Part shown: positions 1-35,392 of the stretch, in pieces | Layout of the letters: the number at the start of each line of letters is the position of its first letter | Position numbering within the stretch: the stretch's first letter is position 1 | Assembly (NCBI GenBank): GCA_903929755.1 | Contig: CAIYVZ010000005.1 | Span: forward strand, 1-35,392 | DNA from: an uncultured Acidobacteriia bacterium | GTDB taxonomy: Bacteria; Acidobacteriota; Terriglobia; Bryobacterales; Bryobacteraceae | Reading direction: 5' to 3' | Length of the DNA stretch: 35,392 bases | Notes under the pieces: model-generated | Databases searched by the model: none | What the model saw: the letters and a program-made list of their open reading frames with translations, nothing else | Told to the model about the DNA's origin: nothing | Program-made: the position numbers and the translations under genes

Positions 1-452
1 CCTCGATCTGACTCAGGCTGCTTACTTCCGTGTCGTTCATGCTGATGATCAATCCCCAGCATCCAACCCCTTCTCCTCAGGCTCACCTTGCGTGAGAATC
101 CGTACCCCCCTTCAGGCTCATCTTGCATGAGACAAGAGTGAAGGGCCTGCTCACCGCCAACTCGTGCAATAATCTCAGCCGTTGTGGCTGAGATCGGGTG
201 AACCGGTATGTAACGAACCAGTTCGTCCAGAAATTTGCGCCGCAGCACCGCTTTCTCTCGATCTGCCGTGTGGTAAATCCCATGTCCCAGTTCAGCGACT
301 GTTATTGCAGACAGCGCGATTGGCACGTCCCCTGCCTGACCCCGCAAGCGCCGAATCAGCTGAGGCGTCGTCAGCCGTCCACGTTCAGCCTGGATCAGAA
401 TGCTGGAATCAACCACCAGGCCTTTTACTATTCCCAGGTCGGGGGTGTCCAT
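1..452 (-). pseudogene. VapC-like PIN toxin, C-terminal part replaced; open at window edge
   Basis: PIN-domain RNases of the VapC family cut RNA with a cluster of acidic residues, and their partner antitoxin restrains them. From ATG 452 the protein begins with a hydrophobic strand and VVDSS (the first conserved Asp, residue 15), then TVAELGHG with the conserved Glu. It continues normally to ARVGGEQA, about residue 107. The family then has a DLLI-type motif and a final acidic residue. Here the frame instead reads an Arg/Gly/Ser-rich stretch and runs off the left edge without a stop, and the hairpin repeats at 77-132 lie in this tail. The start overlaps the antitoxin gene by 25 nt in another frame, the usual coupled arrangement. 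I infer a disabled toxin. A frameshift that restores the C-terminus beyond the window is less likely. Confidence 0.65.
77..132. repeat. Two 21-bp hairpin repeats with compensatory changes
   Basis: Positions 77-97 and 112-132 are near-identical 21-mers. Each holds a 5-bp inverted repeat around the loop CTTGC. Copy 1 has arms CTCAC/GTGAG (82-86, 92-96) and copy 2 has CTCAT/ATGAG (117-121, 127-131). The only two differences between the copies are a matched pair, so the palindrome is kept. They lie where the PIN-domain toxin gene stops looking like its family. A small dispersed repeat or a protein-binding site are both possible. Confidence 0.55.
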
Positions 453-703
453 GGCACGTTCCGGTCAGCGATACCTTGCTCCACGTCCCGCGCGAAGTCC
501 TCATCAACTACGCTACAAGCGCCCCCGGCTTCCATAGCGGCGATAATCTCCGACATCGTGACAGCCGGCCCACGGACAGGGCTCATAACCGCAACCGGCC
601 TCCGCTCCTGTTCGACCACGACCTCACTCCCTTGCCGCACTCTTTCCAGCACAGCATGAAGATCCCGCGCAAGTTCTGCTTCGCTCATGTAAAGCACGGC
701 CAT
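428..703 (-). CDS. Phd/VapB-type antitoxin (prevent-host-death family)
   Basis: This 91-residue protein has the compact Phd/YefM-type fold signature: an early strand and helix with SEAELARDLHAVLERVRQG, then strands reading VVEQERRPVAVMSP, and a C-terminal acidic/aromatic toxin-binding tail ending WTPPTWE. Such antitoxins bind their toxin and repress their own promoter. Start ATG 703 is preceded by AGGA at a fitting distance. The downstream PIN toxin gene starts inside this gene, as expected for a type II toxin-antitoxin operon. The antitoxin looks complete although the toxin looks damaged. Confidence 0.8.
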   Translation of the reverse strand: MAVLYMSEAELARDLHAVLERVRQGSEVVVEQERRPVAVMSPVRGPAVTMSEIIAAMEAGGACSVVDEDFARDVEQGIADRNVPWTPPTWE

Positions 704-915
704 ATTCCTGATGATAACGCCGGGCCGAAAGTGTGGCCACCTGAATGATCACAACTTTTTCAACAAAATCTTCCCAACCAAATCAACTACTTGGCCCACC
801 CCACCCCCAGATCCTGCATTCCGCCCATGCTCCAATTCAATCGAGAGGAGCAACGAAATGCAAAATCCAGGTCAACCCACACCCCCGCAAACCGGTTTCC
901 CCCGGCCTTCCCCCC

Positions 916-933
916 CGAAAAACACGTTTTTCG
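916..933. repeat. 18-bp palindrome in the gap downstream of coxG
   Basis: The sequence has arms CGAAAAAC and GTTTTTCG separated by two bases. It lies past the coxG stop and next to the inverted repeat at 939-981, so it could be a second terminator stem or a protein site. The rest of 704-1001 is C-rich, with homopolymer runs and no gene I recognise. Confidence 0.45.
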
Positions 934-938
934 CAAAC

Positions 939-981
939 GAACCCAGTAATCTCCAACAAAACAAAGGATCTTACTGGGTTC
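939..981 (-). terminator. Candidate terminator of the cox operon
   Basis: Perfect 11-bp inverted repeat (arms 939-949 and 971-981, core CCCAGTAA/TTACTGGG) with a 21-nt loop, beginning about 20 nt past the coxG stop on the minus strand. It is followed by GTTCGTTTGCG rather than a clean U-run, so it is only a candidate. The loop is long for an intrinsic terminator. Confidence 0.4.
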
Positions 982-1001
982 CCACGCCGGGTTTTTGCGG
1001 G

Positions 1002-1568
1002 TTATTTACCCCATTTTTCCGGGTTTTCGCCGGGTTTTTCCCCCGTCTTTCCCGCACCCGAACCCATCTGCTCAGCCGCTGCTTCCCCAGCCTTTTCTAC
1101 CCCGTCCCCCAGCCCCAATTTCTCCAGCTTCTTAAAAAACTGTTTCACCATCAGCTTCGAGGTCGTATCAATCATCCTCTGGCCCACGCTCGCAATCGAC
1201 CCGCCAATCTGCGCCTCGCCTGCAAACTCAATCCCCGTAGCCGTAATCGCGCTCGTAATGCTCAGGCCATCCCCCAGCCCGCTCAGCTGGATCACGCCCT
1301 CGCCCTTCACAAACCCAATCTTCCCCGTCCCCTCCACCAGCATCTTGAAGGAATACGGCCGATTCGGCTCCGTCAACACAACCTTGCCCTCAAACTGGCC
1401 CGACAAGCTCGCCAGCACCATCTTCAGGCCCAGCTTGTACTCGTTTTCTCCCGTCTTCTCCAGGCTGTTACACCCCGGAATCGCCAACGCCAGCATCGCC
1501 GGATCCTGCATCAGGTCGTACGCTTTCTCCGGAGGAAACGGCAGTTGCGCAGTCCCCGCAATCTTCAA
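1002..1568 (-). CDS. coxG: CoxG-like SRPBCC-fold protein
   Basis: CoxG proteins accompany CO dehydrogenase-type molybdenum hydroxylases and are thought to help membrane recruitment or assembly. The 188-residue product has the family start KIAGTAQLPFPPEKAYDLMQD, and a central ligand-binding fold with VEGTGKIGFVKGEG and ATGIEFAGEAQIGGSIASVG. A helix with MVKQFFKKLEK follows. The tail of about 35 residues is Gly/Glu/Lys-rich low complexity without a clear hydrophobic anchor. The start is TTG at 1568, interlocked with the coxM stop as TTGA, which implies translational coupling. It is the last gene of coxS-L-M-G. Confidence 0.85.
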   Translation of the reverse strand: MKIAGTAQLPFPPEKAYDLMQDPAMLALAIPGCNSLEKTGENEYKLGLKMVLASLSGQFEGKVVLTEPNRPYSFKMLVEGTGKIGFVKGEGVIQLSGLGDGLSITSAITATGIEFAGEAQIGGSIASVGQRMIDTTSKLMVKQFFKKLEKLGLGDGVEKAGEAAAEQMGSGAGKTGEKPGENPEKWGK

Positions 1569-2419
1569 GCAGACCTCGCCAGCGCCGCGCGCAGAGCCCT
1601 CGCCGTATAGGCCCCCGCCAAATGTGCCCGATACTCCGCCGTAGCATGCAAATCCGACGACGCATCCTGACCGTCCGCCACCAGTGCGGCCGCCGCCTGG
1701 ATATTCGCGTCCGTCACCTCTTTGCCCACCAGCGCGTCTTCCACGTTCCGTGCCCGATAAGCGTTGCCCGAAAGCCCCGTCATCCCCACGCGGACCAGCG
1801 TAAACTTCCCGCCCTCCTGCCGCACCCGCGCCGCCGCTCCCACAATGGCGAAACCGCTCGCCGGCTGCAGGAACTTCTGGTAGCTCGTGCCCGTCAGCCC
1901 GGCATCCACCGGAACAATCACTTCGCTCACAATCTCACCCGGCTCCAGCGCCGTCGTAAACGTATCCAGGAAGAACTCTTCCGTGGACAACGTCCGCGTC
2001 CCCTCGCCGCTCACCAGCACAATCTTCGCGTCCAGCGCATGCAGCGCCGCCGGATAATCGGCCGACGGATCCGCATGAGCCACACTCCCGCCAATCGTCC
2101 CTCGGTTCCGCACCTGGATATCGCCAATATGCGCCGCCGTCTCCGCAATCAGCGGACACTTGCCCAGCAACAGCGGCGAACTTTCCACTTCGAAATGCGT
2201 CACGCCCGCCCCAATATGGAGCTCGCCATTCTCTTCGCGGATGTAATTCAGTTCCGGCAACCGGCCAATGTCCACCAGATGCTCCGGATTCGCCAGCCGC
2301 AGCTTCATCATCGGGATCAAACTCATCCCGCCGGCCAGCGGCTTCGCGCCCTCCGCCAGCAGCGCCAAAGCTTCTTTCAGAGACCCCGGCGCGGAGTATT
2401 CAAATGAATTCGCAATCAT
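1565..2419 (-). CDS. coxM: CoxM-like FAD-binding subunit of molybdenum hydroxylase
   Basis: This medium subunit passes electrons from the iron-sulfur subunit to FAD and on to an acceptor. The 284-residue protein carries both FAD-binding signatures of the family, KPLAGGMSLIP (about residues 26-36) and TIGGSVAHADPSAD (about 108-121). The C-terminal CODH flavoprotein domain follows (RVGMTGLSGNAYRARNVE). Length fits the family. Start ATG 2419 overlaps the coxL stop as ATGA, and its own stop overlaps the coxG start. It is cytoplasmic with no signal peptide. The real substrate cannot be read from sequence. Confidence 0.92.
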   Translation of the reverse strand: MIANSFEYSAPGSLKEALALLAEGAKPLAGGMSLIPMMKLRLANPEHLVDIGRLPELNYIREENGELHIGAGVTHFEVESSPLLLGKCPLIAETAAHIGDIQVRNRGTIGGSVAHADPSADYPAALHALDAKIVLVSGEGTRTLSTEEFFLDTFTTALEPGEIVSEVIVPVDAGLTGTSYQKFLQPASGFAIVGAAARVRQEGGKFTLVRVGMTGLSGNAYRARNVEDALVGKEVTDANIQAAAALVADGQDASSDLHATAEYRAHLAGAYTARALRAALARSA

Positions 2420-4764
2420 GCCTTCTTCTCCTGAATAGAGCTGTCCTGAATCAGCTTCCAGATTTTTCCTGCCGTCATCGGCATATCAATGTGGCGAACT
2501 CCCAGCGGAGCCAGCGCGTCCACCACCGAGTTCACCATCGCGGGCGTCGAGCCAATCGTCCCGGCTTCCCCCACGCCCTTCGCGCCCAGCGGATTCACGG
2601 GCGACGGAGTCACCGTATGCGCGCTCTCCACCCACGGCATCATACGCGCCCGGGGCATGGCATAATCCATGAACGTCCCCGACACCAGCTGCCCGTTGTC
2701 GTCGTAAATACCGTGCTCCCACAGCGCCTGGCCCAGACCCTGCGCCACGCCGCCATGCAACTGCCCGTCCACCAGCAACGGGTTAATTATGTTGCCGATG
2801 TCGTCAACCGCCAGATAGCGCTTAATCTCAATCTGCCCCGTCTCGGCATCCACTTCGCTCACAATAATGTGCGCGCCGTAAGGATATGCGAAGTTCGAGG
2901 GTTCCCAGAACCGCGTCGCCACCAGCCCCGGCTCCGAACCCGTCGGAATCACGATGCCGCGATATGCCGCCGCCGCAATCTGCTGGAACGTCACCGAAGT
3001 CCCGTTACTCGCCGTACAGTGCCCGTCGGCCAGCACAACATCGCCGTCCTCCACGCCCAGCATCTTGGCACCAAACCTCTTCGCCTTGTCCCGGATATCC
3101 TGCAGCGCGTAGTGCAGCGCCGCGCCGCCAACCGCCGTGTTCCGGCTGCCGAACGTGCCGATCCCGTACTGCACAATCGACGTGTCGCCGTGCAGCACAA
3201 TCACGTCATCCATCGGAACTCCCAGCTCATCCGCCGCAATCTGCGCGAAGGCCGTTTCCTGGCCCTGCCCGTGCGGCGAACAGCCGGTCATCACCGTCAC
3301 TTTGCCCGAAGGCTCCACCTTCACGGTCGCCGATTCCCAGCCACCTGCCGGTGTCGCCGGCGAGGGCCCGAAACCGCACAACTCGCCGTACGTCGAGATC
3401 CCGATCCCCATCAGCCGACCCTCGGCTCTGGCCTGCGCCTGCTGCGCCCGCAGACCCTTGTAATCGATCATCTCCAGCGCTTTATCCAGCGTCGCCGCGT
3501 AATCGCCCGAGTCGTACGTCAGCCCCGCCGCCGTCAGGAACGGAAAATCGTCCTTGCCCGCGAAGTTCTTCAGCCGGATCTCCACAGGATCCATCCCGAG
3601 TTCCGCCGCCAGCATGTCCACCATGCGTTCAATACCGTGCGTCGCTTCCGGACGTCCCGCGCCGCGATAAGCATCCGTCGGCACTGCGTTCGTAAACACC
3701 CCAATCACCTGCGCGCTGATATTGCGGAACTTGTACAGCCCCGGCATCATCAGCACCGAAAGCGTCGGAATCGCCGGCGTCAACAACTGCAGGTACGAGC
3801 CCAGATCCTGTATCAGCTTCAGCTTCAGCCCCAGAATCGTGCCGTCCCGCATGGCCGCGATCTCCAGATAATCCACGTGCCCGCGCCCATGGATCGTCGT
3901 CTGGAAATTCTCCCGCCGCGACTCAATCCACTTCACCGGCTTGTGCAGCTTCATCGACACAAAGCCCATCAACGCTTCTTCCGGATAAACGTTCAGCTTC
4001 GAACCAAAGCCGCCGCCCACTTCCGGAGCAATCAGCCGAACCCGGTTCTCATCCAGCCCCAGCTGCCCCGCCAGAATCGACCGTGCCAGGTGAGGAATCT
4101 GCGTCGAAGTCCAGATGGTCATCGACTTGTCGGCCTGCTTCCAATCGGCGACGACGCCGCGCGTTTCCATCGCGTTCGGAATCAGCCGCTGACTCACAAT
4201 CCGCTGCCTCACCACCACTTCGGCGTCCGCGAAGGCCTGCGCCATATCGCCGCCTTCCTGGTTGTGCACGAACGCTGTGTTGTCAGGCCATTCCGGATGT
4301 ACCGCCGGAGCGCCTGCCGCCAGAGCTTTTTCAGGGTCCGTAACCGCCTGCGTCGGTTCCCAGTCCACTTCGATCAGATCCACGCCATCAGCGGCAATGT
4401 ACCTGTCTTTCGCCACCACCACGGCCACCGCGTGGCCCACAAAATAGGTCCGGTCCTGCGCCAGAATATGGTGCACCGGTCTCCGCAGACCCGGCAGATC
4501 GGCCGCGCAAACCACAGACCCGACACCCAGAATGTCCGCGCCCGTGTACACCGCCACTACCCCCGGCAGCGCCTGAGCCTTCGAGATGTCAATCGACTTG
4601 ATATTCGCCGCGCCGTGCGGACTCCGCAGAATCGCCGCGTGGTACATATCCGGCAGCTTCACGTCCTCCACGTAAGTGGCGGTGCCGGTAATCAGCCGCG
4701 GATCTTCTTTGCGCTTAATGCGCTTCCCAACCAGTTTTTCGAGTTTCGTAACGGTGGTCGACAT
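2416..4764 (-). CDS. coxL: CoxL-like molybdopterin subunit, form II signature
   Basis: This catalytic subunit binds the molybdopterin cytosine dinucleotide cofactor in a three-subunit oxidoreductase. The 782 residues show a hammerhead domain (about 20-140), GGGFGSK (250-256), an active-site loop AYRGAGR (365-371) and the conserved GVGEAG near the C-terminus with the catalytic Glu. True aerobic CO dehydrogenase (form I) carries AYxCSFR with a Cys that holds copper. AYRGAGR marks form II, whose physiological substrate is uncertain, so CO oxidation should not be assumed. It starts 6 nt after the coxS stop and overlaps coxM by 4 nt. Confidence 0.92.
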   Translation of the reverse strand: MSTTVTKLEKLVGKRIKRKEDPRLITGTATYVEDVKLPDMYHAAILRSPHGAANIKSIDISKAQALPGVVAVYTGADILGVGSVVCAADLPGLRRPVHHILAQDRTYFVGHAVAVVVAKDRYIAADGVDLIEVDWEPTQAVTDPEKALAAGAPAVHPEWPDNTAFVHNQEGGDMAQAFADAEVVVRQRIVSQRLIPNAMETRGVVADWKQADKSMTIWTSTQIPHLARSILAGQLGLDENRVRLIAPEVGGGFGSKLNVYPEEALMGFVSMKLHKPVKWIESRRENFQTTIHGRGHVDYLEIAAMRDGTILGLKLKLIQDLGSYLQLLTPAIPTLSVLMMPGLYKFRNISAQVIGVFTNAVPTDAYRGAGRPEATHGIERMVDMLAAELGMDPVEIRLKNFAGKDDFPFLTAAGLTYDSGDYAATLDKALEMIDYKGLRAQQAQARAEGRLMGIGISTYGELCGFGPSPATPAGGWESATVKVEPSGKVTVMTGCSPHGQGQETAFAQIAADELGVPMDDVIVLHGDTSIVQYGIGTFGSRNTAVGGAALHYALQDIRDKAKRFGAKMLGVEDGDVVLADGHCTASNGTSVTFQQIAAAAYRGIVIPTGSEPGLVATRFWEPSNFAYPYGAHIIVSEVDAETGQIEIKRYLAVDDIGNIINPLLVDGQLHGGVAQGLGQALWEHGIYDDNGQLVSGTFMDYAMPRARMMPWVESAHTVTPSPVNPLGAKGVGEAGTIGSTPAMVNSVVDALAPLGVRHIDMPMTAGKIWKLIQDSSIQEKKA

Positions 4765-4770
4765 GGTGTT

Positions 4771-5268
4771 TTAAGCCCCCGCTTTCGGAAGGGACGCGAG
4801 AGCGTCCCTGTGCAAAGATGCGGTCCGAACCGCGTTCACAATATGCTGATATCCCGTGCAGCGGCACAGGTTACCGTCCAGACCCTCGCGAATTTCGTGC
4901 TCGGTCGGATTCGGGTTCCGCTCCAGAATCTGCTTGGTAATCATGATCATGCCCGGCGTGCAGAAGCCGCACTGCAGAGCATGTTCCGTCCAGAAGGCGT
5001 CCTGGATCGGGTGCAGCGTGCCATCGGGAGCCGCCAAACCCTCAATCGTCAGAATCTCCGCCCCGTCGGCCTGAACGGCGAACATCGTGCAGCTTTTCAC
5101 CGCTTTGCCGTTCACTTCAATCGTGCAGGCGCCGCAGAGAGAGGTCTCGCAGCCCATATGTGTTCCAGTCAGTCCGATTACCTCGCGAAGGTAATGGATC
5201 AGGAGCATCCGCGGCTCCACTTCGTGGGAATGCTTCGTCCCGTTCACGGACACGTTAATAGTTCGCAT
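4771..5268 (-). CDS. coxS: CoxS-like 2Fe-2S subunit
   Basis: This small iron-sulfur subunit relays electrons from molybdenum to FAD. It has the plant-type cluster CETSLCGAC plus a further Cys about 12 residues on, and the all-helical second cluster with CGFCTPGM and CRCTGY. ATG 5268 gives a 165-residue protein beginning [10 protein letters not shown], as in the family. An in-frame start at 5331 would add 21 atypical residues and crowd the divergent sulfatase start, so I reject it. First gene of coxS-L-M-G. The promoter probably lies in the 72 bp shared with the sulfatase gene. Confidence 0.92.
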
Positions 5269-5340
5269 AGTTTGGTCCCCGGCCAGTATAACCTTGCAAA
5301 GTATAACAACGTTCCGCGGCAAAGAGTACAATTCAGCGTG

Positions 5341-6768
5341 ATGAATCGTCGCGCCTTCCTTGCCACCACCGCCGCGCTCCTTCCGGCAGCCCAGTCCACC
5401 CGCCCCAACATCGTCTTCCTCCTCCCCGACCAGCTCCGAGCCCAGGCTCTCGGCTGCATGGGCGACAAAGATGCGATTACCCCCAATTTCGACCGTTTAG
5501 CCTCTCAGGGCATCCTGCTGAAGAACACCATCGCCAATACTCCCGTCTGCTGCCCGGCCCGCGCCATCCTCCTCACCGGCAAGTACGCCAGCGAAAACGG
5601 CATGACCGCCAATGACCTCCGCCTCCGTGAATCCCAGGTCACCGTCCCCGCACTCCTGTCAAAAGCCGGTTACCGGACCGGCTTCATCGGCAAATGGCAC
5701 CTTGACGGTGGCCAGCGCCTGCCCGGCTTCATTCCACCCGGCCCGCGTCGCCACGGTTTCGAATTTTGGGCCGCCAACGAGTGCAGCCACGCCCACTTCA
5801 ACACCCAGTACTTCCGGGACTCGCCCGAACCCATCCCCATGCAGAAGTTCGAGGCCGAGGGCTGGACCGATCTCGCCCTCGAATTCCTCGACGCCACCAA
5901 ATCCGACCACCGCCCCTTCTTCCTGACCGTTCAGATGGGCCCGCCGCACGATCCCTACAAGGCCCCGCCCGAAAACCGAGCCAAATTCGACGCCGAAAAA
6001 CTCCAGCTCCGCCCGAATTATGAGGAAGGCCCCCGCTCCCCAGGCCGCGCCGGTCTCGCCGAGTACTATGGCATGGTCAACGCCGTCGATGAGCAACTGG
6101 GCCGCATGATGGCGAAACTCGACCAGCTCGGCCTCACCGAAAACACCATCTTTATCGTCTCCTCCGACCATGGAGATATGCTCGGCTCCCACGGCCAGCG
6201 CTTAAAACGGAAACCGTGGGAAGAATCTATCCGAGTTCCCGGCATTATCCGCTGGCCCGCCAAAATCAAGCCCGGCCAAACCAGCGATCTACTCTTCAGC
6301 CACATCAGCTTCGCCCCCACTGTCCTCTCCTGGTGCGGCGTCAAGCCCCCCGCCACCATGCAGGGTCAGGACCTGTCCAAAACCATCACCACAGGCAAAG
6401 GCCCAGCCCCCGACTCCGTCTTCATGCAGATCTTCGGCCCCTATAAGGGTGACGAAACCGAACGAGGCTGGCGAGGAGTCCGCACCGCCCGCTACACCTA
6501 CGCCCGCTTCGAGGACAAGCCCTGGGTCCTCTTCGACAACGAAAAAGACCCGTACCAGCTAAAGAACCTGGCAGACGATAAAGCGCTGGTCGCACCGCTG
6601 GACCGCATGCTAACCCGGCACATGAAGGCCTCCGGTGATTCCTGGTCCAAAAACTGGGTCCACCTCGTCGAAGACAAGGGCTATCTGTACACCGGAGACA
6701 CCTATTACAGCGTCAACGAGTTCCTGGAAGCCGCCGCGAAAAAGGGGGTTACAGTGCCCCGAATCTAA
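5341..6768 (+). CDS. Tat-exported Cys-type sulfatase
   Basis: Type I sulfatases hydrolyse sulfate esters with a formylglycine made from a Cys or Ser. The 475-residue product begins with a Tat-like signal ([19 protein letters not shown]). [10 protein letters not shown] carries a metal-binding Asp30. The activation site is C70-C-P-A-R74 followed by LLTGKYAS, so Cys70 is the expected formylglycine position. [11 protein letters not shown] supplies further metal ligands. Length is normal. The frame is open upstream to 2404, but that part only mirrors coxL, and ATG 5341 directly precedes the Tat signal. No strong ribosome site is visible. The stop interlocks with the convergent oxidoreductase gene. 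Substrate unknown; an extracytoplasmic sulfated carbohydrate is a reasonable guess. Confidence 0.9.
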
Positions 6769-8993
6769 GACGAAGCCTTGATGGCCGCCAAAACCCTTGC
6801 TGGGGTGAACGGAGCTTCCCGCAGTCGGGCCCCTGTCGCGTCAAAAATGGCATTGCCGATCGCCGCCTGAATCAGCGTAATGGAGGTTTCACCCGACCCG
6901 CACGCTTCCTCCTCAGGCCGGTTAATCAGCACCGATTCGATCACTGGCGTCTGCATACCCAGCGTCAGACTCCGGTAGTTGCCCCAGTGCACCGAAGTCA
7001 CCTTCGTCTCATCCCAGGTGACCTCCTCGCCCAGCGCCCGGCTCAGACCCTGCAGCGCGCCGCCTTCAATCTGGTTCTTCATCCCGTCCGGATTCGAAAT
7101 CGGCCCGCTGTCATTACTGACCACGATCCGCTTGGTGACAATGCGCCCCGTTGCCAGATCCACTTCGATCTCCGCCACCAGCGCCGCATACCCGTTGTCG
7201 CCCTCATAGGCGACCACTGCAATCCCGCGCCCCGGTGCCATCCCGGTCTTCGGCCGTTTCGGGTTCGGTGAAGGCCGCTTCTGCCAGTTCGCCGCTTTGG
7301 CCACTTCCGTCAGCGCATCCCGCAACCGGAAGAAGCTCAAATGCCGCAGTCGGTACTCCAAAGGATCCGCCTTCAACCTTGCCGCGATCTCGTCCATAAA
7401 GCACTCGTGGGCAAACGTGTTCTGCAGCCGCGCTGGTGACCGCAAAGGCCCGGTGAAGAACGCCGACCGGACGTTATGCACCAGAACCCGGACCGACTTC
7501 ACGTTGCCGCATCCGGCCCCGGCATAGGACGGAATCCCGTTGCTGTTGTTGTTGAAAGCGCCAGCCGCTGGTGAGGGCGAACGAGGTACGAACGGCTCCG
7601 GTGCGTATCCCAGCAGCGTCCCGGTGACCACATTTCCGGGAGTGCTCGGCCCCGGACGGTTCCCCAGCGTCGGAGACCAGCTTTCGTGGTCCCAGGCGAT
7701 GATGTTGCCCTGGGCGTCCAGCCCCACCCGTTCTTCCAGTGCGTACGCGTGGCCAAAGTTCTCCCACGCCATCTCATCGGCGCGGCTCAGTTGCACCCGG
7801 ACCGGTTTCCCCACTGCCTGGGACATCACCGCAGCGTCGTATGTAACCGTATCCGCCCCGTTCAGGCCGTAGCAGCCTGAACCCCGGCGGAAGATGACGT
7901 GGACGTCGGCGGGCTTCAGCCCCAGCAAGGTGGCGCAGGCCGATTTCTGGTACCAAACACCCTGTGTCCCGGACCAGATGGTCGCTTTATCGCCCTGCAC
8001 ATCGGCCACGGCGCAGGAGCCGCCCACTGACCCGTGCATCTGGTACGGATGGTAGTAATTGCCCTTCATCACCGTCGCGGCGGAAGCCAGTTTCTGGTCC
8101 ACATCGCCCGAATCCAGAAGGCGGGTATCGCGAGTCGGCTGCTGCTTCTTCAGGTGGTCGGCGAAGCCCGCGAAAGGCGGTAGCGCCGGCCCCGGAGTCC
8201 AGTTGACCTTGAGTTTTTGAGCGGCCTGAATGGCCTGCCACGGCTTCTCGGCCACCACCCCGACGAAGTCCTTCTTCGTGACGATCTTCACCACTCCAGG
8301 CATCCCGGAGATGGAGGTGCCATCCACCGAGGCCAGCTTCGCCCCCGGAGAAGGCGGACGGACCACCCGGCCATGCAGCATCCCGGGTACCCGGACGTTC
8401 TGGACGAACTCAAACCGCCCCGTCACGATATCGGGGATATCGGTACGCGGGATCGGCTTGCCCAGGACGGTCCATGTCTTCGGATCGCGGCGTTTGGCGT
8501 TCGGGTCGAGCGTCAGATTGAACTTCTGGCCCCCAAGCAGTTCGCCGTAGCCAATCTTCTTTGACGCTGAACGAACCTCGCCGTTGACGGCGCTCAACTC
8601 GGAGACCGGGACACCGAGCTTGGCCGAAGCCAACCGGATCAGGGCCTCCCGGGCCGTCGCGCATGCCAGCGCCAGATTGCCATGGTTGAAGTTCGCCGGG
8701 TGCGACTGGCTCCCCGAAGTATGGGCCTGGTCGGGTGTCAGCGCCGTGTCGCAGGTGATCAGATTCACTTTGGCGAAGGGCACACACAGTTCTTCGGCCA
8801 CCAACTGCGCCTGCGCCGTGAAGATACCCTGGCCCAGCTCTTCTTTACCGCTGTAAGCCGTAACCGTGCCATCCGCGCCGATGGCGACCCAGGAATCCAG
8901 TGCCTTCATGGAAGGCGAGCCCGGTACCTGACCAAAGGAGGGGAACTCGACGAACATTACCCCCGCAGCCGCTAAGAAGGTCCGCCGGTTCAC
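6765..8993 (-). CDS. Tat-exported molybdopterin subunit, isoquinoline-oxidoreductase (IorB) type
   Basis: Large subunit of a two-component molybdenum hydroxylase that oxidises aldehydes or N-heterocycles. The 742 residues begin with a Tat signal (MNRRTFLAAAGVMFVE). KEELGQGIFTAQAQLVAEEL then binds cofactor, as in IorB-type enzymes where the order of cofactor domains differs from xanthine dehydrogenase. Later landmarks are GPLRSPARLQNTFA and CGSGETSITLIQAAIGNA, with the presumed catalytic Glu. Start GTG 8993 is interlocked with the small-subunit stop as GTGA, and GGAGAAGG lies just upstream. No FAD subunit is encoded nearby, as is normal for this type, which usually passes electrons to a cytochrome c or quinone. 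Substrate unknown. Confidence 0.9.
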   Translation of the reverse strand: MNRRTFLAAAGVMFVEFPSFGQVPGSPSMKALDSWVAIGADGTVTAYSGKEELGQGIFTAQAQLVAEELCVPFAKVNLITCDTALTPDQAHTSGSQSHPANFNHGNLALACATAREALIRLASAKLGVPVSELSAVNGEVRSASKKIGYGELLGGQKFNLTLDPNAKRRDPKTWTVLGKPIPRTDIPDIVTGRFEFVQNVRVPGMLHGRVVRPPSPGAKLASVDGTSISGMPGVVKIVTKKDFVGVVAEKPWQAIQAAQKLKVNWTPGPALPPFAGFADHLKKQQPTRDTRLLDSGDVDQKLASAATVMKGNYYHPYQMHGSVGGSCAVADVQGDKATIWSGTQGVWYQKSACATLLGLKPADVHVIFRRGSGCYGLNGADTVTYDAAVMSQAVGKPVRVQLSRADEMAWENFGHAYALEERVGLDAQGNIIAWDHESWSPTLGNRPGPSTPGNVVTGTLLGYAPEPFVPRSPSPAAGAFNNNSNGIPSYAGAGCGNVKSVRVLVHNVRSAFFTGPLRSPARLQNTFAHECFMDEIAARLKADPLEYRLRHLSFFRLRDALTEVAKAANWQKRPSPNPKRPKTGMAPGRGIAVVAYEGDNGYAALVAEIEVDLATGRIVTKRIVVSNDSGPISNPDGMKNQIEGGALQGLSRALGEEVTWDETKVTSVHWGNYRSLTLGMQTPVIESVLINRPEEEACGSGETSITLIQAAIGNAIFDATGARLREAPFTPARVLAAIKASS

Positions 8994-9460
8994 TTGCCTT
9001 CTCCAGTGGAGCGAACCTTCTCAATCGCCTTGACGATGCGGGCGTTCGTGAAGCAACGGCAGAGGATACCCTGCAGGGCCCGCTCAATCTCGGGCTTCTG
9101 CGCCTTCGGCTTCTTATCCAGAAGCGCCTTGGCAGAAAGGATGACCCCGCTCATGCAGTAACCGCACTGCGCGGCCTGCAACTCGATGATCGCCGCCTGC
9201 AAAGGATGCGGATGCTCCGGAGTCCCGATTCCTTCGAGAGTCGTAATCTCCACGCCTGCCACCGACGCAACCGGAATCACGCAGGACCGGATCGCTTCAC
9301 CCCGCACGATCACGGTGCAGGCTCCGCACTGGCCCAGCCCGCAGCCGAACTTCGGCCCGCGCAGCCCCAGGTCATCGCTGAGGGCGTAAAGCAGAGGTGT
9401 GGCCGGGTCAATATCGACCTGATGGGTCTGGCCGTTGACTTTTAGAGTGATGGCGCTCAT
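8990..9460 (-). CDS. 2Fe-2S subunit of the IorA type
   Basis: Partner of the molybdopterin subunit downstream. The first cluster reads CGLGQCGAC with a Cys about 12 residues later (RSCVIPV). The second has CGYCMSGV and CRC. The usual TGY after CRC is replaced by FTN, a mild divergence. ATG 9460 gives 156 residues starting MSAITLKVNG, matching family starts. A GTG at 9481 would add seven odd residues. Without its own signal peptide it is probably carried out with the Tat-tagged large subunit. The start lies only 9 nt from the divergent TIM-barrel gene start. Confidence 0.9.
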   Translation of the reverse strand: MSAITLKVNGQTHQVDIDPATPLLYALSDDLGLRGPKFGCGLGQCGACTVIVRGEAIRSCVIPVASVAGVEITTLEGIGTPEHPHPLQAAIIELQAAQCGYCMSGVILSAKALLDKKPKAQKPEIERALQGILCRCFTNARIVKAIEKVRSTGEGK

Positions 9461-9469
9461 TTCGCAGTT

Positions 9470-10558
9470 ATGATAGAGCACGTGATCACCCGTCGCAACT
9501 TTCTTGGCACAGCGCTCGCCGCGCCCGTCGCACTGGCCGCTGCCTCAACCCGTAAATGGCAGCTCGGCATCAACACCTATTGCCTTCGTTTCTGGCAGAT
9601 GAACGACCGCCAACTCATCGACTGGGTCGCGCAGCACAAACTCGATGCCATCTTTCTACAGGACTCGCTCGACCCCGGCGTAATGGAGCCGAAGCACTGG
9701 GGCGAAGTTCGCACGTGGACGAAGGACGCCAACCTCCACATCGAAACCGGAGGCGCGGCGCTCCTGCCGAAGACCAAAGAAGGGATCCCGCAGTCGATCG
9801 CGACGCTCAAGAAGAACATCGCAAGAGCCCGGGGCATGGGGGCGTCGATGGTGCGGACGCTGATGGCGAGTGACCGCTATGCCATGCCGGAAGGGCCCAT
9901 CGAGCAGCAACTCGAAATCGCGGTTCAGATCCTCCGCGCCGCCCGCACCGAGGCCATGGACGCGGGGCTCAAGATCGGCCTCGAAAACCACAAAGACGTG
10001 CAGGCCTGGCGTACGAGGCAGGTGATCGAGACGGCAGGCAAGGAATTCGTCGGCTCGTACCTCGATACCGGCAACCCCGTCTTTGTGGCGGAAGACCCGA
10101 TGACGACGGTGGAAGAACTCGGTCCCCTCGCCGTGAGCTTCCATCTCCGGGATTCCGTCGTTTACGAACATCCCGAAGGCATCGCGATTCAGTGGGTCCC
10201 CCTCGGGGAAGGCACCATCGACTTCAAGGCCATTGTGGCGCGGGCGTCGGAGCTAATCCCGAAGGACGTCTATATTTACTGCAAGCCGATCACCGCCCGT
10301 CCCCCGGTCGTGCTGCCAGTCTATGGGGAGGAATTCTGGACGAAGTGGTTCCCGCAGGCCCGCTCCCGCGATTTCGCCCGATTCCTGGCGCTGGCCAAAC
10401 GAGGCCGCCCGTGGAATAGAGCCCACCTGATGGCCGACCTCCCCGAAGTCCGCGACAAATACATGGACGCCCTGAAAACCCAGCAAATGGCCCACATGGA
10501 ACAAAGCCTCGACTACTGCAAGAAAGTTCTCGACCTCGGCGTCCGCTGGCGAGGTTAG
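9470..10558 (+). CDS. Exported sugar-phosphate isomerase/epimerase-like TIM barrel
   Basis: Member of the xylose-isomerase-like AP-endonuclease-2 fold, which isomerises or epimerises sugars at a divalent metal. A Tat-like signal (TRRNFLGTALAAPVALAAAS) precedes QLGINTYCLRFWQ. Likely metal ligands are the acidic and His residues in GLENHKD, YLDTGNP, FHLRDS and LGEG. From ATG 9470 it has 362 residues. A GTG at 9482, closer to the twin Arg, is equally plausible, and neither has a clear ribosome site. The stop is interlocked with the convergent regulator gene. Exact substrate unknown. Confidence 0.82.
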   Translation: MIEHVITRRNFLGTALAAPVALAAASTRKWQLGINTYCLRFWQMNDRQLIDWVAQHKLDAIFLQDSLDPGVMEPKHWGEVRTWTKDANLHIETGGAALLPKTKEGIPQSIATLKKNIARARGMGASMVRTLMASDRYAMPEGPIEQQLEIAVQILRAARTEAMDAGLKIGLENHKDVQAWRTRQVIETAGKEFVGSYLDTGNPVFVAEDPMTTVEELGPLAVSFHLRDSVVYEHPEGIAIQWVPLGEGTIDFKAIVARASELIPKDVYIYCKPITARPPVVLPVYGEEFWTKWFPQARSRDFARFLALAKRGRPWNRAHLMADLPEVRDKYMDALKTQQMAHMEQSLDYCKKVLDLGVRWRG

Positions 10559-11676
10559 CCTCGTCCGAGGAGGACCGGGCCGACGAGGAAATCGGCGGCG
10601 TACACGGAGTTGATATTCTGCGCGGTAATCAATTCGTGTTCCGCGTAGTGAGCGGGAGGGACTTTCCGCCCGTGCACGATGTCATGGGCAATTTCCATGA
10701 TGGCTTGCCCGTACCTCTCCGGAAATACGGCGACAGAGCCGATCAGGCGGCTGTCGGTCCTGCGAATCTCCTCCCTCGCTTCTGGTACGGCGCCGACGCC
10801 AACCGCTGCGCACAGGTGTTGGCGGCCAGCTTCCTGAAAGGCGCGGAGTGCGCCCAGGATGGTGGGGTCATTGATGGACGCCAGCAGCGTCCTTTTTGCC
10901 GCGGTGTTTCGCAAGTGCCGGCGGACGGCATTCTGTGCGGTCTCGAAGTCCCCTCTGGTGTTCAGATGAACGGTGCGTCCAGCGCCGGGCAGGGCTTCGC
11001 GAATCGTCCGCTCGGCTCCTGCGAGACGCAGGCGGGGAAGGGAACCGGCGGCAGCTTCTTCGAGCAATACGATCTCGTCCACTTCCCCGTGCCAGAGCGA
11101 CGTGGCGGCGCGCACGAGAGTGTGCCCAATCAGCTGGCCGACGCGGAAATTGTCGATGCCGAAAAAAGTCGCGCCGGGGTGTGGAATGTCAATGGCGATC
11201 AGTGGGATGCCTGCCTCGGTAAACCCCGCCCCGATGCGGGGCGCGAGTCTCTCGTAGGTCTGGAATTCGATAGCCAGATCCACCCGGTCCGCGATGAGCG
11301 TTTCGGCGTTCCGAATGGCGGAACGGGCGCTGTAATGGTTGTCGAGTTCGACCAGATCGAACTCGTGCTTCGCAGCCGCCGCACGGATGCCCCGGGTAAC
11401 GGCGTCGGAAAACGGGGTATTGGATGCCTGAGCGGCGTAACCGATCCGAAAAACCCGCTGGTTCCGGATCGTGAGATTGGTCCGGTACCGGTGCCCGTCC
11501 ACACGCCGGAGGAACCCCGAAGTTTCGAGGGTGTGGAGAATCCGAAAAGCGATCGTCTTCTCGATTCCCGCCATTTCTGTTACTTCGGCGAGAGTCAGGT
11601 CGTGGCGATCATCCTGGAACAGACGCAAAACGGCACAGGCGCGGGATACCGTCTCCAGTTTGTAAGGTGTCTGCAT
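10555..11676 (-). CDS. Chimeric regulator: IclR-type HTH plus periplasmic-binding-protein sensor
   Basis: The first about 70 residues are an IclR-type winged helix: VSRACAVLRLFQDD, then LTLAEVTEMAGIEKTIAFRI and LETSGFLRRV. From about residue 75 the protein follows the sugar-binding fold of LacI/ABC-type sensors: RIGYAAQASNTPFSDAV, IADRVDLAIEF, IPLIAIDIPHPGATFFGIDN and TLLASINDPTILGALRAFQE. IclR proteins normally have a GAF-like effector domain, so this is a domain swap. A sugar or related ligand is likely. ATG 11676 lies inside a 17-bp palindrome, suggesting autoregulation, and a sister site precedes the receptor operon. No signal peptide, so it is a cytoplasmic sensor of 373 residues. Confidence 0.85.
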   Translation of the reverse strand: MQTPYKLETVSRACAVLRLFQDDRHDLTLAEVTEMAGIEKTIAFRILHTLETSGFLRRVDGHRYRTNLTIRNQRVFRIGYAAQASNTPFSDAVTRGIRAAAAKHEFDLVELDNHYSARSAIRNAETLIADRVDLAIEFQTYERLAPRIGAGFTEAGIPLIAIDIPHPGATFFGIDNFRVGQLIGHTLVRAATSLWHGEVDEIVLLEEAAAGSLPRLRLAGAERTIREALPGAGRTVHLNTRGDFETAQNAVRRHLRNTAAKRTLLASINDPTILGALRAFQEAGRQHLCAAVGVGAVPEAREEIRRTDSRLIGSVAVFPERYGQAIMEIAHDIVHGRKVPPAHYAEHELITAQNINSVYAADFLVGPVLLGRG

Positions 11677-11691
11677 TGCGATTATCGCAAT
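11675..11691. promoter_or_regulatory. Operator O1, 17-bp perfect inverted repeat at regulator start
   Basis: ATTGCGATTATCGCAAT has 8-bp perfect arms around one central base. It overlaps the start codon of the chimeric regulator (ATG 11676-11674), so bound protein would block expression of that gene. A second site of the same outer arms and total length lies 88 bp away (centre to centre). Assignment to this regulator is inference from position and symmetry. Confidence 0.7.
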
Positions 11692-11762
11692 TATACGCTT
11701 GTTCGCGTCCGCTGCCTGCTCCGATGGAAGTTAACTTTATCAGGCATTTGGTGATCCGCAGT

Positions 11763-11779
11763 ATTGCGATATGCGCAAT
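11763..11779. promoter_or_regulatory. Operator O2, 17-bp inverted repeat upstream of receptor operon
   Basis: ATTGCGATATGCGCAAT keeps the arms ATTGCG/CGCAAT and the 17-bp length of O1, with five less symmetric central bases. It lies 95 bp before the receptor start codon. A weak promoter-like pair, TTGAAC (11804-11809) and CATAGT (11828-11833) with an 18-bp spacer, follows. O2 would then sit just upstream of the -35 region. Confidence 0.65.
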
Positions 11780-11815
11780 TTGTAGTCACCTTGTCTTTTC
11801 CCCTTGAACAATCAG

Positions 11816-11824
11816 TGTGCATAA
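11816..11824 (-). promoter_or_regulatory. Single DnaA-box match
   Basis: The minus strand reads TTATGCACA, a full match to TTATNCACA. Only one such site was seen in this intergenic region, so chance is quite possible. It is listed because the GC-skew change of the window spans this region. Confidence 0.25.
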
Positions 11825-11873
11825 GCGCATAGTCGATGAACGCCGTCGTACGGTCCAACAGAGGAGAGTCTTG

Positions 11874-14800
11874 ATGAGAACAGTAAAGTTTGCTCTCGTA
11901 TGGGGAGCAGGGCTGCTTGCCTTTGCTTCCGTGATGAGTGCTCAGTCCGTTACCGGATCGGTAACGGGCACAGTGGCAGACCCGGCAGGCGCAGTCGTTG
12001 CCGGGGCTAAAGTTCAACTCACCAACAGTATTTCGAAGCAGACCCGCGACTTCACAACAAGTTCCTCGGGCGCTTTCGAGTTCAGCAGTCTGATTCCCGG
12101 ATCCTATAGTGTGCGAGTCACCCAGACCGGCTTCAAGGCATCCGAGCAGAACGTCACGGTCAGCGCTCAGGAGCGCGTCGATCTCCACACGCTCCGGCTT
12201 ACAGTGGGCGACGTGGCAACTTCGATTGAAGTCCAGTCGGAAGCGGCGCACGTGGCGACGAACAGTTCCGATCGGGCGCAGAACGTCAACCTGACGCAGA
12301 TTGCAGACACTCCGGTTCGCGGGCGAGACTTCATGGCGGTCCTGAAGGCCCTGCCAGGTGTGCAGGATCTCGGCAATCATGACTCGCGCGGGTGGGGCGG
12401 CAACACGCCGACGATCAACGGTGGTCAGATGGGCCAGGTGGTGGTGACGCTGGATGGCATCGTCAGCCAGGACAGTGGTGCCCCCAGCATCAACGGCTAC
12501 ATTGCGCCCAGCATTGACGCGGTTGGCGAGATCAAGCTGCTGGTCTCGAACTTCAATGCCGAATACGGCGCGCGCAACGGTGGCCAGCTGAACATCACCA
12601 TCAAGAACGGTTCCAGCAAGTACCACGGAACCGCATACTACGACTGGCGCCACGAATCACTGGATGCGAACGAATGGTTCAATAATCGCCTGAACGTGGT
12701 GAAGCCCCGCTATCGTTTTCAAAACCCCGGCGGCACCATCGGTGGCCCGCTGCTGATTCCTGGGACGCGCTTCAACAAAGACCGGAACCGCCTGTTCTTC
12801 TTCTTCTCGTACGACTACCTGGCAAACCACGGCATTGCGGGGCCAAACCGTTACACTATGCCGACCGCGCTGGAACGCACGGGGGATTTCTCGCAGTCAG
12901 TAAATACCAATGGCACGCCGATCTTAATTCGAGACCCAAACTCAGGAGCGGCCTGCTCGGCGGCGGGCGGCACGGGTTGCTTCACGGGTAACAAGGTGCC
13001 GGCGAGCCGGATCAGCAACATTGGGCTCGCGTTCCTGAACCGCTTCCCGCTTCCGAACTTTCCGGACGTGACGGGTCAGCGGCAGTATAACTTCCAGTTC
13101 CAGGGCACCAATACGCAGCCCCGCGAAGACAAGATTCTGCGCGTGGATTACAACATATCGTCGAACGACACGATGTTCGTCCGCCTGTTACAGGATTATC
13201 AGGACCAGTCGGGCTACGGCGCCATACTGGGTGCGCTGGGCGATGGCTGGGGCCAGTTTCCCCACAGCTATCACATTCCTTCTGCGGGCGCGGCCGCGAC
13301 CTATATTCACACATTCCGTTCGAACCTGATCAACGAAATGACGCTGGGCATCAACCGGGCGCATCAGGGGAACAGCCCCACGGAAGACACTCTCTTTGCG
13401 GCCAGCCAGCTTCCCCTGAAGGATGCGAACGGAAACGCGATCAAGCTGCCGAATCTGTTTGGCGCGAATACGCTGAACCTGTTGCCCCAGGTGAACTTTG
13501 GTCTGGCCCCCGGTTTCAGCGCGCAGTCATCGCCGCTGGGGATTCCGAACCTTCCGCAGTTTGGCTTTGACAGCCGCTGGCCTTTCGACGGCACCGACGA
13601 ATCGCACAACATTGTCGACAACCTGACGTGGATCCGGGGAGCGCACACGTTGAAGGCCGGTTTCTATTTTGAGTCTTCGGCGCGTAACGTGAGCTCATAC
13701 ACCACGTACAACACGGCAGGAACTTACTACTTTGGATCGGATCTGGGGAACCCGGTGGATACGGGTAGTCCGTTCTCGAACGCGCTGACTGGAAATGCTT
13801 ACGGTTACGGCGAAGACAACCGCCGGAATATTGAGCATGCCCGCTATCGCCAGACGGAGTGGTTTCTGCAGGATACCTGGAAACTAAACCGTCGCCTGAC
13901 GCTCGATTACGGTTTGCGATTCCAGTTCCTTGGTACCATCAGTTCGGCTAGTGCGACGTTGGGGGTATTTGACAAAGCAGCTTACAGCGATTCGAAAGCT
14001 GGCCAGTTGCTGTACCCTTATTGCACCGTTCCGGTGGGTGGCAGCGTTAGTTGCCCGGTTGCAAACAAAGCTTCCATCAATCCTGCCAACGGCAAGGTAT
14101 TTCCGTATGCGCAGCAGGGGACCTTTGATCCTTCTTCCTTTAGTGCCAGCACGCTTCCGTTCTCGGGCATCATCCAAAAGGACCGGATGCTGTTTAATAA
14201 CCCGCCGCTCCAGTATGCTCCGCGTATTGGTCTGGCATGGGATGTTTTTGGTGACGGGAAGACGGCGCTTCGCACCGGGTTCGGTATCTTCTACGGTCGC
14301 GCTTTTGGTGTCGCCACCATCGGCGCCACAGGACAAGGTGTAGGCCCGCTGGCAGCCCCTCCGATTTATCAGGCGCCGCTGATTCTGAACACTTCGATCA
14401 ATAGTTTGATCGGCTCTCCGGTGGTTTATACGCCCCAGAACACGACAGGCGGGTCGCTCGATTACAAGCCGCCAGCCACTTATAACTGGTCGTTTGGAAT
14501 CCAGCGCGATCTGGGCATGGGCTTTGTGATCGATGCCACCTATGTGGGCAACGTGGCGCACAACCAGTTCAACCAGGGCCGTATCGACTTCAACGCGGTG
14601 AAGCCCTACACGATCTGGTCACCGGCTGGCGGGGCCAATCCAAAGTACCTCGATCCGACCAGCGGCAGCGGTGGAACGGGCGGTTTCTATTCGACCAACC
14701 TGATCCGCGCGCTGTCGGGTGGGTATCGCGGCTGGGGCGCCATCCAGATGTACACACAGGACGGCGCGTCCAACTACAACGCTCTTCAGCTTGCGATTAA

Positions 14801-15599
14801 TCGGCGCTTCTCGAAGCGCTTCCAGTTCGGCGGTAACTATACTTGGTCGAAGACCATCACTTACAACCGAAACCAATGGGTAGATGATCAGCTTCTGAAA
14901 AATGTAACGTCGAACCGGCCGCATGCGGTGAACATCAACTGGGGCTATGACATCCCGAGTTTGGCGAAGTTTGTGAAGAACAACGTTGTCGCAAAGCAGG
15001 TGTTCGATGGCTGGCACTGGTCGGGCATCGGGACCTTCTTCTATGGCCAGGCGCTGGCGATCGGGTGTTCGGCGAATGGCGCTCCCATCGGCTACTGGAC
15101 CGGGACTCCCACCGGTGGCTTCCCGTTCCGTTGCCAGCAGAACGGCAATTTGTGGCTGGCAGATGGCGCGACACCGGCTTCCACTTACACGGGGACGAAC
15201 GCCAGTCTGGCGGCGGCCGACAAGCGGCTGTGGTATCCGTTCAATCCCGCCAGCTTCGTGCTGCCGTCGGCCACTTCCTACGGCATCGGTAACGCGCAAC
15301 CAACCATGACCTACGGGCCGGGCGTGATGAACTTCGACATGGCGCTGCAGAAGGACGTGGTGATTCCCGTTCGGGAGCATCCCCTGACGCTGAGCTTTAA
15401 GGCTGAGGCGTTCAACGTCTTTAACCACTTCAACCCGGGTAATCCGGCTACGGGGCTGGCGATTAATTGCGCCGCGTCCAATGGCCAGTGCACCAACCCG
15501 ACCAGTTTGTCGGCCTACACTTCGACGACGTTTGGCACGATTACGTCGGCGGCGGTGCAGGCGCGCCACGCGGCATTGACGATTCGGCTTCGGTTCTAG
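11874..15599 (+). CDS. Oar-like TonB-dependent-type outer membrane receptor with carboxypeptidase-regulatory domain
   Basis: Very large outer-membrane transporters of this type are abundant in Acidobacteriota and probably import glycans or other large nutrients. From ATG 11874, eight bases after GAGGAGAG (11861-11868), the 1241-residue protein has a signal peptide ending near MSAQ. A carboxypeptidase-regulatory beta-sandwich follows (SVTGSVTGTVADPAGAVVAG). Next come a plug-like region with LNLTQ-type turns, VVVTLDGI and NAEYGARNGGQLNI, then many amphipathic strands. The end ALTIRLRF has the terminal Phe expected of an outer-membrane barrel. An upstream GTG at 11817 would bury the signal peptide. 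First gene of the operon downstream of O2; substrate unknown. Confidence 0.9.
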   Translation: MRTVKFALVWGAGLLAFASVMSAQSVTGSVTGTVADPAGAVVAGAKVQLTNSISKQTRDFTTSSSGAFEFSSLIPGSYSVRVTQTGFKASEQNVTVSAQERVDLHTLRLTVGDVATSIEVQSEAAHVATNSSDRAQNVNLTQIADTPVRGRDFMAVLKALPGVQDLGNHDSRGWGGNTPTINGGQMGQVVVTLDGIVSQDSGAPSINGYIAPSIDAVGEIKLLVSNFNAEYGARNGGQLNITIKNGSSKYHGTAYYDWRHESLDANEWFNNRLNVVKPRYRFQNPGGTIGGPLLIPGTRFNKDRNRLFFFFSYDYLANHGIAGPNRYTMPTALERTGDFSQSVNTNGTPILIRDPNSGAACSAAGGTGCFTGNKVPASRISNIGLAFLNRFPLPNFPDVTGQRQYNFQFQGTNTQPREDKILRVDYNISSNDTMFVRLLQDYQDQSGYGAILGALGDGWGQFPHSYHIPSAGAAATYIHTFRSNLINEMTLGINRAHQGNSPTEDTLFAASQLPLKDANGNAIKLPNLFGANTLNLLPQVNFGLAPGFSAQSSPLGIPNLPQFGFDSRWPFDGTDESHNIVDNLTWIRGAHTLKAGFYFESSARNVSSYTTYNTAGTYYFGSDLGNPVDTGSPFSNALTGNAYGYGEDNRRNIEHARYRQTEWFLQDTWKLNRRLTLDYGLRFQFLGTISSASATLGVFDKAAYSDSKAGQLLYPYCTVPVGGSVSCPVANKASINPANGKVFPYAQQGTFDPSSFSASTLPFSGIIQKDRMLFNNPPLQYAPRIGLAWDVFGDGKTALRTGFGIFYGRAFGVATIGATGQGVGPLAAPPIYQAPLILNTSINSLIGSPVVYTPQNTTGGSLDYKPPATYNWSFGIQRDLGMGFVIDATYVGNVAHNQFNQGRIDFNAVKPYTIWSPAGGANPKYLDPTSGSGGTGGFYSTNLIRALSGGYRGWGAIQMYTQDGASNYNALQLAINRRFSKRFQFGGNYTWSKTITYNRNQWVDDQLLKNVTSNRPHAVNINWGYDIPSLAKFVKNNVVAKQVFDGWHWSGIGTFFYGQALAIGCSANGAPIGYWTGTPTGGFPFRCQQNGNLWLADGATPASTYTGTNASLAAADKRLWYPFNPASFVLPSATSYGIGNAQPTMTYGPGVMNFDMALQKDVVIPVREHPLTLSFKAEAFNVFNHFNPGNPATGLAINCAASNGQCTNPTSLSAYTSTTFGTITSAAVQARHAALTIRLRF

Positions 15600-15618
15600 A
15601 CGGAGCTAAAAATGAATC

Positions 15619-15655
15619 GGGCGGGGCGGTCGCTTGTACGGCGGACGCCCCGCCC
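15619..15655 (+). terminator. GC-rich hairpin between receptor and cytochrome gene
   Basis: Perfect 10-bp arms GGGCGGGGCG (15619-15628) and CGCCCCGCCC (15646-15655) enclose a 17-nt loop, 20 nt after the receptor stop. No U-run follows, so it is more likely a partial terminator or an RNA-stabilising stem that lets the receptor be made at higher levels than the downstream genes. Confidence 0.5.
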
Positions 15656-15693
15656 AGCGGTGTCTTCTGGCATATGATTTCAATAGGGATACC

Positions 15694-18654
15694 ATGCGAA
15701 ATTTCTTAGTTGCAGGCCTCGTTGTGATGTCCGCCTCGGCTGCGGCACCGGTAGACTACGGCAGGGATGTTCGGCCGATTCTTTCGGACCGCTGCTTTTC
15801 GTGCCACGGCCCCGGGGAGAATCCCAAGGCTGGTCTTCGGCTGGATATCGAAGACAGCGCCCGGCGTGTTTTGTCCGGTGGCGTGGGGGCGGCGAAGATT
15901 CTGACGCGGATTGCTCCGGATAATCCGGCCCGGCGGATGCCTCCTCCCTATTCGGATCGTAAGCCGCTGACGGAAAAAGAGGTCGCTACCGTTCGGGCGT
16001 GGATCGAGCAGGGGGCGAAATGGCAGTCGCACTGGAGTTTCACGCCTCCGGTTCGTCCCGCGACGCCTTCGGTCAAGAACCAGAGCTGGGTGAGGAATCC
16101 CATCGACAGCTTTGTTCTGGCGCGCCTGGAAAAAGAGGGCCTGGCGCCTTCAAAGGAAGCGGATCGGGCTCGTTTGCTGCGGCGCCTGACGTTCGATCTG
16201 ACCGGTCTGCCGCCTACACCTGCGGAACTTGACGTATTTTTGGCGGACAAAACCCCGAACGCCTATGAAAAACAGGTTGATCGCCTCCTGGCATCGCCTC
16301 GCTATGGCGAACGGATGGCGGTCGATTGGCTGGATGCGGCACGGTACGCCGACACGCACGGGTACCAGACCGATCCCGAAAAAGAGATGTGGCCGTGGCG
16401 CGACTGGGTGGTGAATGCCTTCAATCGCAACATGCCCTACAACCAGTTCACGGTTGAGCAACTGGCCGGGGATCTGCTGCCCAATGCCACTGTGGACCAG
16501 AAGATTGCCACTGGTTTCCAGCGCAATCACCGCATCAACTCCGAGACCGGCAGTATTGCGGAAGAGTTCCACGCGGAGAATCTGGTGGACCGCGTTAGCA
16601 CTTTTGGCACGGTTTGGCTGGGCCTGACGGTGGGTTGCGCGCGCTGCCACGACCACAAGTACGACCCGATCCCGACCAGGAATTTCTACAGCCTGTTCGC
16701 CTTCTTCAACTCTGTGGAAGAGATGGGAAATGGCGGAACTCGCGATGCCCGTGGCAATTTCAAGCCATTCCTGCGGTTACCCGCTCCGGAACTGGAAGCT
16801 CAGTTAGCGGCGAAAGAGAAAGAAGTTGCAGCGGCGAAGGAGCAACTGGCTGCGCTGGAGAAAACGCTGGCAGGCAAAGCAGTTGCGTGGGCCGCTCCAC
16901 AGTGGCAGGTTTTGCAGCCCGCAGAACTGAAGGCTGACGGTGGCGTCACCCTGAAAGGGCTGCCGGATGGGTCCGTTATCGCCGGCGGCGCTGCGCCGCC
17001 CACTGCTATCTACGAATTCACCGCCGAGACCGCAATGAAGGGGATCACGGCGTTCCGTCTGGAACTGATTCCCGATGCTTCGCTGCCCGGTGGCGGGTCG
17101 GGGCGCGGGGTGGATGGCAAGGGCGTGGTCACGCTGTTTGAAGTTCGCTCAGGCGAGAAAAAAGTTGACCTTACACGCATCACCGCCGACTTTAAGTCTG
17201 AAGAATCGGAACTGGACCTGGTGGTTCGTCCGCAGGAGCAGTTGCGGCGCGGGTGGGGTATCCAGCCCGAGATGAACAAGCCGCACTATGCCGTGATCGA
17301 AACGGCCCGCTTCACCGATGGTGGCAAATTCCGTTTCCGTATCGGCAGTGAATACGAAGGCTCGCCGGTGGGGCGTTTCCGTGTTTCGGTGACCGATTCG
17401 GAATATCCGGAAGTGGTGCCGGAAAACATTGCGACGCTGTTGCAGACGACGCCTGAAGATCCCGCAGTCCGCAAGTACTTTACTCCGCATCCGCATGATC
17501 GCCGCGTGGCGAACGAAGTGGTTCTGAAACTGGACTCCGAACGGCGCACGATTGAAAACAAGATCCCTTCGACGATGGTGATGTCGGAGATGGACAAGCC
17601 GCGCGAGACATTCGTTCTGGCTCGCGGCGCTTATGACAAGCCCAGCGATCAGGTGACGCCTGCTGTCCCCGCCTTCCTGCCACCTTTGCCTGAGGGCGCG
17701 CCGCTGAACCGGCTGACGCTGGCGAAGTGGGTGGTGGACCCTTCGAATCCTCTGCCCGCGCGGGTCGCGGTGAATCGCTACTGGCAGACGTTCCTGGGCA
17801 CGGGGATCGTGAAGACTGCGGAAGATTTCGGCTCGCAGGGCGAAGCGCCGACACACCCGGAACTGCTGGACTACCTGGCGACGGAGTTCCTGCAGAATGG
17901 CTGGGACGTGAAGGCGATCCAGAAGCTGATGGTGATGTCAGCCACGTATCGGCAGCAATCGGCCGCGACGGCCGAGATGCGGGAGCGGGATCCGGAGAAT
18001 CGTTTGCTGGCCCGTGGTCCGCGGACTCGTCTGGCGGCGGAAATGATTCGGGATCAGGCGTTGTCAGTGTCTGGTCTGCTCAATACAAAGATGGGCGGCA
18101 TTGCGGTGAAGACATATCAGCCGGAAGGTTTGTGGGAACAGCTTTCGGCGTTCCCGGGACGCAAGCTGTACGAACGTTCGAAGGGCGATGACTTATGGCG
18201 ACGCAGCCTGTATTCGTACTGGAAACGGACCGTGCCGCCACCTTCCCTGATGGTGTTCGACGCGCCGACTCGCGAGTTCTGCGTGGTGAAGCGCGGGGCT
18301 AGTTCCACGCCTTTGCAGGCGCTGGCGCTACTCAACGACGAAATGTATATCGAGACCTCGCGCAAGCTGGCCGAACGCATGATGCTGGAAGGCGGCAAGA
18401 CGCCCGCGCAGCGCCTGGGCTGGGCTTTCCGTGTGGCAACCTCGCGCACTGCGAGTCCGGCGGAACTGAAGATCCTGGAGCAGGGTCTGAGTAAGCGCCT
18501 GGTGCAGTACCGGGCTGACAAAGCCGCGGCGAGCAAGTTACTTGCCGCTGGGGAAGCGCCTCGTAACAAGACGCTGGACGAAGCGGAACTGGCGGCTTAC
18601 ACGACTGTCGCGTCGGTGATGCTGAACCTGGATGAGGTGATTACGCGCCAATGA
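15694..18654 (+). CDS. PSCyt1-DUF1549-DUF1553 fusion protein with c-type heme site
   Basis: Proteins of this architecture are common in Planctomycetes and Acidobacteriota and usually precede DUF1501 genes. Their enzymatic role is not established. The 986 residues start at ATG 15694 after TAGGGAT. A signal peptide (MRNFLVAGLVVMSASAAA) leads to a cytochrome-type domain with C34-FS-C37-H38 for covalent heme. DUF1549 follows (PIDSFVLARLEKEGL to TVGCARCHDHKYDPI), then a coiled coil rich in Ala/Glu/Lys (about residues 368-398). A beta-sandwich insert comes next and then DUF1553 (PLPARVAVNRYWQTFLGTG to FCVVKRGASSTPLQALALLN). Its stop is interlocked with the DUF1501 start as ATGA. Confidence 0.9.
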   Translation: MRNFLVAGLVVMSASAAAPVDYGRDVRPILSDRCFSCHGPGENPKAGLRLDIEDSARRVLSGGVGAAKILTRIAPDNPARRMPPPYSDRKPLTEKEVATVRAWIEQGAKWQSHWSFTPPVRPATPSVKNQSWVRNPIDSFVLARLEKEGLAPSKEADRARLLRRLTFDLTGLPPTPAELDVFLADKTPNAYEKQVDRLLASPRYGERMAVDWLDAARYADTHGYQTDPEKEMWPWRDWVVNAFNRNMPYNQFTVEQLAGDLLPNATVDQKIATGFQRNHRINSETGSIAEEFHAENLVDRVSTFGTVWLGLTVGCARCHDHKYDPIPTRNFYSLFAFFNSVEEMGNGGTRDARGNFKPFLRLPAPELEAQLAAKEKEVAAAKEQLAALEKTLAGKAVAWAAPQWQVLQPAELKADGGVTLKGLPDGSVIAGGAAPPTAIYEFTAETAMKGITAFRLELIPDASLPGGGSGRGVDGKGVVTLFEVRSGEKKVDLTRITADFKSEESELDLVVRPQEQLRRGWGIQPEMNKPHYAVIETARFTDGGKFRFRIGSEYEGSPVGRFRVSVTDSEYPEVVPENIATLLQTTPEDPAVRKYFTPHPHDRRVANEVVLKLDSERRTIENKIPSTMVMSEMDKPRETFVLARGAYDKPSDQVTPAVPAFLPPLPEGAPLNRLTLAKWVVDPSNPLPARVAVNRYWQTFLGTGIVKTAEDFGSQGEAPTHPELLDYLATEFLQNGWDVKAIQKLMVMSATYRQQSAATAEMRERDPENRLLARGPRTRLAAEMIRDQALSVSGLLNTKMGGIAVKTYQPEGLWEQLSAFPGRKLYERSKGDDLWRRSLYSYWKRTVPPPSLMVFDAPTREFCVVKRGASSTPLQALALLNDEMYIETSRKLAERMMLEGGKTPAQRLGWAFRVATSRTASPAELKILEQGLSKRLVQYRADKAAASKLLAAGEAPRNKTLDEAELAAYTTVASVMLNLDEVITRQ

Positions 18655-20090
18655 ATCCGCTACGTGAACACCAGTTGATGATGACGCGGCGGCAGTTGTT
18701 TGGCCGCACCGCGACGGGGATTGGAGCGGCGGCGCTTGGATCGATTCTGGCTCCGTCGGCATTTGCGGCGAAAGGCCTGCCCGGGTTCCCGAACTTCCCG
18801 GCGAAGGCGAAGAGGGTGATCTACCTGCACCAGTCCGGGGCGCCTTCACAGATGGATCTGTTCGACTACAAGCCAGGGCTGACGAAGCGCTTCGCCGAAG
18901 AGTTGCCGGATTCGATTCGCCAGGGACAGCGGCTGACGGGCATGACGTCGGGCCAGAAGAAGTTCCCGGTTGCGCCGTCCATGTACAAGTTTTCGCAGCA
19001 TGGGAAGGCCGGTGTCTGGCTCAGCGAATTGCTGCCGCATACGGCGAAGGTCGTCGATGAAATCGCGGTGGTGAAGAGCCTGTTCACGGAGGCGATCAAC
19101 CACGATCCGGCTATCACGTTTATTCAGACCGGCAGTCAGGTTGCGGGGCGGCCGTGCATGGGTTCGTGGGTGAGTTACGGGCTTGGTTGCGAGACTGACG
19201 ATTTACCCGCCTTTGTGGTGATGATTTCGCGCGGGACGGGGCGCAAGGTGGACCAGCCCTTGTATGACCGGCTGTGGGGCAGCGGGTTTCTGCCGACCGC
19301 GTATCAGGGTGTGAAGTTTCGGTCGGATGGTGATCCGGTGCTGTATTTGTCGAATCCCGCAGGGGTGGACGCGAAGGTCCGCCGTTCCATGCTGGACGAC
19401 ATCCGGCAGATGAATGAAGTGAACCTGAAGGAGTTTGGGGACCCGGAAATTGTGACGCGGATTCGCCAGTACGAAATGGCGTACCGGATGCAGACTTCGG
19501 TGCCGGAACTGACGGATTTGTCGAAGGAACCGCAATCGACTTTTGATCTGTATGGACCGGATGCGCGCAAGCCTGGAACGTACGCGGCGAACTGCGTTTT
19601 GGCGCGTCGTTTGGCGGAGCGGGGCAGCCGGTTTATCCAGCTTTATCACATGGGCTGGGACCACCATGAAGGTGTTCCGCGCCAGTTGCCGGGGCAGTGT
19701 ATGGATACCGACCAGGCTTCGGCGGCACTGATTACGGACCTGAAACAGCGCGGCATGCTGGATGAAACGCTGGTGATCTGGGGCGGTGAATTTGGCCGCA
19801 CGGTGTACTGCCAGGGGAATCTCTCGCCGGAGAATTATGGCCGGGACCACCACCCGCGGTGCTTTACGGTCTGGATGGCAGGTGGTGGCATCAAGGGCGG
19901 CGTCCTGCATGGTGAGACTGACGACTACAGCTACAACATCACGGAGAACCCGGTTCACGTGCACGATATGAACGCCACGATCATGCGCTGCCTGGGCGTG
20001 GATCATACGAAGCTGACGTATCGGTATCAGGGCCGGGACTTCCGATTGACGGATGTGCATGGCGTGGTGGTGAAGGAGTTGCTGGCTTAG
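18651..20090 (+). CDS. DUF1501 protein, Tat-exported, alkaline-phosphatase-superfamily-like
   Basis: DUF1501 proteins resemble sulfatases and phosphatases in fold and almost always follow DUF1549/DUF1553 genes, so the pair probably acts together outside the cytoplasm. The 479 residues carry a Tat signal (MTRRQLFGRTATGIGAAALG, twin Arg 13-14). Landmarks are YLHQSGAPSQMDLFDYKP, FIQTGSQVAGRPCMGSWVSY, YHMGWDHHEG, VIWGGEFGRT and DHHPRCFTVWMAGGG, which contain candidate metal ligands. Translation is coupled to the previous gene by an ATGA overlap. The stop interlocks with the convergent SDR gene. The reaction is unknown. Confidence 0.9.
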   Translation: MNPLREHQLMMTRRQLFGRTATGIGAAALGSILAPSAFAAKGLPGFPNFPAKAKRVIYLHQSGAPSQMDLFDYKPGLTKRFAEELPDSIRQGQRLTGMTSGQKKFPVAPSMYKFSQHGKAGVWLSELLPHTAKVVDEIAVVKSLFTEAINHDPAITFIQTGSQVAGRPCMGSWVSYGLGCETDDLPAFVVMISRGTGRKVDQPLYDRLWGSGFLPTAYQGVKFRSDGDPVLYLSNPAGVDAKVRRSMLDDIRQMNEVNLKEFGDPEIVTRIRQYEMAYRMQTSVPELTDLSKEPQSTFDLYGPDARKPGTYAANCVLARRLAERGSRFIQLYHMGWDHHEGVPRQLPGQCMDTDQASAALITDLKQRGMLDETLVIWGGEFGRTVYCQGNLSPENYGRDHHPRCFTVWMAGGGIKGGVLHGETDDYSYNITENPVHVHDMNATIMRCLGVDHTKLTYRYQGRDFRLTDVHGVVVKELLA

Positions 20091-20734
20091 TTTGCCCGGT
20101 CGGCCAGGTCGCGAATTCCGGAGGCCTCGATGATCTGGCTTTTCAGGTTTTCCCGATACGCCTGGAACATGGCTCGGCCGAGGTCCTCGCCTTTGATGTA
20201 GAGGCTGCGGAAGGGACTGAGGATTCCGAGGAACGGAATCAGCAGCTTGATAAAAGCTGGGGTACGCGCTGAGGCCTTGCCTCCTATGGCGGCGGGCCGG
20301 AAGCAAACGGCTCCGTTCAGCGCGATCAGTTGCTGCTCCGTCTCAGCCTTCACTCTGGCCCACATCATGCTGCTTTTGGCGCTCGTACCCTGGCCGCTGA
20401 TGTAGTGGAATGCCGCGTTGGGGCTGTGTTGTTTCAGCATCTTTGCGGCGGCGAGGGTGAAGCCCTGCGTGATCCGGCGGTACTCTTCTTCGCCTGATGT
20501 TTGTGTGACGGAAACCCCTAAGCAGAAGAGGCAGAGATCAATGTCCCGGAAGGCTTCGGGGATGGCGGAATAGTCGAGATAGTCCTGGTGGAGGATCACC
20601 TTCATTTTGCCCGCAGTCGGCATCGGGCGCCGGGCGATGACTCGCACTTCTTCCACGAAATCTGACAGGAGGCAGGCTTCCAGCACGCTGCCGCCCGCCA
20701 TGCCGCTGGCGCCGAAAAGAAGGACTTTGATCAC
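20087..20734 (-). CDS. Atypical SDR / NAD(P)-binding Rossmann protein (HTATIP2-like)
   Basis: The 215-residue protein opens VIKVLLFGASGMAGGSVLEA, with the glycine-rich dinucleotide motif GASGMAGG. Further on are DIDLCLFCLGVS and FHYISGQGTS, typical of small atypical short-chain dehydrogenases related to TIP30/HTATIP2. These often bind NADPH but have no agreed substrate. The start is GTG 20734, with AGGAGC immediately upstream. The frame is open further upstream to 21130, but that part is Pro/Arg/His-rich noise antisense to the gene remnant at 20751-21043. No signal peptide. Confidence 0.85.
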   Translation of the reverse strand: MIKVLLFGASGMAGGSVLEACLLSDFVEEVRVIARRPMPTAGKMKVILHQDYLDYSAIPEAFRDIDLCLFCLGVSVTQTSGEEEYRRITQGFTLAAAKMLKQHSPNAAFHYISGQGTSAKSSMMWARVKAETEQQLIALNGAVCFRPAAIGGKASARTPAFIKLLIPFLGILSPFRSLYIKGEDLGRAMFQAYRENLKSQIIEASGIRDLADRAN

Positions 20735-20750
20735 GCTCCTATTCTCCGCC

Positions 20751-21043
20751 AGCGACAGTGCCAGAATGGGGGCAGATATGCGACTGGCACTGATCCTCGG
20801 GCGCGTTTTCGGTTGCGAAGCTGCGTGGTGGCGGCGACCTGGGCAGAATCGCGGACGCGGGCGGCGGGCGGAACAGCCGAGTCGGCTGCGTGGGAAGGGC
20901 GATTTGGAAACTACGCGGAGCGCGGCGGCATGATGGTGCCGCTCGAAGGGGAGGTCGCGTGGATGATGCGGACCGGGCGGAAACCTTACTGGCGGGGCCT
21001 GGTCACCACCATGGAGTACGTTACCGCCGCCACGCGGAAGTGA
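20751..21043 (+). pseudogene. Frameshifted 3' remnant of a DUF6544/DUF6920-like gene
   Basis: Two frames resemble consecutive parts of one small family whose C-terminus typically reads like EGRFWDYxxRDGMxIPxxGEVAW then RPYWRG. Frame one has SASDSARMGADMRLALILGR (about 20751-20810). Frame two, from about 20813, has WEGRFGNYAERGGMMVP, GEVAWMM and RKPYWRGLVTTMEY, then TGA at 21043. The 5' portion is absent and a frameshift separates the pieces. The 3' end overlaps the end of the convergent GH32 gene. The family assignment is from memory of the motif and moderately sure. Confidence 0.5.
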
Positions 21044-22541
21044 GGGGCCAGAATTCCACTTCGACGCGGCGGGGCGCGGGGCCGGCTGTGACGAGTTCCA
21101 GGTTATTCGCTCCGGCCGGGGGGTAGGCAAGGTCGGTCATGGCGACGAGGCCATCCTGGGCGAAGACTTCCACCGTGGAGCGGTCTACCAGGATTCTCAG
21201 TTTCAGGATTCCCGTGGCAGGGGCGGGGAGCGGCGCGGTGATCCGGGCAGGGAAGTCCTTGCTGAAGCCGGTATTGCCGGAATGGGTCCGATCAACATAG
21301 AGTTCGCCTTTGGCTTTGTCGTAACCGACGGTGGTCCAGGCGTTCCCCGCCGCGAGAAGTTTCCACTCAACCTTTTGCGCGTCTCCGAGCGTGATTGTGC
21401 TCTGGAGTTCGTAACTGTCGCCGGCCTTCGCCTGCAGCGCCGTGTTGAGTTCCTGGACATTCTGGCCGCTCCAGGTAAATCGGTCGCCTCTCAGGCTGGA
21501 AAGGCCAGCGGCGGGTTGCTGTACCAGGCGCAGGCCTGCGGGCGTGGTTTTGAGACCGAGTTGGCGCGGCACTGTCATCTGGCCGCGCCAGGGCGAGGTG
21601 GGAACCTTTGCGGCATACTGCCAGTTATTCAGCCAGCCAAGCATTACCGGAGTCTGGTTGCGTGGCAGGCCGTTGAAGACCAGAGCGCAGTAGCAATCCT
21701 TGCCGTAGTCCGTCCACAGGGTGGTGGCAGGCGGGTTATCACTGGTGAATTTTGTGCCGTCGAAGGCACCGACGAAATACTGTTCGCCGGAGCCGCCCTG
21801 CAGCGCGCCGGGATTCAGGCCGATTTTCAGCACGAAGCGCGTGCGCGTGGAACTGCCGTCTACCGGAACTTCCACCAGGGTGGGGCATTCCCATTGGCCG
21901 GAGGTGGCTCCGGCAGGGCCAAATTCACTGAGCTTGCTCCAGTGCTTCAGGTCGGGCGCGCCATAGAAGAGGATTTTGTGTTCGTCGGGCAGGGCCACGG
22001 CCATAATCCAGCGGCGGCTGCCGGGGTGCCAAAAGACGTGGGGATCGCGGAAGTCGCTCATTCTCAGGTCGAGGACGGGGTTCGCGGCGAACTTCGTCCA
22101 TGTGCGGCCGCGGTCATTACTCCACGCCAGATTCTGCGTCTGGAGGGTGGGGCTGGCGCCGGATTTTGGCGTGTGGCCGGTGTAGACGGCTACGAGGCAG
22201 GCCTTGCCCTCTGTGCAGAAGCCGCTGGTGTTGTGTTCATCGACGACCGTGCTGCCGGTGAAAATCATGACGCCGTTTTCTTCAGGTAACGCGACGGGGA
22301 GTTCCTGCCAGTGGATGAGGTCGGGGCTGACGGCGTGCCCCCAGCTCATATGGCCCCAGGTGTCACCTTGTGGGTTGTACTGGTAGAAGAGGTGGTATTC
22401 GCCGTCGAAGAAGACGAGGCCGTTGGGGTCGTTAGTCCAGTTGGTCTTTGGCGAGAAATGGTACTGAGGCCGGTAGGGTTCGTTGTACTGGGCCTGAGTT
22501 GTCAGGGTAGCGAGCGCAAGCAGGGCGAGTGTTTTGAACAC
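21021..22541 (-). CDS. GH32 beta-fructosidase (levanase/invertase-like), secreted
   Basis: Glycoside hydrolase family 32 enzymes cleave fructosides such as levan, inulin or sucrose. The 506-residue product has a Sec signal (MFKTLALLALATLTTQA), the nucleophile motif W35-TNDPNG with Asp38, the transition-state motif R165-DP and the acid/base motif W217-EC with Glu218. The five-bladed propeller is followed by a beta-sandwich with LVDRSTVEVFAQDG. Length is normal. The start is GTG 22541; the nearby ATG at 22549 is out of frame. It follows the MutS-like gene by 17 nt, probably cotranscribed. The export signal suggests use of external fructans. Confidence 0.92.
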   Translation of the reverse strand: MFKTLALLALATLTTQAQYNEPYRPQYHFSPKTNWTNDPNGLVFFDGEYHLFYQYNPQGDTWGHMSWGHAVSPDLIHWQELPVALPEENGVMIFTGSTVVDEHNTSGFCTEGKACLVAVYTGHTPKSGASPTLQTQNLAWSNDRGRTWTKFAANPVLDLRMSDFRDPHVFWHPGSRRWIMAVALPDEHKILFYGAPDLKHWSKLSEFGPAGATSGQWECPTLVEVPVDGSSTRTRFVLKIGLNPGALQGGSGEQYFVGAFDGTKFTSDNPPATTLWTDYGKDCYCALVFNGLPRNQTPVMLGWLNNWQYAAKVPTSPWRGQMTVPRQLGLKTTPAGLRLVQQPAAGLSSLRGDRFTWSGQNVQELNTALQAKAGDSYELQSTITLGDAQKVEWKLLAAGNAWTTVGYDKAKGELYVDRTHSGNTGFSKDFPARITAPLPAPATGILKLRILVDRSTVEVFAQDGLVAMTDLAYPPAGANNLELVTAGPAPRRVEVEFWPLTSAWRR

Positions 22542-22558
22542 TCGAACATCATATCCGT

Positions 22559-24355
22559 TTAGACGTCGAGACCGACGGCGCGCATCAGGTCGAGCGCATT
22601 TGAGCGCTGCACCACACCGGGGCGCATCCGGTAATCGAACACCAGCGCGCCGGCTTCGAGGCGATCTTCGAAGTGGACGTTGATGGCGCGGGGCGCCAGT
22701 TCGTCGGCAACGCGGGCGAGGGAAAGGTCGTGAGTGGTGGCGATGCCGATGGCTGCGCGGGCGAGCAGGGCACGGACCAGGCCGGCGGCTCCGATGGCGC
22801 GGTCGTGGGAGTTGGTGCCGGCGAGGAGCTCGTCCAGCAGGAACAAGGCCGGGGCAGGGAGTTCCAGGATCTGGCGGAGGCGGAGGAGTTCGGCCATGAA
22901 GCGGGAGACGCCGCCTTCGAGCGAATCGACCGTGCGGATGGAAGCGCCCAGAGAGAGTACGGAAAGGGTGAGGCTGGCCGCGCGGACGGGAGCTCCGGCG
23001 AGGGCCAGTACGGCGTTGGTGCCGACGGTTCGGAGGAAAGTACTCTTGCCCGACATGTTGGAGCCGCTGACGACGTAGAGGCCGAGTGGTGACGTGAGTG
23101 CGATCCCGTTCGGGATGGCGCGGGCCGGATCCATCAGGGGATGCTGCAGCTGCTCGCCTGCGATGCCGGCTGTTTCGGTGAATTCGGGAAACGGATCCTC
23201 GGGGTGCTCGTAAGAATATCCGGCCAGGGCGGAGAGCGCTTCAATCTCAGCAACGGCATGGAGCCACTGCGGGACGAAGGCACCGTTTTCGGCGCGCCAC
23301 TGCTCAATGGCCATGGCGGTTTGAGTGCCCCAGAGCAGGAGGGGGCCGAACATGCGGACAACAACGTTGTCGCGGGAATCGAGCAGTTCCTGGAGACGGC
23401 GGAGGCGGGCGATGCGTTTGGAGGCTGAGTCGCCATGCGGTGGCCGGATGCTTGCCTGGAGCGCGGCCAGCGGCGGGGAAATCAGATCCACGGATTCGAG
23501 TTCGGTGAGGATTCCGGAGAGGAGGTCCAGATCATGCGACGGCGCGTGAAGGCCGTGGATGATGGGGAGAATGCGGTCCCGCAGGGTGGTGGAGAAGAGC
23601 CCCTCAACCACCGCGATCAGGATCAGGGCGATCCGCGATTCCACGCCCATGAAGGAGGTGGAGAACCACCAAAGCAGGATGACTCCGGCGATTATGGCGA
23701 AGATCAGCGCGAGGCTTCTTTGCCATTTTGCGAAGGGAACGACAGGGGCTGCCGCCCACTGGGTGAGGTGCTCGGGGTTGACGCCGGTTCGGAAGTCTTC
23801 GCCGAGGATGGCCAGTTGTTCGCGGAGGTGGAGGAGGGGCCGGAGTTCCGCGATGGCTTGATGGCGGGCGCGGAGTTCTGAGACGGGTGAGGGGCCTTTG
23901 AGCCAGGCGGCGAGACGTGCTTCGCCGCCTCGGGTACGGGCGGTAGAGAGGAGTTGGAAGAGCGAGCCCCGGCCAAATATGTCCAGGTCGGCGGCGTAGG
24001 GGTGCTGGGGATCAGAGAAGCGGTCCCCGGTTTCGCCGAGGCCGTGCCATCGATGTTCGAGGCGGGCCAGGCCTCGCTCATAGAAATGGATGGCGCGCTG
24101 CATGCGGGTGGCCGCACGATCCGCCTGGGCGTGGCGAAGAATCAGGAAGATAAACAGCAGAATGGGAAAAACAACCACCCAGAGCGGGATCCATAGCTGA
24201 ATGGCCATGAAGATTGTTCCGGCGATGGCTGCCGCTGCGGCGAGACGACACCAGCCGAGGATGCGCCGGCGACTTTCCAGGGATTTCAGGGAACCGGTTC
24301 TCTCGGCCAGTCTCTGGGAGTAGACGCTGCCGGGAGTTGGGAGAGGGGGTGCCAA
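22559..24355 (-). CDS. MutS-like ATPase with membrane segments
   Basis: The C-terminal half is a MutS-type ABC ATPase: Walker A SGSNMSGKST (430-439), Walker B LFLLDELLAGT with D508-E509, and a switch region IATTHDL. The N-terminal mismatch-recognition and connector domains of MutS are absent. Instead there are two hydrophobic helices at about 36-53 and 56-73 and another pair at about 214-250. A lever-like helical region lies between the second pair and the ATPase. It belongs to the loosely defined MutS-related DNA-binding ATPases rather than to MutS1 or MutS2 (no Smr domain). The only usable start is TTG 24355, directly after an in-frame stop. The role is unknown. Confidence 0.85.
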   Translation of the reverse strand: MAPPLPTPGSVYSQRLAERTGSLKSLESRRRILGWCRLAAAAAIAGTIFMAIQLWIPLWVVVFPILLFIFLILRHAQADRAATRMQRAIHFYERGLARLEHRWHGLGETGDRFSDPQHPYAADLDIFGRGSLFQLLSTARTRGGEARLAAWLKGPSPVSELRARHQAIAELRPLLHLREQLAILGEDFRTGVNPEHLTQWAAAPVVPFAKWQRSLALIFAIIAGVILLWWFSTSFMGVESRIALILIAVVEGLFSTTLRDRILPIIHGLHAPSHDLDLLSGILTELESVDLISPPLAALQASIRPPHGDSASKRIARLRRLQELLDSRDNVVVRMFGPLLLWGTQTAMAIEQWRAENGAFVPQWLHAVAEIEALSALAGYSYEHPEDPFPEFTETAGIAGEQLQHPLMDPARAIPNGIALTSPLGLYVVSGSNMSGKSTFLRTVGTNAVLALAGAPVRAASLTLSVLSLGASIRTVDSLEGGVSRFMAELLRLRQILELPAPALFLLDELLAGTNSHDRAIGAAGLVRALLARAAIGIATTHDLSLARVADELAPRAINVHFEDRLEAGALVFDYRMRPGVVQRSNALDLMRAVGLDV

Positions 24356-24461
24356 CTTTCAGGGTAGCGGACGGCGTAACGGGAAGGAAGGCGGCTCGAT
24401 ATGTTGAGTGTGGGCGGTGAGCCCAAGGCCCGGGCATCCTCCATCCCCGGCGTGTGATGAA

Positions 24462-25595
24462 TCAGCTCCGGTACATCATCCTCAAGTCTGGAAGCGCGGC
24501 CCCCTCCAGGGCGGAAGCCAGGTTCAGGAGATCTGTCCGCGGCAAGACCGGGGTGGGTGCGGGGCGTCCAAAGAAGTGGCCCTGCATGTACTGAACTCCG
24601 AGTAGCCACAAGTTTTCGACGGTCCGCGCACTCTCTACGTTCTTCGCGATTACGATGGAGCCACAGCGATCGGCGGCTTCGACGATCCGGCGGATGGCGG
24701 ACGCGCAGAGGGGGGATTCGATGTCGTGCAGCAAAGCTGACGAGAGTTTGACATACTCCGGACGCAGATACTGGAGCAGCTCCAGGCCCCCCTTGGCGAC
24801 GCCAAGGTCATCCAGGGAAAGGCAGCAACCTTGTTCGCGGAGCGTGTCGGCGATGAAACGAAGGTGGTTATGTTCGTTTTCCGTAGCGTTCACAACTTCA
24901 AAAATCACCTTAGCGGGGGCAATTCCTGAGCGTTTGAGGACGGAGAACGTATCAGCGAGACACAAGGCCGGTTCGTAGATGGTGTGTGGCAGGAAGTTGA
25001 TAAAAAAAGCTCCCGGGCCGCCCCTGTCAGCGATCGCCTGAAGGGCTAATTGCCGAAGTCTGTTGTCCACCTCGCGCTCGCTTTGGCGCAGCCAGGCCGC
25101 GTCGAATATCTCGGCGGCAGAATGTTGGCGATAGTTTTGTCGTGTGCCGGAATGAACCCGAGCCAGGCATTCGTGAGCGACTGGCCGGTTGTTCGACGTG
25201 TCGATAACCGGCTGAAACCAGATGGTGAACGCGGGTCCCCGGGACTCAGGATCGCCGGAGCCGAAGGGGTTGGCCATGGCTTGTTCCAGCCAGCCGGTTT
25301 CCTGGATTCTCCACCAGTCGTCAAGAGTATGTTGCTCAGGAAAGCCGGAAGTTCCAATGGAGGCGACTGTGACCCCGCTCTGCTCTGATTCATCTAAAAT
25401 ATAGCGTAAAAGCTCCACGGCGCACGCCGGATCTCTGGGGCCAACCAGGGCGAGCATGGTCCCGCGCCGCTCAAAAAGCAGATTGTGCTGGGCGAGGGTA
25501 CCGGCCAAAAAGTCTCTCAGTTCCTGAGTCGCCGGGATCAGGCACAGACTGGCCCCCGCCAGGTTGTTATCGCCGCTGCAGGAGATGCATGACAT
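24462..25595 (-). CDS. EAL-domain protein with N-terminal Cys motif, divergent active site
   Basis: EAL domains hydrolyse or bind cyclic-di-GMP. The N-terminus MSCISCSGD has a CxxC pair, and a small alpha/beta region (about 20-100) precedes the EAL domain (about 125-350). Landmarks are FQPVID, E142-CL-A-R in place of EALLR, N200 in FINFLP, E233, D262-D263 in LDDLG, K283, and Q338 in MQGHFFGRP. The usual AEGVE is AKNVE here, so a conserved acidic residue is Lys318, and activity is doubtful. ATG 25595 gives 377 residues. The frame is open to 25805 with more Cys (CLRCVCKN), but that would overlap the folP start. Probably a c-di-GMP sensor or weak enzyme. Confidence 0.8.
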   Translation of the reverse strand: MSCISCSGDNNLAGASLCLIPATQELRDFLAGTLAQHNLLFERRGTMLALVGPRDPACAVELLRYILDESEQSGVTVASIGTSGFPEQHTLDDWWRIQETGWLEQAMANPFGSGDPESRGPAFTIWFQPVIDTSNNRPVAHECLARVHSGTRQNYRQHSAAEIFDAAWLRQSEREVDNRLRQLALQAIADRGGPGAFFINFLPHTIYEPALCLADTFSVLKRSGIAPAKVIFEVVNATENEHNHLRFIADTLREQGCCLSLDDLGVAKGGLELLQYLRPEYVKLSSALLHDIESPLCASAIRRIVEAADRCGSIVIAKNVESARTVENLWLLGVQYMQGHFFGRPAPTPVLPRTDLLNLASALEGAALPDLRMMYRS

Positions 25596-25793
25596 GTTCT
25601 TACATACACATCGGAGGCAACGGGAGATTTCTTTAGCCCTTCTTTGTACCAATTTGGAAAACGATTCGAAACGAAACAAATCGCCCTGTGAGAGCGGTTC
25701 CAGGGTGACGCCGGGTAAGGGTCTGCGCGAAAATTTCTCCTCAAAAAACTTAATCTTTGTATTTTCAGGCCTTCGGCGTGGGAAACTGGTAGT

Positions 25794-28013
25794 TTGGCAA
25801 TTCACCGTAAGATCCGCTACTGGAAGCTGCGCAGTACTGAACTGCAGCTGGGCGACAAGACGATCCTGATGGGCGTCCTGAACGTAACACCGGACTCATT
25901 CTCCGATGGGGGCCAGTTTCTGGACCCCGAACGGGCGTATGCCCGGGCGTTGCAGATGGAGGAAGAAGGCGCCGACATCATAGATATTGGTGCGGAATCG
26001 ACACGTCCCGACGCCCGGCGCATCTCTGTCGACGAGGAATGGCAACGGCTGGTGCCGGTGCTGAAGAAGCTGCGCAACAAGCTGGGAATCCCGCTGTCGA
26101 TCGATACCTACAAGAGTGAGATCGCTGAACGTGCGTTCGAATACGGCGTGGAGATCGTCAACGATCCGAGCGGTCTGACTTTCGATCCGAACGTGGCCAA
26201 AGTGGCCGCGGCGGGCGATGCAGGCTTAATTCTCAACCACATGCGGGGAACTCCGGAGACCTGGAGCAGGCTGGGCCCGATTCCCGATGTGGCCGGGACA
26301 GTAGTCCGCGAGCTGGAAGCGATGGCGAGCCGGGCCCGGATGGCGGGCGTGGAAAAGAATCGGATTGCACTCGATCCGGGGCTTGGCTTCGGCAAGCGTA
26401 AAGAACAGAATTCAGAGATCATCGCCCAACTGGGGCGGCTGGTGGCTCTCGATTATCCGGTGATGGTGGGGGCGTCTCGTAAGGCGTTCCTGCTGGCGCT
26501 GGCGGAGCAGGAACTGGGCTATGCAACAGCTGCCGCCGTTGCTGTAGCGATCGTGAACGGCGCGGATATTATTCGTGTTCACGACGTGAAGGCAATGAAG
26601 GCCGTGGCGATGGTGGCGGATGAAATCGCACGTACAGACGCGGCGGTTTCGCGCCTGGCGGAAGACGAAGCCGATAAGCTTGCGACCTCGAAGCTGAAAA
26701 AAGCGGGGAAGAAGGACTGGCTGGAACCGGAACGGCGTGCGCCGATGAGAGCGCCCCTGATGAAAGTGGAGTCGCCGGTTGTCGTGGCCCAGATTGCGGA
26801 TAAGCCGGCTGTTGACTCGGGTGCCGAGGGCGAAGTTTCGCCGATGGCAGCCTCTGCTGACGGCTCCACGGCCATTTCTGGTGATTCTGGAGAGTCGAGC
26901 GAGATCCTGACGGAAGGCGCAGTACAGGCCGAAGGCACGCAGGAAAATGCAGGCGCGGTGGACGGCGAAGGGAAGCCGGTGGCCAGCACTCCGGTTGGTG
27001 GGGATCGTCCGGTCCCGAAAATTTACCCCAGGCCGGAAGCGAATAAGCCGCTCTACACGAAACCGCAGGGGGACCGCCCGCCTTATGGTGGAGACCGTCC
27101 GCGCTTTGGTGGAGGGGACAGGCCGCAGGGAGATCGTCCGCAGGGAGACCGTCCGCGCTTTGGTGGAGGAGATCGTCCGCAGGGAGATCGTCCGCAGGGA
27201 GATCGTCCTTCGTATGGTGGGGGCAGGCCGAGTTTTGGCGGTGGTCGTCCGCAAGGGGATCGTCCGGCCTATGGTGGCGGCAGACCGAGTTTCGGCGCCG
27301 GTCGTCCACAGGGGGATCGGCCACAGGGGGATCGGCCACAGGGTGACAGACCTCGTTATGACCGTCCGCAGGGAGATCGTCCACAGGGAGATCGTCCGGC
27401 GTATGGTGGGGGCAGACCGAGTTTCGGTGGCGGGCGTCCGCAGGGGGACCGTCCGCAGGGTGACAGACCTCGTTATGACCGTCCGCAGGGAGATCGTCCG
27501 CAGGGTGATCGTCCAGCCTACGGTGGTGACAGGCCGCGCTTTGGTGGTGGAGACCGTCCGCAGGGTGATCGACCGTCTTATGGTGGAGATCGTCCGCGTT
27601 TTGGTGGCGGCGACCGTCCATCCTATGGTGGGGGCAGGCCGAGTTTCGGTGCTGGCCGTCCGCAAGGAGACCGTCCGCAGGGTGACAGGCCGCAGGGAGA
27701 CCGTCCACAGGGAGACCGTCCGTCCTATGGCGGCGACCGCCCTCGTTTTGGTGGGGGTGATCGCCCCGGCTTCAAGCCTGGTGGGTTTAAGCCTGGTGGC
27801 TATCAGGGGAATCGTCCGGATGGTCCGCCGCGCTTTGGTGGCGGTGACAGACCTGGTGGTGACCGACCTGGTGGTGACCGACCGAGTGGTGGAGAATGGA
27901 AGGATCGGGGCCCTCGTCCCGGTGGTGATTCCCGCCCCGGTGGCCGTCCGTCGTTCGGTGGCGGTGGTGGCCAGGGACGTCCGCCAAACCGGCCGTTCCG
28001 CAAGCGCCCGTAA
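25794..28013 (+). CDS. folP: Dihydropteroate synthase with long repetitive G/R/P/D tail
   Basis: Dihydropteroate synthase joins p-aminobenzoate to the pterin pyrophosphate in folate synthesis. Residues 1-281 contain all family signatures: MGVLNVTPDSFSDGG (26-40), GAESTRP (66-72), SIDTYK, VNDPSG, NHMRGTPETW, LDPGLGFGK, GASRKAF and RVHDV. Normal enzymes end near residue 280. This one continues in the same frame through a charged, acidic linker (282-400) and a tail of about 340 residues (401-739). The tail is built from QGDRP (20 copies) alternating with SYGGGRPSFGGGRP- and RFGGGDRP-like units, and ends basic (NRPFRKRP). The start is TTG 25794, since ATG 25868 would cut into the fold. The tail is probably disordered and may bind nucleic acid. 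Confidence 0.88.
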   Translation: MAIHRKIRYWKLRSTELQLGDKTILMGVLNVTPDSFSDGGQFLDPERAYARALQMEEEGADIIDIGAESTRPDARRISVDEEWQRLVPVLKKLRNKLGIPLSIDTYKSEIAERAFEYGVEIVNDPSGLTFDPNVAKVAAAGDAGLILNHMRGTPETWSRLGPIPDVAGTVVRELEAMASRARMAGVEKNRIALDPGLGFGKRKEQNSEIIAQLGRLVALDYPVMVGASRKAFLLALAEQELGYATAAAVAVAIVNGADIIRVHDVKAMKAVAMVADEIARTDAAVSRLAEDEADKLATSKLKKAGKKDWLEPERRAPMRAPLMKVESPVVVAQIADKPAVDSGAEGEVSPMAASADGSTAISGDSGESSEILTEGAVQAEGTQENAGAVDGEGKPVASTPVGGDRPVPKIYPRPEANKPLYTKPQGDRPPYGGDRPRFGGGDRPQGDRPQGDRPRFGGGDRPQGDRPQGDRPSYGGGRPSFGGGRPQGDRPAYGGGRPSFGAGRPQGDRPQGDRPQGDRPRYDRPQGDRPQGDRPAYGGGRPSFGGGRPQGDRPQGDRPRYDRPQGDRPQGDRPAYGGDRPRFGGGDRPQGDRPSYGGDRPRFGGGDRPSYGGGRPSFGAGRPQGDRPQGDRPQGDRPQGDRPSYGGDRPRFGGGDRPGFKPGGFKPGGYQGNRPDGPPRFGGGDRPGGDRPGGDRPSGGEWKDRGPRPGGDSRPGGRPSFGGGGGQGRPPNRPFRKRP
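27061..27760 (+). repeat. In-frame minisatellite coding QGDRP/GGGRP units
   Basis: Tandem and interspersed 15-nt units of the type CAGGGAGATCGTCCG encode QGDRP, mixed with units coding Y/F-GGG-RP. Unit number varies between clusters (1-4 in a row) and third codon positions differ between copies. The array is therefore old enough to have diverged but still likely to change length by recombination. Confidence 0.85.
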
Positions 28014-28022
28014 GGGCGTTTT
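28005..28022 (+). terminator. Candidate terminator at folP stop
   Basis: Arms CGCCC (28005-28009) and GGGCG (28014-28018) with a GTAA loop are followed by TTTT. The folP stop codon is in the loop. The stem is short but GC-only and fits an intrinsic terminator. Confidence 0.45.
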
Positions 28023-28045
28023 GGTGCCGCTTTTCAGTTAAAGCA

Positions 28046-28086
28046 GGGCCCTTAGCTCAATGGTTAGAGCAGCGGACTCATAATCC
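28046..28086 (+). pseudogene. 5' half of a CAT-anticodon tRNA (Met or Ile2)
   Basis: The segment reads as acceptor strand GGGCCCT, TA, D-arm GCTC-AATGGTTA-GAGC, anticodon stem GCGGA and loop CTCATAA with anticodon CAT, then TCC. After that the sequence no longer pairs. The expected 3' anticodon arm, variable loop, GGTTC-type T-arm and AGGGCCC acceptor strand are absent here, and I did not see them elsewhere in the window. The break lies at the anticodon stem-loop, a classic crossover site for integrases, so this looks like an insertion or excision scar. A tRNA with an intron is less likely. Confidence 0.75.
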
Positions 28087-28561
28087 TTATTAGCGGGTAG
28101 CTGCTATTGAACTACGCTGGACCTTCTCCCGTGTGTATCGGTTGATATTGGCTTATATGTCTTTGTTTCTAAAAGACATATAAGCCAATTGTCATTTGTC
28201 AGCGCGTTCGATGAAGCGCTCGCGCGATCTCAATCGGTACAAGCCTATCTATGCGAGGGGTGGGCATAGTATTGGGCATAGGCGCTGGTTGAACGTCATT
28301 GCGATGTCCTGATCGGAAAGTCCAACTCTGCCGCCATGGATTCCAGTTCCGGGCACCACTCGACCGGCGTTGCAGATGTTGGCGACCACGGGAGCCTCCG
28401 TGACCACGATTGGTCAATGAGCGGGAGTACAGACACCGTTACTCATTTGGAAGCCACCCGGATCATGGGACATTTCGGAAGCGTAACGGCATCCCTGCCC
28501 ACGTCGCGGTGCAGTTCGAGCACCATTGCGCGAGTGGTGATCGGCATGCGTTGTAAATGGC
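28087..28561. other. Gene-free stretch beside the broken tRNA
   Basis: Apart from the hairpin at 28147-28189 I find no convincing gene in these 475 bases. Short open frames on both strands (for example minus 28199-28417) match no family I recognise. The left part is more AT-rich than its surroundings, which fits foreign DNA or the decayed end of an integrated element. Confidence 0.5.
28147..28189. repeat. 18-bp perfect hairpin, 7-nt loop
   Basis: ATTGGCTTATATGTCTTT (28147-28164) and its exact complement (28172-28189) flank a GTTTCTA loop. The arms are AT-rich and no U-run follows, so a simple terminator is not the best reading. It lies 60 bp after the tRNA break, where integrase arm sites or attachment-site structure might be expected. 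Confidence 0.7.
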
Positions 28562-30160
28562 ATGACGAACACGAAGAGGTGGCTGATTGGCGGCGCGAGC
28601 GCCTCGTTGGTTTTGGTGGGAGGGTTGTCTGTGGCAGCGTCGGTTGTGGCGAAGCGTGTCGCGCCTTACATACGGGAACAGGCGATCGCGTACATGAAGA
28701 CCCGGTTTGCGGGGGAAGTGGAACTGGGAAGTTTGCAGGTGCACGTTCCGGCGGGGATGTCCATTCAATCGTTATTGCGGCCAAAGGGGACGCTGGCCCA
28801 TGTGGAGGGTGAGAACCTCGTGTTGCGGCAGGCGGGCCGGGGGGACGGGCCCGCGCTGTTCCTGCTGAAGCGTTTCCGGTTTGAGATTGACCTCGGGGCG
28901 TTACTGGAGACTCCGAAGAGAATCAGCCGGGTCACGCTGGAGGGGATGGAGATTCAGGTGCCTCCAAAGGGAGAACGGCCGGAATTTACAAAACGAGAGA
29001 GTGCGAAGGCTGGCGTGGTGATTGGCGAAGTGCTGATTCGCGATGCGAGGTTGGTGATTCTGCCCCGGGACAAGAGCAAAAATCCCCTGGACTTCGAGCT
29101 GCGCGAGATCCGGTTAAAGGATGCTGGTAAGGACGCCCCCATGCGCTATTCGGCCGTGCTGACGAATCCGAAACCGCCCGGCCAGATTCACAGCACCGGG
29201 ACGTTTGGGCCGTGGGTAGCGGAGGAGCCCAGCGACACGCCTCTGGCGGGTCAATACCTGTTTGAGAACGCGGACTTGGGCGTGTTCTCGGTGATTGCCG
29301 GGACCCTGCGATCCACGGGAGATTTTGCCGGAACGCTTGCCTCGATTGTGGCGAAAGGCGAGGCTTCCGTGCCGAACTTTCAGCTCAAGAGCGTGGGCCA
29401 TCCGGTGCCGCTTTCGACCACATTTGAAGTGCTGGTGGACGGCATGAACGGCAACACGGAACTGAAGCCGGTGATCGCCACCCTGGGCTCAACGCAGTTC
29501 ACGACGACGGGATTTGTGGTGAAGCATATCGGCGACAAACAGCGGACCATTTTTATCAACGCGAAAATCCCGGGCGGGAATCTGCGGGATGCGCTTCGCC
29601 TGGCGATGAAGGGCGAACCAATGATGGAAGGGAAGCTGAAACTAAACGCGAAGATCGGCATTCCCCCTTTGGCGGAGAAGGTGAAGGAGAAGATTACCGT
29701 TGACGGCGCCTTTGAGGTGAAGGGGGGCCGGTTCCTGCGCTCGGCAATTCAGACGAAGCTGAACGGGCTATCGCACCAGAGCCAGGGAAAACACGGGGGC
29801 GAGGAGGTGGACGAGGCAGTCCACCGGATGAGTGGCGAGTTCCGCATGGCCGATGAAATGATCACATTCAAGACCCTGGCGTTCTCGGTTCCGGGGGCGG
29901 CGGTAAACCTGGGCGGTGTGTTTCGGGTGGGCGCGGACGAACTGGATTTCCACGGCGCACTGATGTTGGAGGCGAAGCTTTCGGAGACGCAGAGCGGGTG
30001 GAAGCGGTGGGTGTTGAAGCCCGTGGATCCTTTCTTTTCGAATCATGGGGCGGGGACATTCCTGCACATTAAAGTAACGGGGAGCGCCAGCGATCCACAG
30101 TTTGGCCTTGACCGGGGTGGGACAAGTCCTGCGGAGGAGGCCGAGAAAAAGTCGCGGTAA
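28562..30160 (+). CDS. AsmA-like envelope protein
   Basis: AsmA-family proteins are anchored in the inner membrane and extend into the periplasm; several are thought to move lipids to the outer membrane. The 532-residue protein has an N-terminal membrane helix (about 8-29). A long series of beta strands follows, including RISRVTLEGMEIQVPPKG and VLIRDARLVILPRD. The C-terminal AsmA-type stretch ends in GTFLHIKVTGSASDPQFGLD, a typical family ending before the short charged tail. No strong ribosome site precedes ATG 28562. The gene ends 3 nt before the convergent oleate hydratase. Confidence 0.78.
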   Translation: MTNTKRWLIGGASASLVLVGGLSVAASVVAKRVAPYIREQAIAYMKTRFAGEVELGSLQVHVPAGMSIQSLLRPKGTLAHVEGENLVLRQAGRGDGPALFLLKRFRFEIDLGALLETPKRISRVTLEGMEIQVPPKGERPEFTKRESAKAGVVIGEVLIRDARLVILPRDKSKNPLDFELREIRLKDAGKDAPMRYSAVLTNPKPPGQIHSTGTFGPWVAEEPSDTPLAGQYLFENADLGVFSVIAGTLRSTGDFAGTLASIVAKGEASVPNFQLKSVGHPVPLSTTFEVLVDGMNGNTELKPVIATLGSTQFTTTGFVVKHIGDKQRTIFINAKIPGGNLRDALRLAMKGEPMMEGKLKLNAKIGIPPLAEKVKEKITVDGAFEVKGGRFLRSAIQTKLNGLSHQSQGKHGGEEVDEAVHRMSGEFRMADEMITFKTLAFSVPGAAVNLGGVFRVGADELDFHGALMLEAKLSETQSGWKRWVLKPVDPFFSNHGAGTFLHIKVTGSASDPQFGLDRGGTSPAEEAEKKSR

Positions 30161-30163
30161 GGT

Positions 30164-31735
30164 CTACTTAAACGCTTTGATCAGCGCTTCGAACTGCGCG
30201 TGCGGCGATTGGGCGTGGGGAGTTACCGGCGGCACCTCGCGCTCAATGTTCAGGAGTTCGTAGACGGCCATTTGCGCCGCGCGGACCGAGTATTCAACGG
30301 TGAAGACGACGTCTTCCGGGATCTCGACGAACTGACTGATGAAGGCGAGGTTTTTCGAAGCGGCCGGGACGGGCAGGGGGCGATCTCCAGGCAGGCGCGG
30401 CATGAACATGCTGGTGATGTAGGGCATGCGGCAGGGGATGCAGTTGGCTCTGGCGAAGGTCTCGAGATCGAAGCGGAGGTGGCCACAGAGTTCCTGGAGG
30501 ATCTCCGCTCCGTTGCAGGCTGCCATTGGTTTCGGAACGAAGTCGCCGACGCGGTCCGGGAAGAGTGCGTAGCCCCAGAAGACATGCACCCCGGCGGGTT
30601 GGTTTACGAAGTGGGGCTGGAAGGCGAGCACGATGGACAGGAGCCAGTTGGAGTCCTGAAACGTGACCAGCCCCCCCGTGCCAGGCTCATTGCCGCTAAA
30701 GCTGGTCATCTGATCAAAAAACGCGGGGTTCTGCAGGGTGACCGTAAAGGACTCCCAGACCGATTGCGCGATCAGGCTGTTAAAGGCGGCCGGGTTTCCA
30801 AAATCGGAGCGGCCCGCAGCAAGTTTTTCCCAGAGTGTCCAACCTCCGCTGTCGGCCTTGGTTAGCTGGGCCGGGGCTGTTGTCATGCTGCCCAGGCTGG
30901 AGGCGTCTGTCATGGAGCCGTTCTGGAAGAAGACGAGGTCGCCTTCGTTCACGGCTATGGTGTCGGCGATCCCGGAGACGGAACAGTGCAGTGCGGTTAC
31001 AGTGAACCGGCCGTCCTGCTGCGTGTGATCCATATCGGTAACCGTACGGCCGGTAAGGAAGTGGACGCCCTGGTGGGCGAGCCAGGCTTGCAGCGGCAAC
31101 ACAAGCGAATCGTACTGGTTATAGACGGTTCGCTTCACGCCGGCCAGGGTTTCAATGCGGGAGAACTCCAGCAGAAAGCGTTGCAGATAGCGCTTAAACT
31201 CGATGGCGCTGTGCCAGGGCTGGAAGGCAAACGTAGTGGACCACATGTACCAGAAGGGGGTCCCAAAGAAACTGGGGGACAGCCAGTCGGTGATGCGGCT
31301 TGCGGCGAGGGCCTCTTCTGAGGTGCGGCTGAGTGTCAGGAGTTCGAGGCGGTCCCGCATGGAGAAGCCCATGGAGGTGACGGGGACTTTCGCGCGGCGG
31401 CAATCGACCAGGCGTGCCCTTGAGTTCGACTTGTGGAGTTGGTTGAATTCGAGAGTTTCATCGAGAACCGATTTGCCGGGATGCTGTAGTGAAGGGATTG
31501 ATTTGTAGAGATCCCACGTGCACTCGTAGTTATCGGTGGTGAGCATACGTCCGCCGCGCATTGAGTAGCCGCGGACGGGGTCTCCATCGCCATCAAGGGC
31601 ACCGCCGAGGATGGAGGCACTTTCGAGGATAGAGATATTGCCACCGGGGACGTTGCCGTCGCGGATCATGAACGCGGCAGCCGCGAGAGAGCCGATGCCG
31701 CCCCCGATAAGCCAGGCTTTGGATTTTGTGGGCAT
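30164..31735 (-). CDS. ohyA: Oleate hydratase
   Basis: Oleate hydratases are FAD proteins that add water to the cis-9 double bond of fatty acids to give 10-hydroxy acids. The 523-residue protein opens with the FAD site WLIGGGIGSLAAAAFMIRDG. It then has RGGRM (60-64), YECTWDLYKSIPSL, the family hallmarks WSTTFAFQPWHSA and NQYDSLVLPL, and ends with MPYITSMFMPR, FISQFVE and FTVEYSVR. Where many homologues have Glu after RGGR, this protein has Met64. I recall Met there also in a monomeric Rhodococcus-type subgroup. ATG 31735 matches the usual start. In-frame starts at 31762 and 31900 (GTG) add unlike residues and approach the neighbouring pseudogene. Confidence 0.9.
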   Translation of the reverse strand: MPTKSKAWLIGGGIGSLAAAAFMIRDGNVPGGNISILESASILGGALDGDGDPVRGYSMRGGRMLTTDNYECTWDLYKSIPSLQHPGKSVLDETLEFNQLHKSNSRARLVDCRRAKVPVTSMGFSMRDRLELLTLSRTSEEALAASRITDWLSPSFFGTPFWYMWSTTFAFQPWHSAIEFKRYLQRFLLEFSRIETLAGVKRTVYNQYDSLVLPLQAWLAHQGVHFLTGRTVTDMDHTQQDGRFTVTALHCSVSGIADTIAVNEGDLVFFQNGSMTDASSLGSMTTAPAQLTKADSGGWTLWEKLAAGRSDFGNPAAFNSLIAQSVWESFTVTLQNPAFFDQMTSFSGNEPGTGGLVTFQDSNWLLSIVLAFQPHFVNQPAGVHVFWGYALFPDRVGDFVPKPMAACNGAEILQELCGHLRFDLETFARANCIPCRMPYITSMFMPRLPGDRPLPVPAASKNLAFISQFVEIPEDVVFTVEYSVRAAQMAVYELLNIEREVPPVTPHAQSPHAQFEALIKAFK

Positions 31736-31855
31736 ACCCGCGCGTGTACGAAGACTCTGCATGGCGGGCAAGGTTGCAGGTTCAGGGCCACCACGTTGCA
31801 GGGTCGATATTGGAACGAACTCAGGTGACAGCTTCGAGTCAGGAAACCCAGGACG

Positions 31856-32541
31856 ATGCGTCACGATCGATACGGAGAATAAGGTCCTGCGGATCTCCAC
31901 GGACGGACAGGTCTGCGAGCATCCGCTCTACAACAATGAAGCCTTTGAAGCGGTAAGCCGCGAGTAGGTCCGGATTCGGTGGTCTCTTCGCTGCTATCAC
32001 ACCTTGTACGTGGCTGGGATTGCCGAGCCTGCAGTTACCGGAAGACCTCATACGCATTCAGGAAGTCACTGTACGCATTCAGCCGGATCTCATCATCGAG
32101 ACAGGAATCTGCGATGGCGGTTCCCTGCTTTTTTACGGTTCGCTGTGCGAAACACTGCGAAAAGGGCGCGTATTGGGAATCGACATCGAAATCCGTCCCG
32201 CTGGGCGGGCGGCCGTTCACTCGAGGATGCATCCGGGAGAAATAGTAATGATTATGCTGGAATCCCACCATCCCCGGCAGCACGTGGCTGGGGAACTGGA
32301 AGCGTACGCACAGCTCGTAAACGCAGGGTCGTGCATTGTCGCGTCTGACGGCATGAGGGACCTCTGTGACGTGCCCGGAGGCAAACCGGAATGGGTGACC
32401 GGCAACCCCGCAAGGGCCGCCATTGAATTTGCCGGGCGCCACCCTGAATTTGAACTGCGGCAACCGACATGGCAGCCAAACGCGAGCCGCCTTGAGAAGA
32501 ACGTGACTTATTGGCGAGACGCCTGGCTTTGGCGGAAATAG
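31856..32541 (+). pseudogene. Dead cephalosporin-hydroxylase/CmcI-like methyltransferase gene
   Basis: Pieces of one protein are spread over frames. The first frame reads VTIDTENKVLRISTDG and PLYNNEAFEAVSRE, then TAG (31965-31967) where the family has Trp, then VRIRWSLRCYHTLY in the same frame. A shift leads to TWLGLPSLQLPEDLIRIQ and IETGICDGGSLLFYGSL (the SAM-binding region), then GIDIEIRPAGRAAVHS. The family next has roughly 25-35 residues that are missing here, before PGEIVMIMLESHHPRQHV and the normal end. Three lesions (nonsense, frameshift, internal deletion) make function very unlikely. The TAG is one base from TGG. Confidence 0.75.
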
Positions 32542-32610
32542 CCGACCTCCAGCAGGCATATGACCTTATATGGTCACAGAACATAGCGCTATCGAGCGTG
32601 ACTCCACACT

Positions 32611-33015
32611 TTAACTCTTCCGAGCCTCGCCGACCATCATCGGCAGGGTGGCAGCAAAGTCTCGCAGTTCGCCCGCGTCAATCATCAGCTCCAGAAACGT
32701 CCGTGCATTTCGCCTGTTGGTCTGGCCCACCCGGGTGAACCGCCGCCTCTGGATCCGGGTGACTACGGGGCCGGCTGCCACAGGGGGTCCAATACCGCAA
32801 CTCGCGAGCATACCGATGCCTGCGTGCACCCCGAGCCCCCCTATTAATCAAGGGCCGGAGCCGCCTTCGGGAACTTTCGTATGCTTTTCAGGACCGACAT
32901 CTTTCGGACCCTGATTCTTAGGGAACAGAACTGAAAGATCTGTATTTCGGAAGCCCTCGTTCTTCAGGGAAGAAACTGCGTCTTCCACGCCGCCGCGATC
33001 CTTATAGGTGTCCAT
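32611..33015 (-). pseudogene. Dead stress-protein-like gene (GsiB/DUF1269-like glycine-zipper type)
   Basis: From ATG 33015 (preceded by AGGG) the frame reads MDTYKDRGGVEDAVSSLKNE, GFRNTDLSVLFP and EKHTKVPEGG. This resembles small proteins annotated as general-stress or DUF1269-like, which continue with a Gly/Ala-rich membrane-like zone. A TGA interrupts at 32850-32848. The same frame then continues LIGGLGVHAGIGMLASCGIG and PPVAAGPVV, clearly that zone. The rest, down to 32611, no longer resembles the family. I read this as one nonsense mutation plus a lost or replaced 3' end. The family name is less certain than the decay. Confidence 0.6.
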
Positions 33016-33158
33016 ACCCTGCTGTCTTCGATGACATGATTCTTTCCCTGCCTCGTTCCTTCGCTCGCCAGTTGAAAAGGCACGCGTGAGGCCCGAGACG
33101 GCCGTGCGCACCGTTGGACGAAAGATTGCATAGCTCCGGGCAGGAGAACAATCCAAAC

Positions 33159-33335
33159 GTGCCGCTGTTAAATCTGGTAATCATCTTGATCGTCGTTGGT
33201 GTGGGGCTGTATCTGGTGAATCGGTACATTCCCAAGACCATTCTGAACACTGTTATTGTTGTTGCCGTCTGCGTCTGGGTCCTCCAGTCAGTGGGGCTCT
33301 GGAGCGATGTTACAAATTTGCGCCTGAAGCGTTAG
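33159..33335 (+). CDS. 58-aa Thivi_2564-like small membrane protein
   Basis: The protein begins with PLLNLVIILIVVGVGLYLVN, followed by RYIPKTILNTV, and has a second hydrophobic helix ending near SVGLW. It resembles a widespread small two-helix membrane family whose members start PLLN and have a few more residues in the connecting YIPxxxKIKTILN loop, so this copy has a short loop deletion. GTG 33159 follows AGGAG (33142-33146) at slightly long spacing. Its stop TAG is part of the 4-bp target duplication of the IS remnant directly downstream. The role of the family is unknown. Confidence 0.65.
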   Translation: MPLLNLVIILIVVGVGLYLVNRYIPKTILNTVIVVAVCVWVLQSVGLWSDVTNLRLKR

Positions 33336-33958
33336 CAGGCTGCTGGAAAACTAAGTACCCTTTAACAAACAGGTTCAGCGGAACGCCTGGTTCTATATGC
33401 GTAGCGAAGATATACACCAGGATGAAGCTGTTCAGCTATGGCCGGTTGGAGGCTCGGATACCGGCGGGCCATCCCCTGCGACCGATGCGGACGATGGTGG
33501 ATGACGCGCGATCGATTCCGCCCCAGCGATTACTGAGAGCGTTGTTATTGCAGATGCTGTATTCGGTGCGCAGTGAGCGCATGTTGATGCTTTCGGCGCA
33601 AAGACAGCGGTGACGACCCGTTGAACCCTCCGCCCCCGGACCAGGGCAGGAATCCAACCGTAACCTGGCATAGAGAGAAGCGTTCCAATGAGACTCATCA
33701 CTCACTTACAGATCCAGTGGCGCGACTGTACAAGAAGACCCGGGGAGCCGAAGCGCCGCCTCGGGTATCTCGGCCACGCACTGACCGAACACCGGCACGG
33801 CGGAGCAAAACTCGACGCTGGAGATGTTTGGCAACAAGCCGCCCTCAAAACGAGTCACCCTGGGAGGCGACAAGTGCTACGACATACGCAAATTTTTAGC
33901 CAGGACGGGGGACCTGAATGGGACTCCGCACGTGGCGCAACATTTTTTCAGCAGCCTG
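33336..33958 (+). mobile_element. Internally deleted IS5-type insertion sequence with intact ends
   Basis: The ends CAGGCTGCTGGAAAA (from 33336) and TTTTTTCAGCAGCCTG (to 33958) form terminal inverted repeats. They are flanked by the direct repeat TTAG at 33332-33335 and 33959-33962, a 4-bp target duplication. The interior holds broken transposase sequence in several frames. At 623 bp it is well under half of the usual 1.3-1.6 kb for such elements, so it cannot move by itself but might be mobilised in trans. Confidence 0.8.
33422..33943 (+). pseudogene. Transposase remnant, IS5/IS1182-like
   Basis: The N-terminal frame reads LFSYGRLEARIPAGHPLRP, then after a deletion SIPPQRLLRALLLQ and LYSVRSERMLM, the DUF772 signature. 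Later frames give WHREKRSNETHHSLTDP and ARLYKKTRG, then LGYLGHALTEHRHG, then KRVTLGGDKCYDIRKF (with a catalytic Asp) and GTPHVAQ. At least two frameshifts and two deletions are present, and the part with the last catalytic Glu is missing. Confidence 0.8.
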
Positions 33959-34089
33959 TTAGGCGGGAGCAGGGACCTGTGCCCGAATCTGGTCAGGTGA
34001 CGGCACAGCGTCAGGCGGTTGGGTGCGCTCACGGACAGGAACGCTGACCAGGCCTCTATCCCGTGGCCATCCGCCGGGGTTTTGGAGCG

Positions 34090-34105
34090 TGGCGAGTTAA
34101 ATGCC
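34090..34105 (+). promoter_or_regulatory. Possible sigma-54 promoter of the PEP-CTERM gene
   Basis: TGGCGAGTTAAATGCC has GG and GC separated by 10 bases, as in -24/-12 promoters, with several mismatches elsewhere. It lies 100 bp before the PEP-CTERM start. PEP-CTERM genes in other bacteria are often sigma-54 controlled, so the position is suggestive. The surrounding leader 33963-34205 has no gene but a 13-bp direct repeat ACGCTGACCAGGC (34041-34053, 34164-34176). Confidence 0.25.
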
Positions 34106-34205
34106 TGTTCAACATGGACGGGAGCCTGTGCAACGTTACTCTCGGACTTTCTCTAAGAAAGCGACGCTGACCAGGCAGCCGAACAAAACCTAAGGAGTTT
34201 TACCA

Positions 34206-34961
34206 ATGATGAAAACCAACAACCTGAGGATCACCGAAGCAGGTAGTCAAAAAAAAAGATCCATGGAGTTACATACACAAATGAATACAACGCGCTTCAC
34301 CAAATCCGCCGCAGTAGCGGTTGCCGTGCTCGTTTTCGCGACAACCAGCGCCTTCGCCGCAAGCATCACCTATAATACGAACTCCGCCCTGACGGGGTTT
34401 GTGTCCTCCAACGGCAGCCCCATCACCGTTACCAACCTGCTCGCCAGTTCAAACAACCCTCAATCCTCCCTATTGTTCACACCGAATCCTACGGCTGCCA
34501 CAGGCACACCGTCGGGTCTCAATCTTGGAGACTTTCTGTTGACTTGTACCGGCTGCGGAACGACCGCTTCCACAATCTTCAATCCATTCAGCTTCGACCT
34601 GGTAGTGACAGACGTTACTGACGGAGCCACGGGCATGTTCATCGGGACTTCATCCGGCGGTACGGTTTCCAGCAATTCAACCACAATAGTTATCCACTGG
34701 GCGACAGCCATTGTTGGCTCTTTGGAACTGGGACCGGGCACCTTCAATGCGAATTCGGGAAACTTCGGGACGACCGTCTTCAATAAGCTGACGGCAGACA
34801 CCGTTCTTGCCGCTCCGAATTCCGGATCGCCCGTGGGCGTCACCACGATTCAGGGACAGATTGCGGATTCCTCCGTGCCAGAGCCTGCAACATACAATCT
34901 GCTGGCTGGTTCGTTACTCTGCCTTGCGTTCTTCGGCCGCCGTAAGCTCGCCCGCAGTTAA
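34206..34961 (+). CDS. PEP-CTERM sorted secreted protein
   Basis: The C-terminal tail has VPEPATYNL, a hydrophobic helix (LAGSLLCLAFFG) and RRKLARS, the three-part PEP-CTERM signal processed by exosortase. A signal peptide (SAAVAVAVLVFATTSAFA) precedes a 180-residue Thr/Ser/Asn-rich beta domain with one CTGCG pair of Cys. The domain family is not recognised. ATG 34206 is chosen because TAAGGAG (34191-34197) stands at the right distance. It gives a long pre-signal of about 30 residues, and later Met codons (34263, 34281) are alternatives. Probably an extracellular matrix or surface protein. A strong terminator follows. Confidence 0.85.
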   Translation: MMKTNNLRITEAGSQKKRSMELHTQMNTTRFTKSAAVAVAVLVFATTSAFAASITYNTNSALTGFVSSNGSPITVTNLLASSNNPQSSLLFTPNPTAATGTPSGLNLGDFLLTCTGCGTTASTIFNPFSFDLVVTDVTDGATGMFIGTSSGGTVSSNSTTIVIHWATAIVGSLELGPGTFNANSGNFGTTVFNKLTADTVLAAPNSGSPVGVTTIQGQIADSSVPEPATYNLLAGSLLCLAFFGRRKLARS

Positions 34962-34987
34962 CGTTGTCTTCCTGTAAGCGGTAGGCT

Positions 34988-35040
34988 AGCCGGATACGGC
35001 GGCAGAAGATATCAACTCTGCCGCCGATCCGGCTTTTCTT
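34988..35040 (+). terminator. Strong intrinsic terminator after the PEP-CTERM gene
   Basis: Arms 34988-35006 (AGCCGGATACGGCGGCAGA) and 35017-35034 (TCTGCCGCCGATCCGGCT) pair with one bulged base around a 10-nt loop and run into TTTTCTT. Confidence 0.85.
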
Positions 35041-35261
35041 ATAATTTCGTCGTGTTGGGTTCAGTCAGAGTTGTTTCGCTCCACCCAAAACCGGAACAGG
35101 GAACTGTCCGGTTTGAAAAGTCCCCGGTCACTCCTCCGAACGGTCGGTCTCCCAGGATCCCGGAGCCGAATTACCCGAGGGCCTGAAAGGTGGGTCTCCC
35201 GAGGATGGCCGACGCGGCTGTGTTAGCCCGTACTCAACGTCCGCTGGCAAAACGTAACAGT
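35041..35261. other. Non-coding end region of an IS66-like element
   Basis: No gene is visible. An inverted repeat (35088-35098 with 35104-35113, core CCGGA...TCCGG) is followed by TGAAAAGTCCCCGGTCA, which resembles the ends of IS66-type elements. The element end may therefore be near 35103. Because the other end is outside the window, this is only suggested by the transposase fragment next to it. Confidence 0.35.
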
Positions 35262-35390
35262 TCAGGTAGGGCGGGAATTCTTGAGTAGGGACGTGGGCGG
35301 TTGTGCCAGGCGGTGTGAGCGGATGGCGCTGTTGAGGTAGTCGAGAGGGTGACGGTTCTGCATGCGGCAGGTTTGCGTGACGGTCAGCAG
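35262..35390 (-). CDS. 3' end of an IS66-type transposase (partial, enters from right edge)
   Basis: The last 42 residues read LLTVTQTCRMQNRHPLDYLN, then SAIRSHRLAQPPTSLL and a short tail. This matches the usual ending of IS66 TnpC proteins (a TCR-x-Q-x-R motif, then DYL and a Pro-Ser-Leu-Leu end). The rest lies beyond the window, so it cannot be judged intact or broken. Confidence 0.7.
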   Translation of the reverse strand: MLTVTQTCRMQNRHPLDYLNSAIRSHRLAQPPTSLLKNSRPT

Positions 35391-35392
35391 GC

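Follow-up and report, generated by a model that had tools for sequence, protein, structure and literature searches.

A tailed dihydropteroate synthase of an acidobacterium and the possible second role of its enzyme type

The window, i.e. the whole stretch of 35,392 nucleotides analysed here, is one complete contig (C5) of a 6.86 Mb genome in 212 contigs (completeness 97.9%). Its folP gene codes for a dihydropteroate synthase (DHPS) with a long, repeat-containing C-terminal arm. Sequence comparison with relatives leads us to propose, with confidence that is evenly balanced, that DHPSs of this type (type A) do two jobs, folate synthesis and a second role without catalysis, the latter probably served by the arm. 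DHPS is the target of sulfonamides and a textbook single-function enzyme.

The gene is a single frame of 739 codons without internal stop (25794-28013, plus strand), read from TTG. The ATG with which folP starts in relatives corresponds to ATT at 25800, and the start would be either the TTG at 25794 or this ATT. As originally predicted, residues 1-281 form a complete folate enzyme: TIGR01496 matches residues 25-276 with 281.3 bits (cut-off 162.6), Pfam Pterin_bind matches residues 26-263, and none of 15 checked catalytic sites is changed. These are positions of the pterin, pABA and phosphate sites as they stand in DHPS structures; the list, like both proximal-motif patterns used below, was picked after the alignments had been seen. 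Besides a distant match in a frame of 1188 codons, this is the only DHPS found in its genome, and DHPS activity is expected for that reason. By every sequence feature tested, the window protein is a DHPS. It scores 116.5-183.6 bits with the exception models for sulfonamide-resistant Sul1-Sul4 (cut-offs 475-600) and is thus not a member of these, and Pfam recognises no second folded domain in it. Compared with FolP (TIGR01496; PDB 1tws, 2dqw, 1aj0), which it resembles over the matched region and in all 15 sites, it adds the N-terminal segment with W10, residues W157, R180 and R202, and a C-terminal extension of 458 aa. HPPK-DHPS/Fol1 proteins (PDB 7mpy, 6jwq, 2bmb) likewise hold a DHPS within a longer polypeptide, but there the partners are folded folate enzymes.

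The predicted in-frame acidic linker and tail of about 340 residues with 20 QGDRP units are confirmed (Table 1). The tail (339 aa) consists of G 28%, P 18%, R 18%, D 11% and Q 7%, with 14 F, 13 Y and 1 W. In the whole protein, QGDRP occurs 20 times, GDRP 33 times, GGGRP 6 times, and the aromatic Gly-rich units RFGGGDRP and SYGGGRP, also foreseen, 6 times and 2 times, respectively. Thirty-one in-frame 15-mers of the tail lie within five mismatches of CAGGGAGATCGTCCG, none in the other two phases, and codon differences from this unit are 48 synonymous to 15 non-synonymous, random single changes giving 11:34. Because of this phase restriction and codon bias, we regard the repeats as protein-level repeats. 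The tail is probably unstructured; its composition suggests disorder and multivalent binding.

Table 1. Position of folP features and of the divergent upstream gene in the window
Feature	Position	Strand	Basis
Divergent EAL-domain gene	24462..25805	-	Pfam; related frame at the same place in four other genomes of the genus
DHPS (folP, type A) domain, residues 1-281	25794..26636	+	TIGR01496, Pfam; 15/15 checked catalytic-site residues present
N-terminal type A segment, residues ~5-20, with R5 and W10	within 25794..26636	+	Part of DHPS domain
Acidic, Ala-rich linker, residues 282-400, net charge -9	26637..26993	+	Composition
MRAPL (residues 318-322), the proximal short motif corresponding to VRPPV/MRPPL of other tails	26745..26759	+	Motif comparison
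GDRP/QGDRP/GGGRP repeat tail with F/Y, residues 401-739, net charge +28	26994..28010	+	Composition, repeat count
Conserved C-terminal end PFRKRP	27993..28010	+	Genus comparison

Tails of the same kind had been expected on folP of relatives, and an extension is indeed present in all 18 genus genomes with a folP match (19 were searched), so that the case of a tail missing from relatives through assembly error does not arise. Repeats do break assemblies, and four genus copies reach contig ends (G003, G010, G016 and G017, the last showing the linker only). It might therefore be argued that mis-assembly or a frameshift fuses folP to an unrelated repeat, or that the product ends near residue 281. 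Against this, 14 of the 18 copies run in an unbroken frame to their stop and extend 213-509 aa past the domain, and the FRKRP ends of three broken copies were located on separate contigs, with one and the same tRNA-Met sequence behind each. We consider the chance of an artefact negligible. Thirteen of the 14 closed copies end in FRKRP (the exception, G004, in FRKD), as do 16 of the 17 ends visible in the genus, and the codons used there differ synonymously. A PFRKRP-stop pattern was found at 18 places in 41 genomes, 5 of which contain Ser; the 13 true FRKRP matches (in 13 of the 41 genomes) occur once per genome, all in genus members and at folP ends.

Just after folP, the window contains the 5' half of a tRNA-Met gene (28046-28086), broken past the anticodon arm. 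Seven genus genomes (G001, G003, G008, G010, G012, G015, G018) carry the whole gene at this position, and in G016 it is broken differently, as if integration or rearrangement had happened at this site. Although half of this gene is present, a tRNA scan of the window found none, and Rfam gave no matches in the window at gathering threshold. Downstream of the broken gene lies a hairpin of ~18 base pairs with a 7-base loop (28146-28190; fold z-score -4.65 for 28040-28240).

Among relatives, DHPS comes in two types, and many of their genomes carry two DHPS genes. Type A, to which the window protein belongs, has an N-terminal R..xW[K/R] segment that type B lacks. In a tree built by a quick method without bootstrap, with the changed type A copies G564, G546, G025y and G478z left out, one branch (SH-aLRT 100) sets type A apart from 26 type B rows and 12 DHPSs of other taxa. 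Its type A side comprises 61 rows and two named MAG loci, L131 ('uncultured Acidobacteria') and L132 ('Terriglobia').

Type B rows have 0-1 of the 15 catalytic sites changed. The 61 type A rows divide into 31 intact ones (0-1 changes), 11 with 4-6 changes (G035, with 4, falls outside the intact class) and 19 strongly changed ones (7-13). A second DHPS accompanies at most one of the 31 intact copies (possibly G247, which has a second match), 4 of the 11 and 17 of the 19 (Fisher test, intact versus strongly changed, 2.9e-10, a guide only since related genomes are not independent). The strongly changed state takes five changes on the tree, and catalytic activity has presumably been lost in these copies. 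Those with 4-6 changes may retain it, and several of them exceed the DHPS cut-off (189-209 bits versus 162.6). No complete second DHPS was found in 7 of the 11 genomes with 4-6 changes or in 2 of the 19 with strongly changed type A (G504, G023); in the latter two, either folate is not made this way or activity persists. In G504 and G564 (L320, L321; completeness 98% and 96%), the only DHPS-like genes found are a type A gene, tailed and strongly changed, and a weakly matching frame of 1099-1199 codons, so that these genes leave the folate supply of both unexplained. Likewise, no type B was found beside the changed type A of G576. Neither the two types nor catalytic loss in type A, with some of the changed copies tailed, figured in the original prediction, because relatives are needed to see them.

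Changed type A copies are retained under selection. Rough NG86 estimates of dN/dS for the domain are 0.00-0.14 in changed type A (10 pairs, 6 of them with at least 7 changes), 0.025-0.045 in intact type A (4 pairs) and 0.11-0.27 in type B (4 pairs); in the genome pair G541/G563, type A gives 0.064 versus 0.271 for intact type B. Residues peculiar to the type are also kept. W157 is found in 18/19 strongly changed and 31/31 intact type A rows, 0/26 type B rows and 0/12 other DHPSs; the corresponding figures are 19/19, 30/31, 3/26 and 4/12 for R180 and 16/19, 31/31, 0/26 and 1/12 for R202. W10 and R5 are common to intact and changed type A and rare or absent in type B. Since the protein is kept under purifying selection after its catalytic residues are gone, type A is likely to have a second, non-catalytic role.

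Could changed type A be an enzyme acting on a different pterin or other small molecule, its tail unrelated to that activity? The fold is still recognised by Pterin_bind in three strongly changed copies (95-115 bits), and K201 and D124 are kept in all 29 rows first labelled degenerate. However, substitutions at the pterin and phosphate sites (D104, N123, R229 and T70, in many cases also N30 and H263) vary from lineage to lineage, and no common set of new residues was noticed across the changed lineages, which makes this reading very unlikely. We give equally little credence to type A as a regulatory partner that would form heterodimers with type B or sense the state of the folate pathway, the tail organising a folate metabolon. 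Known DHPSs are dimers and strongly changed type A coexists with type B in 17 of 19 cases, but no second DHPS was found for 30 of the 31 intact rows, even though tails occur in 16 of these 31, and no type B was found beside two of the strongly changed copies. Moreover, no folate gene was recognised beside type A among the minority of neighbouring frames that were identified in the neighbourhoods compared.

Among known proteins, mycobacterial FolP2, a DHPS homologue that occurs alongside a further DHPS, comes closest as a precedent for the changed type A copies (PMC7809127; PDB 2vp8, 'Dihydropteroate synthase 2'). The likeness is one of features: the same combination of catalytic loss and another DHPS is found in the sequences of 17 of the 19 strongly changed rows, which stand beside intact type B. 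It is not found in the window protein, which is intact and the sole DHPS, and the 2vp8 chain has only 318 aa. A literature search yielded no description of a tailed DHPS or of an acidobacterial DHPS pseudoenzyme, a result that cannot show absence from print. To our knowledge, no such tail occurs on FolP2 either.

In the rows compared, long tails are restricted to type A. Tails of at least 120 aa are present in 16/31 intact, 2/11 intermediate and 4/19 strongly changed type A rows, and in 0/26 type B rows; type B is an ordinary, untailed DHPS, and every such tail seen sits on type A. In a sample of 150 family genomes, 136 had a DHPS match and 20 of these an R/G/P/D tail of at least 120 aa (most places with open frames under ~325 aa were counted as lacking a long tail by frame length, and G024, with a frame of 412 aa, is outside the count). 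Long tails are therefore dispensable. As they are this rare, and as 15 of the 19 strongly changed copies lack one, the second role cannot require a long tail. On a tree of 94 rows, a non-random sample, the long tail takes 7 changes, at least 4 of them forced by well-supported branches; G003, G016 and G017 were scored as long despite being cut at contig ends, whereas G476, whose 156 aa are poor in R/G/P/D, was scored as having none.

Outside the family, 80 named folP loci from many phyla contain no such tail, a single extension among them reaching 30 aa (37 aa). Among 11 phylum loci examined (30 fetched, 396 genomes searched; L034 was misread), only G247, of the same family, is tailed (79 aa). 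No other such segment was found in 435,392 bases of the own genome (~6%, window included), except in one minus-strand frame of 139 codons that we take for non-coding, and in 251,349 bases around folP of relatives further tail-like segments occur only in frames taken for non-coding. A first GDRP pattern at the DNA level was too loose (333 matches versus 368 in the control).

Short tails of other genera share a (P)(L/V/M)RPP-like proximal motif. Of 44 tails that reach 30 aa or more, 18 contain the pattern [VMLI][RK][PA]P[VLIM], 27-58 residues past the domain, with 0.5 expected in shuffles; a looser pattern, chosen after the alignments were seen, matches 35 of 60 extensions versus 12.9 expected. 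The second fixed point of the arm, the FRKRP end, is seen in the genus only.

These data bear on a rival account of the tail, namely tolerated growth at a permissive C-terminus, where slippage or unequal crossing over would lengthen GC-rich codon repeats and the tail would be at most a solubility bristle with no specific partner. Tail length, from 0 in other genera to 213-509 aa in the genus, agrees with it, as do species-specific repeat units, gain or loss at least 4-7 times, and a short C-terminus that suffices in most sampled family genomes. On the other hand, tail dN/dS is 0.09-0.33 (8 pairs; NG86 with many dS above 1, hence rough), unit differences in the window are biased towards synonymous ones (48:15), the FRKRP end is fixed in 16 of 17, the proximal motif is enriched (18/44 versus 0.5, by a pattern chosen afterwards) and tails are confined to type A (61 A and 26 B rows). 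Mere tolerance is thus possible, if rather doubtful. That the tail belongs to the second role of type A seems to us neither more nor less probable than that it does not.

What might the arm bind? Arg/Gly-rich disordered tails are features of RNA-binding proteins such as RGG proteins, DEAD-box helicases and RNase E of BR-bodies. The window tail resembles such tails in its Gly-spaced Arg and aromatics, low complexity, little hydrophobic content, richness in Arg (18%) and net positive charge (+28). It differs in its Pro (18%) and Asp (11%) content, its regular GDRP units and its position on a metabolic enzyme. The tripeptide RGG is absent from the whole window protein, and repeated RGG/RG-G accordingly so; what had been read as an RGG-type pattern is GDRP/RP-rich instead. 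The presumed likeness to DEAD-box helicase tails was not found either: among 4 of 19 DEAD-family hits viewed in the own genome, the two best-scoring DEAD-box helicases end in short basic tails of another kind. Tails of the own pseudouridine synthases (6 of 6 hits viewed) are also short and different.

Capture of the tail from another gene had been suggested, but no donor was found. Compared with its own genome, the tail matches itself, Csm2 (E 5.7e-6), which is the only other significant match, and one antisense stretch by chance (E 0.07). In the 19 genus genomes a composite tail query retrieved folP tails and three weak places (G013:C157, G015:C399, G001:C15; E 0.0015-0.0039). Short tails with the same proximal motif in other genera fit growth in place. 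The Csm2 gene (L091:1321-2187, on G000:C210; PF03750, 40.9 bits) belongs to a type III-A CRISPR locus, where its neighbours are a RAMP protein and a frame resembling Cas10 (palm domain under the cut-off at 23.8 bits). The Csm2 product has an N-terminal QGDRP/GGDRP extension of ~185 aa. Csm2 is a subunit of an RNA-guided ribonucleoprotein complex. What stands of the original interpretation is a real in-frame extension, genus-wide (18/18) and disorder-like in composition; its RGG pattern, DEAD-box likeness and captured donor found no support here.

In 11 of 30 neighbourhoods, tyrS lies upstream of type A in the same orientation and no more than 3 kb away, and in the other 19, window included, it is absent at this distance; it directly adjoins type A in G516, G489, G576 and G512 (identified by model match in G006, otherwise by similarity). 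A GNAT gene directly precedes type A in G040, G044, G047, G522 and G541 and is near it in G563 (identified by Pfam in G541 and G040). Neither gene is present in the 13.5 kb compared around the window folP. Their proximity faintly hints at a link to translation.

RNA binding or condensation by the tail is plausible from its composition. RNA, the ribosome or another polyanion would be a serious candidate partner, in our estimate a shade short of even. RNA is favoured by the make-up of the tail, by tyrS nearby in some genomes and by Csm2, which has the QGDRP repeat too, and disfavoured by the missing RGG and the different tails of own DEAD-box helicases and pseudouridine synthases. That the tail forms condensates we consider improbable.

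The proposed two jobs could be combined as follows. The window gene, as sole DHPS, would serve folate synthesis at its active site, the second role needing no catalysis. The arm would comprise an xMRPPL-like proximal motif, the acidic linker, Arg/Pro/Gly/Asp repeats with F/Y every ~10 residues and the FRKRP end, and would probably serve the second role. Since known DHPSs are dimers, each particle would bear two basic disordered arms and, being multivalent, could bind RNA, ribosomes or another polyanion via Arg and aromatics, with the two short motifs anchoring the arms at fixed points.

A wider scenario, in our view rather unlikely, is an order-level family of DHPS-derived scaffolds. An ancestral enzyme would have gained an RNA- or translation-linked role and a second DHPS would have freed the old copy to become a pseudoenzyme. 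The window genus would keep both jobs in one polypeptide, its arm grown to a condensate-forming or RNA-binding tail of 300-500 residues. If true, folate synthesis would be physically coupled to the translation machinery. Relatives provide a natural experiment in which, with another DHPS present, the old copy often loses catalytic residues yet stays under strong selection, so a second function of a core metabolic enzyme is directly testable through deletion in such relatives. Further, the long repeat tail sits on a defined enzyme and is removable, so its effect on RNA association, location and catalysis is measurable.

As for other genes, the divergent EAL-domain gene is listed with a start that overlaps folP, so that its true start probably lies further in. 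The NCBIfam model that fits it best is RimA-like, but its 101 bits are far below the cut-off of 430. An MCRA family protein is encoded at 30164-31900 of the window (minus strand; Pfam 679 bits), and L092:1436-1882 (minus strand) codes for a Lys/Ala/Pro-rich AAPKKA repeat protein, histone H1-like by eye.
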